Source: Candidatus Mycobacterium wuenschmannii (GTDB lineage: Bacteria > Actinomycetota > Actinomycetes > Mycobacteriales > Mycobacteriaceae). From it: DNA of 64,000 bases. This document shows, one piece after another, positions 1 through 64,000 of this stretch. The stretch lies in the NCBI RefSeq assembly GCF_030252325.1, contig NZ_CP126981.1, positions 3,534,001 through 3,598,000 of the forward strand, written 5' to 3'. Below the pieces are notes generated by a model. The model saw only the letters and a program-made list of their open reading frames with translations. It had not been told where the DNA came from and did no database searches. Each line of letters starts with the position of its first letter. The stretch's first letter is position 1. The translations under genes and the position numbers were made by a program.

Positions 1-91
1 CGTCTGCGCGGGCCGGATCATCGTTGTAAATTACCCCAGAATTGTTATGTCAATATTGACAAAACTTCGGAGCCGGGGTGAGACTGCGGCG

Positions 92-589
92 ATGGTCTCG
101 CTTCTCACCCACGCAATCCTCGGCCTCGCGGTGATCGCCTGGATCGTCACCTCGAACCGGCAGGTCTTCTCGGGCGTCACCGGCGGCGGGCTGTTCTCCC
201 CGCTGGAGGCGCTGTACTACGTGATCGGTATCGCCTCGATCGGGCTGGGCTGGTACTTCAACATCCGCTTCGTGCAGGAGTATTCGCAGGGCTCGACGAA
301 CCCGCTCTGGGGTGAGCACGGCAGCTGGGCGGAATACATCCGGCTGATGTTCACCAACCCGGCGGCCAGTTCCGCGAGCCAGGACTACACGATCGCCAAT
401 GTTGTTTTGCTGCCGTTGTTTACGATTACCGACGGCTATCGCCGTGGGCTGAAGCGGCCGTGGCTGTACTTCGTGTCCAGCCTGTTCACCAGCTTCGCGT
501 TCGCGTTCGCGTTCTACTTCGCCACCATGGAGCGCCAGCACCGGCACGCACAGGCCGGTCAGGTTCAGGCGCTGACGCCGTCGCGGTAG
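92..589 (+). CDS. DUF2834-like small membrane protein
   Basis: About 165 residues with three or four hydrophobic segments: one at the N-terminus (SLLTHAILGLAVIAWIV), one around residues 40-55, one near residues 100-115 and one near the C-terminus (FTSFAFAFAFYFA). The layout resembles the DUF2834 family of inner-membrane proteins, whose function is unknown. I chose the ATG at 92 because GGGGTGAG lies 9 bases upstream. An in-frame ATG at 47 would add 15 residues but has no Shine-Dalgarno sequence. A TAAATT -10-like box lies at 27-32. The 3' end overlaps the convergent GGDEF gene by 25 bases. Confidence 0.75.
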   Translation: MVSLLTHAILGLAVIAWIVTSNRQVFSGVTGGGLFSPLEALYYVIGIASIGLGWYFNIRFVQEYSQGSTNPLWGEHGSWAEYIRLMFTNPAASSASQDYTIANVVLLPLFTITDGYRRGLKRPWLYFVSSLFTSFAFAFAFYFATMERQHRHAQAGQVQALTPSR

Positions 590-1692
590 TCGTCCTCGGC
601 GAAGCTCGCCAGCGGCGGCGGCAGCGGCCATTCGTGGTGTCCCGCTTGGTTTCCGCCGCGACGCTTGGCGCGATACATCGCGGCGTCCGCGGCCGCGATC
701 AGTTCGATGAGTAGGTCGCTGCGGCTGCCGGTGCGATACGCCGGGTGTATGCCGGCCGTGCCGATGCTGGCGGTGATGCCGAACGGTAGCGCGGCGATCT
801 CCTCGCAGAGTTGCTGCGCCCGCCGGTCGACTTCGTCGGGGCGCCAGATGTCGGCGATCACGAACTCCTCGCCGCCCGAGCGGCCGATTACCGCGGTGTC
901 GTCGGTGGTGTCGCGCAGCGCGCGGGACACCGAGACCAGGGCGTCGTCGCCGGTGCTGTGTCCGTAGTTGTCGTTGAGTTGCTTGAAGCGATCCAGGTCG
1001 ATCACCGAGACCACGACGTAGGCCTGCTGTTCGCCGCCCTGCTCGAGGCACGCCTTGGCGCGGCGATGGAATGCGCGACGGGTGAACAGACCGGTCAACT
1101 GGTCGCGTTCGGCGCGTACCGCGTCATGACCCAGAACGTGTACGACAACCTGCACACCGAACGGGACGGCAAGGTTCAACAACAGCAGCAGCGAATAGGC
1201 ACAGACCGCCACGACGAGTCCCGGGCCCTGCGCGATCCGGAAGCCCTCGATCGCGCCGATTACGCCGGCGATCGTGAAGTTGTAGGCCATCAGCCACGCC
1301 CGGTGGAAGAGCGCGATATAGGTGGCCAGCGTCCCGAACGTCGCGCAGGTCATCATCGCGACCAGCGGGTCGCTCTGGGCCAGCGCGATCAGCGCGATGC
1401 AGGCGCTGGACAGCAGCGCGAACCAGATCGCCGTCTTGCGAGCCGGCCAGCGCGTCGCCCACAGCACGCAACCGATCGCCGCCCCGACGCAGGACACCAT
1501 CGCGCACGCGAGCTCGGCCACGGAGTCGGGCCCGGTCGGGGTGAACGTGGTGCCGAGCGCGACGACCGACAAGCCACCCGCGATGATCGCGACGGTGATG
1601 CGGGTCAGCGTGTCCATCCCGCGGGCGGCGAGGTGCGCGCTCAGCCGGTCATAGTGATCGGTCTGGCGCCACCACTGACTGACCCACCCCAT
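565..1692 (-). CDS. Membrane-anchored GGDEF diguanylate cyclase, copy 1
   Basis: A 375-residue protein. Residues 1-185 hold about six membrane segments, and residues 195-345 form a GGDEF domain with GGEEF at 273-277 (the active form of the A-site) and the substrate loop IDLDRFKQLND at 231-241. The expected role is synthesis of cyclic di-GMP from two GTP at the cytoplasmic face, with the membrane part sensing a signal. The RxxD inhibitory site that would begin at residue 264 reads DDTA, so product inhibition through that site is not expected. AGGTGAG lies 7 bases before the ATG. The next gene upstream is an ungapped paralogue, showing tandem duplication. Confidence 0.93.
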   Translation of the reverse strand: MGWVSQWWRQTDHYDRLSAHLAARGMDTLTRITVAIIAGGLSVVALGTTFTPTGPDSVAELACAMVSCVGAAIGCVLWATRWPARKTAIWFALLSSACIALIALAQSDPLVAMMTCATFGTLATYIALFHRAWLMAYNFTIAGVIGAIEGFRIAQGPGLVVAVCAYSLLLLLNLAVPFGVQVVVHVLGHDAVRAERDQLTGLFTRRAFHRRAKACLEQGGEQQAYVVVSVIDLDRFKQLNDNYGHSTGDDALVSVSRALRDTTDDTAVIGRSGGEEFVIADIWRPDEVDRRAQQLCEEIAALPFGITASIGTAGIHPAYRTGSRSDLLIELIAAADAAMYRAKRRGGNQAGHHEWPLPPPLASFAEDDYRDGVSA

Positions 1693-1794
1693 CGCGCTCT
1701 CACCTGGTTCGGACCGGCAGCCCCGGCCTGTGTGCAGGACGCTCGGTCACAAGATGATAAGGCAGCCGGGAAGGCCCGGCCGGACTTTGCTGCG

Positions 1795-2931
1795 CTACGC
1801 GGTGAGCTCGTCGCTGACGTAGCCGCCGGGCTCCGCGGGGAAATCGGACAACGGCGGCGGCAGTGGCCATTCATGATGACCGGCACGGTTACCGCCGTCG
1901 CGTTTGGCGACGTACATGGCCGCGTCCGCCGCAGCGGTGAGCTCGACGAGCAAGTCGCCGGCGCTACCGGTGCGGTACGCGGGATAGCTGCCGGCGGTGC
2001 CGACGCTGGCCGTGATGCCGAACGGCAGCGCGGCAATGACCTCGCAGAGTTGCTGAGCCTTGCGGCCGACGTCGTCCGGATGCCAGCTGGCGGCGATCAC
2101 GAACTCCTCGCCGCCCGCCCTGCCGATCACGGCGGCGTCGTCGCTGGAATCACGCAACGCCCGCGCGACGGAGACCAGCGCGTCATCCCCGGTGCTGTGC
2201 CCGTAGCTGTCGTTGAGCTGTTTGAAGCGGTCCAGGTCGATCACCGAGACGACGACGTAGGCCTGCTGTTGCGTCGCGCGCTCGACGCAGGCCAGCGCGC
2301 AGCGCTGATAGGCGTGCCGCGTCAGCAGCCCGGTGAGCTGATCCCGCTCGGCGAGCAGCGCGTCGGTGCCCAGCACGTGCGCGACGGTCTGGATGCCGAA
2401 CGGCGTCGCCAGGTTCAGCATCAGCAGCAGTCCGTAGGCGCACACGGCGGCGACGAGGTTGTACTGCTGGGCCACCCGCGCCGCTTCGACGAGACCGGTA
2501 CCCGCGGCGATGGCCAGGTTGAGCAGCATCACCCAGGCGGCGTGGAACAGCGCGATGTAGCTGGCCAGCATCGCGAGCGGGGTGAGGGTCAGCACGGCCA
2601 TCAGTGGATCGTGTTGGGCGAGAGCGACGATCGCGATGCTGACGCTGGACAGCAACGCGAACCGGATCGCCTGGGCCCGTGTCGGCCACCGGCGCACGAA
2701 CGCCGACGCGCCCAGTGCCGCACCCAGGCAGGCCGCGACCGCGCAACCCCGTGCGACCTCACCCCGCGGGCCGCCTGGAATCCACAGCGTCCCAAGGGCC
2801 ATCAGCGCCAGGCCGGCCGCGATGCCGCCGGTCGTCGCGCGGGTGAGCGCCTCGACTTTGCGGGCGGCGAGCAGTGCACTGACGTGGTTGTAGTGGTCTG
2901 GCTGCCGCCACCAGAAACTGAACCAACCCAT
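1795..2931 (-). CDS. Membrane-anchored GGDEF diguanylate cyclase, copy 2
   Basis: A 378-residue paralogue of the next gene downstream. The two align without gaps from residue 1 (MGWxSxWWRQxDHY) through the GGEEF at 273-277, so this is a whole-gene tandem duplication. It has the same six-segment N-terminal membrane part, the same IDLDRFKQLND substrate loop and the same missing RxxD inhibitory site. The membrane halves have diverged more than the catalytic halves, which would fit different input signals feeding the same output. About 100 bases separate the two genes, so they may be co-transcribed. Confidence 0.93.
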   Translation of the reverse strand: MGWFSFWWRQPDHYNHVSALLAARKVEALTRATTGGIAAGLALMALGTLWIPGGPRGEVARGCAVAACLGAALGASAFVRRWPTRAQAIRFALLSSVSIAIVALAQHDPLMAVLTLTPLAMLASYIALFHAAWVMLLNLAIAAGTGLVEAARVAQQYNLVAAVCAYGLLLMLNLATPFGIQTVAHVLGTDALLAERDQLTGLLTRHAYQRCALACVERATQQQAYVVVSVIDLDRFKQLNDSYGHSTGDDALVSVARALRDSSDDAAVIGRAGGEEFVIAASWHPDDVGRKAQQLCEVIAALPFGITASVGTAGSYPAYRTGSAGDLLVELTAAADAAMYVAKRDGGNRAGHHEWPLPPPLSDFPAEPGGYVSDELTA

Positions 2932-3035
2932 CGCGCTTACCCGTACCCATCAACGCGGTTGCCCGGCCGCCGCACTTTCGACGGCCGCCGAGAAGCATAA
3001 AGCAGCAGGTAGCGGCGCGACCGGGGTTTGGCGGC

Positions 3036-4235
3036 TCAGATCTCGCGCGGCCGGACCCGGCTCGCCGCCTCGACGGCGTTGCGCCGCGCGGTGTCCACGT
3101 TCTCGTCGTAGGCCAGCGCCACGCCCATGCGCCGCGTGGCGAAGCTTTCCGGTTTGCCGAACAGCCGCAGGTCGGTGCGCGGCACGCGCAGTGCGTCGTC
3201 CACGCCGTCGAAGACCACGCCCGCGGCGTCCACGCCGCCGTAGATCACCGCGCTCGCCCCCGGCGTCTTGTGTGACGTGTCGACCGGAAGGCCGAGGATG
3301 GCCCGGGCATGCAACTCGAACTCGTTCTGCCACTGGGTGATCATCGTGACCATGCCGGTGTCGTGCGGGCGCGGGCTGACCTCGCTGAACCACACCTGGT
3401 CGCCCTTGACGAAAAGCTCGACGCCGAAAACTCCCTGTCCGCCAAGGCTTTCTGTAACGGTGCGGGCGATGCTCTGCGCGTTGTCGAGCGCGGCGGCGGG
3501 CATCGGGTGTGGTTGCCAGCTCTCCACGTAGTCACCGCTGACCTGTCTGTGCCCGATCGGCGCACAGAACTGGGTGGCCACCACACCGTCCGAGCCGAGC
3601 GCACGGACGGTCAATAGTGTTATCTCGTAATCGAAGTCGACGAAACCCTCGACGATGACGCGGCTGTGGCTGACTCGCCCGCCGGCCATCGCATAGGCCC
3701 ACGCCGCCTCGACATCGTCGGGCCCGTCGAGCTTGCTCTGACCCTTGCCGGAGCTACTCATCACCGGCTTGACGACGCAGGGATAGCCGACCGCGTCGGC
3801 GGCCGCCTGGACTTCGGCCTGCGAGTCGCAGAACCGGTACGGGCTGGTGGGCAGCCCGAGCGTCTCGGCGGCCAACCGCCGGATGCCCTCGCGGTCCATG
3901 GTCAGCCGGGCCGCCAAGGCGGTGGGGATCACCCGCACGACGCCGGCCTCTTCCAACTCCTGCAGCACCTCGGTCGCGATGGCCTCGATCTCGGGCACGA
4001 CGATGTCCGGCCGTTCGGTCTCGATCAGCGCCTTGAGCTGGTCGGGTTCCGACATCGCGATAGTCCGGGCATGGTGGGCGACCTGCTGCCCCGGTGCGTT
4101 GTCGTAGCGGTCGACGGCGATGGTCTCCACGCCGAGGCGCTGCAGCGCGATCACCACCTCGCGCCCGAGTTCGCCGGCACCGAGCAGCATGACCTTGGTC
4201 GCATGCGGCGACAGCGGGGTTCCGATGCTGGTCAA
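3036..4235 (-). CDS. purT: Formate-dependent phosphoribosylglycinamide formyltransferase PurT
   Basis: A 399-residue ATP-grasp enzyme that transfers formate to GAR with ATP in purine synthesis, a folate-independent alternative to PurN. The N-terminal nucleotide fold starts with [14 protein letters not shown]. The ATP-grasp core includes [14 protein letters not shown], and the metal-binding region has [19 protein letters not shown]. The start is a TTG whose last two bases overlap the serS stop (TTGA), with GAGGTG inside serS 12 bases upstream; the longer open frame upstream lies inside serS and is not used. Length fits the family (about 390-420). Translational coupling to serS is likely. Confidence 0.93.
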
Positions 4236-5488
4236 CGCGGTTCCAGCACCTCGGTCCCGACGAACGGGACCAGTGCGGCGGGGACGCGCACGCTGCCGTC
4301 GGGTCGCTGGTGGTTCTCCAGGATGGCGACCAGCCAGCGGGTGGTGGCCAGGGTGCCGTTCAGCGTCGCCGCGGTCTGCGGCTTGCCGTTCTCGTCGCGG
4401 TAGCGGGTCGCGAGCCGGCGGGCCTGGAAGGTGGTGCAGTTCGACGTCGAGGTCAGCTCGCGGTAGGCCTGCTGGGTCGGCACCCACGCCTCGCAGTCGA
4501 ACTTGCGCGCCGCCGACGAGCCGAGATCGCCTGCGGCGACGTCGATCACGCGATACGGCACCTCGATGCGGGCCAGCATCTCGCGCTGCCAGCCCAGCAG
4601 CCGCTGGTGCTCGGCCTCGGCGTCGGCGGGATTGCAGTAGACGAAGCCTTCTACCTTGTCGAACTGGTGCACCCGGATGATTCCGCGGGTGTCCTTGCCG
4701 TAGCTGCCGGCTTCCCGACGAAAACACGACGACCAACCGGCGTAGCGCAGCGGCCCGCCGGAGAGGTCGAGGATCTCGTCGGAGTGGTAGCCGGCCAGCG
4801 GAACCTCCGACGTTCCGACGAGGTACAGGTCGTCGGCTTCGACCCGGTAGATCTCGTCGGCGTGCGCGCCGAGGAACCCGGTCCCGGACATTACTTCCGG
4901 CCGCACCAGGACGGGCGGGATCATCGGGGTGAAGCCGTTGTCGGCGGCCAACCGGATCGCCATGTTCAGCAGACCCAGCTGCAGCAGCGCGCCCTGGCCG
5001 GTGAGGAAGTAGAACCGCGACCCGGACACCTTGGCGCCGCGTTCCATGTCGAGCAGGCCGAGCGCCTCACCGAGTTCGAGGTGGTCCTTGGGGTGGTCGA
5101 TCGCGGCCGGTTCGCCGACGCGCTCGAGTTCGACGAAGTCGTCCTCCCCGCCGGCGGGGACGCCGTCGATGATCACGTTGGAGATCGCCATGTGCGCGGC
5201 GGTGAACGTGGCCCCGGCCTCGGCCTGCTGCGCCTCCGCCGACTTCACCTGCTCGGCAAGCTCTTTCGCCCGCGCGAGCAGCGTCGGCCGCTGCTCGGGA
5301 GTCGCCTTGCCGACGTCTCGGCTGGCGGCCTTCTGTTCGGCCCGCAGCGAGTCCGCTGCCGCGATCGCCGACCGGCGTGCGGAGTCCGCCGTCAGCAGCG
5401 TGTCGACCAGCGTCGGGTCCTCGCCCCGCTTCTGCTGAGACTCGCGCACGGCGTCGGGATTGTCCCGGAGGAACTTCAGGTCGATCAC
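4232..5488 (-). CDS. serS: Seryl-tRNA synthetase
   Basis: A 418-residue class II aminoacyl-tRNA synthetase that charges tRNA-Ser. The N-terminal coiled-coil tRNA-binding arm spans about residues 30-105 and is rich in Ala, Glu and Arg. Motif 2 is seen as [20 protein letters not shown], followed by [12 protein letters not shown], and motif 3 near the C-terminus as [17 protein letters not shown]. The start is GTG; ACCCTA at 5497-5502 reads as a TAGGGT -10 box on the minus strand, 8 bases from the start, so the mRNA may be leaderless. It overlaps purT downstream. Confidence 0.97.
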
Positions 5489-5496
5489 GGGCTAGA

Positions 5497-5502
5497 ACCC
5501 TA
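5497..5502 (-). promoter_or_regulatory. Candidate -10 box of serS
   Basis: TAGGGT on the minus strand matches TANNNT and ends 8 bases before the GTG of serS, the spacing of a mycobacterial leaderless promoter. No clear -35 is seen. Confidence 0.4.
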
Positions 5503-5576
5503 CGCGGTGGCCGTCGACCCACGGCAACCATTTCACTTCTGTAACAGCCGTCACGTAACGGAGTTCGCCTGTCAGA

Positions 5577-7001
5577 ATGGAGGCGATGTGGCATCACTCC
5601 GATCACGACGAGCACGACGCTGACGAGGCGGCCGTCGACGACGCCCCGAAGCGTCGCCGGCCGCGCGTGGAGTTCCTCAGCTCGTTGAACGGGACGCTGC
5701 AGGCCTCGGCAACCAGACGGGCGCTGCTGCTCACCGCGCTGGGCGGTCTGCTGATCGCGGGCCTGGTCACCGCGCTGCCGATCGGCGGCGGGCCCGGCCG
5801 GCTGGCCGGCTACATCGACCCAGTCCCGCCGACGGGCGCCAAGGGCAACGACGCGTTCAATCGGGCGGCCAGCGGTAACTGCCTGATGTGGCCGGACCGG
5901 ATGCCCGAGGCCGCCAACGTCGTCGACTGCAAGGACGAACACCGCTTCGAGGTCGCCGAGTCGATCGACATGCGGACCTTCCCCGGCTCGGAATACGGCC
6001 CGTCGGCGCCGCCACCGACCGCCACCCGGATCGAGCAGATCAGCCAGGAACAGTGTGAGTCGGCGGTCCGCCGCTACCTGGGCGCCAAGTTCGACCCGAA
6101 CAGCAAGTTCGTCATCAGCATGCTCTGGTCGGGCGACAAGGCGTGGCGGCAGTTCGGCGAGCGCCGGATGCTCTGCGGCCTGCAACTGCCGGGCGCCGGC
6201 AACCAACAGGTCGCGTACAAGGGCAAGGTCGCCGACGTCGACCAGTCGAAGGTCTGGCCGGACGGCACCTGCCTGGGCATCGACCCCGCCACCAACCAGC
6301 CCACCGACATTCCGGTCGACTGCGTCGCGCCGCACGCGATGGAGGTCACCGGCACGGTCAACCTGCTGGCCCGATTCCCCGAAGGCCTGCCGCCCGAGCC
6401 CGAGCAGGACGCCTTCATCAAGGACGCCTGCACCAAGCAGACCGACGCCTACCTCGCGCCGGTGCAGTTGCGCAGCACCACGCTGACGCTGATCTACAGC
6501 ACCCTGTCGCTGCCCAGCTGGTCGGCCGACAGCCGGGAGGTGGCCTGCAGCATCGGCGCGACGCTCGGCAACGGCGGCTGGGCCACGCTGCTGAACAGCG
6601 CCAAGGGTGCGCTGAAGATCAACGGCCAATCGCCGGTGCCGCCGCCGGACATCCCGCAGGAGCGGCTCAACCTGCCGCCGATCCCGACCGGACCGAACGC
6701 CCCGGAGCCGAGCGGCGGAGGGGCCGCGTCGACCGGGTCCAACGGCTCGTCCAACTCATCGGGCTCGAACGGTTCGTCGGGATCGTCGGGGTCCAGCAGC
6801 CAGCGACAGGGCAACCAGCATCTGCCGGGCCAGCAGGCACCCGCACCGCAGTCGCCGGCACCGCAGCAGCCGGCACCGCAGCAGCCGGCACCGCAGCAAC
6901 CCCCGCCCGAGGGCCCGGCCCCTCAAGAGGGGACGCCGCCGGGTGGTCCCCAGGCCCAGCCGCCCGGGCCGGAACCGCAGGGCCCTGCGCCGGGGCAGTA
7001 A
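5577..7001 (+). CDS. Septum formation family protein (Rv3835-like)
   Basis: A 474-residue membrane-anchored protein. The cytoplasmic N-terminus is charged (His/Asp-rich, then RRRPR), one membrane helix lies near residues 45-65 (ALLLTALGGLLIAGLVTAL), and the exported part holds paired cysteines in a repeated domain (CLMWPD...VVDCKDEH, then CLGIDPAT...VDCVAPH), typical of the Septum_form family. The last 110 residues are low complexity: a Ser/Gly/Asn stretch, then Pro/Gln/Ala repeats (APQQP). Its position between serS and the metallopeptidase matches M. tuberculosis Rv3835. An alternative ATG at 5586 is possible. Exact role is unknown. Confidence 0.88.
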   Translation: MEAMWHHSDHDEHDADEAAVDDAPKRRRPRVEFLSSLNGTLQASATRRALLLTALGGLLIAGLVTALPIGGGPGRLAGYIDPVPPTGAKGNDAFNRAASGNCLMWPDRMPEAANVVDCKDEHRFEVAESIDMRTFPGSEYGPSAPPPTATRIEQISQEQCESAVRRYLGAKFDPNSKFVISMLWSGDKAWRQFGERRMLCGLQLPGAGNQQVAYKGKVADVDQSKVWPDGTCLGIDPATNQPTDIPVDCVAPHAMEVTGTVNLLARFPEGLPPEPEQDAFIKDACTKQTDAYLAPVQLRSTTLTLIYSTLSLPSWSADSREVACSIGATLGNGGWATLLNSAKGALKINGQSPVPPPDIPQERLNLPPIPTGPNAPEPSGGGAASTGSNGSSNSSGSNGSSGSSGSSSQRQGNQHLPGQQAPAPQSPAPQQPAPQQPAPQQPPPEGPAPQEGTPPGGPQAQPPGPEPQGPAPGQ

Positions 7002-7005
7002 CCCG

Positions 7006-7356
7006 GTGGCCGTCACGATGGATCCGAGGCGGTTCGACGACCTGGTCTCCGAGGCGCTCGACCTGATCCCGCCGAAGCTGGCGGCCGTGATGGACAACGT
7101 GGTGGTGCTGATCGAGGACCGTCATCCCGACGACGACGAGTTGCTCGGCCTGTACGAGGGCGTCGCGCTGACCGAGCGCGATTCGCACTACGCGGGGTCG
7201 CTGCCCGACACCATCACGATCTACCGCGAGCCGCTGCTGGAGATGTGCGACGACGACGAGCACGTGGTCGACGAAGTGAAGATCACCGTGATGCACGAGA
7301 TCGCCCATCACTTCGGCATCGACGACGAGCGGTTGCACGAACTGGGTTGGGGCTAG
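7006..7356 (+). CDS. Small zincin-like metallopeptidase (Rv3836-like)
   Basis: A 116-residue soluble protein with the zinc motif HEIAHHFGIDD near the C-terminus, the HExxHxxGxxD form of the metzincin-like MMP family of minimal metallopeptidases. The conserved middle (YEGVALTER, ITIYREPLL) fits that family. GTG at 7006, four bases after the stop of the preceding gene, is taken as start; ATG at 7018 is the alternative. The close spacing suggests one operon with the septum-formation protein. The stop codon lies in the first copy of a 33-bp direct repeat. Confidence 0.88.
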   Translation: MAVTMDPRRFDDLVSEALDLIPPKLAAVMDNVVVLIEDRHPDDDELLGLYEGVALTERDSHYAGSLPDTITIYREPLLEMCDDDEHVVDEVKITVMHEIAHHFGIDDERLHELGWG

Positions 7357-7440
7357 CGCGGCGACGATGCGGCCCGGCACGGGCCGCTGAGGAGCCGGGC
7401 AATCGGAGCTAGCGCGGCGACGACGCGGCCCGGCACGGGC
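7352..7440. repeat. 33-bp direct repeat, two copies
   Basis: Copies at 7352-7384 and 7408-7440 differ at one base. Each begins GCTAGCGCGGCGACG and ends CCCGGCACGGGC. The first copy carries the stop codon of the metallopeptidase, so this is probably a local duplication of a gene end. Each copy contains the short inverted repeat GCCCG...CGGGC. Confidence 0.85.
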
Positions 7441-7483
7441 GCGGCGGCGCGGATCTGTCGGCTATCGGTGCTACAAACGGCGC

Positions 7484-7684
7484 GTGGACCCGAACTGCCG
7501 CGACTGCCGAGCGGGCCTGGAGCACTGCCACGGCACGCTGATTTACCACTGGCTGCACCGGTCGGAATGCACCGATGCCGACTGCGCCGGCCCGGAGTTG
7601 TTGCCGCACACCTTCGTCCTCGACTGCGACGCGGTGGGCTGCGACTGCGCGCGCGTCGACGCGCCCTCGGTCCTCGCCGGCTAA
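7484..7684 (+). CDS. Cys-rich small protein
   Basis: A 66-residue protein with nine cysteines, several in CxxC or CxC spacing (NCRDC at the N-terminus, CDAVGCDC near the end), plus histidines, which suggests metal binding such as a zinc or iron-sulphur site. The start is GTG; no strong ribosome site is seen. It ends four bases into the end of the convergent phosphoglycerate mutase-like gene. I do not recognise a named family. Strong GC3 bias and the regular cysteine pattern support it being real. Confidence 0.6.
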   Translation: MDPNCRDCRAGLEHCHGTLIYHWLHRSECTDADCAGPELLPHTFVLDCDAVGCDCARVDAPSVLAG

Positions 7685-8349
7685 CCCATCGGGTCGGCGG
7701 TCGAGTCCTCCCCGTCATCGTCGACGAACGGCGGCAGGTGCGTGCTCCACTGCTCGCAGGTCCAACCGTCCGCCCCGGCCGGCGCGAGGACCACGAACTC
7801 TGCGTTGGCCAGATGATGGTCGAGCGCGAAAGTGCTTGGCACCTCTGCCAATAACGCCGCGGTCAATCGGATGGCCGCCCCGTGACTGACCACCACGATG
7901 TCCCCGCTCCAGCCGTCATCATCCAGGTAGCGGGTGCGTAGCTCGTCCACCACGGGCAGATAACGGTCCAGCACCTGCTCGGCGCTCTCGCCGCCGGGCA
8001 TCGCGACGTCGTGCTCGCCCTTGAGCCAGCGTTCGTAGACGGCGTGGAACTCGTCGACGGCGGCGTCGTCGTTCCGGTTCTCCAGATCGCCGGCCTGGAC
8101 CTCGTGGATGCCGGTGACCTCGCGGGCGGGCACGCCGGCCACGTCGCCGATCTCCGCCGCGGTCTGCACCGCGCGGGTGGCGACCGAGTGCAGCAGCAGG
8201 GCGGGCGGCGCCGTCAGAGCCGTCGCGAAATCGCGGGCCTGCTCCCGTCCCAGCGGCGTCAGCTCCGCGCCCGGCGGCCGGGTGTCCAGCCGCTTGTCCA
8301 CGTTGCCGAACGACTGACCGTGCCGCACCAACACCAGCCGACCGCTCAC
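7681..8349 (-). CDS. Histidine phosphatase / phosphoglycerate mutase-like protein (Rv3837c-like)
   Basis: A 222-residue histidine phosphatase. The N-terminal LVLVRHGQSFGN supplies the phosphorylated His, and VVVSHGAAIRL the second catalytic His, with the acidic residue in EVQAGDLENRN. The GTG start overlaps the pheA stop as GTGA, so translation is coupled to pheA. The placement is the same as Rv3837c next to pheA in M. tuberculosis. The substrate is not evident; the family covers mutases and general phosphatases. Confidence 0.9.
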   Translation of the reverse strand: MSGRLVLVRHGQSFGNVDKRLDTRPPGAELTPLGREQARDFATALTAPPALLLHSVATRAVQTAAEIGDVAGVPAREVTGIHEVQAGDLENRNDDAAVDEFHAVYERWLKGEHDVAMPGGESAEQVLDRYLPVVDELRTRYLDDDGWSGDIVVVSHGAAIRLTAALLAEVPSTFALDHHLANAEFVVLAPAGADGWTCEQWSTHLPPFVDDDGEDSTADPMG

Positions 8350-9281
8350 TGCGCCGACCCGTCGCGCAGTGCGTCCAGCCACCGGGTGGCCTCGTTCAGC
8401 TGTGGCGGTGGCGCCCCGGCAACCTCCCCGGTCGGCCAGGACCCCAGGTAGCGGACGTCCTCACACCGCTGATGCAGCGCCTTGAGCGCCTCGGCGACCG
8501 CGTCGTCGTCGACGTGGCCGACGCAGTCAAGGAAGAACACGTAGGTGCCCAATTCGGTTCGGGTGGGCCGCGATTCGATGCGGGTCAGGTCGATACCGCG
8601 AATGCCGAACTCGGTGAGCGTCGAGACCAGCGCGCTCGGGGCGTTGGCGATGCGCAGCACTACCGACGTGCGGTCGGCGCCGGTGCGCGCCGGTGGGCGA
8701 CCGGGCCGGCCGACCAACACGAACCGGGTGCGCGCGTTGGCCTCGTCGACCACGCCGTCGGCCAGCGTCGCGAGGCCGCGATGTGCGACGGCCAGCGGTG
8801 AGCTGACCGCGGCATCCACCACTCCGTCGCAGACCTGTTGTGCCGCATCGGCATTGGAGATCGCCGGGCGCAGTTCCGCGGCAGGCAGATGGGCGGCCAA
8901 CCACTGCCGCACCTGCGCCGCGGCTACCGGGAAGGCGGCCAGCGTGCGGACCTCGGCCGCCGTGCGACCGGGCTGGACGGCGATGCTGAACGACACGTCC
9001 AGCGTCAGCTCGGCGAAGATCTGCAGCGGCGTCCCGATCGCGAGGCTGTCCAGCGTCGGCATGATCGAGCCGTCGATCGAGTTCTCGATCGGCACGCAGG
9101 CGAATTCGGCGGCCCCGGACCGCACCGCGTCGAGCGCGGCGATGGTGCTGTCGACCGGTAGCGGCTGCCAGGAGTCCGCCGCGCCCCGCGGAAGCAGGCC
9201 GGCGGCCGTCATCTGCAACAGCGCCGCTTCGGTGAAGGTCCCCGCCGGACCGAGATACGCGATGCTGGCCACGACTGACAA
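8346..9281 (-). CDS. pheA: Prephenate dehydratase
   Basis: A 311-residue monofunctional enzyme converting prephenate to phenylpyruvate in phenylalanine synthesis. The N-terminal catalytic domain starts IAYLGPAGTFTEAAL and includes the ENSIDGS segment and the TRF motif (ANARTRFVLVG). A C-terminal ACT regulatory domain carries the ESRPTR phenylalanine-binding motif and GTYVFFLDC. There is no chorismate mutase domain, as usual in mycobacteria (M. tuberculosis PheA, 321 residues). Forms a two-gene unit with the downstream phosphatase-like gene. Confidence 0.96.
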   Translation of the reverse strand: MSVVASIAYLGPAGTFTEAALLQMTAAGLLPRGAADSWQPLPVDSTIAALDAVRSGAAEFACVPIENSIDGSIMPTLDSLAIGTPLQIFAELTLDVSFSIAVQPGRTAAEVRTLAAFPVAAAQVRQWLAAHLPAAELRPAISNADAAQQVCDGVVDAAVSSPLAVAHRGLATLADGVVDEANARTRFVLVGRPGRPPARTGADRTSVVLRIANAPSALVSTLTEFGIRGIDLTRIESRPTRTELGTYVFFLDCVGHVDDDAVAEALKALHQRCEDVRYLGSWPTGEVAGAPPPQLNEATRWLDALRDGSAQ

Positions 9282-9323
9282 CCCTATCGGGTCGTAGGTC
9301 TTGCGCCGTCGGAGCGGATTTAG

Positions 9324-9342
9324 TTAAGTAAGGCTTACCTCA
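9324..9342 (+). promoter_or_regulatory. IdeR iron box
   Basis: TTAAGTAAGGCTTACCTCA is a 19-bp near-palindrome matching the IdeR consensus (TTAGGTTAGGCTAACCTAA). It lies 32 bases before the ATG of the next gene, where bound IdeR-Fe would block the promoter. The M. tuberculosis counterpart Rv3839 is known to be IdeR-repressed. Confidence 0.85.
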
Positions 9343-9373
9343 CTAGTTCCTCCGCAAGCCAGGATGGTCAACG

Positions 9374-10150
9374 ATGACACTCGCTCACTGCCCGGCGCCG
9401 ACGACGGCCGAACGGATTCGCAGCACCTGCATCCGTGCCGGTGGCGCGCTGCTCGCAGTCGAAAGCGCCGAGCCGCTCACCACGCCCCTGCATCACCTGC
9501 TCGCCGACGGATCCTTCGCCGTCGCCGTGCCCGTCGACAGCGATGCCGACGGCGTGCAGGCCGTATTGGAGCTGGCCGACTATGCGCCGCTCCCGCTGCG
9601 CGAGCCGGTCCGCTCGCTCGTCTGGATCCGGGGCCGACTGCACCTGGTGCCGTCAGCGGAGGTCCGCGCGATGCTCGACCTGATCGCCACCGAGCGGCCG
9701 CACCCCGCGCTGCTGCAGGTCCGGACGCCGGAGTCGGGCCCGGTCGCCGAGGGCGACACCCAGTACCTGCTGGCCCGGCTCGAGATCGAGTCGGTCGTGG
9801 TCACCGACGCGACCGGCGCCGAAGCCGTCGACTCCGCGGCGCTGCTGGCCGCCCGTCCGGACCCGTTCTGCGCGTTCGAATCCTGCTGGATCCGCCACCT
9901 CGACACCGCGCACCGTGACGTGGTCGCACGGTTGGCCTCCCGGCTGCCGGCCCGGCTGCGGCGCGGTGACGTCCGTCCGCTCGGCATCGACCGCTACGGC
10001 ATGCGGCTACGGGTGGAGAGCGCCGAGGGCGATCGCGACATCCGGCTGCCGTTCAGCACCCCGGTCGACGACGTGATCGGGCTGGGCAAGGCCATCCGCG
10101 TGCTGCTGGGTTGCCCCTTCGTCAACGGTCTGCGCGCGCGCCGGGACTGA
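9374..10150 (+). CDS. DUF2470-type haem/iron-associated protein (Rv3839-like)
   Basis: A 258-residue soluble protein of the DUF2470 kind, related to the C-terminal domains of haem-utilisation and pyridoxamine-oxidase-like proteins. Visible landmarks are the FESCWIRHLDTAHRD segment around residues 170-185 and the DRYGMRLRV...RLPFSTPVDD region near the end. The IdeR box just upstream predicts induction when iron is scarce. It lies between pheA and the membrane-protease gene, as Rv3839 does. Function is unproven; iron or haem handling is an inference from regulation. Confidence 0.85.
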   Translation: MTLAHCPAPTTAERIRSTCIRAGGALLAVESAEPLTTPLHHLLADGSFAVAVPVDSDADGVQAVLELADYAPLPLREPVRSLVWIRGRLHLVPSAEVRAMLDLIATERPHPALLQVRTPESGPVAEGDTQYLLARLEIESVVVTDATGAEAVDSAALLAARPDPFCAFESCWIRHLDTAHRDVVARLASRLPARLRRGDVRPLGIDRYGMRLRVESAEGDRDIRLPFSTPVDDVIGLGKAIRVLLGCPFVNGLRARRD

Positions 10151-10182
10151 AAGTCCTTGGCCCCGGCGGTTACCGTGTCGGG

Positions 10183-10941
10183 GTGGTTGCGCCCCTCAGC
10201 GACAGCGAACGCAGGCCACTGCGCATCGAGATCGCGATCGTGCTGTGCGTGACATTCGGCCTCAGCGCCGTCACCGCGGCGCTGCAGCTGGCGGACTCGG
10301 TCCTGCGCGGCCTGAGCTCGCAGAAAATCCCGCTCAACCCGAAGCGGTCCTACTTCGACCTGATCGACCTGGGCCTCAATGCGTCGATCGTCGTGCAGTT
10401 GCTCTCCTGGGGTGCGCTCGCGCTATACCTGTTGTGGCGCAACGGTTCAGCGCCCGCCGTGATAGGGCTGGCTCGGTTTCGCTGGCGGCCAGATCTGCTC
10501 GGCGGGGTGGGTCTGGCCGCGCTGATCGGGTTGCCCGGGCTGGGCCTCTATCTCGTCGCGCGAGCCCTGCACATGAACGCGTCGGTGATCCCGTCCGGCC
10601 TGGGCGACACCTGGTGGCGGGTGCCGATGCTGGTGCTCACCGCGTTCGCCGACGGCTGGGCCGAAGAGGTGATCGTCGTCGGCTATCTGCTCACCCGGCT
10701 GGGCCAACTTGGCGTCGGGTCGCGGGCGGCGCTGCTGTGGTCGAGTCTGCTGCGCGGCGCGTACCACCTCTATCAGGGGTTCGGGGCGGGCCTGGGAAAC
10801 GTGGTGATGGGTTTGGTGTTCGGCTACGCCTGGCGGCGCACCGGCCGGTTGTGGCCGCTGGTGATCGCGCACGGCCTGATCGACACCGTCGCGTTCGTCG
10901 GGTACGCGCTGCTGGCCGGGCATCTGCGATGGCTGCACTGA
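10183..10941 (+). CDS. CPBP-family intramembrane protein
   Basis: A 252-residue protein with about seven membrane segments. The CPBP/Abi signature is present as an EE pair in a membrane segment (WAEEVIVVGYLL), a His in LRGAYHLYQG and a further His in HGLIDT. The usual Arg of EExxxR is absent here. The family includes CAAX-type prenyl endopeptidases and scaffold-like members. The start is the GTG at 10183: TACCGT at 10171-10176 is a -10 box six bases upstream, giving a leaderless transcript. The next gene starts one base after the stop. Confidence 0.88.
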   Translation: MVAPLSDSERRPLRIEIAIVLCVTFGLSAVTAALQLADSVLRGLSSQKIPLNPKRSYFDLIDLGLNASIVVQLLSWGALALYLLWRNGSAPAVIGLARFRWRPDLLGGVGLAALIGLPGLGLYLVARALHMNASVIPSGLGDTWWRVPMLVLTAFADGWAEEVIVVGYLLTRLGQLGVGSRAALLWSSLLRGAYHLYQGFGAGLGNVVMGLVFGYAWRRTGRLWPLVIAHGLIDTVAFVGYALLAGHLRWLH

Positions 10942-10942
10942 C

Positions 10943-12007
10943 GTGGACGAACCGCGAAGACGACCCCCTCCCCCGGGCATCCCGCCGCCCCGGCCGGTGG
11001 CACCGAACCGCCGCGGTATCCGTCGATCCACCGCACCGCGCCCGAAAAGGGCTTGGCTGCAGGTCATTTCGCTGAGCCTGGTGATCGCCGTGCTGCTGGG
11101 CAGCGCCGCGGCCCTGGGCGGCGCCCTGTGGCTGGAGACCGCGCTGCACCGGCAGACGGTGTTGAAGGATTACCCGGACCGGCCCGCCGGCGGACACGGC
11201 AGCACCTGGTTGCTGGTCGGCTCCGACAGCCGGCAGGGGCTGACCGTCGAACAGCAGGAGGCCCTGGCGACCGGAGGCGACACCGGCAACGGCCGGACCG
11301 ACACGATCCTGGTGGTGCACGTGCCGGAGTTCGGGTCGAGCACACGGGTGACGATGGTCTCGATTCCGCGCGACTCGTACGTGCCGATCCCCGGCTACGG
11401 CCGCGACAAGATCAATGCCGCGTTCGCGATGGGCGGCGCAGCGCTGCTGGCGGAGACGGTGGAGCAGGCCACCGGGCTGCGGATCGACCACTACGCGGAG
11501 ATCGGCTTCGGCGGGTTCGCCGGCCTGGTCGACGGCCTCGGCGGGGTCACCGTCTGCCCGACGGCACCGATCGACGATCCGCTGGCCGGTATCAATCTGC
11601 CCGCCGGCTGTCAGCAGCTGGCCGGCCGCGACGCGCTCGGCTACGTCCGCAGCCGGGCCACCCCGCGCGCCGACCTGGATCGGATGATCGATCAACGGCA
11701 GTTCATGTCGTCGTTGCTGCATCGCGCGACGAGCCCGGCCATCTGGCTCAACCCCTGGCGGTGGTACGCCGTGCCGCACGCCGCCGTCGAGGCGCTGACG
11801 GTCGACCACGGCGACCACGTCTGGGACCTGGCCCGGTTGGCGTGGTCGCTGCACGGCGCGACCACCGAAATGACCGTTCCCATCGGGGAATTCACCAGTA
11901 CCGACTCCGGCTCGGTAGTGGTGTGGGATCACCAGAAGGCCGCCGCGCTGTTCGACGCGATGGCCGCCGATCAGCCGGTGCCGGCTACCGTGGGCGAACA
12001 GCCCTGA
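10943..12007 (+). CDS. LytR-CpsA-Psr (LCP) family glycopolymer ligase (Rv3840-like)
   Basis: A 354-residue membrane-anchored LCP protein. A Pro/Arg-rich cytoplasmic tail (residues 1-38) precedes one membrane helix (about 40-65) and the exported LCP domain with LLVGSDSR, RTDTILVVHVP, VSIPRDSYV and DKINAAFAMGG, which carry the conserved Arg and Asp residues for pyrophosphate and metal binding. Family members attach arabinogalactan or similar polymers to peptidoglycan. GTG at 10943 follows the CPBP stop by one base, so the two are one operon. Confidence 0.92.
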   Translation: MDEPRRRPPPPGIPPPRPVAPNRRGIRRSTAPRPKRAWLQVISLSLVIAVLLGSAAALGGALWLETALHRQTVLKDYPDRPAGGHGSTWLLVGSDSRQGLTVEQQEALATGGDTGNGRTDTILVVHVPEFGSSTRVTMVSIPRDSYVPIPGYGRDKINAAFAMGGAALLAETVEQATGLRIDHYAEIGFGGFAGLVDGLGGVTVCPTAPIDDPLAGINLPAGCQQLAGRDALGYVRSRATPRADLDRMIDQRQFMSSLLHRATSPAIWLNPWRWYAVPHAAVEALTVDHGDHVWDLARLAWSLHGATTEMTVPIGEFTSTDSGSVVVWDHQKAAALFDAMAADQPVPATVGEQP

Positions 12008-12021
12008 ACGGCGTTGCGCCG

Positions 12022-12064
12022 CAGGTAAACCTAGCCTTCGTTTAGTTAGGCGACGCTCGCCTCA
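12022..12064 (+). promoter_or_regulatory. Candidate tandem IdeR boxes upstream of bfrB
   Basis: The stretch contains several half-sites of the iron box in series: CAGGTAAACCTAGCC, then TTTAGTTAGGCGACG and CTCGCCTCA. In M. tuberculosis IdeR-Fe activates bfrB from tandem boxes placed well upstream of the start; the distance here (about 55-95 bases before the ATG) is compatible. The match is weaker than the box at 9324. Confidence 0.6.
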
Positions 12065-12104
12065 GTGAGTATTACCTTGGGTGACAAGGCATTTCATGCT
12101 CGTC

Positions 12105-12110
12105 TAACGT
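12105..12110 (+). promoter_or_regulatory. -10 box of bfrB
   Basis: TAACGT matches TANNNT and ends seven bases before the ATG at 12118, the spacing of a leaderless transcript. It argues for the ATG over the GTG at 12109. Confidence 0.5.
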
Positions 12111-12117
12111 GGCCGAC

Positions 12118-12666
12118 ATGAACGACCACGACACCCACAAGACCAAGTTTCACGCCCTGCTGCACGAGCAGGTCTTCCACGAGTTCACCAATGCCCAGCA
12201 ATACATCGCGATCGCGGTGTATTTCGACGGCGCCGACCTCCCGCGGCTCGCCAGGCACTTCTACGCGCAGGCCGTCGAGGAACGCAACCACGCGATGATG
12301 CTGGTGCAGTACCTACTGGATCGTGATGTGCGCGTGGAGATTCCGGGCGTCGACGGCGTGCGTAACTCCTTCGAGACCCCGCGCGAGGCACTGGCGCTGG
12401 CACTCGATCAGGAGCGGGTGGTGACCGAGCAGGTGAGCCGGTTGGCGGCGGTGGCCCGTGACGAGGGCGACTACCTCGGCGAGCAGTTCATGCAGTGGTT
12501 CCTCAGGGAGCAGGTCGAGGAGGTCGCTCTGATGACCACGCTGGTCCGCGTCGCCGACCGGGCCGGGGCCAACCTGTTCGACCTGGAGAACTTCGTCGCC
12601 CGCGAGATCGACCCGCAACAGGGTTCGGGCGATGCACCCGCCGCGGCCGGGGGCCGGCTCGGCTAG
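12118..12666 (+). CDS. bfrB: Ferritin BfrB
   Basis: A 182-residue non-haem ferritin that stores iron as a 24-subunit shell. Ferroxidase-centre features are visible: EFTNAQQYIAIAVYFDG in helix A, AVEERNHAMMLVQYLLDRD in helix B and EQFMQWFLREQVEEV in helix D. The length fits M. tuberculosis BfrB (181) and the core is nearly collinear with it. The ATG at 12118 is preferred because of the -10 box seven bases upstream. IdeR-like boxes further upstream predict activation under iron sufficiency. Convergent with glpQ1, ends overlapping by four bases. Confidence 0.96.
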   Translation: MNDHDTHKTKFHALLHEQVFHEFTNAQQYIAIAVYFDGADLPRLARHFYAQAVEERNHAMMLVQYLLDRDVRVEIPGVDGVRNSFETPREALALALDQERVVTEQVSRLAAVARDEGDYLGEQFMQWFLREQVEEVALMTTLVRVADRAGANLFDLENFVAREIDPQQGSGDAPAAAGGRLG

Positions 12667-13487
12667 TGCGGGTCGGCGCCGGTGAGGCCGTCTTCCAGCC
12701 AGGCTTTCGCGCGGCCCGGGTAGTTGGTGGCCAACCAGGCCACCCCGATGTCGCGGCAGAAGCTGACGTCGTCGTAGTCGTCGACCGTCCAGCAGTACAG
12801 CGCGCGGCCCTGGGCCGCCGCGCGGTCGACGAGTTCGGGGTGCTCGCGCAGCGTGCCGATCGACGGCCCCACCGCGGTCGCGCCGATCGTGCTGGGCGCG
12901 CTGCTGCCGAGGTATCGGTGGCTGCGTCCGAGCAACACCGTCGGCAATAGCGGCGCCGCGCGCCGCACCCGCCACAGCGCCGCCGACGAGAACGACATCA
13001 CCACCGCCCGCGACCTGTCGGCCGACGCGGGCGATGCGATCCCGTAGCGATGCAGCAGCGCCAGCACCTTGCTCTCGACCAACGCGCCGTAGCGGACCGG
13101 ATGCTTGGTCTCGATGAACAGCTTGACCGGCCGCTTCCAGTCGAGCACCAGTGCGACGAGCGCGTCCAGGGTCAGCAACCCGGTGTCGCCGTGGGTGCCG
13201 TCGGCACGCCAACTGCCGTGCCAGGCACCGAATTCCAGCTCACGAAGCTGCGCCAGGGTCATCATGCTGACCAGGCCGGCGCCGGTTGATGTCCGGTCGA
13301 GTTTGCGGTCGTGTACGCAGACCAGGTGCCCGTCGCGGGTGAGCCGGACGTCGCACTCGACACCGTCGGCCCCTTCGCGCAGTGCGAGATCGTAGGCGGC
13401 CAGGGTGTGCTCCGGACGCGACGCCGAGGCCCCGCGGTGGGCGACTACGAACGGATGCCGGGCGACCACTTCCTCGGCATGCGGCAT
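12663..13487 (-). CDS. glpQ1: Glycerophosphodiester phosphodiesterase GlpQ1
   Basis: A 274-residue enzyme hydrolysing glycerophosphodiesters to glycerol-3-phosphate and alcohol. The TIM-barrel metal and catalytic motifs are present: FVVAHRGASASRPEHT, then GVECDVRLTRDGHLVCVHD. IETKHPVRYG supplies a further acidic ligand. No signal peptide is seen with the ATG at 13487, which gives exactly the length of M. tuberculosis GlpQ1. The gene begins four bases after the stop of the DUF4328-like gene, so the two are probably an operon. Confidence 0.95.
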   Translation of the reverse strand: MPHAEEVVARHPFVVAHRGASASRPEHTLAAYDLALREGADGVECDVRLTRDGHLVCVHDRKLDRTSTGAGLVSMMTLAQLRELEFGAWHGSWRADGTHGDTGLLTLDALVALVLDWKRPVKLFIETKHPVRYGALVESKVLALLHRYGIASPASADRSRAVVMSFSSAALWRVRRAAPLLPTVLLGRSHRYLGSSAPSTIGATAVGPSIGTLREHPELVDRAAAQGRALYCWTVDDYDDVSFCRDIGVAWLATNYPGRAKAWLEDGLTGADPH

Positions 13488-13491
13488 GTCT

Positions 13492-14625
13492 CTATGCTGC
13501 CGGTTCTTCACCCGGCAGCTCAACCGCTGAAGCAGATTCCGTCGTGGGCGCGGGGCCGTCGTGATCGTCGGCGACCACCACCCAGCGATGCGCGGGCCGC
13601 TCGACCGGCTTGCGCTCGAATGCCTCGAACAGCTTCGCCGTGGCGAGCACCGCGGCGAGCGCGACCAGGTAGGCGACGATCATCGCGACGGTGTTGTTGG
13701 CGATGCCCTGCGAGTCCGGCGCGCCGCTGGTGATCGACGCGAACACCGACGTGAGGCTGCTGAGCAACCACATCAGCCACCAGACCCAGATCACCTGGCG
13801 GAACTGGCCGTAGTGGTCTTCGGTCTTGGCCAGCTCGATCACGTAGACCAGCGCCCAGACCGAACCCACCAACGGCACGCAGGAGAACGTCACGCACGCC
13901 GCCATCAAAGCCCAGCTGGCCATGTGTTCGGTCAGTGCAGCGGCCACGGCGAAGGTGACGGCCAGCGCGATGGCGGCCGACGGCGGGAACAGCGTGCCGA
14001 ACCAGAGCGCCCGTCGGCTCCGCGAATCCGTCCGCCCGGCGTGCTCGAACGCAGCGGCTCGGCGGGCGATCAGCCACTGGGTCAGCAGAAACGCGGTGGT
14101 CATGACGGCCGCGACGGCGGCCAGGCTGGCCAGCACGCTGAGCAGCGCCGCCGCGTCGGCCACCAGCCAGTTCAGCAACGTGTTGCGGTTGATCACCAGC
14201 AGCAGGTAACGCAGTGCGTGCACCAGGGCGGCGGCAGCGAGGGCGATGCCCGAGACGAACATCGAGCTGCGGATGGTGTCTGCCGTCGGCGCCTTGCGCA
14301 GGTCGCGCCCGGGCTCGGTGTCCTGATCGACCCGGTCCGCCAGCCCCCAACGCGGGATCGCGAGGTAGCGCGGCGTCGGCCCGAGCGGGCGGCGACGGCG
14401 ACGCGGCGGCGGAGGCGGGCCGGGTCGCACGGCAATCCACCGGTATCCCGGTGGCAGTCGCGGCGCGGTGCGCGGGCCGGCACTCCAACCGGCGTGGGGA
14501 TTCGACGACGGTGGCGCCTCGGTGGCCGACGGCGCCAACAACGTTCCGTTGCAGCGCGGACACCACGAACGCTGCTTGTCGCGGACATTCCAGCGTGTGC
14601 CGCACTGCGAACACACTTGAATCAT
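13492..14625 (-). CDS. DUF4328-like membrane protein with N-terminal zinc ribbon (Rv3843c-like)
   Basis: A 377-residue protein. The first 26 residues form a zinc ribbon (CSQCGTRW...CPRCNG). A Pro/Arg-rich linker with the run PPPPPRRRRRP follows, then five or six membrane segments from about residue 120 to 320 (VSGIALAAAALVHALRYLLL and later). A conserved core with VIWVWWLMWLLSSL is typical of DUF4328. The start ATG has TAGGCT (minus strand, 14632-14637) six bases upstream, a leaderless arrangement. Function unknown; the layout suggests a membrane sensor or scaffold. Confidence 0.85.
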   Translation of the reverse strand: MIQVCSQCGTRWNVRDKQRSWCPRCNGTLLAPSATEAPPSSNPHAGWSAGPRTAPRLPPGYRWIAVRPGPPPPPRRRRRPLGPTPRYLAIPRWGLADRVDQDTEPGRDLRKAPTADTIRSSMFVSGIALAAAALVHALRYLLLVINRNTLLNWLVADAAALLSVLASLAAVAAVMTTAFLLTQWLIARRAAAFEHAGRTDSRSRRALWFGTLFPPSAAIALAVTFAVAAALTEHMASWALMAACVTFSCVPLVGSVWALVYVIELAKTEDHYGQFRQVIWVWWLMWLLSSLTSVFASITSGAPDSQGIANNTVAMIVAYLVALAAVLATAKLFEAFERKPVERPAHRWVVVADDHDGPAPTTESASAVELPGEEPAA

Positions 14626-14657
14626 CAGATCAGCCTAGCCGTGCGCAGGCGCGGAAC

Positions 14658-15002
14658 TCAGATACTTCCCGCGCCGCCGCCGTCGGTGACGACCGGACGA
14701 CCCGCCGCGGCCCAGGCCAGCATGCCACCGTCCACGTTGATCGGCTCGAAGCCGTCGCGGGCCAGGAACTCGGCCACTTTTGCCGAGCGTCCGCCCGCCT
14801 TGCAGACGACGTAGAGCGTGGCCGACCGGTCGATCTCGGCCAACCGGCCCGGCACCTCGCCCATCGGGATGTGCTGGGCGGCGGCGGCGTGGCCGCGTTG
14901 CCATTCATCGTTCTCCCGCACGTCCAGCAACACCGCCGACGGCCCGAACTCCGCGGGCAGATCGGCGACGGTCGTGTGTGCGAAAGGCGGTTCTGAACTC
15001 AC
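14658..15002 (-). CDS. Single-domain rhodanese-like protein
   Basis: A 114-residue rhodanese domain. The active-site loop is CKAGGRS (Cys in VVCKAGGRSAKVA), with the flanking LLDVRENDEWQRGHAAAAQHIPMGEVPGRL typical of the family. It would carry persulphide sulphur on the Cys for sulphur transfer or detoxification. No signal peptide. It lies just upstream of the DUF4328-like gene on the same strand. Confidence 0.92.
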   Translation of the reverse strand: MSSEPPFAHTTVADLPAEFGPSAVLLDVRENDEWQRGHAAAAQHIPMGEVPGRLAEIDRSATLYVVCKAGGRSAKVAEFLARDGFEPINVDGGMLAWAAAGRPVVTDGGGAGSI

Positions 15003-15482
15003 GGTGTCGATCTTGGCACGCGCAGTCGAACGGCGCGATGCCGTGCTTCCAGCTAAAACCCGGTATCCACAGTTTCCACAGGTTTATCCACAGACGGTTT
15101 TGTCCGCCGGGTGGCCATTGCCGCACGTTCTCGGCCCCGCGCCGGCTGTGCGGTTGTGGATAACCCCCGTCGTTAACCAGTTCGTGATCGACAGGCTGGC
15201 CGGGCACTCAGCGAATTCTTAGCCGATCTCACGGTCCGCGAACCCACCCCGTATGGGCGATGTCACAGTGAACGGAGCCGTGTCGCTACCCGGCCGCCCC
15301 ACCGGAGCCGTCCTTATTTGGCACACGGAAAACAACACCTTCAGCAACAATTCGCTGGTCAGCGGGTCGGGATCGGCGCAATTTCGCACCGGATACAGAA
15401 GGGGTTATGATCGCCAACACCGAGATCACTTGTGACTCATCTCACGGGGGAAGTAGTTGGACGAGCAGGCCGGAGCCATCCG
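15003..15482. other. Intergenic region with DnaA-box-like cluster
   Basis: No convincing gene. The part at 15063-15163 holds DnaA-box-like sequences (separate entry). The short open frame at 15253-15435 lacks a ribosome site and recognisable composition. An AT-richer stretch at 15340-15430 may hold a promoter for the small membrane protein or sodA. Confidence 0.6.
15063..15163. promoter_or_regulatory. DnaA-box-like cluster
   Basis: Two perfect TTATCCACA boxes, at 15084-15092 (plus) and 15155-15163 (minus), plus one single-mismatch box at 15063-15071 (GTATCCACA) and a weaker one at 15072-15080 (GTTTCCACA). The first three are in the same orientation and spaced 9-12 bases apart. dnaA and dnaN are not here, so this is not evidently oriC; a DnaA-titration or regulatory site is possible. 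Confidence 0.6.
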
Positions 15483-15641
15483 ATGACGACGCAGCCGTTT
15501 GGACCGCAGTCGGCGAGTTCGCCGTCGCATTGGTACACGACGTCGGCGACGTGCAACCGCTCCTACTTGCTGGCCGGCCTGCGCGCCGCCGTCATCGCCC
15601 TGGTGTTGCTGGCGGTGCTCGCCGTCATCGTTTGGTTCTGA
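15483..15641 (+). CDS. Small single-span membrane protein
   Basis: A 52-residue protein starting MTTQPFGPQ with a single C-terminal hydrophobic helix (LRAAVIALVLLAVLAVIVWF) and no residue after the helix. GGAG lies about 9 bases before the ATG. No family recognised. The soluble N-terminus is Ser/Thr/Gln-rich. It may be a genuine small membrane protein, but the evidence is the helix and ribosome site only. Confidence 0.45.
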   Translation: MTTQPFGPQSASSPSHWYTTSATCNRSYLLAGLRAAVIALVLLAVLAVIVWF

Positions 15642-15795
15642 AGTCATCTAGCCGGGTACTCGCCCGTCGCGTCCGTTCTTGCGGCATGCGCGGCGATGGA
15701 GCAGGGTTGACAACGACAAAGCCCACCCGCCGCAAACAGCCTGCGAACGGCCCGTCAGAGTAGATCCGAAACGATCATCACCAGGAAGGAAACTC

Positions 15796-16419
15796 GTGTC
15801 TGATTACACCTTGCCCGATTTGGATTGGGACTACGGAGCCCTGGAACCCCACATCTCGGGTGCGATCAACGAGCTTCACCACGACAAGCACCACGCCACC
15901 TACGTCAAGGGCGCGAACGACGCCGTCGCCAAGCTGGAAGAGGCGCGCAGCAAGGACGACCACTCGACGATCCTGCTCAACGAGAAGAACCTGGCTTTCA
16001 ACCTGGCCGGCCACGTCAATCACGTCGTGTGGTGGAAGATCTTGTCCCCCAACGGTGGTGACAAGCCGACCGGCGACTTGGCGGCGGCCATCGACGACGC
16101 CTTCGGGTCGTTCGACAAGTTCCGCGCGCAGTTCAGCGCGGTGGCCAACGGCATCCAGGGTTCAGGCTGGGCGGTGCTGGCCTACGACAGCCTGGGCGAC
16201 CGCCTGCTGACGTTCCAGGTCTACGACCACCAGACGAACTTCCCGCTCGGCGTCGTGCCGGTCCTGCTGCTCGACATGTGGGAGCACGCCTTCTACCTGG
16301 ACTACAAGAACGTCAAGGCCGACTACACTAAGGCGTTCTGGAATGTCATCAACTGGGAAGAGGTGCAGAAGCGCTACGCCGAGGCCACCTCGAAGGCGAA
16401 GCACCTGATCGCCAACTGA
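15796..16419 (+). CDS. sodA: Superoxide dismutase (Fe/Mn)
   Basis: A 207-residue enzyme dismutating superoxide. Metal ligands are visible in the [10 protein letters not shown] helix, NHVVWWKIL and [11 protein letters not shown] segments (three His and one Asp). The sequence is collinear with M. tuberculosis SodA, also 207 residues, an iron enzyme exported without a Sec signal. GTG at 15796 is preceded by AGGAAGGA 7 bases away. A perfect hairpin 11 bases downstream of the stop should end the transcript. Confidence 0.97.
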
Positions 16420-16430
16420 TTTCAGCTCTC

Positions 16431-16467
16431 GTTCGGGGCGTCGCGCGGTTCGCGTGGCGCCCCGAAC
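16431..16467 (+). terminator. Probable sodA terminator hairpin
   Basis: A perfect 10-bp stem (GTTCGGGGCG at 16431-16440 with CGCCCCGAAC at 16458-16467) around a 17-base loop, starting 11 bases after the sodA stop. There is no long U tract, as is common in mycobacteria. Confidence 0.7.
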
Positions 16468-16609
16468 CCCGTTTCGGACCGCCTCTCGCCGATTTGGTCG
16501 CCGTCCGTCAGTCGTGTCCGCTTGCGAGGGGTGCCAGGCTGCCGCATGCTGAGCGGATCGACCCACCGGCGTATCGCGGATACCCGAATCGACTGTGGCG
16601 GAGGGCGAC

Positions 16610-17143
16610 ATGGACGCTGGTGCAGGCCGAGCCATCGAGGTGGCTCCCTTCCATTCCCGTGGTGCCCTGAAAGGCTTTGTCATCTCCGGCCGTTGGCCTG
16701 ATTCGACCAAAGAATGGGCGCAGTTGCTGATGGTCGCCGTGCGGGTGGCCTCGCTGCCCGGATTGCTCAACACCACAACGGTTTTCGGCGTTCGCGAAGA
16801 GCTGCCCGATGCGCCCGCCCCGGGCACGGTCGGACTGGTGCTCGCCGAAGGACCGGTCGTCGGCGAATCCGCCATCCGGCCGGGTTATTTCGCCGACCAT
16901 CAACCACCCGCGTTGCTGATGCTGCATCCGCCGTCGGAGACGACGCCGTCGCTACCGGAGTGCAACGGCGCCGCATCGGGATGCGTGCTGCTGCCGGGTT
17001 TGCCGTACCTGGGCCTCGAGCACCGCGCGGCCTGGGTCGAGGCGGAGGCCGACGGCACCATCACGTCGATGGTCAGCCGGGTCGGCGTCGACCCGATCAG
17101 CCACCCCGACACAGCAATCCTGGCAATGCTGCTTGCCGCATAG
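16610..17143 (+). CDS. Conserved hypothetical protein (Rv3847-like)
   Basis: A 177-residue soluble protein, the same length as M. tuberculosis Rv3847 and in the same place after sodA. GGAGGGC lies eight bases before the ATG at 16610, which decides this start over the GTG at 16595. The sequence has no membrane helix or known catalytic motif; SGRWPDSTKEWAQLLMVAVRVASLPGLL near the N-terminus is the most conserved-looking part. Function unknown. The gene equivalent to Rv3848 is missing between this and espR. Confidence 0.8.
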   Translation: MDAGAGRAIEVAPFHSRGALKGFVISGRWPDSTKEWAQLLMVAVRVASLPGLLNTTTVFGVREELPDAPAPGTVGLVLAEGPVVGESAIRPGYFADHQPPALLMLHPPSETTPSLPECNGAASGCVLLPGLPYLGLEHRAAWVEAEADGTITSMVSRVGVDPISHPDTAILAMLLAA

Positions 17144-17612
17144 TCGTTCCGACACCCGGACGCGTGATGGTGGCCGGTATGGCCGTCTCCTCTAGCGCTC
17201 CGACCGGGTTGACCGACGTTCCGGACGGCTCGTCCAACATGCGCCTAATATCCATCACCTAAATGGCCCTGAAAGCGGGCTCACAGCCGACTCTGCGGCT
17301 GTCTACAGCAAATCCGGTTTGCTTAGTGGTAACCGGCAATGCAGATAGCCACGGCCGCGTTTGTTAAGGGCGCACGTCGGGTCAATAGACCTCGAAGCGA
17401 TGAAAGCTCGAACAATATCCTTAAAATATCATGTGTATACGCTGGACAACAGCACTCAAATAGCCAGCGACTACAGTCCAACCCTGGAAATATCGCCGGT
17501 GTCAATTTTCTCTTAGTTTTGCGCTTGGTTGCGGCGGCAACTCTGGTTACGATAGTCAGCAAATACTTTGAAGCGGTTTTTTCGATCTACCAACCCGGTG
17601 GAGGTCATATAT
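17144..17612. other. Long AT-rich leader region upstream of espR
   Basis: A 469-base gap without a supportable gene; the open frame across 17339-17932 is a shadow with no ribosome site. Composition from about 17380 to 17610 is much more AT-rich than the rest of the window. TACGAT at 17548-17553 is a likely -10 box for espR, giving a 5' leader of about 50 bases. CAGCAAA at 17557-17563 reads TTTGCTG on the minus strand, like reported EspR sites, so autoregulation is possible. Confidence 0.55.
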
Positions 17613-18011
17613 ATGAGCACGACATTTTCCGCCCGCCTGAACCGCCTGTTCGACACGGTGTACCCGCCCGGGCGCGGGCCGCATACGTCGGCAGAAGTCA
17701 TTGCGGCGCTCAAGGCGGAGGGGGTCACGATGTCGGCTCCGTATCTGTCCCAGCTACGTTCTGGCAACCGCACCAACCCGTCGTCCACCACCATGGCCGC
17801 CCTGGCGAATTTCTTTCGGATCAAACCCGCCTACTTCACCGACGACGAGTACTACGAGAAGCTCGAGAGGGAGTTGTCGTGGTTGCTGGTCATGCGCGAC
17901 GAGGGTGTGCGCCGCATCGCGGTGCGCGCTAGCGAGCTGTCCCCCGAGGCGCGTGACGACATCGCGCACCGGGTCGACGAGCTTCGCCGCAAAGAGCACC
18001 TGGACGCCTGA
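17613..18011 (+). CDS. espR: Nucleoid-associated regulator EspR
   Basis: A 132-residue helix-turn-helix protein nearly identical over residues 1-80 to M. tuberculosis EspR (MSTTFSARLNRLFDTVYPPG, then the HTH part AEVIAALKAEGVTMSAPYLSQLRSGNRTNP). EspR is a dimeric nucleoid protein that activates espACD and influences ESX-1 and cell-wall genes. The C-terminal dimerisation half (residues 85-132) has diverged, in the ELSPEARDDIAHRVDELRRKE part. GGAGG lies 8 bases before the ATG. Its presence while the window lacks ESX-1 indicates wider duties. Confidence 0.96.
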   Translation: MSTTFSARLNRLFDTVYPPGRGPHTSAEVIAALKAEGVTMSAPYLSQLRSGNRTNPSSTTMAALANFFRIKPAYFTDDEYYEKLERELSWLLVMRDEGVRRIAVRASELSPEARDDIAHRVDELRRKEHLDA

Positions 18012-18013
18012 CG

Positions 18014-18030
18014 CCGGTCGGCCCGACCGG
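18014..18030 (+). terminator. Hairpin after espR
   Basis: CCGGTCG, a 3-base loop and CGACCGG form a 7-bp stem beginning three bases after the espR stop. No T-run follows, so termination is inferred only from position. Confidence 0.45.
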
Positions 18031-18105
18031 TCCCGTTAGGGTTGGCCCATCGATGCCACACCGGCACCGCGACCGTCGACGAGATTCCGGGGAGGTAGTG
18101 CGCGA

Positions 18106-18762
18106 ATGAGCCTCTTCGGCAAGCGAAAAACCCGCGCGACCCGTCGCGCCGAGGCGCGCGCGATCAAGGCCAAGGCCAAGCTCGAGGCGAAGCTGTCGGC
18201 ACGCAACGAGGTGCGCCGGTTCAAGGCCGAACATCGGGCTAAGACAAAAGCTCTCCGCGAGCAGCTGAAGGCGCAGCGGGACAGCGACCAGAACGCGCTG
18301 AAGGTTGCCGAGACCAATCTCAAAGCCGTCCGGGAGGGCGCCCTGCTCTCGCCGACCCGGATCCGCCGGCTGCTGACGGTGTCCCGCCTGCTCGCCCCGA
18401 TTCTGGTGCCCGTGGCCTATCGCGTCGCGATCGCGGCGCGGGGCCAGATCGACCAGCGCCGGGCCGACCAGCTCGGCGTTCCGCTGGCGCAGATCGGCCA
18501 GTTCTCCGGCAGCGGCGGACGGCTCTCGGCGCGCATCGCGGGCGCGGAGCAGTCGCTACGAACCGTGCAGGACAACAAGCCGAAGGACGCCGAGACCGCG
18601 GCCTTCGTCGACGCCATCTCCGCACGGCTGGCCGACCTCGCGGCGGCCGTCACCGCCGCGGAGAACATGCCCGCCGCCCGGCGGCGCGGCGCGCATGCCG
18701 CGATCTCCAGCCAGCTCGACGAGATCGACGCCGACCTGATGGCTCGGCTCGGTTTGGCCTGA
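18106..18762 (+). CDS. DUF6474-like coiled-coil protein (Rv3850-like)
   Basis: A 218-residue protein. Residues 1-70 are a Lys/Arg/Ala/Glu-rich helical region (KRKTRATRRAEARAIKAKAK) likely to form a coiled coil. A weakly hydrophobic segment follows near residues 90-112 (LLTVSRLLAPILVPVAYRVAIAA). The C-terminal half is helical. Position matches Rv3850. Start ATG at 18106 is preceded by GGGGAGG, 13 bases upstream. Function unknown; the basic N-terminus could bind nucleic acid or the membrane. Confidence 0.82.
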   Translation: MSLFGKRKTRATRRAEARAIKAKAKLEAKLSARNEVRRFKAEHRAKTKALREQLKAQRDSDQNALKVAETNLKAVREGALLSPTRIRRLLTVSRLLAPILVPVAYRVAIAARGQIDQRRADQLGVPLAQIGQFSGSGGRLSARIAGAEQSLRTVQDNKPKDAETAAFVDAISARLADLAAAVTAAENMPAARRRGAHAAISSQLDEIDADLMARLGLA

Positions 18763-18796
18763 GCCCGGCCCATTCCAGACAGGAGCTGCTCCCCCG

Positions 18797-19480
18797 ATGC
18801 CCTCCCCGCGCAGGATCATTCGACGCAGCCTGATCGGAACCGCCGCCGCGGCGCTGCTGTACGCCGGACCGTTCGCCATGCTCGCGACGGCGTCGGCACA
18901 CGTTCAGGCCAGCAGCGCAGACGCCACCCGGGGCGGCTATGCCACGGTCAGCTTTCAGGTGCCCAACGAATCGACGACTGGTGCGCCCACCACCACCGTG
19001 GCGATCGACCTCCCCGACGTGTCGGGGGTGAAGATCGAAGCCAAACCGGGCTGGGGCGCCCGGCTCGACCGTGACGGCGACAAGGTCAAGTCGGTGACGT
19101 GGACCGCGGCTCCGGACGCGGGCATTCCGGCCGACCAGTTCGACGTCTTCCGCATCGCGGTGAAGTTGCCCGACAGCGACTCCGTCAGTTTTCCCACGAC
19201 CCAGACCTACGCCGACGGCGCGGTGATCAAGTGGGACCAGCCGGCCGCGGCCGGGGGCGCCGAGCCGGAGCATCCCGTACCGACGCTGAAGCTCAACGGC
19301 GGCTCGACGCCGAAGGTCGCCCACCATCCGGAGCCAACCGCGGCGGCGGCACCCCCGGAGGCATCGCCGTCGCCCCAGCCGCGCAAGGTCGTCGACACCA
19401 CCAGCCGGATCCTGGCCGGCGCGGCCCTGCTGGTCGGCGCACTCGGCGTCGGTCTGGCGCTGATCGTGCGCCGGCCGTGA
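18797..19480 (+). CDS. YcnI-like copper-associated exported protein
   Basis: A 227-residue exported protein. A twin-Arg-like N-terminus (RRIIRRSL) and signal peptide end at SASA, giving a mature N-terminal His (AHVQASS). The YcnI (DUF1775) domain follows, with the Trp of KPGWGARL and the SFQVPNES segment. A Pro/Ala-rich linker and a C-terminal membrane helix (AGAALLVGALGVGLALIV) end it. In related proteins the N-terminal His and a Trp bind copper. The downstream CopC-like gene starts at this gene's stop (GTGA), so the pair is coupled. Confidence 0.9.
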   Translation: MPSPRRIIRRSLIGTAAAALLYAGPFAMLATASAHVQASSADATRGGYATVSFQVPNESTTGAPTTTVAIDLPDVSGVKIEAKPGWGARLDRDGDKVKSVTWTAAPDAGIPADQFDVFRIAVKLPDSDSVSFPTTQTYADGAVIKWDQPAAAGGAEPEHPVPTLKLNGGSTPKVAHHPEPTAAAAPPEASPSPQPRKVVDTTSRILAGAALLVGALGVGLALIVRRP

Positions 19481-19992
19481 CCCGTCGGGCACACCTCGTC
19501 GTGACGGCGCTGCTGCTCGCGGCGTTCGCGTTCACCGCGACGCTGACGGCGGGCGCCGCCGCCGCGCACGCCGCCCGGGTCGCGGCCGATCCAGCCGATC
19601 ACGCCGCGATCAGCACCGGGCCGGTCCGGGTCAGCGCCACCTTCAACGAAGACCTGCAGACCACATTCGCGGCGATGACGGTCGTCGGGCCGGACGGCAA
19701 CCTGTGGACCGCCGGCGAACCGCACGTGCACGGAACGGTCGTCAGCGTCGGCGTGCGCCCACTCGGCCCGGTCGGCGACTACACCGTCAATTACCGGGTG
19801 ACCTCGGCCGATGGCCACGTCGTCGCGGGTGCGTGGTCGTTCCGGCTGACCGCTCAGGGCTCCGGCACACCCGGTCCGTCGGCTCAGCCACCCGGTGATT
19901 CGCCCGACGAACTGCCGATCTGGCCGTTCGTGCTGGGCGCGGTCATCCTGGTCGGCGGTGGCGCGCTGTGGGCCCTGCGAAATAAACCCTGA
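19477..19992 (+). CDS. CopC-domain exported copper protein
   Basis: A 171-residue protein. Signal peptide ends in AAAA before HAARVAADPADHAAISTGP, placing a His at or near the mature N-terminus as in CopC copper chaperones. The beta-sandwich core includes VRVSATFNEDL and DYTVNYRVTSADGHVVAGAWSFRL, with the conserved DGH. A C-terminal helix (WPFVLGAVILVGGGALWAL) anchors it. The GTG start shares bases with the YcnI stop. Together they suggest periplasmic copper delivery or sequestration. No CopD is seen nearby. Confidence 0.88.
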   Translation: MTRRAHLVVTALLLAAFAFTATLTAGAAAAHAARVAADPADHAAISTGPVRVSATFNEDLQTTFAAMTVVGPDGNLWTAGEPHVHGTVVSVGVRPLGPVGDYTVNYRVTSADGHVVAGAWSFRLTAQGSGTPGPSAQPPGDSPDELPIWPFVLGAVILVGGGALWALRNKP

Positions 19993-20083
19993 ACAGGCCC
20001 GATCAACTACTTCCCTGGCGCTGGCATGATGGGTTCCAACCCTTCCGGCGCACGCGACGAGAAACGGCAAAGGAGCTCCCCGG

Positions 20084-20584
20084 ATGGCACACCCGCAGGA
20101 TCGCCCGCACGAGACGCCCGACCCCGCGCCTGAACCACCCCTGAGCACGCCCCCTCCACCCGAGCCCGCCGCGAAGCCCACGCCACCGCCGCCGGTCGCC
20201 GACACCTCGGCCAAGCCGGCGAAGAAGACGCCCGCCAAGAAGGCCCCCGCGAAGAAGGCGGCGAAGAAGACGCCGGCCAAGAAGGCGGCGGCCAAGAAGG
20301 CCGTGTCGAAGAAATCGCCCGCCAAGAAGACCCCGGCGAAGAAGGCGCCCGCGGCGAAGGCGGCCGCTACGCCGCCGGCCCCGGAAACCAACGGGCAGCT
20401 GAAGGCTGCGGCGAAAGATGCTGCCGCGCATGCCAAGTCGACGGTCGAGGCGGCCCGCAATCCGCTGCCCACCGCGCCGCCGGCCAGCACCGCGGGCAGG
20501 TCCCCGGTGGCGTTCGCGGTGGCCATCGCCATCAGTGTGTTGGCGGTGTTACTGATCCGCCAGCTGCGCCGCGACGATGACTAG
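20084..20584 (+). CDS. hns: Hns-like Lys/Ala-repeat membrane-anchored protein (Rv3852-like)
   Basis: A 166-residue protein with a Pro-rich acidic N-terminus, then about twelve repeats of the kind KKTPAKKA or AKKAPAKK from residue 45 to 90, like the tails of histone H1 or HU. A C-terminal hydrophobic helix follows (VAFAVAIAISVLAVLLI) before RQLRRDDD. M. tuberculosis Rv3852 has the same plan and binds DNA from the membrane. AAAGGAG lies 10 bases before the ATG. Its stop TAG is part of the likely -10 box of rraA. Confidence 0.85.
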   Translation: MAHPQDRPHETPDPAPEPPLSTPPPPEPAAKPTPPPPVADTSAKPAKKTPAKKAPAKKAAKKTPAKKAAAKKAVSKKSPAKKTPAKKAPAAKAAATPPAPETNGQLKAAAKDAAAHAKSTVEAARNPLPTAPPASTAGRSPVAFAVAIAISVLAVLLIRQLRRDDD

Positions 20585-20587
20585 CAT
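20582..20587 (+). promoter_or_regulatory. Candidate -10 box of rraA
   Basis: TAGCAT matches TANNNT and ends six bases before the GTG of rraA; its first three bases are the stop codon of the Hns-like gene. A leaderless rraA transcript is predicted. Confidence 0.45.
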
Positions 20588-20593
20588 GGCCCG

Positions 20594-21085
20594 GTGACGT
20601 TGATATTTCGACCGACAGCCGACCTCGTCGACGACATCGGACCCGAGGTCCGCAGCTGCGACGTGCAGTTCCGTCAGTTCGGCGGCCACACCGAATTTGC
20701 GGGTCCGATCAGTACGGTTCGTTGCCACCAGGACAACGCGCTGCTCAAGTCGGTGCTCTCCGAGCCGGGTGACGGCGGGGTACTGGTCGTCGACGGCGGC
20801 GGCTCGCTGCACACCGCACTGGTCGGCGACCTGATCGCGGACCTGGCCCGCAGCAACGGCTGGGCGGGCGTGATCGTCAACGGCGCCGTCCGCGACTCCG
20901 CCGCGCTGCGCACGATCGAACTCGGCATCAAGGCGCTGGGCACCAACCCGCGCAAGAGCGGCAAGACCGGCGCGGGCACCCGCGACGTCACGGTGGACCT
21001 CGGCGGCGTGGAATTCGTCCCGGGCGACATCGCCTACAGCGACGACGACGGGATCGTCGTCGTCGCTGCGGCAGGGCCTAGCTAG
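20594..21085 (+). CDS. rraA: RraA-like protein (formerly annotated MenG)
   Basis: A 163-residue member of the RraA family (M. tuberculosis Rv3853). The substrate-pocket signature is seen in [25 protein letters not shown] and [18 protein letters not shown], with the conserved GxxRD. Family members act as regulators of RNase E activity or as 4-hydroxy-4-methyl-2-oxoglutarate aldolases; this sequence cannot separate the two. The older MenG name is not supported by the fold. Convergent with ethA, ends overlapping by four bases. Confidence 0.92.
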
Positions 21086-22551
21086 ACCGCAAGTGCGGCA
21101 GGCTTTTTCGAGAAGCTCAGGGCCTCGTCGTCGACCTTGCCGCGACGTATCAGCTGCAGGTCCATGAAGTAGTTCTGCTTGAGCCGCCACGGCGAGACGT
21201 GTCCGGCCTTGGGCAGGTAGTCCAGGGCGCGCAGCACGTAGCCGGGGGTGAAGTCCATCAGCGAACGCTCCTCGACGGAGTCGCCCGGATGCTGCGGCAC
21301 CACGGTCGCGAAGCCGTTCTCGTCCATGTAGTTGATGACGCGGCAGACGAATTCGGAGACCAGGTCGGCCTTCAGCGTCCACGACGCGTTGGTGTAGCCG
21401 ATGGTGAACGCCATGTTCGGCATGCCGGTCAGCATCATGCCCTTGTAGGCCATGGTCTCGTTCAGTTCGACCGTCTCACCGTTACGCCGGATCTCGGCGC
21501 CCCCGAACAACTGCAGGTTCAAACCCGTTGCGGTGATGATGATGTCGGCGTCGATCTCCTGGCCGGAGCCGAGCTTGATGCCGGTCTTGGTGAACCGGTC
21601 GATGGTGTCGGTGACCACGTCGGCCTGACCCTTGCGGATCGTCTTGAACAGGTCGCCGCCGGGCGCCAGACACAGCCGCTGGTCCCACGGGTTGTAGCTC
21701 GGGCCGAAGTGCTTCTCGACGTCGTAACCGGCAGGCAGGTACCGCTTGGCCATAGTCAGCAGCGTCTTGCGCATCGACTTCGGGAACTTGCGGGCGAGCT
21801 GGTACTGGAAGGTGCTGAAGGCGATCCAGCGCCAGCGGGTGGCAACATTGGCCGCACGGGACGGCAACAGCTTCTGCGCGCCTTCGGCGAACGGGTCCTT
21901 CAGCGGCAAGGAGCCGATGTAGCTGGGCGAGCGCTGCAACATCGTCACGTGGCCGGCGCCGGTCTTCACCAGCGACGGGATCAGCGTGATCGAGGTGGCG
22001 CCCGAGCCGATGACGACGATCTTCTTGCCCGCGTAGTCCAGGTCCTCGGGCCAGTGCTGCGGGTGGATCGTGGTGCCCTCGAAGTCGTCGTACCCCTCGA
22101 ACTTCGGCAGGTAGCCCTGGTCGTAGTTGTAGTAACCGCTGCACGCGAAGAGGAACGAGCAGGTGAGTTCTTCGGGCTGCCCGTTGTTGTCGATCGTCAG
22201 GTTCCATTGGTTCTCGGCGTCCGACCAATCGGCGGCGACCACCTTGCGGCCGTAGCGGATGTGCTTGTCGATGCCGTTCTCGGTGGCGGCCTCTCGGATG
22301 TAGCTCTTGATCGACGCGCCGTCGGCAATGGAGGTCGTCGACTCCCACGGCTTGAAGCGGAAGCCGAGGGTGAACATGTCCGAGTCGGAGCGAATGCCCG
22401 GGTACTTGAACAGATCCCAGGTACCACCGAGGTCGTCGCGACGCTCGATGATCGCGTAGCTCTTGGACGGGCAGCGGTCCTGGAGGTGCCAGGCCGCGCT
22501 GATGCCGGAGATGCCGGCGCCGACGATCACAACATCGAGATGCTCAGTCAT
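21082..22551 (-). CDS. ethA: FAD-containing Baeyer-Villiger monooxygenase EthA
   Basis: A 489-residue flavoprotein, the same length as M. tuberculosis EthA, which activates ethionamide. The N-terminal FAD site is [17 protein letters not shown]. The Baeyer-Villiger fingerprint [14 protein letters not shown] is intact, followed by the NADPH-binding VVIGSGATS. The ATG at 22551 is chosen: TAGCGT on the minus strand ends seven bases upstream, a leaderless arrangement, and the GTG at 22560 lies inside that box. Regulation by the adjacent, divergent ethR is strongly indicated by the operator between them. Confidence 0.95.
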
Positions 22552-22558
22552 GGCGGAC

Positions 22559-22588
22559 ACGCTATCAACGCCGTGTCGATTCAGTCAA
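22559..22588 (-). promoter_or_regulatory. ethA promoter
   Basis: On the minus strand TTGACT (22583-22588) and TAGCGT (22559-22564) are separated by 18 bases. Transcription should begin at the ATG of ethA. The promoter runs through the first operator repeat and into the second. Confidence 0.7.
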
Positions 22589-22616
22589 CACCCTGTTGAT
22601 TCTCTCAACACCGTGT
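22565..22616. promoter_or_regulatory. EthR operator: three 20-bp repeats
   Basis: TCAACGCCGTGTCGA, TCAACACCCTGTTGA and TCAACACCGTGTAAA begin at 22565, 22585 and 22605, exactly 20 bases apart. The middle unit is a perfect palindrome (TCAACA-CCC-TGTTGA). The array sits between the -10 boxes of ethA and ethR. M. tuberculosis EthR is known to bind a long operator here cooperatively. Confidence 0.85.
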
Positions 22617-22621
22617 AAAGT
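22616..22621 (+). promoter_or_regulatory. -10 box of ethR
   Basis: TAAAGT ends seven bases before the GTG of ethR and touches the end of the third operator repeat. A leaderless, self-repressed transcript is predicted. Confidence 0.6.
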
Positions 22622-22628
22622 AACGCCC

Positions 22629-23270
22629 GTGGCGACCGTCAGCTCCAATCGCACTTCCCGAGGTCGGCGTTCCGCGCGCCCATCGGGCGACGACCGCGAG
22701 ATCGCCATTCTGACCACCGCGGAGCAGCTGCTCGAGCACCGGCCACTGGCCGACATCTCGGTGGACGACCTGGCCAAGGGTGCCGGGATCTCCCGCCCGA
22801 CCTTCTATTTCTATTTCCCGTCAAAAGATGCGGTGCTGCTGACGCTGTTCGAGCGGGTGATCGTCGAAGCCGACTCCGCGCTGGAGAGCATGGTCACCAA
22901 TCCCCCGGCCGATCTGAAGGCGCTGTGGCGGATCGGCATCAACGTCTTCGTCGAGACATTCGGCTCGCATCGCGCCGTCTCGCTGGCCGCCGACTCCGCG
23001 CGCACCAACGCCGACGTCCGCAAGCTCTGGTCACGGTTCATGGAGAAGTGGGTCGGCCACATCGCGATGGTCATCGAGACCGAGCGCGCTCGCGGCGCGG
23101 CCCCGGTGACGCTGCCGGCCGAGGAGTTGTCGGCGGCACTGAACCTGCTCAACGAGCGGCTGATGCTGAGTTCGTTCGCCGACGACCGTCCGTCGGTGCC
23201 GCGGGAGCGCCTGCTCGAGACGCTGGTGCACATCTGGGTGACCAGCATTTACGGCGAGCCCGCTCGATAA
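22629..23270 (+). CDS. ethR: TetR-family repressor EthR
   Basis: A 213-residue TetR repressor (M. tuberculosis EthR, 216). The N-terminal HTH at residues 25-70 is nearly identical to EthR (PLADISVDDLAKGAGISRPT, then FYFYFPSKDAVLL). The ligand-binding part keeps GINVFVETFGSH and LNLLNERLM. The C-terminus VHIWVTSIYGE is shared. GTG at 22629 is set by the -10 box seven bases upstream. It should repress both ethA and itself through the three-repeat operator. Confidence 0.95.
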   Translation: MATVSSNRTSRGRRSARPSGDDREIAILTTAEQLLEHRPLADISVDDLAKGAGISRPTFYFYFPSKDAVLLTLFERVIVEADSALESMVTNPPADLKALWRIGINVFVETFGSHRAVSLAADSARTNADVRKLWSRFMEKWVGHIAMVIETERARGAAPVTLPAEELSAALNLLNERLMLSSFADDRPSVPRERLLETLVHIWVTSIYGEPAR

Positions 23271-23297
23271 GTCAGCCCCTGATGCGAACATGTGTTC

Positions 23298-24500
23298 GTG
23301 TCGTCTGGTGAGGCCGAGATCCTGCATGCCGATCTCGACTCGTTCTATGCCTCCGTCGAGCAACGCGACGACCCCGGACTGCGCGGGCGCCCGGTGATCG
23401 TCGGCGGCGGGGTGGTGCTCGCCGCCAGCTACGAGGCCAAGGCCTTCGGGGTACGGACGGCGATGGGCGGCGCTCAGGCGCGGCGACTGTGCCCGCAGGC
23501 CGTGGTGGTGCCGCCGCGGATGAACGCCTACTCGCTCGCCAGCGAGGCGGTGTTCGAGGTCTTCCGCGACACCTCCCCATTGGTCGAGGCCATCTCGGTG
23601 GACGAGGCCTTTCTCGACGTGAGCGGGCTGCGGCGGGTGTCTGGGACGCCGGTGCAGATCGCGGCGCGGCTGCGCGGCGACGTCCGCGACCGGGTCGGCC
23701 TGCCGATCACGGTCGGTATCGCCCGCACGAAGTTCCTGGCCAAAGTCGCCAGTCAAGAGGCCAAACCCGATGGGCTGCTGCTGGTTCCGCCCGGGCGCGA
23801 GCTGGCGTTCCTGCACCCCCTGCCGGTGCGCCGGTTGTGGGGCGTGGGCGCGGTGACGGCCGACAAGTTGCGCGCGCACGGCATCGAGACGGTGGCCGAC
23901 GTGGCCGAACTCGGGGAGTCGATGCTGGCCGCGATGGTGGGGCCGGCGATGGGCCGGCAGCTGTATGCGCTGGCGCACAACATCGATCGCCGCCGGGTGA
24001 CGACGGGAGTGCGCCGTCGGTCGGTGGGGGCGCAGCGGGCTCTGGGCCGGGCGGGTAACGGCATGTCGGCCGCCGAGATCGACGCGGTCGTGATCGGGCT
24101 GATCGACCGGATCGCCGGCCGGATGCGCGCCGCCGGGCGGACCGGGCGGACCGTCACATTACGGTTGCGGTTCAACGACTTTGGCCGCGCGACCCGCTCA
24201 CACACGATGTCTCGGTCGACCTGCTCGACCGACGCGTTGCTGGGCACGGCCCGCCGGTTGGTCGCCGCCGCGGCGCCACTGATCGCCGAGCGCGGGCTGA
24301 CGCTCGTCGGGTTTGCCGTCTCGGAGATCGATCGCGACGGCGCCGAGCAATTGGTGCTGCCCTTCACCACGGGTGCCGAGCCCGGCGTTGTCGATGCCGC
24401 CATCGACAGCGTGCGGCGCCGCTACGGCAAGACCGCGCTCACGCGCGGCGTGCTGGTCGGTCGCAACGTCGGCGTGGAGATGCCGCATCTGCCGGACTGA
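23298..24500 (+). CDS. dinB: Y-family DNA polymerase IV, DinB3 type
   Basis: A translesion polymerase of about 400 residues. Catalytic acidic residues lie in ILHADLDSFYASVE and SVDEAFLDVS. The thumb carries a helix-hairpin-helix (LWGVGAVTADKLRAHGIETVADV). The little-finger domain ends with QLVLPF, a good beta-clamp-binding motif. Location beside ethR matches the DinB3 gene of M. smegmatis; M. tuberculosis lacks a dinB here. Start is the GTG at 23298 or 23292; neither has a clear ribosome site. It ends 10 bases before the end of the next, convergent gene. Confidence 0.92.
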   Translation: MSSGEAEILHADLDSFYASVEQRDDPGLRGRPVIVGGGVVLAASYEAKAFGVRTAMGGAQARRLCPQAVVVPPRMNAYSLASEAVFEVFRDTSPLVEAISVDEAFLDVSGLRRVSGTPVQIAARLRGDVRDRVGLPITVGIARTKFLAKVASQEAKPDGLLLVPPGRELAFLHPLPVRRLWGVGAVTADKLRAHGIETVADVAELGESMLAAMVGPAMGRQLYALAHNIDRRRVTTGVRRRSVGAQRALGRAGNGMSAAEIDAVVIGLIDRIAGRMRAAGRTGRTVTLRLRFNDFGRATRSHTMSRSTCSTDALLGTARRLVAAAAPLIAERGLTLVGFAVSEIDRDGAEQLVLPFTTGAEPGVVDAAIDSVRRRYGKTALTRGVLVGRNVGVEMPHLPD

Positions 24501-24510
24501 TTCGCTTCGG

Positions 24511-25038
24511 TCAAAATGCCTGACTGCCATCGGGTTTCAGTACAAAACCGTGCTCGCCCAGCACACAGACAGTCATCGCGTCCGCCGCCGCGCACGTCGC
24601 CGATCCGGAGTAGGCCACCTTGCTGCCCGCGGGTAGCAGCTTGTAGGACGCCGGGTCGACCTGCTGTGGCGGATTCACGTTCGGAGGGGGCGGGTGGTAT
24701 TCCTCGATGCCGGCCAGATCGCCGTTGTAAAACCTTGCCGGGTCGGAATCCATCCCCAGTCGTACCGACACGGCGTTTGATGCGGTTCCCGGCAGATCAC
24801 CCCAGCACCACGCGTCCTTGACGTTCGGGTTCGCCTTCCAGGTGTAGGTGATCCGACACCGGTAGCCGGCGGCAACGGAGAAGTTGATCCCGTAGGTCGC
24901 GGGGTAGTTGTAGTAATTACCGAAATCATCGGGGTTGGCCTCGGTGTAGCCACTCAGGTCCGGCAGCGGATCCGCGGTCGCCGGCGGCGCCGCCACAACC
25001 GCACCGAGCAGCAGCGCGCCCACCCATGCACGTTTCAT
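24511..25038 (-). CDS. Secreted hypothetical protein
   Basis: A 175-residue protein with a clear Sec signal (MKRAWVGALLLGAVVAAPPATADP, cleavage after ATA). The mature part has four or five cysteines (YRCRITYTW, DAWCWGDLP, ATCAAADAMTVCVLGEHG), so disulphides are likely, and a Pro-rich segment (EEYHPPPPNVNPPQQ). It resembles the small secreted proteins of mycobacteria with unknown function; no domain recognised. The ATG at 25038 is fixed by the signal peptide. Confidence 0.8.
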   Translation of the reverse strand: MKRAWVGALLLGAVVAAPPATADPLPDLSGYTEANPDDFGNYYNYPATYGINFSVAAGYRCRITYTWKANPNVKDAWCWGDLPGTASNAVSVRLGMDSDPARFYNGDLAGIEEYHPPPPNVNPPQQVDPASYKLLPAGSKVAYSGSATCAAADAMTVCVLGEHGFVLKPDGSQAF

Positions 25039-25076
25039 CGCCCCACTGTAGAACCGCGAAAGGCCGCCCCGGCGCG

Positions 25077-26084
25077 CTAATTTCGATGCGTGCGGGCCAG
25101 CAACTGCTCGACCGGCCAGGTGTTGACGATGCGGTCGACGGGCACACCGGCGTCCAGAGCGCGCTGCGCGCCGTAGCCCAGGAAGTCGAGTTGGCCCGGC
25201 GCGTGCGCGTCGGTGTCGATGCTGAAGTCGCAGCCGATCTCGAGCGCGAGGTTCAGCAGCCGGGTCGGCGGATCGCGGCGCTCGGGCCGCGAATTGATCT
25301 CGACGGCGGTGTCGTTTTCGAGGCATGCGGTGAACACCGCTTCGGCGTCGAACGTCGACTCTTTGCGGACGCCGCGGTTTCCGGCCACCAGCCGTCCGGT
25401 GCAATGCCCGAGCACGTCGGCGTGTGGATTGCTGACGGCGCGGACCATGCGCCGGGTCATCGCCGCGGACTCCATCGACAACTTGGAGTGCACGCTGGCC
25501 ACCACGATGTCGAGGCGCTCGAGCAGTTCCTCCTCCTGGTCGAGGCTGCCGTCGTCGAGGATGTCGACTTCGATACCGGTCAGGATTCGCATGGGCGCGA
25601 ACCGATCTCGCAGCTCGTCGATCACGTCGAGTTGTTTGCGCAGCCGCTCGGCCGACAGCCCGTTGGCGACCGTCAGTCGGGGCGAATGATCGGTGAGCGC
25701 GCAGTACTCGTGGCCGAGCGCCTGCGCGGTGGCCATCATCTCATCGATGTTGGCGGAACCGTCCGACCAGTTCGAGTGCAGGTGCAAATCGCCGCGCAGC
25801 GCCGCGCGAATCTCGCCGCCGCCGAGATCCTCTGCCTTCGAACGCAATTCGACCAGCGCATCGGGTTCGCGGCCGGACCAGGCCTGGGCGATCACCTTCG
25901 CGGTCTTGGGGCCGATGCCCGGCAGGGACTGCCAGCTGTTGGCCTGGCCGTGCCGCTCACGCTCCGCGTCGTCCAGACGCTCGACGATGTCGGCGGCGTT
26001 GCGGTAGGCCATCACCCGCCGGGATTCTTCGCGGGCGCGGTCCTTGAAGTAGGCGATCTCGCGCAGAGCGGCTACCGGGTCCAT
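25077..26084 (-). CDS. PHP-domain phosphoesterase with HhH segment (Rv3856c-like)
   Basis: A 335-residue protein, the same length as M. tuberculosis Rv3856c. The N-terminal 90 residues look like the helical part of PolX polymerases, with the hairpin WQSLPGIGPKTAKVIAQAW. The PHP domain follows: DLHLHSNWSDG, ALTDHSPRL, GIEVDIL and DTDAHAPGQLDFL supply the metal-binding His and Asp residues. There is no nucleotidyltransferase domain. Possible role in DNA-end processing or as a phosphoesterase; the substrate is unknown. Confidence 0.9.
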   Translation of the reverse strand: MDPVAALREIAYFKDRAREESRRVMAYRNAADIVERLDDAERERHGQANSWQSLPGIGPKTAKVIAQAWSGREPDALVELRSKAEDLGGGEIRAALRGDLHLHSNWSDGSANIDEMMATAQALGHEYCALTDHSPRLTVANGLSAERLRKQLDVIDELRDRFAPMRILTGIEVDILDDGSLDQEEELLERLDIVVASVHSKLSMESAAMTRRMVRAVSNPHADVLGHCTGRLVAGNRGVRKESTFDAEAVFTACLENDTAVEINSRPERRDPPTRLLNLALEIGCDFSIDTDAHAPGQLDFLGYGAQRALDAGVPVDRIVNTWPVEQLLARTHRN

Positions 26085-26115
26085 CGCTCCAGTGTGCCCC
26101 TCCGGCGCGCCGCTG

Positions 26116-26595
26116 CTAGAACTGTCCGGCGATGAACCCGGCGAGCAGCACCCCGAAGCCGCCGATCTCGCCGACGACCAGCGCGATCATCCCGATCCGC
26201 ATCCCGCGATCGGGGTGGGCGAATTGGTTGTCGGTGTCCCGCTTCCAGCCGTGATAGATGTACGTCAGGATCGCGACGACGAAGAAGAACACCAGCACCA
26301 TCGCCGCGGTCAGGTTCACCCACTGCGGCCAGACGCTCAGCTGCACGAACGTCGCGACCAGCAACGTGGCGAAGGAGTAGAGCAGTGCGGCCCGGTGCGC
26401 GATGTCGACGTAAGGGTGCGCCTGATGGTTCTCGGACAGCAGCACCTGACGGTACTTCCAGATGCCGAGTACCAGCGCGAGCAGAAAGATCAGCCCGGCC
26501 CAGAGCAGCGTGATCCGCACGTCGAGCGGCAACGGGACGATGTCGGCGTAGCGACGCGGACCCTCGGCGCCGAGCTGGACTACCGTCGAAATCAT
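26116..26595 (-). CDS. Four-helix membrane protein
   Basis: A 159-residue protein with four hydrophobic segments: about residues 27-47 (ITLLWAGLIFLLALVLGIW), 68-88, 92-115 (LTAAMVLVFFFVVAILTYIY) and 138-157. A HGWKRDTDNQ loop separates the third and fourth. I do not recognise the family. The ATG at 26595 shares two bases with the ATG of the divergent oxidoreductase gene (CATG); a different start cannot be excluded because no ribosome site is obvious. Confidence 0.7.
   Translation of the reverse strand: MISTVVQLGAEGPRRYADIVPLPLDVRITLLWAGLIFLLALVLGIWKYRQVLLSENHQAHPYVDIAHRAALLYSFATLLVATFVQLSVWPQWVNLTAAMVLVFFFVVAILTYIYHGWKRDTDNQFAHPDRGMRIGMIALVVGEIGGFGVLLAGFIAGQF
26581..26586 (+). promoter_or_regulatory. 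Candidate -10 box of the LLM oxidoreductase gene
   Basis: TACCGT ends seven bases before the ATG at 26594, so the transcript would be leaderless. The box lies inside the predicted first codons of the divergent membrane gene. Confidence 0.45.
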
Positions 26596-27442
26596 GCGAT
26601 TCGCGTTCAAGACCTCACCCCAAAACACCACCTGGGATCGGATGCTGGCCGTCTGGCAGGCCGCCGACGACATCGACGTCTACGAGTCCGGGTGGACATT
26701 CGACCACTTCTACCCGATCTTCAGTGACAGTACCGGGCCGTGTCTCGAGGGCTGGACGACGCTCACCGCACTCGCCCAGGCGACCACCCGGCTGCGGCTG
26801 GGCACCCTGGTCACCGGCATCCACTACCGTCACCCCGCGGTGCTGGCGAATATGGCTGCGGCCCTTGACATCATCTCCAACGGCCGGTTGGAACTAGGCA
26901 TCGGCGCCGGCTGGAACGAGGAGGAATCCGGCGCGTACGGCATCGAACTGGGCAGCATCAAGGAGCGCTTCGACCGGTTCGAGGAAGCCTGCGCGGTCCT
27001 GACCAGCCTGCTCGGCAACGAGACCACCGACTTCGACGGAAAGTTCTACCGGCTCAAGGGCGCCCGCAACGAGCCCAAGGGCCCGCAGCGACCGCACCCG
27101 CCGATCTGCATCGGCGGTGGCGGGGAGAAGCGCACCCTTCGGATCACCGCGCAGTACGCCCAGCATTGGAACTTCGCGGGCGGCACCCCCGCCGAATTCG
27201 CCCACAAGCGTCGCGTGCTCGCGGCGCACTGCGCCGACATCGGCCGCGACCCGAGCGAGATCATCACGTCGTCGCACCTGCGACTCGAGCCGGACCTGAA
27301 TTACGCGAAGGTCATCGACGACGCCTCGGCGATGGCGGCCGAGGGCCTCGACCTGGGCATCGTCTACATCCCGCCCCCACACGACCCGGCGGTGCTGGAA
27401 CCGCTGGCCGAGGCGATCCGGGATTCGGGCCTGCTCGGCTGA
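26594..27442 (+). CDS. LLM-class F420-dependent oxidoreductase
   Basis: A 282-residue luciferase-like monooxygenase-fold protein, probably using F420. Landmarks are MRFAFKTSPQNTTWDRMLAVW, ESGWTFDHFYPIF, LGTLVTGIHYRHPAVLANMAAALDIIS, GRLELGIGAGWNEEE and PPICIGGGGEKRTLRI, the pattern of the TIGR03560-type family. The substrate is unknown. The start codon overlaps the divergent start. It converges on the RDD gene with a three-base gap. Confidence 0.92.
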   Translation: MRFAFKTSPQNTTWDRMLAVWQAADDIDVYESGWTFDHFYPIFSDSTGPCLEGWTTLTALAQATTRLRLGTLVTGIHYRHPAVLANMAAALDIISNGRLELGIGAGWNEEESGAYGIELGSIKERFDRFEEACAVLTSLLGNETTDFDGKFYRLKGARNEPKGPQRPHPPICIGGGGEKRTLRITAQYAQHWNFAGGTPAEFAHKRRVLAAHCADIGRDPSEIITSSHLRLEPDLNYAKVIDDASAMAAEGLDLGIVYIPPPHDPAVLEPLAEAIRDSGLLG

Positions 27443-27445
27443 GTA

Positions 27446-28048
27446 TCAGATGGGTACGCAGATCGTATTCAGGATCTTGTCGGCGAACGTCTGTCGCTTG
27501 GCATCCCACAGCGGGAACAGATACCCGACGTAGCAGAGCGCCCCGTCGAGGGTGTGGGCAATCTGGCGCACGATCGACATCCCGAATCCAATCGGTTGAC
27601 CGGTCGCCTCGCTGACCACCTTGAACTTCAGCACCGACTTTCCGATGCTGGAGCCCGTGGTGCCCTGTTTGTAGCCGTAGTTCCAGAACACGTACACGAT
27701 GCCGACGAGCGCGGAGATGATCACGGCGGCCACCCCCAGCGTGGAGTTGCCGGACGCGCAGACCGTCCCGATGTTGTACTCGGAAGTATCTGTGACACAA
27801 GCTGTTTCCTGCGTCGCCGCCTCGATTCCGAGTCCGACTCCGAGGATGACGGCGTACGGCGCGAGGTCGATGAGAGTCGCGAGCACCCGCGTCAGCCACG
27901 GTGTGTAGGCGTCGGTGGGCAAGCCGGGACCCGGCGGAAACGGCTGGCCGGCGCCGTAGGACGGCGGCGGCGGGGGCGGGTAGTTCCCGGGCGGCGGGTA
28001 TTCACCCGGAGGAGGCGGATAGTTTCCTGGGGGCGGAGGGACGGTCAT
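27446..28048 (-). CDS. RDD-family membrane protein with Pro-rich tail
   Basis: A 200-residue protein. The first 48 residues are Pro/Gly/Tyr-rich with NYPPPPGEYPPPGNYPPP repeats. The RDD domain follows with membrane segments at about 58-76 (TLIDLAPYAVILGVGLGI), 105-125 and 165-185, and the conserved features RVLATLIDLA (R and D) and GTTGSSIGKSVLKFKVV. Two cysteines in the first loop could pair. Such proteins are common in mycobacteria with unknown role. GGAAACT and the G-rich stretch before the ATG supply a ribosome site. Confidence 0.88.
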   Translation of the reverse strand: MTVPPPPGNYPPPPGEYPPPGNYPPPPPPSYGAGQPFPPGPGLPTDAYTPWLTRVLATLIDLAPYAVILGVGLGIEAATQETACVTDTSEYNIGTVCASGNSTLGVAAVIISALVGIVYVFWNYGYKQGTTGSSIGKSVLKFKVVSEATGQPIGFGMSIVRQIAHTLDGALCYVGYLFPLWDAKRQTFADKILNTICVPI

Positions 28049-28160
28049 GAGCGCCTTTCTGCAAATGTTGGCGCACGCTAACCCCGTCCAATTGGAAATC
28101 CCTTGGACGTCACCCTATGCACTCGGAAAAGTCACGAAAAGGTGTCGTCGAGCAAACAAC

Positions 28161-28181
28161 CGGCGGCCTCGATGGGCCGCC
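28161..28181 (-). terminator. Hairpin after the small 46-aa gene
   Basis: GGCGGCC (28162-28168) and GGCCGCC (28175-28181) form a 7-bp stem with a 6-base loop. On the minus strand it begins about 10 bases after the stop of the small gene. No T-run. Confidence 0.4.
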
Positions 28182-28191
28182 CGGGTGGGGA

Positions 28192-28332
28192 TCAGAAGCC
28201 GAAGCGCAACAGCTCGTCGGCGGTTACCAGGCGCTCATGCTTGGCGGGGAATTCACGGCTCTTGACCGGGAAACGGAACCATGACCAGGCCATTCTGCCG
28301 ACCCGCGAGCGGGTCATTGGGTTCATGTACAC
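28192..28332 (-). CDS. Small basic protein, 46 aa
   Basis: A 46-residue protein reading MYMNPMTRSRVGRMAW, then SWFRFPVKSREFPAKHE, then RLVTADELLRFGF. It is basic and aromatic in the first half with an amphipathic end. AGGAG (28341-28345, minus strand) lies eight bases before the GTG at 28332; ATGs at 28326 and 28317 are in frame. A good sigma-A-type promoter lies about 85 bases upstream and a hairpin follows the stop. This full set of signals supports a real gene. No family recognised. It fills the gap between the RDD gene and gltD. Confidence 0.65.
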   Translation of the reverse strand: MYMNPMTRSRVGRMAWSWFRFPVKSREFPAKHERLVTADELLRFGF

Positions 28333-28422
28333 GCTGTTTACTCCTGCGGTCGATTAGCTCAACCAGGCTCCACACCCCGCGGCGCCTATCTCGAACTATT
28401 AGACACCCATTAGCTGGCAAAC

Positions 28423-28451
28423 AGTGTAGGACGCGCCGCGCAATTTATCAA
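28423..28451 (-). promoter_or_regulatory. Promoter of the small 46-aa gene
   Basis: On the minus strand TTGATA (28446-28451), a 17-base spacer and TACACT (28423-28428). It lies just downstream of the gltD stop, and transcription would start near 28416. This is among the closest matches to a consensus promoter in the window. Confidence 0.7.
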
Positions 28452-28475
28452 ATGTTGCGAGTGTGACAATTGTGA

Positions 28476-29927
28476 CTAGCGTTGCGGTGCTGCAGTGGGG
28501 ACAATCGGCGCCGGAAGGGCGGTCTCGCCCATCAGGAACCGGTCCACACCGGCCGCCGCGGCCCGACCCTCGGCGATCGCCCAGACGATCAGGGACTGCC
28601 CCCGACCTGCGTCTCCGGCAACGAACACGCCCGGCACCGTTGACTCGAAGTTGTTGTTGCGCGCCACGTTGCCGCGGTCGGTCAACTCGACGCCCAGGTC
28701 GGTCAGTAAGCCCTTGTGCTCCGGGCCGACAAAGCCCATCGCCAGCAACACCAGATCGGCCTCGAGTTCGAAGTCGCTGCCCTCGGTCTTGACGAACTTG
28801 CCGTCCTGCTGGGTCACCTCGTGCACCCTGAGCGCCGTGACGTGGCCGTCCTTGCCGACGAATTCCTCGGTGTTGACCGAGAACACGCGCTCGCCACCTT
28901 CTTCGTGCGCCGACGAGACGCGGAACATCATCGCGTAGGTCGGCCACGGGGTGGACGCGGCGCGGGTCTCCGGCGGGCGCGGCATGATCTCGAACTGGTG
29001 GATGGTCTCCGCCAGCTGCCGGTGGGCGGTGCCGAGGCAGTCGGCGCCGGTGTCGCCACCGCCGATGATGACGACCTTCTTGCCCTTGGCGGTGATCGGC
29101 GGTTCGTCCAATTGCCCCGCGGCGTAACGGTTGCCCCAGGGCAGATACTCCATCGCCTGGTAGATGCCGTCCAGCTCGCGGCCGGGGATCGGCAGGTCAC
29201 GCCACGCGGTCGCGCCGCCCGCCAGCACCACCGCGTCGAAGTCCGACGTCAGTTCCTTGGCGGTGATGTCGACCCCGACGTTGACGCCGGCGCGGAACTC
29301 GGTGCCCTCGGCCCGCATCTGCTCCAGCCGGCGGTCGAGATGGCGCTTCTCCATCTTGAACTCGGGGATGCCGTACCGCAGCAGGCCGCCGATGGCGTCG
29401 GCGCGCTCGAACACCGTCACCGAGTGGCCGGCGCGGGTCAGCTGCTGTGCGGCGGCCAGCCCGGCCGGGCCGGAGCCGACGACGGCAACCTTCTTGCCGG
29501 TCAACTCGTCGGGCGGCAGCGGGACGACCCAGCCCTCGTCGAAGGCGTTGTCGATGATCTCGACTTCGATCTGCTTGATCGTCACCGCATCCTGGTTGAT
29601 GCCCAGCACACAGGACGATTCGCACGGCGCCGGGCAGAGCCGGCCGGTGAACTCCGGGAAGTTGTTGGTCGCGTGCAACCGCTCGATGGCCTCGCGCCAC
29701 CGGTCGGTGCGGACCAGGTCGTTCCACTCCGGGATCAGGTTACCCAGCGGGCAACCGTTGTGGCAGAACGGAATTCCACAGTCCATGCAGCGACTCGCCT
29801 GAGTCTGCAGGTTGGCGTGCGGGAAGTCTTCGTAGACCTCGTTCCAGTCCTTGAGGCGCAGGTCGACCGCGCGGCGCTTGGGCGTCTCGCGGTGGGTGTG
29901 CTTGAGGAAACCCTTGGGATCAGGCAC
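28476..29927 (-). CDS. gltD: Glutamate synthase small subunit
   Basis: A 483-residue NADPH-dependent FAD/iron-sulphur subunit that passes electrons to GltB for glutamate synthesis. N-terminal cysteines [17 protein letters not shown] and [12 protein letters not shown] bind two 4Fe-4S clusters. FAD binding is at [20 protein letters not shown] binding at [15 protein letters not shown], and the closing FAD motif is [22 protein letters not shown]. The start is GTG at 29927, eight bases inside the end of gltB, so the two are coupled. Confidence 0.97.
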
Positions 29928-32900
29928 TGGCGGCCGCCATGATCGCCTCGTCGGGATCGGTGCCGTTGCGCTCGGCCTCGGCGATCGCCTCGAGTACCCG
30001 CTTGTAGTCGCGCGGCATCACCTTGGCGAAGCGCTTCTGCTCGGCACCCCAGTCCGCCAGAATGCGTTGGCCGACCGCGGAATCCGTGGCATCGATGTGT
30101 GCTTGCAGCATTCCGTGCAGCCATTCCAGGTCGTCGTCGTCAAGGGTCTCGAGTTCGACCATCTCGGAGTTGAGGTTGGCTTCCAAGGCTTCCTCGGGGT
30201 CGTAGACGTAGGCGATGCCGCCGGACATCCCGGCAGCGAAGTTGCGGCCGGTGCTGCCCAGGATCGCCACCTTGCCGCCGGTCATGTATTCGCAGCCGTG
30301 ATCGCCGACGCCTTCGACCACCGCGTGCGCACCGGAGTTACGCACCGCGAACCGCTCGCCCACCGCGCCGCGCAGGAACGCCTGGCCGCTGGTGGCGCCG
30401 AACAGGATGACGTTGCCGCCGATGATGTTGTCCTCGGCGACGTAGTCCGCCGGGGCGTTGTCCGACGGCCGGACCACGACGCGCCCGCCCGACAATCCCT
30501 TGCCGACGTAGTCGTTGGCGTCGCCGTAGACCCGCAGCGTGATACCGCTGGGCAGGAATGCGCCGAAGCTGTTGCCGGCGGACCCGGTGAAGGTGATGTC
30601 GATGGTGCCATCCGGCAGGCCTTGGCCGCCATAGGCTTTCGTCACCTCGTGGCCCAGCATCGTTCCGACCGTGCGGTTGACGTTGGCGATGGTGGTGGAG
30701 AAGTTGACCGGCTTCTTCGAGTCCAGCGCCTCGCGGCTCATGATGATCAGCTGCTGGTCCAGCGCCTTGTCCAGGCCGTGGTCCTGCTTGGAGCTGTTGT
30801 AGAGGTCCTGGTTCATAAACGCCGACTCCGGCTCGTGCAGCACCGGCGACAGGTCGAGCTTGTGCGCCTTCCAATGCGCGCGGGCCAGCGTGGTGTCCAG
30901 CGAGCCGACCTGACCGACCGCCTCGTTGATGGTGCGGAAGCCCAACTGCGCCAAGTACTCCCGGACCTCTTCGGCGATGAACAGGAAGAAGTTCTCCACG
31001 AATTCTGGCTTGCCGGTGAACCGCTCGCGCAACACCGGGTTCTGGGTGGCCACGCCGACGGGGCAGGTGTCCAGGTGGCACACCCGCATCATCACGCAGC
31101 CGGTCACCACCAAAGGTGCCGTGGCGAAACCGAATTCCTCGGCGCCGAGCAGCGCGGCGACCATCACGTCGCGGCCGGTCTTGAGCTGTCCGTCGACCTG
31201 GACCACGATCCGGTCGCGTAACCCGTTGAGCAGCAACGTCTGCTGGGTCTCGGCCAGGCCGAGCTCCCACGGCGCGCCGGCGTGCTTCATCGACGTCAGC
31301 GGGGTGGCCCCGGTGCCGCCGTCGTGGCCGGAGATCAACACCACGTCCGCGTGCGCCTTGGAGACACCGGCGGCGACGGTGCCGACACCGTTCTCGGACA
31401 CCAGCTTCACGTGAATCCGGGCCTGCGGGTTGGCGTTCTTGAGGTCGTGGATCAGTTGAGCCAGGTCCTCGATCGAGTAGATGTCGTGGTGCGGCGGCGG
31501 CGAGATCAGGCCCACACCCGGGGTGGAGTGCCGGACCTCGGCGATCCACGGGTAGACCTTGCCGGCCGGAAGCTGGCCGCCCTCACCGGGTTTCGCACCC
31601 TGAGCCATCTTGATCTGAATGTCGGAGCAGTTGCTCAGGTAGTGCGAGGTGACGCCGAAGCGGGCCGAGGCCACCTGCTTGATCGCGCTGCGCCGCCAGT
31701 CGCCGTTGCTTTCCCGCTCGAAGCGGGCGATGTTCTCGCCGCCCTCACCCGAGTTCGACCGTCCGCCAAGGCGGTTCATCGCGATCGCCAGCGTCTCGTG
31801 TGCCTCGGCGGAGATCGACCCGTAGCTCATCGCGCCGGTGGAGAAGCGCTTGACGATTTCGCTGGCCGGCTCGACCTCGTCGAGCGGCACCGGCGGGCGC
31901 AGCCCCTCCCGGAACTGCAGCAGGCCGCGCAGCGACGCCATCCGCTCGCTCTGGTTGTCGACGAGGTCGGTGTACTCCTTGAAGACCTTGTACTGCCCGG
32001 TGCGGGTCGAGTGCTGCAGCTTGAACACCGTGTCCGGGTTGAACAGGTGGTACTCGCCCTCGCGGCGCCACTGGTAATCGCCGCCGACCTCGAGTTCGCG
32101 GTGCGCCCGCTCGTCGGGGCGGTCCAGGAACGCCAGCGCGTGCCGGGTCGCGACGTCGGCGGCGATGTCGGACAGGTTGATGCCGCCGGTGGGGCAGGTC
32201 AGGCCGGTGAAGTACTCGCCGAGCACGTCCTCGTCGACGCCGACGGCCTGGAACAGCTGCGCGCCGGTGTAGGAGGCCAGCGTCGAGATGCCCATCTTGG
32301 ACATCACCTTCAGCACACCCTTGCTGGCGGCCTTGATGTAGTTGTTCAGTGCTTTGTCGCGGTCGAGGTCCGCGAAGTCGCCGCGATCGAGCATGACCTC
32401 GATCGACTCGAACGCCATGTAGGGGTTGATCGCGGCGGCGCCGAAGCCGATCAGCGCGGCCATGTGGTGCACCTCGCGGGCGTCACCGGTCTCCACGACC
32501 AGGCCGACCTTGGTGCGGCTGCGTTCCCGGACCAGGTGGTGGTGCACGGCCGAGACGGCGAGCAGCGACGGGATCGGCGCCAACTTCTCGTCGGACTCCC
32601 GGTCGGAGAGAATGATGATCCGCGCTCCGTCGGCGATCGCCGCCGACGTCTGCTCGCGCACCGTGTCGAGTGCGGCCTTGAGCCCGGCGCCATTCTCGGC
32701 GACCGGGTACAGACAGCGAATCACCTTGGAGCGCAGTCCATGCCGACGTCCGTTGACTTCCACGTCGGGGTCGAGGTTGATGAGTTTGGCCAGTTCGTGG
32801 TTACGCAGGATCGGCTGCTTGAGGTGAATCTGGCGGCAGGAGTCCGGCGTCGGGTTGAGCAGGTCGCCCTCCGGGCCGACGGTGCCCTCGACGCTGGTGA

Positions 32901-34512
32901 CCACCTCTTCACGGATGGCGTCCAGCGGCGGGTTGGTCACCTGGGCGAACAGCTGCTGGAAGTAGTCGTAGAGCATCCGCGGGCGTTGCGAGAGCACCGC
33001 GACGGGGGTGTCGGTGCCCATCGAGCCGATCGGCTCGGCGCCGGTGCGGGCCATCGGCGCAACCAGCATGTTGAGCTCTTCGTAGGTGTAGCCGAACACC
33101 AACTGGCGCAACACCACCCGGTGCTCGAGCATCCGCTCGTAGTCGCCCTGCGGCAGCTCGGCCAGCGGGATCAGGCCCTTGTCGAGCCATTCCTGGTAGG
33201 GCTGTTCGGCGGCCAGCTCGGCCTTGATCTCCTCGTCGGAGACGATGCGGCCCTCGGTCATGTTCACCAGGAACATCCGGCCCGGCTGCAGCCGCATCCG
33301 GCGGACCACCTTCGACGGGTCCAGATCCAGCACGCCGGCCTCGGACGCCATCACCACGAGGCCGTCCTCGGTCACCCAGATGCGGGATGGGCGAAGGCCA
33401 TTGCGGTCCAGCACCGCGCCGACGACGGTGCCGTCGGTGAACGTCATCGACGCCGGTCCGTCCCACGGCTCCATCAGCGAGGCGTGGTACTCGTAGAACG
33501 CCCGCCGCGCGGGGTCCATCGACGGGTGCCGCTCCCAGGCCTCCGGGATCATCATCAGCACGGCGTGCGGCAGGCTGCGGCCACCGAGGTGCAGCAGTTC
33601 CAGCGCCTCGTCGAAGCGCGCGGTGTCCGAGGCGCCCGGGGTGCAGATCGGGAACAGCTTGTCCACATCGTCGCGGGAACCGAACACGTCGGTCTCGATC
33701 AGCGCCTCGCGGGCGCGCATCCAGTTCTCGTTGCCGGTGACGGTGTTGATCTCGCCGTTGTGCGCGATGCGGCGGAACGGGTGCGCCAGCGGCCATGACG
33801 GGAACGTGTTGGTGGAGAACCGCGAGTGCACGATGCCCAGCGCGCTGGTGAGCCGGTTGTCCTGCAGGTCGAGGTAGAACGCCTTGAGCTGCGGTGTGGT
33901 CAGCATGCCCTTGTAGACGAAGGTCTGACCGGAAAGGCTTGGGAAATAGACGGTTTCGCGACCGGGTCCGTCCTGGCCGGGGCCCTTGGTGCCCAGCTCG
34001 TGCTCGGCGCGCTTGCGGATCACGTAGGCGCGGCGCTCGAGGGTCATGCCGTCGGCGCCGGCGATGAAGATCTGGCGGAAGGTCGGCATCGCGTCGCGGG
34101 CCAGCGCGCCCAGCGAGGCCTCGTCGGTGGGCACGTTGCGCCAGCCCAGCACCTGCAGGCCTTCGGCCTCGACGATCTTCTCGACGGCAGCGCAGGCGGT
34201 GGCGGCGTCTTTGGACGACTGCGGCAGGAAGGCGATGCCGGTGGCGTAGCTGCCCGCCTCGGGCAGGTCGAAGTCGACGATCGCGCGGAAGAAGGCGTCG
34301 GGAACCTGGATCAGGATGCCGGCGCCGTCACCGCTGTGCGGCTCGGCGCCCTGGGCACCGCGGTGCTCGAGGTTGACCAGCGCGGTGATGGCCTTGTCGA
34401 CGATGTCGCGGCTGCGCCGGCCGTGCATGTCGACGACCATGGCCACCCCGCACGAGTCGTGCTCGAATGCGGGGTTGTAGAGCCCTTGGGAGCCCGGGTG
34501 GTTGGGCGCCAT
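29920..34512 (-). CDS. gltB: Glutamate synthase large subunit
   Basis: A 1530-residue enzyme converting glutamine and 2-oxoglutarate to two glutamates. The class II amidotransferase nucleophile is the Cys of [11 protein letters not shown] near the N-terminus. The central FMN-binding synthase domain carries [14 protein letters not shown] and [19 protein letters not shown]. The 3Fe-4S cysteines are in [18 protein letters not shown]-terminal GXGXG beta-helix ([13 protein letters not shown] onward) ends it. The ATG at 34512 is chosen because AGGAG lies 10 bases upstream. All domains are intact. First gene of gltBD. Confidence 0.97.
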
Positions 34513-34689
34513 TCGCACCTGCTCCTTCACCAAAGTTTCTGCCGCAGCGTGTCACCAGCTGTCCGTTGGAGGCCGCGCCCTGAGGGCTGTGGGCTAGGCC
34601 CCTTCGGTCTTGCCGATGTGCTGCTCGCCGGATAACGACGATCCCGGTAGGGAGTATCCGTACGGCGCTGAACGGTGGCCCGGTTACCG

Positions 34690-34710
34690 GTTTTCGACAA
34701 GTCGTAAAAC
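34690..34710. promoter_or_regulatory. Imperfect inverted repeat upstream of gltB
   Basis: GTTTTCGAC and GTCGTAAAAC flank AA with one bulged base. It lies about 180 bases before the gltB start. It could be the operator of a nitrogen or redox regulator; no firm match to the GlnR box was found. Confidence 0.4.
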
Positions 34711-35122
34711 GATATGACAAAACCCGCCTGACATGCCAACTTGGGCCATCTTAACCCGCCCGTGGCGTGTACCGCGCCGTTGTGACGGCATCCACACCGC
34801 GATCGGTGCGGTAACACTGTGCCGCAAAGTATTTGGGCCCGTCGGGCGCGCAGGGGACGCCGCGGCCCGCCCACCGGCCCACGGACCATTCGCCGCGGCA
34901 GTTTGCTGTGATTGCGGCCTTGGCTCGTCGCGTCGAGTCAACTGGCTCACAGTGCCGCCTATCCGGCGCCAAAACGCGTGGCAGCGCCCGCTTGGGGGTG
35001 CCGCCGGCGTGTCCCGCCGCCCGGCCCCGGCGCCGGCCGGAAAGTTGCCCGGAATTTTTCCGGGTCTGCTCCCGGCGCGGGGCGGGGACCTGCGCAATCA
35101 ATGCGCACGGTCGCGGCGGCTC

Positions 35123-35128
35123 TACGAT
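35123..35128 (+). promoter_or_regulatory. -10 box upstream of the 14-codon ORF and MinD-like gene
   Basis: TACGAT matches TANNNT and ends six bases before the ATG at 35135, which would therefore be the first codon of a leaderless transcript. Confidence 0.5.
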
Positions 35129-35134
35129 GCAGTC

Positions 35135-35179
35135 ATGAGCTTGGGTAGGCGGCACACGTCGGCTTCGACGGCGTCATGA
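35135..35179 (+). CDS. 14-codon leaderless upstream ORF
   Basis: Encodes MSLGRRHTSASTAS. Its start is at the predicted transcription start and its stop overlaps the ATG of the MinD-like gene as ATGA. The MinD-like gene has no ribosome site of its own, so translation of this short ORF probably delivers ribosomes to it. The peptide itself need not have a function. Confidence 0.45.
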   Translation: MSLGRRHTSASTAS

Positions 35180-36255
35180 CCGAGCAAGACGACTTCCTGC
35201 GCGATCGGCAACGGTCGGCGCCCCCGTCCAACCCCGGACAGTGGCCGCCCCGCCAGGCGCCCCAGCAGCAGCCCGCTCCCCCGCCTGCGGCACCGCCCGC
35301 CACACCACCGGCCCAGCAGTCCTGGAACACCGTCGACTTTTCGGCGGCCGAACAGACGCCGCGCGGGCCCGGTCCCAGGTACGGCTGGCAGCGACTCGTC
35401 TTCAAAGCGACGTTCGGGCTGGTCAACCCCGGTCCGTCCGCCATCGAGAAGCAAGACGCCGCCAACGAGGCCACCGTTGCCGCAACCCTGCGCGGCAATT
35501 ACAAGGTCGGCGTGCTGGGGAAGGGCGGAGTCGGCAAGACGACCGTGGCCGCCAGCGTCGGCTCGATCTTCGCGGAACTCCGCCGCCAGGACCGCGTGGT
35601 CGCGATCGATGCCGACACCGCCTTCGGCCGCCTTGGCAGCCGGATCGACCCACGAACCCACGGCTCCTACTGGGAGATCGCGGCCGACAAGAACCTGCGC
35701 TCGTTCGCCGACGTCAGCAGCCGGGTCGGCAGCAACTCGGCGGGCCTGTACGTGCTGGCCGGCGAGCCGACCGCGGGGCCGCGCCGGGTGCTCGACGCCG
35801 CGCTGTACCGCGAGGCCACTTCACGGCTCGATCGGCACTTCACGATCGCGATCATCGACTGCGGCTCCACCATGGACGCACCGGTGACCCAGGAGGCACT
35901 CAGCGACCTCGACGCGCTGATCGTGGTCTCCTCGCCGTGGGCCGACGGCGCCGGGGCCGCGGCCCAGACGATGGAGTGGTTGGCCGCGCACGGCCGCAAC
36001 GGGTTGCTCCGCCGGACCGTGGTCGTGCTCAACGACTCCGACGGCCACTCCGACAAGCGCCACCGCTCGGCGCTGGCCAGCCAGTTCCTCGAGCGCGGTC
36101 AGACCGTCGTCGAAGTGCCCTTCGACCCGCACCTGCGGCCCGGCGGCGTCATCGATGTCCGCACGGAGCTCGGGCGCAAGACGCGCCGCAAGTTCCTGGA
36201 AGTCTCCGCGGCGATCACCGGGTTCTTCGCGACCAGGCCGGAAGGTCAGCGCTAG
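35176..36255 (+). CDS. MinD/ParA-like ATPase (Rv3860-like), orphan T7SS-type
   Basis: A 359-residue protein. A Pro/Gln-rich N-terminus (residues 15-50) precedes a deviant Walker A (GVLGKGGVGKTTVAASVG). The nucleotide domain continues with VVAIDADTAFGRLGSR and FTIAIIDCGSTMD. The C-terminus VPFDPHLRPGGVIDVRTELGRKTR closely parallels the MinD-like protein inside the ESX-2 locus, so the two are paralogues. In M. tuberculosis Rv3860 sits here next to the start of ESX-1; here ESX-1 is absent. Possible role in assembling or regulating type VII secretion is inferred. Confidence 0.88.
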   Translation: MTEQDDFLRDRQRSAPPSNPGQWPPRQAPQQQPAPPPAAPPATPPAQQSWNTVDFSAAEQTPRGPGPRYGWQRLVFKATFGLVNPGPSAIEKQDAANEATVAATLRGNYKVGVLGKGGVGKTTVAASVGSIFAELRRQDRVVAIDADTAFGRLGSRIDPRTHGSYWEIAADKNLRSFADVSSRVGSNSAGLYVLAGEPTAGPRRVLDAALYREATSRLDRHFTIAIIDCGSTMDAPVTQEALSDLDALIVVSSPWADGAGAAAQTMEWLAAHGRNGLLRRTVVVLNDSDGHSDKRHRSALASQFLERGQTVVEVPFDPHLRPGGVIDVRTELGRKTRRKFLEVSAAITGFFATRPEGQR

Positions 36256-37100
36256 CCGCGCGCCGCCGGGTCCGCCGTGGCCTCGATCTTGGTCACCAGC
36301 GCGTCGGTGATAGTCAGCACGACGACCGCGAAGAGGCGTCGCTCGTCGAACGCCAGCAACACGGGTTGGCCGGCGGGACCGCTGACCACCGTCGCTCCCG
36401 GGCCGAGATAGCGCAGCAGGTTGACCGCGACGTCGTGCGGCCCGTGGTTGATCTGCGGGGGCGGCGCGGGATCGGCCAGGATCGTGCCGACACCCCACAC
36501 CGTCGGGTCGAGCACCTCGACCAGCGCCTGCAGGTCGCCGTCCGCACAGGCGGTGATGAACTTCTCGGTGACCCGCTGGTGCTCGATCGCCGAGACCTCG
36601 CCCGGCTTCGGTTGCGCGAGAGCGATTTTCGCCCGCGCCCGGCGGGCCAGCTGACGGCAGGTGCCCACCGGCCGGCCGACGGTCTCGGCGATCTCGTCGA
36701 ACGGCACCCCGAACACGTCGTGCAGCACGAACGACACTCGCTCGCCGGGGCTCAGCCGGCCCAGCACCTCGAACAGTGCCGTGCGCACCTCGTCGTCGAG
36801 CGTCACCCGCTCCGCCGGACCCGGCCCGGACCGGGCGTGCAGTGCGATCGCCGTCGCGTCGATGTCGCCGGGTCGTTCGTAGCGGGCCCGTGCCGACCGA
36901 ACCTGATCGAGACACAGCCGGCCCGCCACTACGGTCAGCCAGGCGCGAACATCCCCGATGGCGTCGATGTCGGCCCGCGATAGCCGTAGAAAGGCCTCCT
37001 GCGCAACGTCTTCCGCGTCGCCGACGTCGCCGAGCATCTGGTAGGCGAGGTTCACCAGATACGGGCGGTGCCCCCGCCACGCTTGCGCGATATTGCTCAT
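36252..37100 (-). CDS. sigI: ECF RNA polymerase sigma factor, SigI-like
   Basis: A 282-residue extracytoplasmic-function sigma factor. Region 2 runs about residues 10-75 (YLVNLAYQMLGDVGDAEDVAQEAFLRL) and region 4 about 115-165 (LSPGERVSFVLHDVFGVPFDEIAETVG). A C-terminal SnoaL/NTF2-like domain (residues 175-275) replaces a separate anti-sigma factor. Overall sequence is closest to my recollection of M. tuberculosis SigI. It converges with the MinD-like gene (4-base overlap) and diverges from an NmrA-like gene across a strong inverted repeat. Gene symbol is by similarity, not proof of orthology. Confidence 0.85.
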   Translation of the reverse strand: MSNIAQAWRGHRPYLVNLAYQMLGDVGDAEDVAQEAFLRLSRADIDAIGDVRAWLTVVAGRLCLDQVRSARARYERPGDIDATAIALHARSGPGPAERVTLDDEVRTALFEVLGRLSPGERVSFVLHDVFGVPFDEIAETVGRPVGTCRQLARRARAKIALAQPKPGEVSAIEHQRVTEKFITACADGDLQALVEVLDPTVWGVGTILADPAPPPQINHGPHDVAVNLLRYLGPGATVVSGPAGQPVLLAFDERRLFAVVVLTITDALVTKIEATADPAARG

Positions 37101-37126
37101 GAGTTCACGACGATCCGGGTGGGCGA

Positions 37127-37153
37127 AAAGTTACACGGCGCCGTCGTAACTTT
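37127..37153. promoter_or_regulatory. 27-bp inverted repeat between sigI-like and NmrA-like genes
   Basis: AAAGTTAC (37127-37134) and GTAACTTT (37146-37153) are perfect inverse copies, and the centre holds the palindrome ACGGCGCCGT. It lies 27 bases from the sigma gene start and about 50 bases before the NmrA-like start. A dimeric regulator controlling both genes is likely. Confidence 0.7.
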
Positions 37154-37205
37154 CCCATCTGCGGGCCCGTCCTTGTCTGAAAAGCATGTCGATAAGGAGA
37201 CCATC

Positions 37206-38039
37206 ATGACCATCGTCGTCACCGGTGCGACCGGCAACGTCGGACGCCCACTGGTATCGCTGCTCGCCGCGGCGGGCGCTCGGGTGCGCGCCGTCACGCG
37301 CGCACCGCAGACCGCCGGATTTCCCGACGGCGTGGCTGCGGCGGCCTCCGTTTTCGATGCGCTGCCCGGGGCGACCGCCGTGTTCCTCAATTCGCGCGCG
37401 TTGGGGGACGACCTCGCCGACGTGGTGGCGGCGGCGCGCCGCAACGGGGTCCGCACCCTGGTCGCACTGTCGGCGATCAACGCCGACGGCGACTTCGACC
37501 GGCAGCCGTCGCGGGTGCGCGGCGACCGCAACAAGGAGGTCGAGGAACTCTGCGTCGACTCCGGTCTGGCGTGGGTGAGCCTGCGGCCGTCGGTCTTCGC
37601 GACCAACTTCGCCGGCATGTGGGGCGCGCAGATCCGCGCGGGCGACGTCGTCGGTGGGCCGTACGCCGACGCGTCCAGCGCCCCCATCGTCGAGGTCGAC
37701 ATCGCCGCCGTGGCGGCCCGCGCCTTGCTCACCGATGAGTTTGTCGGACAACGGATCCCACTCACCGGGCCGCAGGCGCTGACCAACACCGAGCTGGTCG
37801 ACGTCATCGGCACCGTCTTGGGTCGCTCGTTGCGTTACCTCGAGGCACCGCCGGCCGTCGTGCGCGAGCGCTTCGTCAGCATCGGCCTGGGTGCGGACTT
37901 CGCCGACGCCTACATCGCGATGCAGGCCGCCGCCGTCGGCACGCCGGCGCTGGTCACCCACGACGTCGAGAAGATCACCGGCCGGCCCGCGACGCCGTTT
38001 GCGGCATGGGTGTCCGACAACCGCCACCTGTTCGCCTAG
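37206..38039 (+). CDS. NmrA-like NAD(P)-binding protein
   Basis: A 277-residue atypical short-chain dehydrogenase. The Rossmann motif is ITIVVTGATGNVGRPLVSLL at the N-terminus, in TGATGNVG form. No Tyr-x-x-x-Lys catalytic pair is obvious, as usual in NmrA-like sensors and quinone reductases. The C-terminal part carries TGPQALTNTELVDVIG, like other NAD(P)H-binding QOR2-type proteins. AAGGAG lies 7 bases before the ATG. Divergent from the sigma factor, so it may belong to its regulon. Confidence 0.9.
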   Translation: MTIVVTGATGNVGRPLVSLLAAAGARVRAVTRAPQTAGFPDGVAAAASVFDALPGATAVFLNSRALGDDLADVVAAARRNGVRTLVALSAINADGDFDRQPSRVRGDRNKEVEELCVDSGLAWVSLRPSVFATNFAGMWGAQIRAGDVVGGPYADASSAPIVEVDIAAVAARALLTDEFVGQRIPLTGPQALTNTELVDVIGTVLGRSLRYLEAPPAVVRERFVSIGLGADFADAYIAMQAAAVGTPALVTHDVEKITGRPATPFAAWVSDNRHLFA

Positions 38040-38047
38040 GAGACAAC

Positions 38048-38500
38048 GTGTCTGATCCCCGTCCACCGCGTTACCTCAAGCCGATGAACAAGCTGATGAT
38101 GGCGGTGCAGCGGCTCGGCATTCCGACCGGGCCCGCGATGGTGCTGACCGTGCCCGGGCGCAGGTCGGGCAAGCCGCGCAGCACGCCGATGACGCCGTTT
38201 CGCTACGACGGCGGTCTTTACGTTGTCGCCGGCTATCCCGGCGCGGACTGGGCGGCCAACGCCCGGGCCGCCGGCGCCGGCACGCTCAGTCGTGGCCGCC
38301 GGTCACGCCCGGTACGCATCGTGGAACTGACTGCCGCACAGGCCCGTCCGATTCTCCGGGCGTTTCCCGCCGAGGTGCCCGTCGGTGTCAGTTTCGCCAA
38401 GAGTTCGGGCATGGTGGTCGACGGGACGCCTGAGGAGTTCGAGGCGTTGGCCGGACGCATCGCGGTGTTCCGCTTCGATGCGCTCAGCGGTCAAAGCTGA
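38048..38500 (+). CDS. Deazaflavin (F420)-dependent nitroreductase-family protein
   Basis: A 150-residue split-barrel protein of the Ddn/DUF385 group. Typical features are PMNKLMMAVQRLGIPTGPAMVLTVPGRRSGKPRSTPMTPF and the GGLYVVAGYPGADWAANARA segment. Members bind F420 and reduce quinones or nitro compounds. GTG at 38048 lies eight bases after the NmrA-like stop, so the pair is an operon. The 3' end overlaps eccA2 by 10 bases. Confidence 0.88.
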   Translation: MSDPRPPRYLKPMNKLMMAVQRLGIPTGPAMVLTVPGRRSGKPRSTPMTPFRYDGGLYVVAGYPGADWAANARAAGAGTLSRGRRSRPVRIVELTAAQARPILRAFPAEVPVGVSFAKSSGMVVDGTPEEFEALAGRIAVFRFDALSGQS

Positions 38501-40338
38501 ACCGGCACATGCTTTTCCGCACAGGCGTCGGTGACGGCCGCGACGACATCCTGGGTGCGCAGGGTCTCGAGATCCTCCACCGTCACCGAGCCCTTGTCGG
38601 TGCGGTGCTGGGCGGCGACCCGGGAATCGCGCAGCCGCTCGGCCCGCTCGACGACGTTGCGGGCGAACCGTCCGTTCTGCATGACGTCGATGCCGTGCGT
38701 ACCGTCCGGCGCAAGGTAGGCGCGTAATGTCTTGCAGGCCATGTTCAATGCCTCACGAGCGGCGGGCTCGATGACCGTCGCGCGGGGCTCGCCATAACGG
38801 ACGGCGATCTCGACCAGCTCGTCGGGCGCATACGAGGCGAACCGAAGCTTGCGGTTGAACCGGCCCGCCAAACCCGGGTTGACGGTGAGGAATTCGTCGA
38901 CTTCCTTCTCGTATCCCGCGCCGATGAAGCAGAAGTCGAACCGGTGCACCTCGAGCGCGACCAGAAGTTGGTTCACCGCCTCCATGCCGATCATGTCCGG
39001 GCGGCCGTCGTGGTGCCGCTCGACCAGGCTGTAGAACTCGTCCATGAACAGGATGCGCCCGAGCGAACGGGCAATCAGCTCATTGGTTTTCGGGCCGGAT
39101 GCGCCGATGTGCTCGCCACAGAAGTCGGCGCGCTTGACCTCGATGATCTCCGGGTGGCGCACGATGCCCAGGCCGGCGTAGATCTTGCCCAACGCCTCGG
39201 CGGTCGTCGTCTTACCGGTACCGGGCGGACCCACGAGCAGCATGTGGTTGGTCTGGTTGGTGACCGGCAGACCGGCCGCCATCCGCAGGGCGCGGACCTC
39301 GATCTGGTCCTCGAGTTCGGCCACGGCCCGCTTGACCTCGCTGAGGCCCACCTGGTTGTTCAGCAGCGCGCGGCCCTCGGTCAGCAACTCCTCGCGGCGC
39401 TCCTCGTTCTCCTCGTCGCGGCGATCAGACGCCGACCGCTCGGTGGAGACATCCCATTTGTTGCTGCGGGTGTTGATCGTCTCCTCGTCGGTGACCACCA
39501 GTTGCAGCTGCTGATCGGCGAGCGCGTCCTTGGCGGGTTCGATGAGGGCGCCGTTGATGGTCGCCTTGGACAGCCAGATCTGGGCCTTGTCCTCTTCGTC
39601 GAGCTGACGGTGTGCCATGCCTCGGACGTATGCGAGATCGGCTGCGATCAAAGGGAATTCGTTCGGGTCGATCGCCGTCACCGCGGTGTCGGTCAACTGG
39701 TGGCGCCGCGCCTCGGACGCACCGCCGGCGCGCATGTCGACCCGGTCCGCCCAGTCCAGCGCGACGCGGGCCTGACCGAGGTGCGCCGCGGCGTGGGCCG
39801 CCAGCGCGTTGGTCGCCGCGGTCACCGCCGACATGATGATGGCCTGCGGTGGCAGGATGGTCGCCGCCACCGAGATCACGTCCGGCCAACGCTGGGTGGC
39901 GAACATCAGGTAGGCCCGCACGTACTGCTGCCACTGGTGGTTCTCCCAGGTGTCCAGCAGCGCCGAATCCTTGAGCAGCGCTTCGGCTTTCTCGTACTGA
40001 CCGTCGTCGACCAGCGCGCTGGCCAGCGCCAGACCCGCGTGCGAAGACTCGGTGACCGAAATGGCCAGGTACGGGCCGGCTTTGATGGACGCGGACAGGC
40101 GCACGCCCAGCCGGTTGGTCTCGCGATGCAGCCGGGCGCCGTAGGCGTACAGCTGCTGCAACGAGGCGAGCTCGGTATCACCGGCCGCGATCCGGCCCAG
40201 CCAGGCGTCCGCCATCGACGGATCGATCTCGGTGGCCTCGCGAAAACGCACCTGCGCGGCGTCCTCGTCGCCGTCGAACAGGTCCATCGCCTGGTCGAAC
40301 CGCTTGCGGGCGGCGGCGGTGGTGGTCGCGCTGGTCAT
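38491..40338 (-). CDS. eccA2: ESX-2 cytosolic AAA ATPase EccA2
   Basis: A 615-residue protein. Residues 10-290 are a TPR-like helical domain that in EccA proteins contacts substrates; residues 330-610 are a CbxX/CfxQ AAA+ domain with Walker A GPPGTGKTT at 370-378 and Walker B ILFMDEFYSL (D433, E434). EccA hexamers help recruit or release Esx, PE and PPE substrates. Last gene of the ESX-2 locus, starting 13 bases after eccE2. Assignment to ESX-2 rests on gene order, which matches Rv3884c-Rv3895c. Confidence 0.94.
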   Translation of the reverse strand: MTSATTTAAARKRFDQAMDLFDGDEDAAQVRFREATEIDPSMADAWLGRIAAGDTELASLQQLYAYGARLHRETNRLGVRLSASIKAGPYLAISVTESSHAGLALASALVDDGQYEKAEALLKDSALLDTWENHQWQQYVRAYLMFATQRWPDVISVAATILPPQAIIMSAVTAATNALAAHAAAHLGQARVALDWADRVDMRAGGASEARRHQLTDTAVTAIDPNEFPLIAADLAYVRGMAHRQLDEEDKAQIWLSKATINGALIEPAKDALADQQLQLVVTDEETINTRSNKWDVSTERSASDRRDEENEERREELLTEGRALLNNQVGLSEVKRAVAELEDQIEVRALRMAAGLPVTNQTNHMLLVGPPGTGKTTTAEALGKIYAGLGIVRHPEIIEVKRADFCGEHIGASGPKTNELIARSLGRILFMDEFYSLVERHHDGRPDMIGMEAVNQLLVALEVHRFDFCFIGAGYEKEVDEFLTVNPGLAGRFNRKLRFASYAPDELVEIAVRYGEPRATVIEPAAREALNMACKTLRAYLAPDGTHGIDVMQNGRFARNVVERAERLRDSRVAAQHRTDKGSVTVEDLETLRTQDVVAAVTDACAEKHVPVQL

Positions 40339-40351
40339 TGCGCCGCGCCTC

Positions 40352-41884
40352 CTATTCCACTGCTTCGAGCTCGGATGTCCTCAGGTTCGTCGGCTCCGAC
40401 GAGATGTAACGATTCTCGGCGCGGAACAACTCGACCTCAACCGTATGCAGTTGACCGGCCGCAGTCACATCGACGGTCGCCGGGCCGATCTGGGTGATGA
40501 GCACATCGGCCGATCCGCGATAGGGCGTGCCCGGTTCGCCGATCGAGATCAGGGTGTTCGGCCGCGGCGCCGGAGTGATGGTGCCGTCGACCACGCTGAC
40601 CGTGGTGCCGGCCATCGGCCGGACCTGCGGGCCGACCGCGATGTCGGGCATCCGCACGCTGGCCCAGCGCTGCTGGTCGCGGGTGTGCACGGTGACCCGC
40701 TCGCCGGCTCCGGCCAGCCGCACCACGATGCGTTTGGCGAGCGCGTCCTGCGCGGCGATGTGCACCCGGCTGAACTCGCCCGGGTCGTCCAGCGGCAGCG
40801 TCAACCGGTTACCGGCGTCGACCTTGCCCAGCAGCACGCCGGACGGCCCGATCGGGATCACCAGCGGTGTCGTCAGCACGCCGCGGCGCAGGCCGTGCAG
40901 CACCGGCATCGGCCCGCAGAGGTTCGCGGCGATCGCGCGAGCCTGCTCCCCCGGCAGCGTCTTGAGGATCACGCTCGGCGGCGCGGTCGGCGGCTGCGCG
41001 GTGCGCACGGTGACCGTGGCGGTCATGCTGCCGTCGCCGAAAACCGTGATGTTCTGGATGATTCCGTCGGCCCGCAGCGCCCACGCATGCTCGAGGCTCT
41101 CCGCGGTGATGTCGTTCGGCCGGTACCAGTACGACGTCAGCCAGCCGCCCTCGCCGCGCGCGGTCCGCCAGCGCTGGTGGTGGGCGTTGAGCGCCGTCGA
41201 CCCCAGCCGGCGTTCCAGCTCGACGATGTCGGTGGCGGTCGCGACCTTGGCACGGATGCCGTGCTGCCGCAACGCCGCGGCAATGCGCTGCGCGGCGGCC
41301 AGCGTCGCGGTGCCCACCGAGGTACGCCATTGCAGCGCACCGGCATTGGGCAGTCCGAGGATCCGCACGATCAGCCAGGTCTCGCGCTGGCCGGCGTAGG
41401 GCGGTGTACCGATCAGCGTGTCGTACACCCGCGGGTAGTCACCGCTGCTGCGGCGCCGGGCGCCGACGGTGACCACGCTGATCGATTCGACGGACAGGCC
41501 GAGGCTTTGATGCAGCAGCGGCAGCAACTCGGCGACGTCGACGGTGTTCTCGGTGAAGGTCGCCGTCGAGCCGGTGAACAGCGTCGGCCGGTGCGCCTTG
41601 CCGAGCAGTTGCACCGCCACCACCGCGACGCCGTCCTGGTAACGGACGCCACCACCGGATCGGTCGTTGGCCACGGTGATCGGCTCGCTGAGCGTGATGG
41701 CCCGCTTGCGCTGCCGCCACAGCATCAGCCACGACCAGGCGGGCTGGCGCCACCACCGGATGACTCCGGCCGCGATGCCGATCACCACACCGCCCGCGGC
41801 GCCGGGGTATCCGCCGAACGTCCAGCCGATCAGGCCGAGGGCGAAGATTCCGACGATGATCGCCAGCCGGATGGTAGCCGTCAT
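40352..41884 (-). CDS. eccE2: ESX-2 membrane component EccE2
   Basis: A 510-residue protein. Two N-terminal membrane helices (about residues 5-20 and 25-42, IRLAIIVGIFALGLIGWTFGG then AGGVVIGIAAGVI) precede a long cytosolic domain, the plan of EccE proteins. EccE lies on the outside of the type VII membrane complex and touches EccB, EccC, EccD and MycP. The ATG overlaps the stop of mycP2 (41881-41884), implying coupling. The sequence is variable in the family, so the call depends on topology and position. Confidence 0.9.
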   Translation of the reverse strand: MTATIRLAIIVGIFALGLIGWTFGGYPGAAGGVVIGIAAGVIRWWRQPAWSWLMLWRQRKRAITLSEPITVANDRSGGGVRYQDGVAVVAVQLLGKAHRPTLFTGSTATFTENTVDVAELLPLLHQSLGLSVESISVVTVGARRRSSGDYPRVYDTLIGTPPYAGQRETWLIVRILGLPNAGALQWRTSVGTATLAAAQRIAAALRQHGIRAKVATATDIVELERRLGSTALNAHHQRWRTARGEGGWLTSYWYRPNDITAESLEHAWALRADGIIQNITVFGDGSMTATVTVRTAQPPTAPPSVILKTLPGEQARAIAANLCGPMPVLHGLRRGVLTTPLVIPIGPSGVLLGKVDAGNRLTLPLDDPGEFSRVHIAAQDALAKRIVVRLAGAGERVTVHTRDQQRWASVRMPDIAVGPQVRPMAGTTVSVVDGTITPAPRPNTLISIGEPGTPYRGSADVLITQIGPATVDVTAAGQLHTVEVELFRAENRYISSEPTNLRTSELEAVE

Positions 41885-43530
41885 CGCTCGCGCCGAGCCC
41901 GCGCGACAAGAGAGGCGATCAGCGCCGCAGCGACCACCAGACCGGCGAACACCACGGCGACGGTGCGGGCCCGGTGGTCCGGCGGGGGCGGTGGCGCGGC
42001 CGGCACGATGACGCGGCTTTGCGAGCCGGGTGCCAGACGGTCGCCTGGTGGCACGTTGAAGGTCAGCGCCGCAACCGGATCGACGACGCCATAGCCGACC
42101 TGGTTGTCCACGCCGCGCGGCGGGTTGTGCGCCGTCTGCAGGATGCGATTGACGATCTGGTGCGCCGTCAGAGCCGGGTACTTGGCCCGCACCAGGGCGG
42201 CGACGCCGCTGACGTAGGCCGCCGAGAAGCTGGTCCCCCAGAACGGGTTGTTCTTCTCACCGGGGTGCAGCGGCGGGTAGGCGTTGACCGGCAGACCGGT
42301 CTGTGGCGAGAGGCCGATGATGCCGACGCCGGGTGCGGCGGCGGCCACCCACGGCCCGGAGAGGCTCTTGCTCACCGGCGCGCCGGTGTTGTCGACGGCG
42401 CCGACGGAGAGCACGTAGTCGGAGAACCACGACGGTGACGAGACGGTTTTGACCTGGTGCCAGTCGCGCGGGTCGGCGGTGTCGAGCGGATCGAAGCCGG
42501 GGTTCTGGGCGCACTCATCCTCGCCCTCGTTGCCGGCGGCGGCGACGATCACGGCGTCCTTCACCGTCGCCGCGTACCAGACGGCGGCCCCAATCGCGCT
42601 CTGGTCCAACGGATCCGCCGCCGACAGGCAGGCGGTGACGCTGATGTTGATCACCTTGGCACCCATGTTGGCCGCGTGCACGATGGCACTGGCCAGGGTC
42701 GCGATGGTGCCGGCCTTCTTGCGGGCTTGAGTGTCACCGCCGCCCATGCGCTCGAGTTCGTAGGCTCGCGAGGACTGGCGGATGGAGATGATCCGCGCGT
42801 GCGGCGCGACGCCGGCGACGCCGTCGGGTGCGCCGGGCGGCAGGCCCGGTACCTCGGGGTCGTCCGGTGCGCTAGGCGCCGGGTCGCCGGGTCCGTTCGA
42901 CGGCTCGTCGCCCGGGGGCGGCGGAGGTGGCGGTGCGGCGGGCTTGGTCTCGGTGATCGTCACGGCCGGCGGGGGTGCGGGCGGCGCGATCGGCGGGGGC
43001 GGGCCACCCGGCGGCGGTGGTGCGGCGATCGCCGGCGGCGGGCCGGCGGGCGGCGGGAACGCCGGGACCGACGGCATCGCTGCGGGCATCGGAATGCCTT
43101 GCGGCGCAGCGGCGATCAGCGATGCGACAACGGTGCCGTGCGAGTCGCAGTCCATCAACCCGTCGCCGCTCATGATGTAGTCGCCGCCGGGGATAACGGG
43201 CAGTCGCGGAAAGGGGTTGACGCCCGTGTCGATCACCGCGACGGGCACGCCGTTGCCGGTGGAGTACTGCCACGCCTTGGCGATGTTGAGCAGCGTGAAA
43301 CCGGGCGCGGTGACGGCGACATTCGGGTCGGCGACGGTGATCGTGCGCGCGCAGATGTTGCTCTGTCGCATCGGCGCCTCCGGGCCCGGCTTGCCGTCCG
43401 GCGGAACCCGGGCCGGGTCGACGGCTGGCGGTGGAATCGCTTGCGCCGCAGGCAAAGTCGTGGGCACGCCGACCAGCAGGCCGACCATGGTCAGGGCGGA
43501 GACCCGCCGCGCGATCGTGGCCGGCCTCAT
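41881..43530 (-). CDS. mycP2: ESX-2 mycosin protease MycP2
   Basis: A 549-residue subtilisin-like protease anchored in the membrane. Signal peptide at residues 1-32. Catalytic triad D101 (VAVIDTGVNPF), H131 (DSHGTVV) and S434 (GTSFSAAYVSG), with the oxyanion Asn in VIVAAAGNEGED. A long Pro-rich insert at about 148-236 separates His from the rest and is longer than in many mycosins. C-terminal membrane helix about 525-545 (VAVVFAGLVVAAALIASLVA). The ATG shares ATGA with the eccD2 stop. Confidence 0.95.
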   Translation of the reverse strand: MRPATIARRVSALTMVGLLVGVPTTLPAAQAIPPPAVDPARVPPDGKPGPEAPMRQSNICARTITVADPNVAVTAPGFTLLNIAKAWQYSTGNGVPVAVIDTGVNPFPRLPVIPGGDYIMSGDGLMDCDSHGTVVASLIAAAPQGIPMPAAMPSVPAFPPPAGPPPAIAAPPPPGGPPPPIAPPAPPPAVTITETKPAAPPPPPPPGDEPSNGPGDPAPSAPDDPEVPGLPPGAPDGVAGVAPHARIISIRQSSRAYELERMGGGDTQARKKAGTIATLASAIVHAANMGAKVINISVTACLSAADPLDQSAIGAAVWYAATVKDAVIVAAAGNEGEDECAQNPGFDPLDTADPRDWHQVKTVSSPSWFSDYVLSVGAVDNTGAPVSKSLSGPWVAAAAPGVGIIGLSPQTGLPVNAYPPLHPGEKNNPFWGTSFSAAYVSGVAALVRAKYPALTAHQIVNRILQTAHNPPRGVDNQVGYGVVDPVAALTFNVPPGDRLAPGSQSRVIVPAAPPPPPDHRARTVAVVFAGLVVAAALIASLVARARRER

Positions 43531-45008
43531 CGCATGCGCACCCAGTTGAACAGCCCACCGATCCATGCGGCCAGCGGCAGAGCGGCGATGATCGCCGCGA
43601 TCTCGAGCCACTCGGCGATCATCCGGACCAGCGGGGTGAACCGGGTGATCGGCACCAGCAGCGCCGCCACCAGCCCGGCCGCACCGAACCCGGCGAGGAT
43701 CAACGCGCCCCACAGCACCGCGTCGGACGCGGCCGCCGGGGCGTGCCAGGCGTACTTGATCACCCCGACACAGGTGGCCGCGGCGGCGCCGACGACCAGG
43801 GCGACGGCCTGTCGCTTGTCGGCGAACGCGCGCCCCCGGCTGATGAAGATCAGGACGAACAGCGCGACCAGGGCCACCGCGTAGCCGCTGCGGTGCTGGC
43901 CGGGCATCAACGTGGCCCACACCGCCGCGGGCAGCGCGATGCTCGCGCCGATGCAGATGCCGGTGAGCACGTTGTTGGCACGGACCGCCGAGGCGGCGAT
44001 CTGGGCGCCGCGCGGGGTGGTGTCCGGGCTCAACTCCTCTTCGGCGGCCTCCTCCACCGGCGACACCGCGTCGACCGGGAGACCGGCGCTGCGCCGGAAC
44101 AGGTCGCGCCCGGTCACCGAACCGAAGTACGGCGGGCGGATCCGCGCCGACCAGAGAGCGATGGTCGGGGCCAGGGTCAGCAGAAACAGCAGCACGACCA
44201 GCGTGGACATGCCGAGCCACTGCGCCGGGACCGGCCGCCACATCCGGGCCGCGGCGATCACTCCCCCGAGCCCGCACAGCGTCACCGCCGTCGCGGCGAT
44301 GTTGACGAAGCGTCCCGTGAAGACAGCGACCGCGGAGGTCAGCATCGCCGCGGCCAGCGCCGCGATGAACAGGTGGGCCGCCCCGACCGGGCCCGGCGCG
44401 GCGGCGCCCAGGCTGACCGACAGCAGGGGCACCGAGATCCAGGCGAAGCCGCCGATCAGGTCCGTGCGAAGGGGCCACCAGCGTGCGGCGACCGCGGCGG
44501 CGCCGATGACCAGCATGCCCAGCACACCAGTCACGATGGCCGGTGCCATCGAGTCGCTCGCGGCCCGGGTCCGTAGGGCCAGGGCCAGCACCGCTGCCGA
44601 GATCATCGCCAGGATCGCCAGCGACGTGTGGGCGGCGGTGGCTGCCGTCACCGGCTCGAACAGCCGCTTTCCGACCCGGGCCAGACCGGTCGACAACGAC
44701 TCGTATTGCGGCTCGAAGGAATCGCCCTCGACCGCGGGCACCAGCACCAGCGTGGCGCCATCTTCGACGCCGAGTTCGTCGAGCGTCTTGGTGACGTCGA
44801 GGCGCACGCCGTTGGCTTTGTGCAGTTCGTAGCCGATGCCGGATTCCAGTCCGGTGAGGCCGCGGCGTTTGAGCTCGTCGTTGAGCAATTCGACGATGTT
44901 GTCGACGAAGACCTCGACCGGCACGGAGGCCGGATACACCTGTGAGACAAGGTGTTCGCCACATACCACTGCAACTGCGCAGCGCGCAGGGAATGCGACC
45001 TTCGCCAT
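43527..45008 (-). CDS. eccD2: ESX-2 membrane channel component EccD2
   Basis: A 493-residue protein. The first 100 residues are a ubiquitin-like domain (VAFPARCAVAVVCGEH, then LGVEDGATLVLVPAVEGDSFEPQ); eleven membrane helices follow from residue 120 to the end. EccD dimers form the large membrane vestibule of the secretion complex. The ATG overlaps the stop of the MinD-like gene upstream (TAATG), so the cluster from the MinD-like gene to eccE2 is continuously coupled. Confidence 0.94.
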   Translation of the reverse strand: MAKVAFPARCAVAVVCGEHLVSQVYPASVPVEVFVDNIVELLNDELKRRGLTGLESGIGYELHKANGVRLDVTKTLDELGVEDGATLVLVPAVEGDSFEPQYESLSTGLARVGKRLFEPVTAATAAHTSLAILAMISAAVLALALRTRAASDSMAPAIVTGVLGMLVIGAAAVAARWWPLRTDLIGGFAWISVPLLSVSLGAAAPGPVGAAHLFIAALAAAMLTSAVAVFTGRFVNIAATAVTLCGLGGVIAAARMWRPVPAQWLGMSTLVVLLFLLTLAPTIALWSARIRPPYFGSVTGRDLFRRSAGLPVDAVSPVEEAAEEELSPDTTPRGAQIAASAVRANNVLTGICIGASIALPAAVWATLMPGQHRSGYAVALVALFVLIFISRGRAFADKRQAVALVVGAAAATCVGVIKYAWHAPAAASDAVLWGALILAGFGAAGLVAALLVPITRFTPLVRMIAEWLEIAAIIAALPLAAWIGGLFNWVRMR

Positions 45009-46036
45009 TACCGCGGCCTGTCGGCGTCCGGAACGTATTTGTCCGCCAATGCCGCGGTGATCTCGAATAGCCGGAGCCGCGTCTTCTTCTGCAATTCGTG
45101 GCGAGTATCGATGATTCCGCCCTTGGCCAAATGCTGATCGAAAGGCATGAATTCGACCGTCGCGCCGGACTGCCCGAATCGTTCGGTCAGATATGCCAGT
45201 GCATCGGAGTCGTATTTGTCGCGGCTGTCATTCAAAATGACCATGCTGCGTGAGACCAATTCGTGGTAGCCCATCGACCGCAACAGGTCGATCGCGCGGG
45301 TCACCGGCAGCGAGGTATCGGCGGTCAGACCCGAGACGAAGACCAACGTGTCGCACGCGTCGAACACCGCCTTCATCACCGGGTGCTCGAGGTCGTCGGA
45401 GGTGTCGACGACGATCACGTTGTGCGTGCGGCGCAGCCGCGACAACACACCCGCGAACATCGACGGGACCAACGGCCGCGGCTGATCCGACGCACGGTTT
45501 CCAGCCAGCACGTCGAGCCCTAAGCTGTTCTGCCCCAGGTGTTCCCGGATGTCAGCGTAGCCCTGTACATCGGTGTCGTTCAGGACAGCCGAGTAGTCGC
45601 CCGGCGGGGACTCGTCGATCCGGCCGGCCAACGTGCCGAATCCGGGGGCCGCGTCGATAGCCACCACGTTCTCGGGGCGGCACTCGCGGAACACCGCGCC
45701 GATGCACGCCGTCATCGTGGTCTTGCCGACCCCGCCCTTGCCGGACACCACTCCTACGACGTACTGCTTGCGGATGTGGCGGCGGATGCGGCCCTGCAAT
45801 TCACGGTAATGCCGCTCGGCCGGTGACTCACCGAGATTAATTGTCTGAAATGACGCAGAATATATGAATTTGCGCCACCCGGAACCCGGTGGAATTTTGC
45901 GCGCCCTGACCATATCGGAGATGCGTAGCGTTTCCGATACGGAGTCGGGGTGCTGAGAACGCGAACCGGCAGAAGATCTTTGCGATTGACGGCCTTGTTC
46001 CGGTGAATTTGGTGCCGCGTTCCACGGATTTGTCAC
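45008..46036 (-). CDS. ESX-2 MinD-like ATPase (Rv3888c-like)
   Basis: A 342-residue protein, one residue longer than M. tuberculosis Rv3888c. The N-terminal 100 residues are Ser/Gln/Arg-rich and basic. The deviant Walker A is VVSGKGGVGKTTMTAC, followed by NVVAIDAAPGFGTLAGR and NVIVVDTSDDLEHP. The C-terminus FMPFDQHLAKGGIIDTRHELQKKTRLRL mirrors the orphan MinD-like protein at 35-36 kb. GTG at 46036 has a TAGCAT box seven bases upstream, suggesting its own leaderless promoter. Confidence 0.92.
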   Translation of the reverse strand: MTNPWNAAPNSPEQGRQSQRSSAGSRSQHPDSVSETLRISDMVRARKIPPGSGWRKFIYSASFQTINLGESPAERHYRELQGRIRRHIRKQYVVGVVSGKGGVGKTTMTACIGAVFRECRPENVVAIDAAPGFGTLAGRIDESPPGDYSAVLNDTDVQGYADIREHLGQNSLGLDVLAGNRASDQPRPLVPSMFAGVLSRLRRTHNVIVVDTSDDLEHPVMKAVFDACDTLVFVSGLTADTSLPVTRAIDLLRSMGYHELVSRSMVILNDSRDKYDSDALAYLTERFGQSGATVEFMPFDQHLAKGGIIDTRHELQKKTRLRLFEITAALADKYVPDADRPR

Positions 46037-46043
46037 GATGCCG

Positions 46044-46049
46044 ATGCTA
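46044..46049 (-). promoter_or_regulatory. Candidate internal promoter, MinD-like to eccA2
   Basis: TAGCAT on the minus strand ends seven bases before the GTG at 46036. It would allow the MinD-eccD2-mycP2-eccE2-eccA2 part to be transcribed apart from the upstream half of the locus. Confidence 0.45.
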
Positions 46050-46071
46050 ACACGCTAGTGAAGACCTTCAC

Positions 46072-46908
46072 TTACACTACCTTTCGGTATGAAAACCATT
46101 CATCATTGGCGGGCAGTCGGCGCATCATCCGGTTAACCGCCTCGGTGATGTTGCTCGCGCTGCCCGGCGCGAGGATCATCCACTGCTTGCCTGCCGACAT
46201 CTCGTGCTCGGCAACGATCCGCCCCTCGGGGGTGTCGATGATCGTGACCGCGCCCGGTTCGACCTGAGTGCGGGTCGGGCCGGCGAGCGCCAGCCCGGAT
46301 TGCAGCGCGACGATCCCCGCCTGCGCCGACCGCGCGGGATCGGCGGCCATCTTGAGGATCTGATGCTGGTCGGTGTCCAGCCGCTGGCTGATCAGGAACG
46401 CCTCCAGCGCCTGAGGATTCGTCGCCTTCTCTTTGAGTGCGTCGACGTCGAGGGTCACCGGCCGCAGCGGCGCCGGGGCGTTGGTACCGCAGAGTCGCTC
46501 GATCTGGGCGCGGATCACCGCGTTCGCCGAACCCTCGGCGGTCGAGGTACCGGCGCCGGAGACGCGGATCAAGTCCTCGGAGCGCTCCATGACGACCCAC
46601 CACTCGGCGAAGCGCGCCAGCAGCGCGCCGGTGAGCGCCTGCCCGTTGTCCGGGGTGCGCACGTTGAACATCAGGGCGACGTCGCGCCGTGACAGCACGG
46701 TCAGCCATTCGACGACGTTGTGGTCGACGGTCCCCTCGTCGTCGATCACGCCCGCGGCCCGCAGGTCCGCCGCCACCGGGTCGGCCAGCGCGGCTTCCTT
46801 GCTTTCTGCGCTCGGCCGGATGGCGCGCAGCCCCAATTCCGGTGCGAGGGTTTCGATTCCGGTGAGAATCTGCAGAACCCACAAGCCATCGACAGTGGTG
46901 GTCAGCAC
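46072..46908 (-). CDS. espG2: ESX-2 cytosolic chaperone EspG2
   Basis: A 278-residue protein of the EspG family (M. tuberculosis EspG2, 276). EspG chaperones bind the tip of PPE proteins in PE-PPE pairs and keep them soluble. The family landmarks include LWVLQILTGIETLAPELGLRA at the N-terminus and SAGKQWMILAPGSASNITEAVNRMMRRLP near the end. GTG start with AGGGA 7 bases upstream. It follows esxC after a strong hairpin. The matching PE-PPE pair lies a few genes upstream. Confidence 0.9.
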   Translation of the reverse strand: MLTTTVDGLWVLQILTGIETLAPELGLRAIRPSAESKEAALADPVAADLRAAGVIDDEGTVDHNVVEWLTVLSRRDVALMFNVRTPDNGQALTGALLARFAEWWVVMERSEDLIRVSGAGTSTAEGSANAVIRAQIERLCGTNAPAPLRPVTLDVDALKEKATNPQALEAFLISQRLDTDQHQILKMAADPARSAQAGIVALQSGLALAGPTRTQVEPGAVTIIDTPEGRIVAEHEMSAGKQWMILAPGSASNITEAVNRMMRRLPANDEWFSYRKVV

Positions 46909-46930
46909 GAAACGTCCCTATGAGATGCCA

Positions 46931-46960
46931 CTGGGGCGCAAGCTTTCGCGTGCGCCCCAG
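46931..46960 (-). terminator. Strong hairpin between esxC and espG2
   Basis: A perfect 10-bp stem (CTGGGGCGCA with TGCGCCCCAG) around a 10-base loop, beginning about 15 bases after the esxC stop. It may end or attenuate the esxD-esxC transcript, or protect its 3' end. Confidence 0.6.
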
Positions 46961-46975
46961 CTTGGCTTGGTTTGA

Positions 46976-47263
46976 TTAGCCCGCGCCGAGCGAGGCGTCG
47001 AGCATCACGGCGTCGTTGGTGATCGAGTTCAGCACTTGACCGTGCACGCCGACCGTCTCGGCCAGGTGCAGCAACGGCTGCTCGATCTGCATCATGTTTT
47101 CCCGGTATGTCGCGTGGTACGTACCGTGCATGTGTTCGGCCAGCATGTTGTTGATGCTCACCAGATCGGTTTGGGCCTCCTGCAGGGCGGCCGATGCTGA
47201 GGCCAGCGTTCCGGTGCCCTCCATGATCACGTCGGGTCTGTAGGTGATGAATTCCGGGTGCAT
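46976..47263 (-). CDS. esxC: ESX-2 WXG100-like secreted protein EsxC
   Basis: A 95-residue helical hairpin, the same length as M. tuberculosis EsxC. The turn carries HMHGTYHATYRENM, with His in place of the Trp of WxG, as in EsxC. No signal peptide. It is expected to pair with EsxD and be exported by the ESX-2 complex. AGGAGACAG lies 5-6 bases before the ATG. Its position directly after esxD is conserved. Confidence 0.93.
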   Translation of the reverse strand: MHPEFITYRPDVIMEGTGTLASASAALQEAQTDLVSINNMLAEHMHGTYHATYRENMMQIEQPLLHLAETVGVHGQVLNSITNDAVMLDASLGAG

Positions 47264-47323
47264 AGTTCTGTCTCCTGATTCTTGCGGGATATAGCTGAGT
47301 TAGTTGGCGACGAACCTGACGGC

Positions 47324-47641
47324 CTACAGCGGCGAGATCGCCGACATCTGATTCTTGGCGTCCTGGTCGTGCGAGACGAATTGGTTGACCGCGATACCGA
47401 GCGAGTGGGCCAGGTGCGTGCATCCGGTGATGACCCGGGTGAGGTCGTTGTTGATCTCGATCGCCTTGGTGTGCGACATCATGGCGGCGTCACCCGAGTG
47501 CCCGCCGCTCATCACCATTTCTTCGATCGCGTGCAGACCCTGGGTCGCGGCCATGGTCGCGTGCTCCATCAGGGAGTCGATCTTCTGCTTCACCTGCATG
47601 GCCAGTTCGGGCGGAATTCTCGGTCCGGATACGTTGCTCAT
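47324..47641 (-). CDS. esxD: ESX-2 Esx partner protein EsxD
   Basis: A 105-residue helical protein (M. tuberculosis EsxD, 107). The turn region is VMSGGHSGDAAMMSHTKAIE, lacking a Trp. The second half (NNDLTRVITGCTHLAHSLGIAVNQF) is the second helix. There is no obvious YxxxD/E tail, so the export signal may come from its partner. AAAGGAGAG lies six bases before the ATG. The 5' leader carries a separate promoter and a GC-rich hairpin. Confidence 0.9.
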   Translation of the reverse strand: MSNVSGPRIPPELAMQVKQKIDSLMEHATMAATQGLHAIEEMVMSGGHSGDAAMMSHTKAIEINNDLTRVITGCTHLAHSLGIAVNQFVSHDQDAKNQMSAISPL

Positions 47642-47665
47642 TCACCTCTCCTTTGGTCTCGCCTA

Positions 47666-47684
47666 CCCCATCCCCGGGGTGGGG
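47666..47684 (-). promoter_or_regulatory. GC-rich hairpin in the esxD leader
   Basis: CCCCATCCCCGGGGTGGGG is a near-perfect inverted repeat (8 pairs with one mismatch, 3-base loop). It lies between the predicted transcription start near 47687 and the ribosome site of esxD, so it would be at the very 5' end of the mRNA. Confidence 0.5.
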
Positions 47685-47694
47685 CATGGGCAAA

Positions 47695-47722
47695 AGTCTA
47701 AGCGCTATTCGGGATGTGTCAC
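47695..47722 (-). promoter_or_regulatory. Candidate esxD-esxC promoter
   Basis: On the minus strand GTGACA (47717-47722) and TAGACT (47695-47700) with a 16-base spacer. The -10 is identical to that upstream of the PE gene. Confidence 0.55.
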
Positions 47723-47786
47723 TTCAGCTTTTTTGCTGCTGTATATAGCGCGCAATTGTCACATCTGTCCCAGTTGTGTCGAATTG

Positions 47787-49001
47787 TTAAAGATCTGTAC
47801 GTTGTGCGTCCGGGTGATCCGAATTCACGACGATGCGCGCGTGGGTGATGTCCTCTTTTTTGTCGCCCGAGGCGTTGTCACCGCGGCCGAGCATGCCGGC
47901 CGGCGACATCGGCATGGCCTGCCCGCCCGCGCGGGCGGTCGGGCTGCGCAGATCGGCGGCGTTGAGCACCCCGGCCTTGCCGGTCGGTCGTCCGGCCGTC
48001 TCCGGCTCGAAGGTGCTGGCCGGCGAGGTGAAGCTGGTCAGGCTGGCCGCGCTGGAACTCAGGCCGCCCATCCCGGCGCCACCGGCACCCAGGCCGCCCG
48101 CCGCAGCGCCGCCGCCGCCGAGGGGGGCACCCATCGCGGCCAGGCTGGCCGCCCCGGGGGCACCGGCACCGGCACCCGCGCCGGTGAACATGCCCATCAG
48201 GCTCTGCAGCGGACCGAGTCCGCTCTGGAAACCTTGCGTAGCGCCCTGCGACATGCCTTGGAACGCCTGCATCGGCATCGAGATCATCTGCTGGCCCGTT
48301 CCGAGCACGGACGATAGTTGACTGGAGGCCTCCGACGGCGCCGCTCCGGCCGAACTGGCCAGCTGAGTACCGCCCGTCGTCGTCGCCTGCGCGGCGTTGG
48401 TTCCGGCCGTCTGACCGGCCTGCGCCGCGAGACTGGCCGCCGCGCCCATGCCGACCGGGGCCACCTCCGCGAAAGCCGGCGGCGGAATCGCCGCGGCAGC
48501 CGCGATCGCGCCCAGCGTGGTGGCATACAGCAGCCCGACGCTGGAGTTCTGCGGCCAGAAGTCGCCGAAGTACTCCAGGTCTTGAGACGTGATGCCGGGG
48601 AAGTTCTGGCCGAACCAGTTGGTCGCGCAGAGCACACCCCAGAGGTCACGGTTCGCGGTGCAGGCCACCGACGGGATGACCGACGGGGCCGCCATCGTGT
48701 ACGCATCCACCGCGGACTGGGCCAGCAAGACGTGCTTGGCGCAGTGGCCGGCCAGCGGCTCGAGGCCGCCCATGTTGAGGGTCGTGCCTCGGGCGACGTT
48801 GGCGGCGCCGGCCACGCCGGTCCAGACGTCGGCGGTGCTGGTCATGTTGGCGGCCGACGCCGCCATACCCATCTGATGGCTCGCCGCCTCGGTGGCCATG
48901 ACGGCCGCATAGGCGACGATGGACTCCGGGCCCGGGCCGGCCTCGAAGATCGCCGCGACGATCTCGGGCGGCGCCGCGACCCACCTGGGGTCGATTGGCA
49001 T
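47787..49001 (-). CDS. PPE69: PPE protein of the ESX-2 locus (PPE69-like)
   Basis: A 404-residue PPE protein (M. tuberculosis PPE69, 399). The N-terminal 180-residue PPE domain starts MPIDPRWVAAPPEI and includes the WxG-like turn VWTGVAGAANVARG. The C-terminal half is low complexity, rich in Ala, Gly and Met (GGGGAAAGGLGAGGAGMGG), without SVP or MPTR repeats. It starts ten bases after the PE stop, the classic PE-PPE arrangement, and should be bound by EspG2 before export. Confidence 0.94.
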   Translation of the reverse strand: MPIDPRWVAAPPEIVAAIFEAGPGPESIVAYAAVMATEAASHQMGMAASAANMTSTADVWTGVAGAANVARGTTLNMGGLEPLAGHCAKHVLLAQSAVDAYTMAAPSVIPSVACTANRDLWGVLCATNWFGQNFPGITSQDLEYFGDFWPQNSSVGLLYATTLGAIAAAAAIPPPAFAEVAPVGMGAAASLAAQAGQTAGTNAAQATTTGGTQLASSAGAAPSEASSQLSSVLGTGQQMISMPMQAFQGMSQGATQGFQSGLGPLQSLMGMFTGAGAGAGAPGAASLAAMGAPLGGGGAAAGGLGAGGAGMGGLSSSAASLTSFTSPASTFEPETAGRPTGKAGVLNAADLRSPTARAGGQAMPMSPAGMLGRGDNASGDKKEDITHARIVVNSDHPDAQRTDL

Positions 49002-49010
49002 ACCGAGTGC

Positions 49011-49313
49011 TTAGAAAGAGAACTGCGCGGCGCTGATCAGCTCTTGAAGCACGTAGCTGACCGACGACAGGCTCTGACCGGCCGAGTAGATGCCGCGCTC
49101 GCCGAAGTGCGCTCCCGCGGTTCCCAGGTAGGCGCCGCCAGCGCCGGCCATCGCCGTCGCGAACGCGACGTCATCCGCGGAGCCGGCCATCGGAACGACG
49201 CCGGTCAGCGCCGCCGACCCGGCCGCGGTGGTGGCCGCCATCTGACCGGTGATGGCCGCCTCGGTCAGAGACGACAGGTTCACCGCTGCGGGGTTCACAT
49301 TGAACATCGACAT
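49011..49313 (-). CDS. PE36: PE protein of the ESX-2 locus (PE36-like)
   Basis: A 100-residue PE-type protein (M. tuberculosis PE36, 77). The sequence starts MSMFNVNPAAVNLSSL and is helical and Ala-rich. The YxxxD/E export motif is not seen in canonical form; the C-terminal part has SYVLQELISAAQ, where Y-VLQE spaces as YxxxE. The ATG at 49313 is chosen because GGGAGAG lies just upstream; an ATG at 49325 would add four residues. Partner of the following PPE. Confidence 0.88.
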   Translation of the reverse strand: MSMFNVNPAAVNLSSLTEAAITGQMAATTAAGSAALTGVVPMAGSADDVAFATAMAGAGGAYLGTAGAHFGERGIYSAGQSLSSVSYVLQELISAAQFSF

Positions 49314-49333
49314 GTTCTCTCCCATGTTCTGCT

Positions 49334-49352
49334 CCGCAGAACCTCCCTGCGG
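49334..49352 (-). promoter_or_regulatory. Hairpin in the PE leader
   Basis: CCGCAG and CTGCGG form a perfect 6-bp stem whose 7-base loop contains GGAGG on the minus strand. It lies at the start of the predicted leader of PE-PPE mRNA. Confidence 0.45.
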
Positions 49353-49361
49353 AATTTCTTG

Positions 49362-49367
49362 AGTCTA
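49362..49367 (-). promoter_or_regulatory. Candidate PE-PPE promoter (-10)
   Basis: TAGACT on the minus strand, the same hexamer as upstream of esxD, placed about 50 bases before the PE start. No clear -35 at the right spacing. Confidence 0.4.
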
Positions 49368-49419
49368 AGGTCTTTTTCTCAACCGTGTGTACGCCAATTG
49401 TGCGGCGCATTAAGCCTGG

Positions 49420-52400
49420 CTATTCGTAGGCCTCCGGGCTTCCGACCAGCACTCCCTCGATTTCGCCCTCGGTCGTCACCATCAGCCCGCGGCCGGGGGG
49501 TAGTTGTTGCGCACTGATCCGGGTGTACACCTTGACCGTCGCCGGGTCGTTGTCCATGAACAGCGTGGGCGACCGCGACCCGGTCATCTTCTGCAGGAAC
49601 GGGTTCATCACGACCTGACCGGCCCAGTTGCCGGGCAGCCGGGCGGCGATGACGTGCAGCCCGATCTGGCGGCTGCGCTCGATCAACGGCCACAGCGGCG
49701 CCGTCGCAGCCGGCTTCATCACCTGGTTGTGCCCTCTGAGTTCATGCTCGTCGTCGATCAGGACGAACTGTCGCGGCCCCTCCCAGGCCTTGAGATTCAG
49801 CAGTTCCTCCTGCGTCAGACCCGACGGTGGCAGGCGATCGCGCAGCTCGTTCGCCAGCTCGCCGATCACCGCATCGACGTCCTCCGCGGTGTAGGCGTAG
49901 GCACGGACGTGCGGGCCGCGGATCTTGCCGATCAGCGTGGTCTTCGGGTCGATCACGGTGATCTGCGCCTGCTCCGGCGTGAATCGCTGCGTGATCGCCT
50001 GCCCGATGGCGGCCAGCGTCGTGGTCTTCCCGCACAGCTGGCGGCCCATCACCAGCATGTTGGGCACCGCCCGCATCGGCAGCGCCACCGGCTGCAGCGC
50101 GCTCTCCCCGATCGCGAACGGGAGGTTCAGCGGATCGGTTGCCTCGGGCGTCCGCTCGTAGGCCTCGATGATCTGGGTCAGCGCCACCTGCTCGGGCAGG
50201 CGGGACAGCGTGTCCACCTTGTCGGCGCCGGTGACCGCGGCGATCACCGCACCGATGCCGCGCGCGGCTACCCGCTCACTCTCGGTCCCGGTGATCTCCG
50301 GGACGCCGACGAGCATCTCGTGCCCGTCGCGGGTCAGACCGAATCCCGGTCGGTCCAACGTGTTTCGCGCGGCCTTGCGCCGCTCCGTCGAGGTGCCCAT
50401 CTGCGACTCGTCCGGGTTGCTCAACCGCAACTGGATGCGCGCGTTCGACACGTTCAGCAGCCCCTGCTTCTGGCCGACAAACCAGCCGTTGGCGCTCGTC
50501 ATCACATGGACGCCGTACGAAAGGCCTTGGCGCGCAATCGCCATCGCGCGATCGCCCATCGTGAAGTCCTTCTCGTAGAGATCGCCGTAGTTGTCGACGA
50601 TGAGGAACACGTCGCCGAACTTGTCCTCCGGGTCGGTGCCACCCCCGCCGGCCGCGCCGAACCGTCGCTCACGAAACTCCGAGATGTCGATCTGGTAGTG
50701 CTTGAACGACGCCTCTCGCGCACGGATAAGTCCCTCGATGGTGGCGATCGTCCGCGAGACGCCTTCGGTGTCGTTCAGGCTGACGACGCCGGCCACGTGC
50801 GGGATCTCCTCCACCGGATACAGCGACGCACCGATGCAGAAGAACGTCACGCGTTCCGGGCGATACATCAACGCCGCGGACGTCATCAGCGTCATCAGCG
50901 TGGTGCTCTTGCCGCGCTGGGCGGTGCCGACGACCATGATGTTGTCCATCTCGGCGTCGATCACGTGTACCTGCTGCGTGTGGTCCTCGGGGATGTCGAC
51001 GATCCCGATCGGGAACGTGAGCCCCGGGTTCTGGCCGTAGTCGACGTGCCACGGCTTACCCCGCCAGTAGCTGACCAGCGCATCGGCCGGTTCGCTGATT
51101 TCCAGTGGGGGCAGCCAGATTTGGTGCGGCAGCCGGGCCGAGTTGGAGATCAGCGAATCGCGGATGACGTCGAGCAGCTTTTTCTTGCGAAAGCCGTCGG
51201 AGTGGAACAGGAACTCGTCCGGTTCCTCGGGCTCGTCGGCCACCGCGAGCGCAGCGGTGTCCTCGACGCTGAGCGGCTGGTACTCCCACGTGAGCGGGCG
51301 GGGCTGGGAGAAGCTGACATCGATCGTGCGGTTGACGTTGACGACCTTCTTCGGCAGCACGAACGGTGCCGACAGATAGAAGCAGCGGAACGGCTCGAGG
51401 TCACGCGGGCCGACCTTCATCAGCGCGTAACCGTTCTCTTTCGACGGAAGGTGCAGCGCGGCGTCGCTGCCGATGACGTCGCGGGAGTCCTCGGCCGTCT
51501 CCGCACGCAGCGCGACCCGAAAGGCGATGTTGCTCTTCGCTTTACTGAGCGAAGACAGGTCCAGCCGCTGACCGCCAAGGGTGAAGAAGACGTTACAGCC
51601 GCGGCCTTCCTGGCCGATGTGGATGACGAGCTGGATCCACTCTTGGTGGTGATGGAACAACTCGAGGTATTCGTCGATGATCACCAGCAGGATGGGCACC
51701 GGTTCGAGGTCGCGGCCGGCGAGCCGCATCTCCTCGTATTCGTTGGCGTCACGCGCACCGGCCTCCTTGAAAAGCCGGTAACGCCGGTGGATTTCGCCGT
51801 CGATCGCTTTGCGCATCCGCTCGGCCAGGTGGCGCTCGTCCTTGCCGAGGTTCGACAGCGACCCCGCGACGTGCGGCAGGCCCGCAAGGTCCTGCGCGGC
51901 GGATTCGAACTTCATGTCGACGAAGATCAGGATGAACGTCTCGGGTGAGTGCGTCAGCGCGATGCCGTTGGCCAGCGACAGGAAGTACTCGGACTTACCC
52001 GAACCCGACGTGCCGATCACCACCGAGTGGAAACCGAAGCCGCCGAAGTCTTTCGCGCGGAAGATGACGTACTGCAGTTCACCGCCGGGTTTCACGCCGA
52101 CCGGCACCATCGCCCATTTCGCGTCGCCGCGGCCGCGGCTCTCGGCCCACAGCCGGTCGACGTCGAGTTGGCGCGGATCGTTGATTCCCAACGCCCGCAA
52201 CAACTCTCCCGCCTGGCTGTCGGTTTCGGACAACTCCCCCGCGGTCATCGGCGACCACCTGGCCAGGGCGCGCGCGTACCGGTAGGCGGTGCTCTCGGCG
52301 AGCATGTCCGCGACCGCGTAGAACGCGTCGCGGTGATAGAGGTGACGCTCCCGCAGGTCGAACCGCTGCTCCTCGTCGGCGAACCCGACTCCGACACCGG

Positions 52401-53505
52401 GACGGGTTGCCAAGCGCAACACGGTGATTCCGGCCATACCCTTCTGCCCGGTCACGCCCTCCCACTGCTCGGGTGTGCCGATGTTGTCGTCGACGATCAC
52501 CCAGTGCGGGCCGAGCCGGGTGCCCGCCGACTCCATCGCCGACGGCATCGACGTCGGGCTGGTGCCCACGGGCGGCGTCCAGGGTCCGCGGCCCTTGCGG
52601 TGCAGCTCGGCGTCAAGTGCTTCCTCGAGCTCGGTGGGCGAGGCAAACAGCAAGCGGCGCAAGCCACATGCGTCGAACATCTCGTCGTGCTGGTTGTGCG
52701 GCAGCCACACCAGCCACGACCACAGCTCCGGATGCCGGGTCACCACCATCAGCTTGACGTCGTTCGGGCTGTGGTAAACCGCCAGCGAGCACAGGATCGA
52801 CCGCGCCAGGTTGTGCAGCTCGGCGGGCTCGGGCCCGATGAAGCTGAACCCGGGCTTGGACCGCAGGCTCAGCACCTTGCCGATGCCGCGAATCTTGCTC
52901 TGCTCCAGGATGAAATCGCGCAGGGCACCGCCGGTGACCGGTTCGAGTTCCTCACCGATCGGCACCTCCGGCCATTGCAGCGAGACCGCCGAGTCGCTGG
53001 CCTGCTGGATGCCGATGCCGAGCCGGACATCGAGGAAGTCGGGATCGTCGGGGCGGCGCTCCCACATCCGGGGCCCGCCGATCACGGTGTCCAATTGCTG
53101 CGGATCGCCGTGCACGAACAGCTGGCTGCGGCGCTGATCCTGGGCGGCGCGCTGCACCTCTTCACGATCTTCGTCGAGCTGGCGCAGATAGATGCGGCGT
53201 TGCTTTTCCTGTTCACCCCACGAGATGCGCCGACCGCGGCCGAACCGACCGCTGAACATCAACGCGCCGAACCCCGCGAGCCCCATCATCGGGAAGAAGC
53301 CGGACTGCAGCGATCGGACACCGGAGGTGTACATCACCACGAGCGTGCCGATGATCCCCACCAGCAGCGCGGGCAGCGCGATCATCAGCAGGATGTTGCG
53401 CGGTTCGCGTTCCGGCAAGGCCAGCGGCGGAGCGATGGCGACGCGCACCGGCGGCACCGTCGGCGCGGGTTTGCGTGCGCCCCTGACGAATCCACGTTTC
53501 GACAT
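49420..53505 (-). CDS. eccC2: ESX-2 FtsK/SpoIIIE-type ATPase EccC2
   Basis: A 1361-residue motor protein in one polypeptide (ESX-1 has two). Two membrane helices at about 38-60 and 68-85. Three ATPase domains follow with Walker A motifs GTSGSGKSE (498-506), GTAQRGKST (860-868) and GRQLCGKTT (1154-1162); the first has a Walker B at 605-612 (LLVIIDE). A DUF-type domain precedes the first. EccC recognises substrate signals with the last domain and drives export. Three bases separate it from eccB2. Intact throughout. Confidence 0.97.
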   Translation of the reverse strand: MSKRGFVRGARKPAPTVPPVRVAIAPPLALPEREPRNILLMIALPALLVGIIGTLVVMYTSGVRSLQSGFFPMMGLAGFGALMFSGRFGRGRRISWGEQEKQRRIYLRQLDEDREEVQRAAQDQRRSQLFVHGDPQQLDTVIGGPRMWERRPDDPDFLDVRLGIGIQQASDSAVSLQWPEVPIGEELEPVTGGALRDFILEQSKIRGIGKVLSLRSKPGFSFIGPEPAELHNLARSILCSLAVYHSPNDVKLMVVTRHPELWSWLVWLPHNQHDEMFDACGLRRLLFASPTELEEALDAELHRKGRGPWTPPVGTSPTSMPSAMESAGTRLGPHWVIVDDNIGTPEQWEGVTGQKGMAGITVLRLATRPGVGVGFADEEQRFDLRERHLYHRDAFYAVADMLAESTAYRYARALARWSPMTAGELSETDSQAGELLRALGINDPRQLDVDRLWAESRGRGDAKWAMVPVGVKPGGELQYVIFRAKDFGGFGFHSVVIGTSGSGKSEYFLSLANGIALTHSPETFILIFVDMKFESAAQDLAGLPHVAGSLSNLGKDERHLAERMRKAIDGEIHRRYRLFKEAGARDANEYEEMRLAGRDLEPVPILLVIIDEYLELFHHHQEWIQLVIHIGQEGRGCNVFFTLGGQRLDLSSLSKAKSNIAFRVALRAETAEDSRDVIGSDAALHLPSKENGYALMKVGPRDLEPFRCFYLSAPFVLPKKVVNVNRTIDVSFSQPRPLTWEYQPLSVEDTAALAVADEPEEPDEFLFHSDGFRKKKLLDVIRDSLISNSARLPHQIWLPPLEISEPADALVSYWRGKPWHVDYGQNPGLTFPIGIVDIPEDHTQQVHVIDAEMDNIMVVGTAQRGKSTTLMTLMTSAALMYRPERVTFFCIGASLYPVEEIPHVAGVVSLNDTEGVSRTIATIEGLIRAREASFKHYQIDISEFRERRFGAAGGGGTDPEDKFGDVFLIVDNYGDLYEKDFTMGDRAMAIARQGLSYGVHVMTSANGWFVGQKQGLLNVSNARIQLRLSNPDESQMGTSTERRKAARNTLDRPGFGLTRDGHEMLVGVPEITGTESERVAARGIGAVIAAVTGADKVDTLSRLPEQVALTQIIEAYERTPEATDPLNLPFAIGESALQPVALPMRAVPNMLVMGRQLCGKTTTLAAIGQAITQRFTPEQAQITVIDPKTTLIGKIRGPHVRAYAYTAEDVDAVIGELANELRDRLPPSGLTQEELLNLKAWEGPRQFVLIDDEHELRGHNQVMKPAATAPLWPLIERSRQIGLHVIAARLPGNWAGQVVMNPFLQKMTGSRSPTLFMDNDPATVKVYTRISAQQLPPGRGLMVTTEGEIEGVLVGSPEAYE

Positions 53506-53507
53506 CG

Positions 53508-55001
53508 TTATCCTCCGGCCGCGGCGTTGGGTTCTGGAACGGGCGCGACGGCCCCGCCCCCGGTGACGGTGTCGCGCGCGAGCAGCGCGCTGTCATGGCT
53601 GATGGCCGGCCCGGCCGCGAACGTGCGGACGATGGGCCAGGGGGCCTGCACGGCGCTGCCCACGTCGAGCCCGAGCGGCTCAAGGGTCTTGCGGTCCCAC
53701 TGCACGCCGAACCGAACACCTTGCGGCGACAGCCAATACAGGCTCTCGCGGCTACCCGAGCTGGCAACACCGCTGGTGGTCGCGACGAAGTTGGCCGCAC
53801 CGGGCAGCACGAGGGCCTGGTCGGCCTCGACGGATTCCGGCGCACGGTCGTCGCGCACCAGGCGCACCAGGCGCTGATCCATTCCGATCGGCACCGGCAG
53901 ACCGCGGCCGCTGATGATGTTGATCGTGGCCTGCGGGTCGGTGGTCTGCTTCTGCCAACCCACGCACGTCACCGGATTGGCCGCGGTGTCAACGAAATTC
54001 AGCTTGCCCGATGGATAGAACCCGACGTTGAGAACGTCGACCGCGGGAATGTGGATCAACTTGTCCGGCGAGATGAGTGTCGGCGTTGCGGAGGCCTGGG
54101 CCGTCGCGGTGCGCAGCAGGTCTGCGACGAAGCTGGTGATCTTCTGCACTCCGTCGGGCAGCAACACATAGAAGCCGGTGACGGTGCCGTTGGCGTCGCG
54201 CGTCTCCAGCACGGCGCCCACGGGCGACCCGGGGAGCCAGGTCGATGGCGTCCCCAGATCCGGGATCGCCGGAATGATCAGGGGTTCGGTGGCCGGCATC
54301 GCGTCGAAGAGCGCATTGGATATCTCGATCGGGTAGGTGAGCCCCGGATCCAATCCCAGGTTGAAGGTGACCGATCGGTCGGCGGGGTCGATCTGCGACC
54401 GCTGCCCACCCCACACCACGTAGGTCGCGCCCTTGTGGGTGACCAGGATCGCCTGGTTCCGCTGCATCGGCGCGGCCCGGCCGTCCTTCGCGAGTTCGCC
54501 GGCGATCGAGGTCACCAACGGCAACGTCCCGGTGCCCCGGGCGGGCGCGGTGTCGCACACCGACCATGCCGAGACCGAACTCGCGGTGATCGGAAGACTG
54601 TCCGGCACACCGGGAATGCCGACGATCGGGCCGGTCGGATACTTGGCGATCTCGGACGCCTTGACCCATGTCGGCGCCGCGTTGGCGCCCACCACCAAGC
54701 GCGCCGAGGTCAGATTCAGCGCCGGGTAGAGCCGGCCGTTGACCTTGGCGTAGACGGCCCCGGTGTCGCGGTTGCCGATGATCGAGGACTGCCCAACCAG
54801 ACCGGCCGGCTTCATCACGTGCAGCAGCGCCATCCAGCCGATGCCGATCAGCACGAACACCATCGACAACGCTACCGCCGCTTGCTGTTTGCGGTCGTCA
54901 TGCTTCATCCGCACGGAGAACCGGGTGATCGCGGCCTTCAGCCGGCGGTTGTAGAACAGGTGCCCCGAGTTCTGGTCGCGGTTGGAGAGATTGAGTGGCA
55001 C
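53508..55001 (-). CDS. eccB2: ESX-2 membrane component EccB2
   Basis: A 497-residue protein (M. tuberculosis EccB2, 495). A short cytosolic N-terminus (LSNRDQNSGHLFYNRRLKAA) and one membrane helix at about 43-65 precede a large periplasmic domain with the repeat units R1-R4, including paired cysteines (VCDTAPAR and VTCVGWQ). EccB dimers join the membrane complexes in the periplasm. GTG start, with GAAGGA 10 bases upstream. First of the core secretion genes. Confidence 0.95.
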   Translation of the reverse strand: MPLNLSNRDQNSGHLFYNRRLKAAITRFSVRMKHDDRKQQAAVALSMVFVLIGIGWMALLHVMKPAGLVGQSSIIGNRDTGAVYAKVNGRLYPALNLTSARLVVGANAAPTWVKASEIAKYPTGPIVGIPGVPDSLPITASSVSAWSVCDTAPARGTGTLPLVTSIAGELAKDGRAAPMQRNQAILVTHKGATYVVWGGQRSQIDPADRSVTFNLGLDPGLTYPIEISNALFDAMPATEPLIIPAIPDLGTPSTWLPGSPVGAVLETRDANGTVTGFYVLLPDGVQKITSFVADLLRTATAQASATPTLISPDKLIHIPAVDVLNVGFYPSGKLNFVDTAANPVTCVGWQKQTTDPQATINIISGRGLPVPIGMDQRLVRLVRDDRAPESVEADQALVLPGAANFVATTSGVASSGSRESLYWLSPQGVRFGVQWDRKTLEPLGLDVGSAVQAPWPIVRTFAAGPAISHDSALLARDTVTGGGAVAPVPEPNAAAGG

Positions 55002-55040
55002 GTCAGCGTCCTTCTTCGTTGTGCGTCAACCGGTTTCCCG

Positions 55041-55367
55041 TCACTGCAGGGCTCCGCCGTAGCCGTAGCGGGCCTGGTTCTCCGACTCGGCCTCGTCGCG
55101 CAGGGCTGCGACGGCGAGGTTCAACCGGTCGGCGAGCTCCCCATGGCTGTAGCCGGACATCACGCTCGGGTGCAACGACAGGTCGACCAGCCGCCCGTCG
55201 GCGTTCGCGACCGCGTGAATGTCGCCGAGATCGACGCTGTAAGTGACCGATTCGGCCTGCCCGACGAGGGCCTCCCACTTGTCAGCGGCGTCGTTCAACT
55301 CGCGCAGCACCGACTCCACGAGATCCTTGTCGCTGAGCTGCGCGCGACTACCCGGCCCCGGCATCAT
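55041..55367 (-). CDS. YbaB/EbfC-like small protein in ESX-2 locus
   Basis: A 108-residue protein with the YbaB/EbfC layout: an N-terminal helix (LSDKDLVESVLRELNDAADKWEALVGQAES), a beta-strand core (VTYSVDLGDIHAVANADGRLVDLSL) and a C-terminal helix (HGELADRLNLAVAALRDEAES). The same fold is seen in EspL of ESX-1. EspL-type proteins stabilise secreted partners in the cytosol; the role here is inferred. It lies between the DUF5632-like gene and eccB2 on the same strand. Confidence 0.75.
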   Translation of the reverse strand: MMPGPGSRAQLSDKDLVESVLRELNDAADKWEALVGQAESVTYSVDLGDIHAVANADGRLVDLSLHPSVMSGYSHGELADRLNLAVAALRDEAESENQARYGYGGALQ

Positions 55368-55407
55368 GGCAGTATCTCGACCCCTCCGAACAGCGTCAAT
55401 TCATTCG

Positions 55408-57024
55408 TCACGGGCCGGCCTTCCATCCGCTGGCCGGCGGTGAACTGAGCAGTTGGAACCAGGCGAAGTGGTAGTTCGCGAGCACGTTGTTCTTGGTGGC
55501 GATCCCCTCGGTCGCCGCCAGCAGTAGGCAGTTCAGCAACAACCCCGGGTCGACGTCCGGGTACTGCGCGAGCAGTTGATATCGCGACGTGTCGAGGTAG
55601 ACGCGCAGGATGTCGATCTCGGCATCGACGATGCCGGTGCCCGCGGCCCCCGCCCTGGCCAACGTGTTGACCATCCGTGGCAGCCCGTCGCGCCAGTGGG
55701 TCGCCTCGCCGAGCACCCAGCCGAGATCGTCGACCGGCGGAAGTTCGCGCGGTCGCGACGAGGTGTCGGTGACTTCGTAGTCCATCGCCCACCCGAGCGG
55801 GTCGCCCGGCGCGTAGGTGGCCACCAAGGTCGTCTGGCCGAGCAGCGTCGCCGCGGTGCCCTTGCGCCGACCCGGCTCCAGCAGTTGGACGTCGGTGGGC
55901 AGCTTCAGGCCGGGCGGTATCCAGCCGTGGGCGAGGTCGGTCACCAGCAGCGTGCTGCCGTCCTCGCGCAGGCCGACCGCCCACCGCAGTCCGGGTTCCT
56001 GGCGCGCGACGAACTTGAGCTGCCGCTCCAGCCGGTCGCGATCCGACTCCGACGGCTCGGCGGCCGCGGCGGGTTCGATGACCGGCAGGTGCCGGCTGGC
56101 CTCGGCCTCGTCGATCACCGGCTGCGGCGCGGGTGGCGGCGGTTCGATCGGCGGTTGTGTCAGCGGTGCGATCTCCTGCAGCAGCGACGAGAGTTCCTCG
56201 AGCACCTCGGTGTCGTCGGAGTCGAACGCGTGCTTGGGGGTCGACTGTTCCGGATCCAGTTGCACGACAGCGGGTTCCGGCTCAGATTCCGGTTCGGCTT
56301 CCGGCTCGGGCTCGAGCTCGGTCTCGACATCCGGCTCAGGCTCGTATTCCGGCTCAGGCTCCGGTTCGGGCTCGGATGGCGCGAACTCGGGCGCCGCTGC
56401 CGGGACGGCGGCCTCCGCGAGGGGCTCCCACCGCCGCGTCAGCTCCTCTGGTTCGGGCGACTCGAGGGACTCCCAGGGATCGAACGGCTCGTACTTCTGG
56501 TGCCTGGCCTCGGCAGGCTCCGGGGCAGGCGGAGCGGGCGCCACTTCGGGCTCCACGATCGGTATTTCAACGGTCGGCTCGGGATCCTGTTTCGGCGGAG
56601 CGAGTTTGAATCGCGCCGTTTTCTCCGTCTCGTCGACGCCATTTACCGGGCGGTGCTCCGGCGGCAATTTCGATTTCAAGGAATGGAGGTGCCGAACGGT
56701 CGACTCGACCCGGCGCACCGCAAAGGCGCGGGCGTCGTTGATCACTCGCGCTTCTTCCGCCTGCCGGGTCGAATCGACCAGCCCCGCGCAGCGAATGTTC
56801 TTGAGTTCCTCGTTCGCCGAATTGACGATTCGTTGGAGGTCGGCCTTCAGATACTTGACGAGCGGGGCGGTCTCGGCCGTCACCATGGACAGTTCCGCAG
56901 GCCAGAGGCCTCCCGTGATCCACGGGGTGGCATCGACCGGGGACTTGAACGCCGGGATCTTCAGCGATTCCTGGGCAGCCCTCCGGAGGCGCTGACGCGC
57001 CGTATTCCGTCCGAAGATCGCCAC
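55408..57024 (-). CDS. ESX-2-associated DUF5632/DUF5631-like protein (Rv3899c-like)
   Basis: A 538-residue protein. The N-terminal 130 residues are helical. The middle (about 150-330) is disordered, Pro- and Glu-rich, with EPEPEPEPEYEPEP-type repeats near 218-257. The C-terminal 200 residues contain the RQLKFVARQEPGLRWAVGLREDGSTLLVTDLAHGWIPP segment and the QLLAQYPDVDPGLLLNCLLLAATEG helix that resemble Rv3899c. The start is GTG; TACGCT lies six bases upstream. Probably cytosolic partner or substrate; function unknown. Confidence 0.82.
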   Translation of the reverse strand: MAIFGRNTARQRLRRAAQESLKIPAFKSPVDATPWITGGLWPAELSMVTAETAPLVKYLKADLQRIVNSANEELKNIRCAGLVDSTRQAEEARVINDARAFAVRRVESTVRHLHSLKSKLPPEHRPVNGVDETEKTARFKLAPPKQDPEPTVEIPIVEPEVAPAPPAPEPAEARHQKYEPFDPWESLESPEPEELTRRWEPLAEAAVPAAAPEFAPSEPEPEPEPEYEPEPDVETELEPEPEAEPESEPEPAVVQLDPEQSTPKHAFDSDDTEVLEELSSLLQEIAPLTQPPIEPPPPAPQPVIDEAEASRHLPVIEPAAAAEPSESDRDRLERQLKFVARQEPGLRWAVGLREDGSTLLVTDLAHGWIPPGLKLPTDVQLLEPGRRKGTAATLLGQTTLVATYAPGDPLGWAMDYEVTDTSSRPRELPPVDDLGWVLGEATHWRDGLPRMVNTLARAGAAGTGIVDAEIDILRVYLDTSRYQLLAQYPDVDPGLLLNCLLLAATEGIATKNNVLANYHFAWFQLLSSPPASGWKAGP

Positions 57025-57030
57025 CGGCCA

Positions 57031-57036
57031 AGCGTA
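57031..57036 (-). promoter_or_regulatory. Candidate head promoter of the ESX-2 operon
   Basis: TACGCT on the minus strand ends six bases before the GTG at 57024, a leaderless arrangement. It would start transcription of the whole ESX-2 cluster. A divergent promoter of the small peptide gene lies 56 bases away. Confidence 0.5.
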
Positions 57037-57091
57037 CCGTCAACGCCGCATCGACAGCCGCGCTGTTTGACGGCCCGCAAAGACGGGTGAA

Positions 57092-57120
57092 TTGTGCGAA
57101 TAACGGTGTCTGAGTAGCGT
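57092..57120 (+). promoter_or_regulatory. Promoter of the 47-aa peptide gene
   Basis: TTGTGC (57092-57097), a 17-base spacer and TAGCGT (57115-57120), ending six bases before the ATG at 57127. A leaderless transcript is expected. Confidence 0.65.
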
Positions 57121-57126
57121 GAACGC

Positions 57127-57270
57127 ATGGCTGATACAGGGCTTCAGCAGCAGTTGAATGAGGTGCGCGCGCTACTGAGCCAGGCGCGAGAGTTGTTCGG
57201 CGCCAACCCCGTCGAGCCGCCCGCTGATATTGCCCCGGAGCGCGACGCGGTCCAGACCTGGGTTCGCTAG
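57127..57270 (+). CDS. Leaderless 47-aa helical peptide
   Basis: A 47-residue protein: MADTGLQQQLNEVRALLSQA, then RELFGANPVEPPADIA, then PERDAVQTWVR. The N-terminal half would be an amphipathic helix; the rest is Pro/acidic. A consensus-spaced promoter ends six bases upstream and codon third positions are mostly G or C, both supporting a gene. It runs opposite to all its neighbours and ends one base before the end of the DUF2694-like gene. No family recognised; a regulator or small partner of the ESX-2 accessory genes is a guess. Confidence 0.6.
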   Translation: MADTGLQQQLNEVRALLSQARELFGANPVEPPADIAPERDAVQTWVR

Positions 57271-57585
57271 TTAGCGGTCCGTTTCGTCGCGGCGCGGTAG
57301 CTCGTGGGCGACCAATCTTTCGATCGCCACGTCAAGATCATCGGCGGTAGGAACCTCGGCGGACGGGGTGTATCCCGCGGCGACAATCTCACCCCGAACC
57401 TCCATTACCGCCTTGAGATACGAGACATCGGCGGTCAGCAGAATGCCCTCGGTCAGGCTGTCCGCATCGGTGTGCATCGCGGCTTCGGTCAGCGTCACAC
57501 TGTGCATGTATCCGCCGCGGCATGAGCGGACCAGAATGTGCCCGCTTGGATGAACGGTGTCGAACGCGGGATCGGCCTCGGTCAT
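57271..57585 (-). CDS. DUF2694-like protein
   Basis: A 104-residue protein beginning MTEADPAFDTVHPSGHILVRS, with a compact beta-rich first half (RGGYMHSVTLTEAAMHTDADSLTEGILLTADVSYLKAVMEVR) and a helical end. It resembles the DUF2694 protein Rv3612c of the espACD locus. The ATG overlaps the stop of the EspC-like gene (ATGA). The pairing of DUF2580 and DUF2694 genes echoes espACD, so a role in chaperoning or exporting ESX substrates is possible but unproven. Confidence 0.7.
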   Translation of the reverse strand: MTEADPAFDTVHPSGHILVRSCRGGYMHSVTLTEAAMHTDADSLTEGILLTADVSYLKAVMEVRGEIVAAGYTPSAEVPTADDLDVAIERLVAHELPRRDETDR

Positions 57586-57899
57586 CGACCGTCGTCGGAG
57601 ATGCGCTCAATTTGTTGGGCGGCTGCCGCGTCGTGCTCTTCCCACATGCCGGCCGATTTTGTCAGGTCGTCCGCGATCTGCGCGTGATTGTCGGCCTGTT
57701 GCTCGTAGCAGAGCCGGCGCTGCTCGAGCAGCTCCCGGCCGGCTTCGCGGAGGTCACCAAAGATCGGGCCGAGCGAGTCCAGGCTCTGCTGAATGGCCTC
57801 GTGCGACGACGGGAGCGCGCGCAGGTACTCCGACGTCTCTTGGTGATGGCCGGCCGCCTGCCGCAAATGCGCCGGCACCACATGGATTCGGTCTGCCAT
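57582..57899 (-). CDS. EspC/EspF-like (DUF2580) protein
   Basis: A 105-residue helical hairpin, close in length to EspC (103). It begins MADRIHVVPAHLRQAAGHH, the usual DUF2580 opening (IxVxPxxLxxxAxxH), and ends with a long second helix. EspC is a type VII substrate that assembles on the outer cell surface and is needed for ESX-1 function. AGAAGGAGA lies 7 bases before the ATG. Adjacent to ESX-2, it is a strong candidate ESX-2 substrate. Confidence 0.78.
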   Translation of the reverse strand: MADRIHVVPAHLRQAAGHHQETSEYLRALPSSHEAIQQSLDSLGPIFGDLREAGRELLEQRRLCYEQQADNHAQIADDLTKSAGMWEEHDAAAAQQIERISDDGR

Positions 57900-57941
57900 C
57901 CGCTCTCTCCTTCTGACGTTCCGGCGCGGGCCGGGCTGCTT

Positions 57942-59078
57942 CTACGCTGTCTCGGGTCTGTCGACGGTTGCCGGCCTGGTGGGCGCGGGTGGATCGGTAG
58001 CGGCCGGCGCGGACGCGTTGACCGGCACCGGCGGGTGCTCCCAGCCTAGGAACGTCGGGCCGCTGACGGTAGAAGTGTGCTGAATCTGCCCGTTGACCAG
58101 CGCCCGGCTCTCGCCGAGGGCGAGCGCGTGCCGGTCGGTGAATATGCCGACGTCGCCGGGCACCAACCGCGCCGGGTCCAGCGGCTCGCCGACCGGAGTG
58201 CCGGGGGCGGGAATGGTGATGCCCTCGTGGCGGAAGGCGTCGGCGATCGGGGTTCCGGCCGCGGCGGCTTCGATGACCGCGGCAAGCTGCGGGGACGCGG
58301 CGGTCAACGTCTCGCCGTTGGGCAGCGTCACGGTGGTCGGTCCGGATGCGGGTTCATCCGGCTTGGACTCGTGGCCCTCGTCGTCGGAGACGAGTTGGTT
58401 GTCGGGCTCCTCGGCATCGAACGCCGCGTCATCGAGGGTGGCAGGCTCTTCGGGCAGGGCGGACGGCAGCGGAAGCCCACCGGGAAGTCCGAAGCCGCCC
58501 CCACTCGGCACCCCTCCCCCACCGAACGACGGCATGCTGGGCATCCCGGCCGGCACCGGCGCGGACGCCGGCGCTCCGGGGGCCTCCTCGGGCGGCATGC
58601 CGTAGTCGTCGTCGGGGAACTCGTCCGTCAGTGAATCCGGCGCAAAATTCGGTGGGGCCGTGTGGCTTTCGGTGGAGCTCGACTTGGCCGCGGGCTCGGC
58701 GTCGGGCTGGGAAGAGTTGTACAGCGACGTCCAGGCCGCCATCAGCGCCGAGTTCGACACGTCGTCGAGGCTTGCCCCGGCAACGACGGCCTGGATGTCA
58801 CGCAGCTTGCCGATCAGGTAGCGCTGGAAGTCGCGCGCACCTGCGGGGGTGTCCAGATCCGACCGCGCCGCGACGGCGCCCTCGATGTCGCGCTGCAGGG
58901 CGTCCAGGGCTTCCCTACTGGCGGCGGCCTTCTGATGCGCGTTCAGCACCGCGGTCACGACTTGCAGATCGACCTGTGCTGTCGACGAATTCTGATGTGC
59001 CAGAGCGATTTCCGCGCTCCGAATGGCCTCGGCCGCGGCGCCTTCTTGATGGTCGGCGGAGGACGCATCGTCGGGCAT
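57942..59078 (-). CDS. Helical-repeat protein A with Pro/Gly linker (Rv0026-like)
   Basis: A 378-residue protein. Residues 15-130 are helical (DUF4226-like) and include LDALQRDIEGAVAARSDLDTPAGARDFQRYL. A Pro/Gly/Ser-rich linker (about 140-220) follows, then an acidic stretch and a C-terminal domain containing TVTLPNGETLTAASPQLAAVIEAAAAG and PARLVPGDVGIFTDRHALALG. No Sec signal. The ATG at 59078 has TACTGT seven bases upstream, a leaderless arrangement. The next gene is a paralogue of the helical part. M. tuberculosis Rv0025/Rv0026 are the likely relatives. Confidence 0.78.
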   Translation of the reverse strand: MPDDASSADHQEGAAAEAIRSAEIALAHQNSSTAQVDLQVVTAVLNAHQKAAASREALDALQRDIEGAVAARSDLDTPAGARDFQRYLIGKLRDIQAVVAGASLDDVSNSALMAAWTSLYNSSQPDAEPAAKSSSTESHTAPPNFAPDSLTDEFPDDDYGMPPEEAPGAPASAPVPAGMPSMPSFGGGGVPSGGGFGLPGGLPLPSALPEEPATLDDAAFDAEEPDNQLVSDDEGHESKPDEPASGPTTVTLPNGETLTAASPQLAAVIEAAAAGTPIADAFRHEGITIPAPGTPVGEPLDPARLVPGDVGIFTDRHALALGESRALVNGQIQHTSTVSGPTFLGWEHPPVPVNASAPAATDPPAPTRPATVDRPETA

Positions 59079-59085
59079 GGTGGGG

Positions 59086-59091
59086 ACAGTA
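59086..59091 (-). promoter_or_regulatory. Candidate -10 box of helical protein A
   Basis: TACTGT on the minus strand ends seven bases before the ATG at 59078, so the gene may be transcribed apart from the genes upstream of it. Confidence 0.45.
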
Positions 59092-59115
59092 GCCACGGCC
59101 GTCGGCGCCGACAAT

Positions 59116-59505
59116 TCAGTCCTGTGCAGGAGCGGTGTAGTGCTCACGCAACCCGTCCAATTTCGCGGCGGCCGCGCCGGCGAGGTCGCGCGCGTGTGCC
59201 ACCACCGCACCGATCTCGTGCTGCTTGGTGAGCAGGAACTTCTGGAACTCCCGCGCACCCATCGCCGTATCGAGCGCAAGGGCGGCCTGGTTGGCGACGG
59301 CGCCGTCGATGTCGGCGGCAATGGCGTCGAGGCGCTGGGTCGCCTCGACAGTTGCCGCGTGGGCGGCGGCGAGCGCTTCGGTGAGAGCCCGGTCGGCATC
59401 GGATGACGCCGCGTGGCGTGCCGACAGCGCCGCCTGACCGGCCTCGCTCGCCTCGATCGAGCCGCCGGCCTGTCCGGCCGCTCCCTGTCCCTGCGCGTCG
59501 GCCAT
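59116..59505 (-). CDS. Helical protein B (Rv0025-like paralogue)
   Basis: A 129-residue soluble helical protein. It shares with the next gene downstream the segment LDAIAADIDGAVA...LDTAMGAREFQKFLLTKQHEIGAVVAHA, against LDALQRDIEGAVA...LDTPAGARDFQRYLIGKLRDIQAVVAGA, so the two are paralogues. No signal peptide or membrane helix. It starts six bases after the stop of the NlpC/P60 gene, so it is in the same operon as that gene and the XRE regulator. Confidence 0.78.
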   Translation of the reverse strand: MADAQGQGAAGQAGGSIEASEAGQAALSARHAASSDADRALTEALAAAHAATVEATQRLDAIAADIDGAVANQAALALDTAMGAREFQKFLLTKQHEIGAVVAHARDLAGAAAAKLDGLREHYTAPAQD

Positions 59506-59510
59506 CGTCG

Positions 59511-60329
59511 CTACCCCACCGGTCGCCGGATCTGCACCCCGGTGCCGAGCGGGCTGATGCGCACGGTCGCACCGGGTTCGGGCGCCTCGATGACGAGGTT
59601 GTTGCCGATCGCCAATTGGACGTGATCCGCCGTCGGGAAGACCAGATCGCCAGGGCGGACCTGTGCGCGCGGAATCGGGATACCGTCGTAGATCTGCTGA
59701 TATGTGGTGCGGTCCAAGTGAATTCCGGCCTTCGCGTAGGACCACTGGGTCAACCCGGAACAGTCGAACTGATCGGGGCCGGTCGCTCCCCAGACGTAGG
59801 GACGGCCCAGCCGCGACAGCGCGGCCCGCACCGCGATCCCCGCTCGGCTGCTGGGCGGCGGCAGGCGTAGGCCGTGGTGGCGCACCCGATAGCGGACTGG
59901 CCGCCACCGCGAGCGGTGCCTACGCGATCGGCGACGGGCCGCCAGCACATGGGCGTGCTGAGCGCGCAGCCGCGCGGTCCGGCGGCGCATCGCCTCACGC
60001 TGTGCGAGGGGGGTATCCGGCACCGCGTTGTCGGCCCGCGCCTCGTCGAGCACGGCTCTAGTCAGCGCCTGCGCGGCCGCGTGGTCCCGGCGCGCTGCAT
60101 GGGCGGTGGCGGCCACCTCGGCGTCGACGCTCGCGGCCGCCCGCAGGTCGTCCCGGCTGCGGTCGACCACCGCGCGGTAATATGCCTGTCCCCCAGCGCT
60201 ATTCAGGTCCGCAGCCCGAGCCAGCAGTCGATCGTAGGGTGCCAGCCGCGCGTCGAACGATGCCTCCCGGGTGTTCCCCGCGAACAGTTCGTGAGCGTGG
60301 CGCAGTGCCGCCACGTCATCTCCGGTCAC
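59511..60329 (-). CDS. NlpC/P60 peptidoglycan hydrolase without Sec signal (Rv0024-like)
   Basis: A 272-residue protein. The N-terminal 130 residues are helical and Ala-rich, then an Arg-rich stretch (AARRRSRRHRSRWRPVRYRVRHH). The C-terminal NlpC/P60 domain has the catalytic Cys in DQFDCSGLTQWSYAKAG and His in ADHVQLAIGNN, with GRPYVWGATGP before it. It would cut peptide stems of peptidoglycan. The N-terminus has no Sec signal, which suggests another export route, possibly type VII. The GTG start overlaps the XRE stop (GTGA). Confidence 0.88.
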   Translation of the reverse strand: MTGDDVAALRHAHELFAGNTREASFDARLAPYDRLLARAADLNSAGGQAYYRAVVDRSRDDLRAAASVDAEVAATAHAARRDHAAAQALTRAVLDEARADNAVPDTPLAQREAMRRRTARLRAQHAHVLAARRRSRRHRSRWRPVRYRVRHHGLRLPPPSSRAGIAVRAALSRLGRPYVWGATGPDQFDCSGLTQWSYAKAGIHLDRTTYQQIYDGIPIPRAQVRPGDLVFPTADHVQLAIGNNLVIEAPEPGATVRISPLGTGVQIRRPVG

Positions 60330-61081
60330 TGCTGCTCTCCCTCGGTCGACTCGGTGAATGCCCGGACCCGGGGGAGAGCGCCCGGCGGGATGACTCCTCT
60401 GTTGCGGATGTCCCACAACTCTGCGCCGGTGACCCCGAGCATTCCCGCGATCACGGCGTCGGGGAGGGCCGAGCGCACGCAGGCCCGGTCGAGTCGCGCG
60501 CTCAGGCTCGCCGGCACGCGCTCCAGGAGGTCGCCGCGGGCGCTTTCCAGCTGCTCGAGATGCTGCATGAGTCGACCGGCGGACTCGGCATCGGCACCGG
60601 CCGCGAGGCGCCAGGAGTCGGCTGCCAGCATCTCGGCCCGCACGCACTGTTCGATCACAGAAAGAATATACGACTCATATTCGTTTGATGTATTCGCCGG
60701 CGCTCGCTCGATCGCCGATTTGATGGCATCGAGCTGTGCTTCGGAGGATCGCTCCAGCACCGCGGTGTCGGTGTTGTGCCGTACTACGACGACCGGTCCA
60801 TCGGACCTTACCGGGATCGGTTCGGCCGGCCGCGGCGCGGTCAGGCGCTCGAGTTCGGCGGCGGAATCGGCCGCCACGACGAGCCGCGAGTAGGTGCCGG
60901 TCGGCAGGCCCAGACCGTTTTCCACCTTTTGAACTGTGCCTTTGTGCGGCTTGCGCGCGCCCCGCTCGAGATAGCTCAGGCCCATGATGCTGACGCCGGT
61001 GACCGAGGCGAAGTCGGCGAGGGACCAGTTGCGCGACTCGCGAAGCTCTCGAATCGCTGCGCCCGCCGATTCACGGCTCAT
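60326..61081 (-). CDS. XRE-family regulator (Rv0023-like)
   Basis: A 251-residue DNA-binding protein. Residues 8-65 are a helix-turn-helix (AIRELRESRNWSLADFASVTGVSIMGLSYLERG). The rest is helical and may dimerise or sense a signal. M. tuberculosis Rv0023 has the same length (256) and position, upstream of the NlpC/P60 gene and divergent from whiB5. A palindrome just before its start is a likely autoregulatory site. It heads an operon with the NlpC/P60 gene and helical protein B. Confidence 0.88.
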   Translation of the reverse strand: MSRESAGAAIRELRESRNWSLADFASVTGVSIMGLSYLERGARKPHKGTVQKVENGLGLPTGTYSRLVVAADSAAELERLTAPRPAEPIPVRSDGPVVVVRHNTDTAVLERSSEAQLDAIKSAIERAPANTSNEYESYILSVIEQCVRAEMLAADSWRLAAGADAESAGRLMQHLEQLESARGDLLERVPASLSARLDRACVRSALPDAVIAGMLGVTGAELWDIRNRGVIPPGALPRVRAFTESTEGEQQ

Positions 61082-61096
61082 CGCAGCGTTCCGGCC

Positions 61097-61108
61097 ATAT
61101 CCGGATAT
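61097..61108. promoter_or_regulatory. 12-bp palindrome between XRE and WhiB5-like genes
   Basis: ATATCCGGATAT is a perfect palindrome 16 bases upstream of the XRE start. It overlaps TAATAT (minus strand, 61105-61110), a probable -10 box of that gene, so binding there would block transcription. Confidence 0.55.
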
Positions 61109-61136
61109 TACACAGCGCGACCGAACCGCCTCGGCA

Positions 61137-61194
61137 TATATGTTTTTGTCTCGCTTCCCTTGCGGACGCGGGTCTGGTGTGTATATGTTTCTGT
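61137..61194 (+). repeat. Paired TATATGTTT repeats in the WhiB5-like promoter
   Basis: TATATGTTTTTGT at 61137-61149 and TATATGTTTCTGT at 61182-61194 are direct repeats 45 bases apart in the divergent promoter region. They may be binding sites of the XRE or WhiB-type regulator, or overlapping promoters. Confidence 0.5.
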
Positions 61195-61224
61195 ATACGT
61201 TTTAGAACCGAAGGAGGCGGACCA

Positions 61225-61641
61225 ATGGGTCACCCGTGCTCAGTCAACCCGGAGATGTGGTTCGGCTACGCCGACGACGATGGCGGCGACGGTGCCGCCA
61301 AGGCTCGTGCCTATGAACAGTCGGCCACCGAGGCGCGGTTGCTGTGCCTCCGCCGGTGCCCGCTGGCTCAGCAGCGTCTGTGCGCCCGCTACGCCGTCGA
61401 GAACCGCGAAGAGTATGGCGTGTGGGCCGGGGTGAAATTGCCCGGCGGCCAGTACCGCAAGCGCGAGCAGCTCGCCGAGGCGCACGCCACTCTGCGCAAG
61501 ATCGCCGCGGGGGAGATCAGCCCGCGACAGTTGGCCGACAATGCCACACTGCTCGCGCGGCGCGAGAACGATGCCGCTCCGGTCACCGCCACGGTGTTCC
61601 ACCTGCCCATGCGCGAGGTCGGGCCGCGCTCCGCGGCGTGA
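61225..61641 (+). CDS. whiB5: WhiB-family iron-sulphur regulator, WhiB5-like
   Basis: A 138-residue protein (M. tuberculosis WhiB5, 139). Four conserved cysteines: C5, C41, C45 and C53, followed by the GVWAGVKLPG turn (beta-turn of the WhiB fold) and basic residues that bind DNA. The Cys spacing is CxxxC-x7-C, wider than the common CxxC-x5-C of WhiB proteins. AAGGAGG lies eight bases before the ATG. Divergent from the XRE regulator, as Rv0022c is from Rv0023. WhiB5 has been linked to regulation of ESX genes in M. tuberculosis. Confidence 0.9.
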   Translation: MGHPCSVNPEMWFGYADDDGGDGAAKARAYEQSATEARLLCLRRCPLAQQRLCARYAVENREEYGVWAGVKLPGGQYRKREQLAEAHATLRKIAAGEISPRQLADNATLLARRENDAAPVTATVFHLPMREVGPRSAA

Positions 61642-61719
61642 ACACTTGTCTACCCAACGGGGTTGAACGCGTCGCCGCGGGGGTAATAGAGGGTCAACCG
61701 ACACGGAGGACCTCCCTTT

Positions 61720-63102
61720 ATGACCTTCGACCTGACGCCGACCGGTGCGCAACACGACCTGGCCAAGCGCGCCCATGAGTTCGCCGAGAACGTCATCCGG
61801 CCGGTCGCGCTGGACTACGACCAGAAGCAGGAGTTCCCGTGGCCGGTACTCGAGGAGGCCGCGCAGGCCGGCTTCTACAGCCCGCTGTTCTATCGCGACC
61901 TGATCGGCGATCCCAGCGGGCTGTCGCTGCCGATGTTCATGGAGGAACTGTTCTGGGGTTGCGCCGGAATAGGTTTGGCGATCGTCATGCCGGCGCTGGC
62001 GCTGTCGGCGATCGGCCAGGCCGCCTCCCCCGAGCAGATGCTGGAGTGGGCGCCCCAATGTTTCGGCTCCCCAGGCGATCTCAAGCTCGCGGCATTGGCG
62101 ATCTCCGAACCCGAGGGCGGCAGCGACGTCCGCAACCTACGCACCACGGCCAAGCGTGACGGCGATGACTGGATTCTCGACGGCCACAAGATGTGGATCG
62201 GCAATGGCGGCATCGCCGACGTCCATGTGGTCAACGCCGTCGTCGACGAGGAACTCGGCCACCGCGGCCAGGCCTTGTTCATCGTGCCGGGCGGCACACC
62301 CGGCCTGGAGTTGGTGCGCAAGCTCGACAAGCTGGGCTGCCGGGCGTCGCATACCGCCGAGCTGAAATTCAACGGCGTCCGGGTTCCCGGGGCCAATCTG
62401 CTCGGCGGCGAGGAGAAGCTCGAGCACAAGCTGGCCAAGGCCCGTGAGGTGGTGGCTGGCGGAAAGCGTTCCGGCTCAGCCACATTGGGGACGTTCGAGC
62501 AGACCCGTCCGATGGTCGCGGCGCAGGCCATCGGCATCGCCCGGGCCGCGCTGGAATACGCGACCACCTACGCCACCCAGCGCGAGGCGTTCGGCGGGCC
62601 GATCATGGACAACCAGGGCATCGCGTTCCCGCTCGCCGAGATCGCCACCCAGATCGACGCGGCGCGACTGCTGACCTGGCGGGCCTCGTGGATGGCCGCC
62701 CAGGGCATCGCGTTCGAGCGCGGCGAAGGCTCGATGTCGAAGATGGCGGCTAGCGAGGTCGCGGTGCGGGCCACCGAGCGAGCCATCCAGACGCTCGGCG
62801 GCTGGGGCTACATCAACGACCACCCCGTCGAAAAGTGGTATCGAGATGCCAAGCTCTACACCATCTTTGAGGGCACCAGCGAAATCCAGCGCATCGTCAT
62901 CTCCACAGCTCTCGGCCACAACGAGGGAGCCCCGCCGCTGCACGTCGACCTCGAACCGACCGGTGGGCCGCTCAATCGCGCGTTCGGCCGAGGGACGCCG
63001 TTGCGGGGCCGGGTCGCCGACGCCGCGCTGTCGGTCAAGGACCGGGTGCCCGGACCGGTGATGCGGTTGGCGATGCAGGTAATCCGACCGCCGCGGAAAT
63101 GA
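61720..63102 (+). CDS. Acyl-CoA dehydrogenase
   Basis: A 460-residue FAD enzyme oxidising acyl-CoA to enoyl-CoA. Landmarks are AALAISEPEGGSDVRNLRTTA, GWGYINDHPVEKWYRDAKLYTIFEGTSEIQRIVIS and, within the second, the catalytic Glu of FEGTSEIQR. The C-terminal 60 residues form a Pro/Arg tail not typical of short-chain enzymes. GGAGGA lies 9-10 bases before the ATG and is followed by CCTCC, so the region is a palindrome. Substrate length is unknown. It is followed closely by a GNAT gene. Confidence 0.95.
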   Translation: MTFDLTPTGAQHDLAKRAHEFAENVIRPVALDYDQKQEFPWPVLEEAAQAGFYSPLFYRDLIGDPSGLSLPMFMEELFWGCAGIGLAIVMPALALSAIGQAASPEQMLEWAPQCFGSPGDLKLAALAISEPEGGSDVRNLRTTAKRDGDDWILDGHKMWIGNGGIADVHVVNAVVDEELGHRGQALFIVPGGTPGLELVRKLDKLGCRASHTAELKFNGVRVPGANLLGGEEKLEHKLAKAREVVAGGKRSGSATLGTFEQTRPMVAAQAIGIARAALEYATTYATQREAFGGPIMDNQGIAFPLAEIATQIDAARLLTWRASWMAAQGIAFERGEGSMSKMAASEVAVRATERAIQTLGGWGYINDHPVEKWYRDAKLYTIFEGTSEIQRIVISTALGHNEGAPPLHVDLEPTGGPLNRAFGRGTPLRGRVADAALSVKDRVPGPVMRLAMQVIRPPRK

Positions 63103-63108
63103 GGACTC

Positions 63109-63441
63109 ATGCCCACCGATAAGACCGGCGCCGAGGCCACCGTGAGCGCGACCGACGGGAAATACACGATCGCCGTTGACGGCCGGACCGTCGGCCTCGA
63201 AGCCGTCGCCGACCGCGGCGAGCAGCGCGTTTTCTACCACACGGAGATCGACGAAGAGTTCGGCGGACGCGGCCTGGCGACGATTCTCATCGGCGAAGCG
63301 CTCGCCGCGACCCGCGCCGAGGGCAAGCGCGTCGTGCCGGTCTGCCCGACGGTAGGCGAGTACATCAAGAAGCATGCCGAGTTCAGCGACATCACCGACG
63401 AGCCCACTCCGGCGATCATCCGCTGGGTCGAGTCGCTCTGA
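63109..63441 (+). CDS. GNAT-family N-acetyltransferase (YjdJ-like)
   Basis: A 110-residue minimal acetyltransferase. The acetyl-CoA loop is FYHTEIDEEFGGRGLATILIGEAL, with GGRGLA as the pyrophosphate-binding site, and PVCPTVGEYIKKHAEF is the typical YjdJ-like end. It starts seven bases after the acyl-CoA dehydrogenase stop, so the two are one operon. The substrate is unknown. Confidence 0.9.
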   Translation: MPTDKTGAEATVSATDGKYTIAVDGRTVGLEAVADRGEQRVFYHTEIDEEFGGRGLATILIGEALAATRAEGKRVVPVCPTVGEYIKKHAEFSDITDEPTPAIIRWVESL

Positions 63442-63442
63442 C

Positions 63443-64000
63443 TCAGTTCTCCCGGCCGGCCAATTCTGCGACGAACTGGTCTATGAATTCTTCGCTGGGT
63501 CCGGAATGTGCTTGGCGGATAACGAATTTGGTCAAACCCGCCTCGATGTAGCCGTCCAGCTGCCGATGGAGCTCGTCCCAGTTGGCGGCGACCAGATCCG
63601 CGGGGTCGACGTCGGGGCGGCGGCGGCGCACCGCGGCGGCCAATTCTGCCGGCAGCTCACCGTCGGCCACCGCCAGCGAGATGCCGAAGTGGTCGGGTTC
63701 GATCTCGCGACCCGCATCCGCGGCGGCGCGTTGGATCGCCTCGCGTCCGGCGCCGGCCTCGGCGGGAGTCAAGAAGCTACCCAGCCAGCCATCCGCCAGT
63801 CGGCCGATCCGCCGGAATGCCGCCGGGGCCGAACCGCCCAGCCAGATGTCCAAAGGGGGATTGGGTCGCGGGGCGACCGCGGCCGCCGTGACAGAGAAGT
63901 ACCGCCCGTGATAGTCGGCGGAGTCCTCGGCGAGCGCCGCGCGCAGCAACTCCAGCGCCTCGTCGAACACCGCGCCGCGTTTGCCTTCGGGCACCGGAAA
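63443..64000 (-). CDS. LLM-class flavin/F420-dependent oxidoreductase, C-terminal part
   Basis: The C-terminal 185 residues of a luciferase-like oxidoreductase that continues beyond the window, so the start cannot be seen. The segment PNPPLDIWLGGSAPAAFRRIGRLADGWLGSFLTPAEA is the family's conserved cofactor and substrate end. The in-frame GTG at 63992-63994 is probably internal. It converges with the GNAT gene with a one-base gap. Confidence 0.88.
   Translation of the reverse strand, partial: FPVPEGKRGAVFDEALELLRAALAEDSADYHGRYFSVTAAAVAPRPNPPLDIWLGGSAPAAFRRIGRLADGWLGSFLTPAEAGAGREAIQRAAADAGREIEPDHFGISLAVADGELPAELAAAVRRRRPDVDPADLVAANWDELHRQLDGYIEAGLTKFVIRQAHSGPSEEFIDQFVAELAGREN

What the first reader, a model, noticed from the sequence alone, without database searches (positions are those of the whole stretch)
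57127..61641. Candidate ESX-2 accessory export module: XRE, NlpC/P60, two helical paralogues, EspC-like, DUF2694, peptide and WhiB5
Seen: these genes abut the ESX-2 operon head, with overlapping ATGA/GTGA junctions in two places. The NlpC/P60 enzyme lacks a Sec signal and the EspC-like protein has the DUF2580 opening. Known: the M. tuberculosis relatives (Rv0022c-Rv0026) lie apart from ESX-2. Inference: the juxtaposition suggests that the helical proteins, EspC-like protein and cell-wall hydrolase are substrates or partners of ESX-2, switched by the XRE and WhiB5-like regulators.
Basis: partly seen in the sequence, partly recalled or inferred. Interest (0 to 1): 0.8.

Follow-up and report, generated by a model that had tools for sequence, protein, structure and literature searches.

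The report
Wall-cutting gene cassette heading ESX-2
Next to a mycobacterial protein-secretion machine sits a conserved set of genes that probably make wall-cutting and wall-binding proteins plus helpers for that machine; the pairing recurs in many species and on plasmids, though the set also survives where the machine has been lost.

Summary
The genes are there as described, and the juxtaposition is no one-genome accident. Among 198 genus genomes, all 90 with EccB2 carry the cassette marker DUF2694: 0.6-6.2 kb upstream on the same strand in 31, opposite strand of the same contig in 24, another contig in 35. Order is kept in 62 of 63 complete cassettes.

New here: a DUF4226-like N-domain seems shared by a stand-alone protein, the NlpC/P60 hydrolase, an SLT transglycosylase beside eccB2 in other species, and a protein ending in a cysteine-less NlpC/P60-like fold. 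Similar cassettes lie with T7SS genes on six of seven plasmids opened. I read it as a wall-remodelling and Esp accessory cassette of ESX-2-type systems.

Against ESX-2 as sole exporter: 14 of 104 cassette genomes lack EccB2; in the ten read the cassette is intact and under purifying selection. The YxxxD/E motif is not enriched. ESX-2 also comes in two displaced types; M. tuberculosis appears to have the other. Export is inferred, not shown.

The parts
61225..61641 (+). WhiB5-like regulator
   Evidence: PF02467 E 1.8e-10; present in 64 of 66 module loci; the two without (G041, G174) start inside the cassette at the contig or stretch end
61137..61204 (+). three XRE-type operator candidates (61137 TATATGTTTTT, 61182 TATATGTTTCT, 61194 TATACGTTTTA)
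   Evidence: resemble the Rv0023 sites of PMC7020754; with the pattern TATAYGYTTYH, 87 of 92 whiB5-XRE intergenic regions hold at least one (some genomes twice), 6 others in 1.57 Mb
60326..61081 (-). XRE regulator, Rv0023-like
   Evidence: HTH_3 E 5.4e-10
59511..60329 (-). NlpC/P60 endopeptidase with a helical-hairpin N-domain related to DUF4226; Cys190/His236/Glu248
   Evidence: (triad invariant in 33 of 33); GTGA overlap with XRE
59116..59505 (-). stand-alone DUF4226 protein
   Evidence: PF10774 E 7.8e-30
57942..59078 (-). DUF4226 domain + disordered linker + NlpC/P60-like domain without cysteine
   Evidence: PF10774 E 6.1e-37; model; VIA-align
57582..57899 (-). EspC-family protein
   Evidence: PF10824 E 2.8e-26
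57271..57585 (-). DUF2694 protein; ATGA overlap with the EspC-like gene
   Evidence: PF10904 E 3.2e-52
57127..57270 (+). conserved 47-aa protein, apparently leaderless (-10 TAGCGT), opposite strand
   Evidence: 101 homologues; TANNNT at 6-7 nt before the start in 96 of 96 loci versus 7 of 572 random RTG; dN/dS 0-0.33 in 11 pairs
55408..57024 (-). EspK-like protein (DUF5632 + DUF5631), head of the ESX-2 operon
   Evidence: PDB 5imu E 6.2e-36
55041..55367 (-).
   Evidence: PF10921 E 1e-49; PF02575 E 4.9e-5, below its cut-off
53508..55001 (-). eccB2
   Evidence: TIGR03919
49420..53505 (-). eccC2
   Evidence: TIGR03924 and TIGR03925
38491..49001 (-). rest of ESX-2: PPE, two small Esx-sized ORFs, EspG, MinD/ParA-like ATPase, EccD, a mycosin-like frame, EccE, EccA
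   Evidence: the two small ORFs and the mycosin are named from position and translation only

Best explanation
The block is an accessory cassette of ESX-2-type type VII secretion. It has a wall-acting set linked by a DUF4226-like helical domain (NlpC/P60 endopeptidase; stand-alone DUF4226 protein; DUF4226 plus a cysteine-less, RipD-like NlpC/P60 domain likely to bind peptidoglycan), an EspC-like/DUF2694 pair, and an EspK-like/EspL-like pair that heads the ecc operon. Proposed working: the XRE protein holds down whiB5, and perhaps its own operon, through TATAYGYTTYH sites; on induction the DUF4226 proteins are brought to a T7SS by their helical domain, alone or in pairs, are exported, and bind and cut peptidoglycan around the channel so that the secretion machine and its EspC-type substrate can pass the wall. 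Shown here: gene content, conservation, domain relations, intact catalytic residues, recurrence with T7SS genes on plasmids. Inferred: export, the exporter, the place and purpose of cutting, and the regulatory effect on ESX-2.
Confidence: 0.5

Rival explanations
1. The cassette serves whichever ESX is present, above all ESX-4 (present with ESX-3 even in the poorest genome); its link to ESX-2 is ancestral, from a plasmid-like ESX locus, and not exclusive.
For: G053 keeps cassette, EspK-like and EspL-like genes with only two EccB loci: one with EccA and PPE (ESX-3-like), one without (ESX-4-like). A passage of PMC3796483 states that SigM and WhiB5 regulate both ESX-2 and ESX-4 in M. tuberculosis.
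Against: None of the three ESX-4-like stretches read (L204, L207, L210; about 13 kb each) has a cassette gene; ESX-4 is thought to be near universal (recalled), so co-occurrence says little.
Confidence: 0.25
2. A wall-remodelling operon under XRE/WhiB5 control that now has no secretion role; adjacency to ESX-2 is left over from an old integration event.
For: Intact persistence after losses of ESX-2; in six genomes read (G004, G009, G098, G136, G168, G172) the cassette is apart from EspK-EspL-EccB2.
Against: No Sec-like segment in the hydrolase; EspC-family and DUF2694 genes inside it; similar cassettes with other T7SSs on plasmids.
Confidence: 0.15
3. The DUF4226 proteins are antibacterial or contact-dependent effectors (LXG-like logic: shared helical N-domain, variable C-domains) delivered by the T7SS, with a small partner as immunity protein.
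For: Related N-domains on NlpC, SLT and other C-domains; at L214 two hydrolases share a near-identical N-terminal half.
Against: The C-domains seen are few and conserved across species, unlike polymorphic toxins; one member has lost the catalytic cysteine; no exported immunity candidate identified.
Confidence: 0.07

Closest known systems
EssH, dedicated cell-wall hydrolase of the S. aureus T7SSb (PMC13059805; start of abstract and passages seen)
   Same: peptidoglycan hydrolase encoded with a T7SS
   Different: EssH has a CHAP domain and belongs to T7SSb; here NlpC/P60 (and SLT elsewhere), a DUF4226-like N-domain, T7SSa, need for secretion untested
NLP/P60 hydrolases of plasmid-borne mycobacterial T7SS (Ummels 2014, as cited in a passage of PMC13059805; the paper itself was not held)
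   Same: NlpC/P60 genes inside a T7SS cluster
   Different: window cassette is chromosomal, tied to ESX-2 and to an XRE/WhiB5 pair
M. tuberculosis Rv0022c-Rv0024 and Rv0029 (passages of PMC7020754 and PMC9811218); Rv0025-Rv0028 and Rv0030 as counterparts are recalled, not compared here
   Same: whiB5, XRE and NlpC order, similar XRE sites, EspK-fold relative
   Different: there not beside ESX-2, whose Rv3899c is of the type-B EspK
ESX-1 espA/espC/espD, espE/espF/espH and espK/espL/espB sets (recalled)
   Same: EspC-family plus EspK/EspL-type genes beside a T7SS
   Different: no wall hydrolase or XRE/WhiB5 pair there (recalled)
RipD, non-catalytic NlpC/P60 (PDB 4jxb)
   Same: NlpC/P60-like fold without active cysteine
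   Different: here fused to DUF4226 by a long disordered linker

Membership tests
ESX-2 locus accessory genes | conserved physical linkage to ecc2 genes | tested here: met
   of 55 genomes with both on one contig, 31 have it on the same strand within 6.3 kb and 24 on opposite strands, five of these directly beside an inverted operon (G016, G022, G069, G073, G174), the rest 61 kb or more apart or across the contig ends
ESX-2 locus accessory genes | cassette lost when ESX-2 is lost | tested here: not met
   14 of 104 cassette genomes lack EccB2 at E 1e-150; intact under purifying selection in the ten read; four drafts not read
T7SS secreted substrates | YxxxD/E general secretion signal | tested here: not met
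   0/85, 3/60, 2/84, 1/81, 1/21 distinct sequences, below shuffled rates of 0.13-0.29
T7SS secreted substrates | EspC-family domain | tested here: met
   PF10824 E 2.8e-26
T7SS secreted substrates | ESX-dependent export | not testable with these tools
   needs a secretome
NlpC/P60 (C40) endopeptidase | Cys-His-third polar residue | tested here: met
   C190, H236, E248 in 33 of 33; FDCSG in 91 of 91 and HVQ in 90 of 91 orthologues; naming the triad by analogy to RipA is recalled
Rip-type secreted endopeptidase | Sec signal peptide | tested here: not met
   no hydrophobic segment; no signal-peptide predictor was available
EspK family | DUF5632/DUF5631 C-terminal domains | tested here: met
   PF18646 and PF18645; 5imu E 6.2e-36
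DUF4226 domain on the window's NlpC protein | Pfam gathering score | tested here: inconclusive
   no hit for the window protein; the homologous plasmid hydrolase N-domain passes and aligns to the NlpC N-domain profile at 98.4%; direct profile match only 38%
NlpC/P60 fold in DUF4226-b C-domain | structural match to NlpC/P60 entries | tested here: inconclusive
EssH-like dedicated T7SS hydrolase | CHAP domain | tested here: not met
   only PF00877 found for the hydrolase

The most novel reading that the evidence does not exclude
DUF4226 is a T7SS address domain, working without the YxxxD/E signal, that loads peptidoglycan cutters (NlpC/P60, SLT, lysozyme-like) and a wall-binding pseudo-enzyme onto ESX-2 and plasmid ESX machines, so that these systems cut their own way through the mycobacterial wall; the M. 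tuberculosis Rv0022c-Rv0030 block would then be the orphaned head of an ESX-2 whose core was displaced by a different ESX-2.
Probability: 0.3. Interest if true: 0.8.

Novelty: new variant of a known kind. Interest (0 to 1): 0.62.

Why it matters
How type VII systems of mycobacteria get through peptidoglycan, and what ESX-2 does, are open questions. The cassette names specific, testable wall hydrolases and a candidate export domain, and it recasts a block of little-known M. tuberculosis genes as a candidate ESX-2-derived unit. It also warns that 'ESX-2' covers two displaced versions, so results from one species may not carry over.

Tried and rejected
First rpoB tree had nine rows on the wrong strand and is discarded; one search replaces it. 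My first split of EccB2 at 66% identity put G175, G072 and G182 in type B; the tree places them with type A, so type B is 18 rows, not 21. The script printed the clade test and then failed at drawing the tree. A two-site XRE pattern found nothing in the own genome, but as written it could not match the window's own sites (first gap 34 bases, third site ends in A), so that negative says nothing. Foldseek of the DUF4226-b model against PDB gave no match at E 0.001. The N-domain of the NlpC model matches BAR domains and PPE proteins only at the level of helical bundles; not used as evidence. M. branderi's plasmid shows no cassette within 9 kb of its EccB; its DUF4226 hit lies about 35 kb away. 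The own genome's second hit to the N-domain (E 0.5) was dropped, as were eight genomes with weak DUF2694 hits only. Considered and rejected: that the 47-aa ORF is spurious (conserved length, purifying selection, promoter); that adjacency is an assembly artefact (many single-contig genomes). On holding the report against the calls I lowered the novel case from 0.33 to 0.30, because most plasmid hydrolases have no Pfam DUF4226 hit. Literature searches: DUF4226 (none), at least two of DUF2694, DUF2580 and ESX-2 (none), Rv3899c with ESX-2 (one), Rv0024-Rv0026/whiB5 (two), ESX-2 with whiB5 (five), Rv3896c (one; the passages seen hold nothing on this cassette), ESX-2 evolution (20 listed), plasmid hydrolases (one), T7SS with lytic transglycosylase (nine), NlpC with ESX (two). 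The library is open-access only, so 'not in print' is not claimed.
Full report
WHAT IS THERE. The window is G000:C1:3534001-3598000 of a 5.10 Mb single-contig mycobacterium. All genes of the finding are present at the stated coordinates. PMC9811218 (passage seen) reports that the EspK C-terminal domain resembles Rv3899c (PDB 5IMU, next to ESX-2), Rv0029 and Rv2082. That EspL is a YbaB-like gene next to espK in ESX-1 is recalled.

IS THE NEIGHBOURHOOD MORE THAN CHANCE. In 198 genomes of the genus (unnamed, drawn evenly), 112 match DUF2694; 8 of these have weak hits only (E 2e-7 to 4e-4) and were dropped, leaving 104. EccB2 at E 1e-150 is found in 90; all 90 are among the 104. In 55 of the 90, both genes lie on one contig: 31 on the same strand, DUF2694 604-6237 bp upstream; 24 on opposite strands; the other 35 are multi-contig assemblies with the two on different contigs. 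I fetched 66 of the 104 cassette loci: the core order NlpC, DUF4226-b, EspC-like, DUF2694, opposite-strand 47-aa gene holds in 62 of the 63 with all five; WhiB5 and XRE are present in 64 of 66 and on opposite strands in all 64, the pair being flipped in 5. The stand-alone DUF4226 gene is missing or not separable in 10 of 66. Thirty GTDB loci fetched with the EspC-like protein all show the neighbouring DUF4226-b, DUF2694 and 47-aa genes, with EccB2 inside the fetched stretch in 19 of 30; they were chosen by that protein, so they are not a neutral sample. Related species are not independent observations: the counts show conservation, not a number of events.

TWO ESX-2 TYPES. EccB2 identity to the window's falls mostly at 66-83% (type A) or 62-65% (type B), while DUF2694 identity does not follow this split (G029: DUF2694 80%, EccB2 64%; G084: 61% and 72%). 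In an EccB tree of 69 rows the 18 type-B rows group together (90/79). In an rpoB tree of 60 genomes (10 of the 18 type-B genomes; rpoB coordinates of the other 8 fell in the cut part of the listing) type B does not form one clade (p-AU 3e-88), and forcing a 16-genome rpoB clade on a 34-row EccB set is rejected (p-AU 2.9e-43, quick tree). One gene each is a thin basis, but the conflict is strong: the transporter has been exchanged or differentially lost while the cassette stayed. In all 18 type-B genomes the type-A-like EspK stays beside the cassette (EspL too in 16), while the displaced ESX-2 has its own EspK (about 40% identity) within the fetched stretch in 12 of 18. The 5IMU sequence is nearly identical to the type-B EspK of G105 (E 3e-134 over 222 residues). 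Hence, by inference, M. tuberculosis has a type-B ESX-2, and Rv0022c-Rv0030 (some of these names recalled) is the head of an older ESX-2 locus. PMC11237670 (passages seen) already reports divergent, split ESX-2 in M. decipiens and M. riyadhense, and PMC6616192 (passages seen) a split ESX-2 in M. paragordonae and an ESX-2-like plasmid locus; the passages do not mention this cassette. In six genomes (G004, G009, G098, G136, G168, G172) EspK and EspL lie with EccB2 away from the cassette, and the 47-aa gene stayed with the cassette.

RESULT AGAINST STRICT ESX-2 DEPENDENCE. Fourteen of 104 cassette genomes have no EccB2 at that threshold. Ten were read (G030, G089, G126 and G148, all drafts, were not): WhiB5, XRE, NlpC, DUF4226-b, EspC-like, DUF2694 and the small gene are open in all ten, and dN/dS is 0.03-0.45 in the eight pairs that include them, among these two pairs (G053/G151, G101/G181) where both members lack ESX-2. 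EspL was not found beside the cassette of G134. Remnants of eccA2 next to EspK/EspL in G053, G151 and G184 and of eccA2 and eccB2 in G101 and G181 show that ESX-2 was there and was deleted. G053 has two EccB genes, one with EccA and a PPE gene nearby and one without (ESX-3-like and ESX-4-like by context). The window's own genome has four EccB genes: ESX-2, and by context ESX-3-, ESX-5- and ESX-4-like ones; no ESX-1-like one was seen.

PLASMIDS. Of 72,556 plasmid records, 55 encode a DUF4226-b relative (54 by the C-domain, one by the N-domain), all Mycobacteriaceae; 100 encode an EccB, of which 60 were listed, and 52 of the 55 are among those 60 by eye; the other three (M. ulcerans) are not among the rows shown. 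Of seven plasmids opened, six have the DUF4226 gene in a T7SS gene neighbourhood: DUF4226-SLT-C40-eccB (L216), DUF4226-SLT-hypothetical-eccB (L220), C40-DUF4226-EspC-DUF2694-PPE-EspL-like, with eccC some 4-6 kb further on (L217, L218), DUF4226-EspC-DUF2694-hypothetical-YbaB upstream of eccB (L219), DUF4226-EspC-DUF2694-DUF2710-DUF4226/hydrolase-eccB (L221). EspL-like is sub-threshold on L217. The seventh (L223, M. branderi) has none within 9 kb of its EccB. Hydrolases on L216 and L220 have no Pfam DUF4226 hit and those on L217 sub-threshold ones. A further trio lies upstream of a divergent eccB in G151 (L214); its DUF4226 protein passes Pfam and begins with a glycine-rich hydrophobic stretch, its SLT and NlpC proteins have no DUF4226 hit. 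That NLP/P60 genes occur in plasmid T7SS clusters is already in print (Ummels 2014 as cited in PMC13059805).

REGULATION AND THE SMALL GENE. PMC7020754 (passages seen) reports that Rv0023 binds TATAcgtTTTT and TATAcgcTTTT upstream of whiB5 and negatively regulates it. TATAYGYTTYH sites are in 87 of 92 whiB5-XRE intergenic regions here (63 with two, 21 one, 3 three; some genomes counted twice), often about 45 bp apart, and in 6 other places of 1.57 Mb. Regulation of ESX-2 and ESX-4 by WhiB5 and SigM is stated in PMC3796483; PMC10714837 did not see the expected effect in one strain (passages seen of both). The 47-aa gene has TANNNT 6-7 nt before its start in 96 of 96 loci (80 distinct proteins) against 7 of 572 random starts, and the EspK-like gene in 63 of 101, which suggests leaderless transcripts and a promoter for the ESX-2 operon at EspK, apart from the cassette's own. 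Its function is unknown to me; position suggests a regulator or small partner.

HOW IT WORKS, AND HOW SURE. I commit to a T7SS accessory cassette that cuts and binds peptidoglycan for the machine (0.5). The strongest support is the double recurrence, chromosome and plasmid, of DUF4226 proteins and wall-acting domains plus EspC, DUF2694 and EspL types with ecc genes. The weakest steps are export (YxxxD/E not enriched in any of the five groups tested), the DUF4226 link of the hydrolase, and the exporter's identity. Heterodimers in which only one partner carries the signal are known for T7SS (recalled), so absence of the motif does not exclude export, but I identified no partner with the motif.

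NOVELTY. The kind (hydrolase in a T7SS cluster) is known from EssH and from plasmid T7SS loci; the chromosomal ESX-2 cassette with DUF4226-type proteins, a cysteine-less NlpC-like partner and an XRE/WhiB5 switch is a new variant.

Noticed in passing
57127-57270: 47-aa protein, length kept in 77 of 96 loci, with a conserved leaderless-type promoter; where named in public data it is 'hypothetical protein' in most rows, no Pfam.
   Followed up: partly
L015 and L016: M. numidiamassiliense contig holds two identical-looking copies of cassette plus ESX-2 head in opposite orientation, the fetched stretches about 16.5 kb apart; inverted duplication or assembly artefact.
   Followed up: no
G029:C1:4587306-4599687: Seven full or partial DUF5631 (EspK-type) hits clustered near the type-B ESX-2 (ten in the genome).
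   Followed up: no
L061, L062, L065, L073, L095: XRE/WhiB5 pair flipped so that WhiB5 reads into the cassette; 5 of 64 loci.
   Followed up: no
L067: G076 shows signs of decay: DUF4226-b and EccC2 in pieces, EccB2 partial, EspL not found.
   Followed up: no
L041, L043, L048 and others: Several type-A loci have eccB2-eccC2-PPE but no EspG2 hit in the rest of the fetched stretch, in line with the split ESX-2 of PMC11237670.
   Followed up: partly
own genome: Four EccB genes, none in an ESX-1-like context.
   Followed up: partly
L214:3633-5897: Two neighbouring hydrolases (SLT and NlpC/P60) share an almost identical N-terminal half upstream of a divergent EccB.
   Followed up: partly
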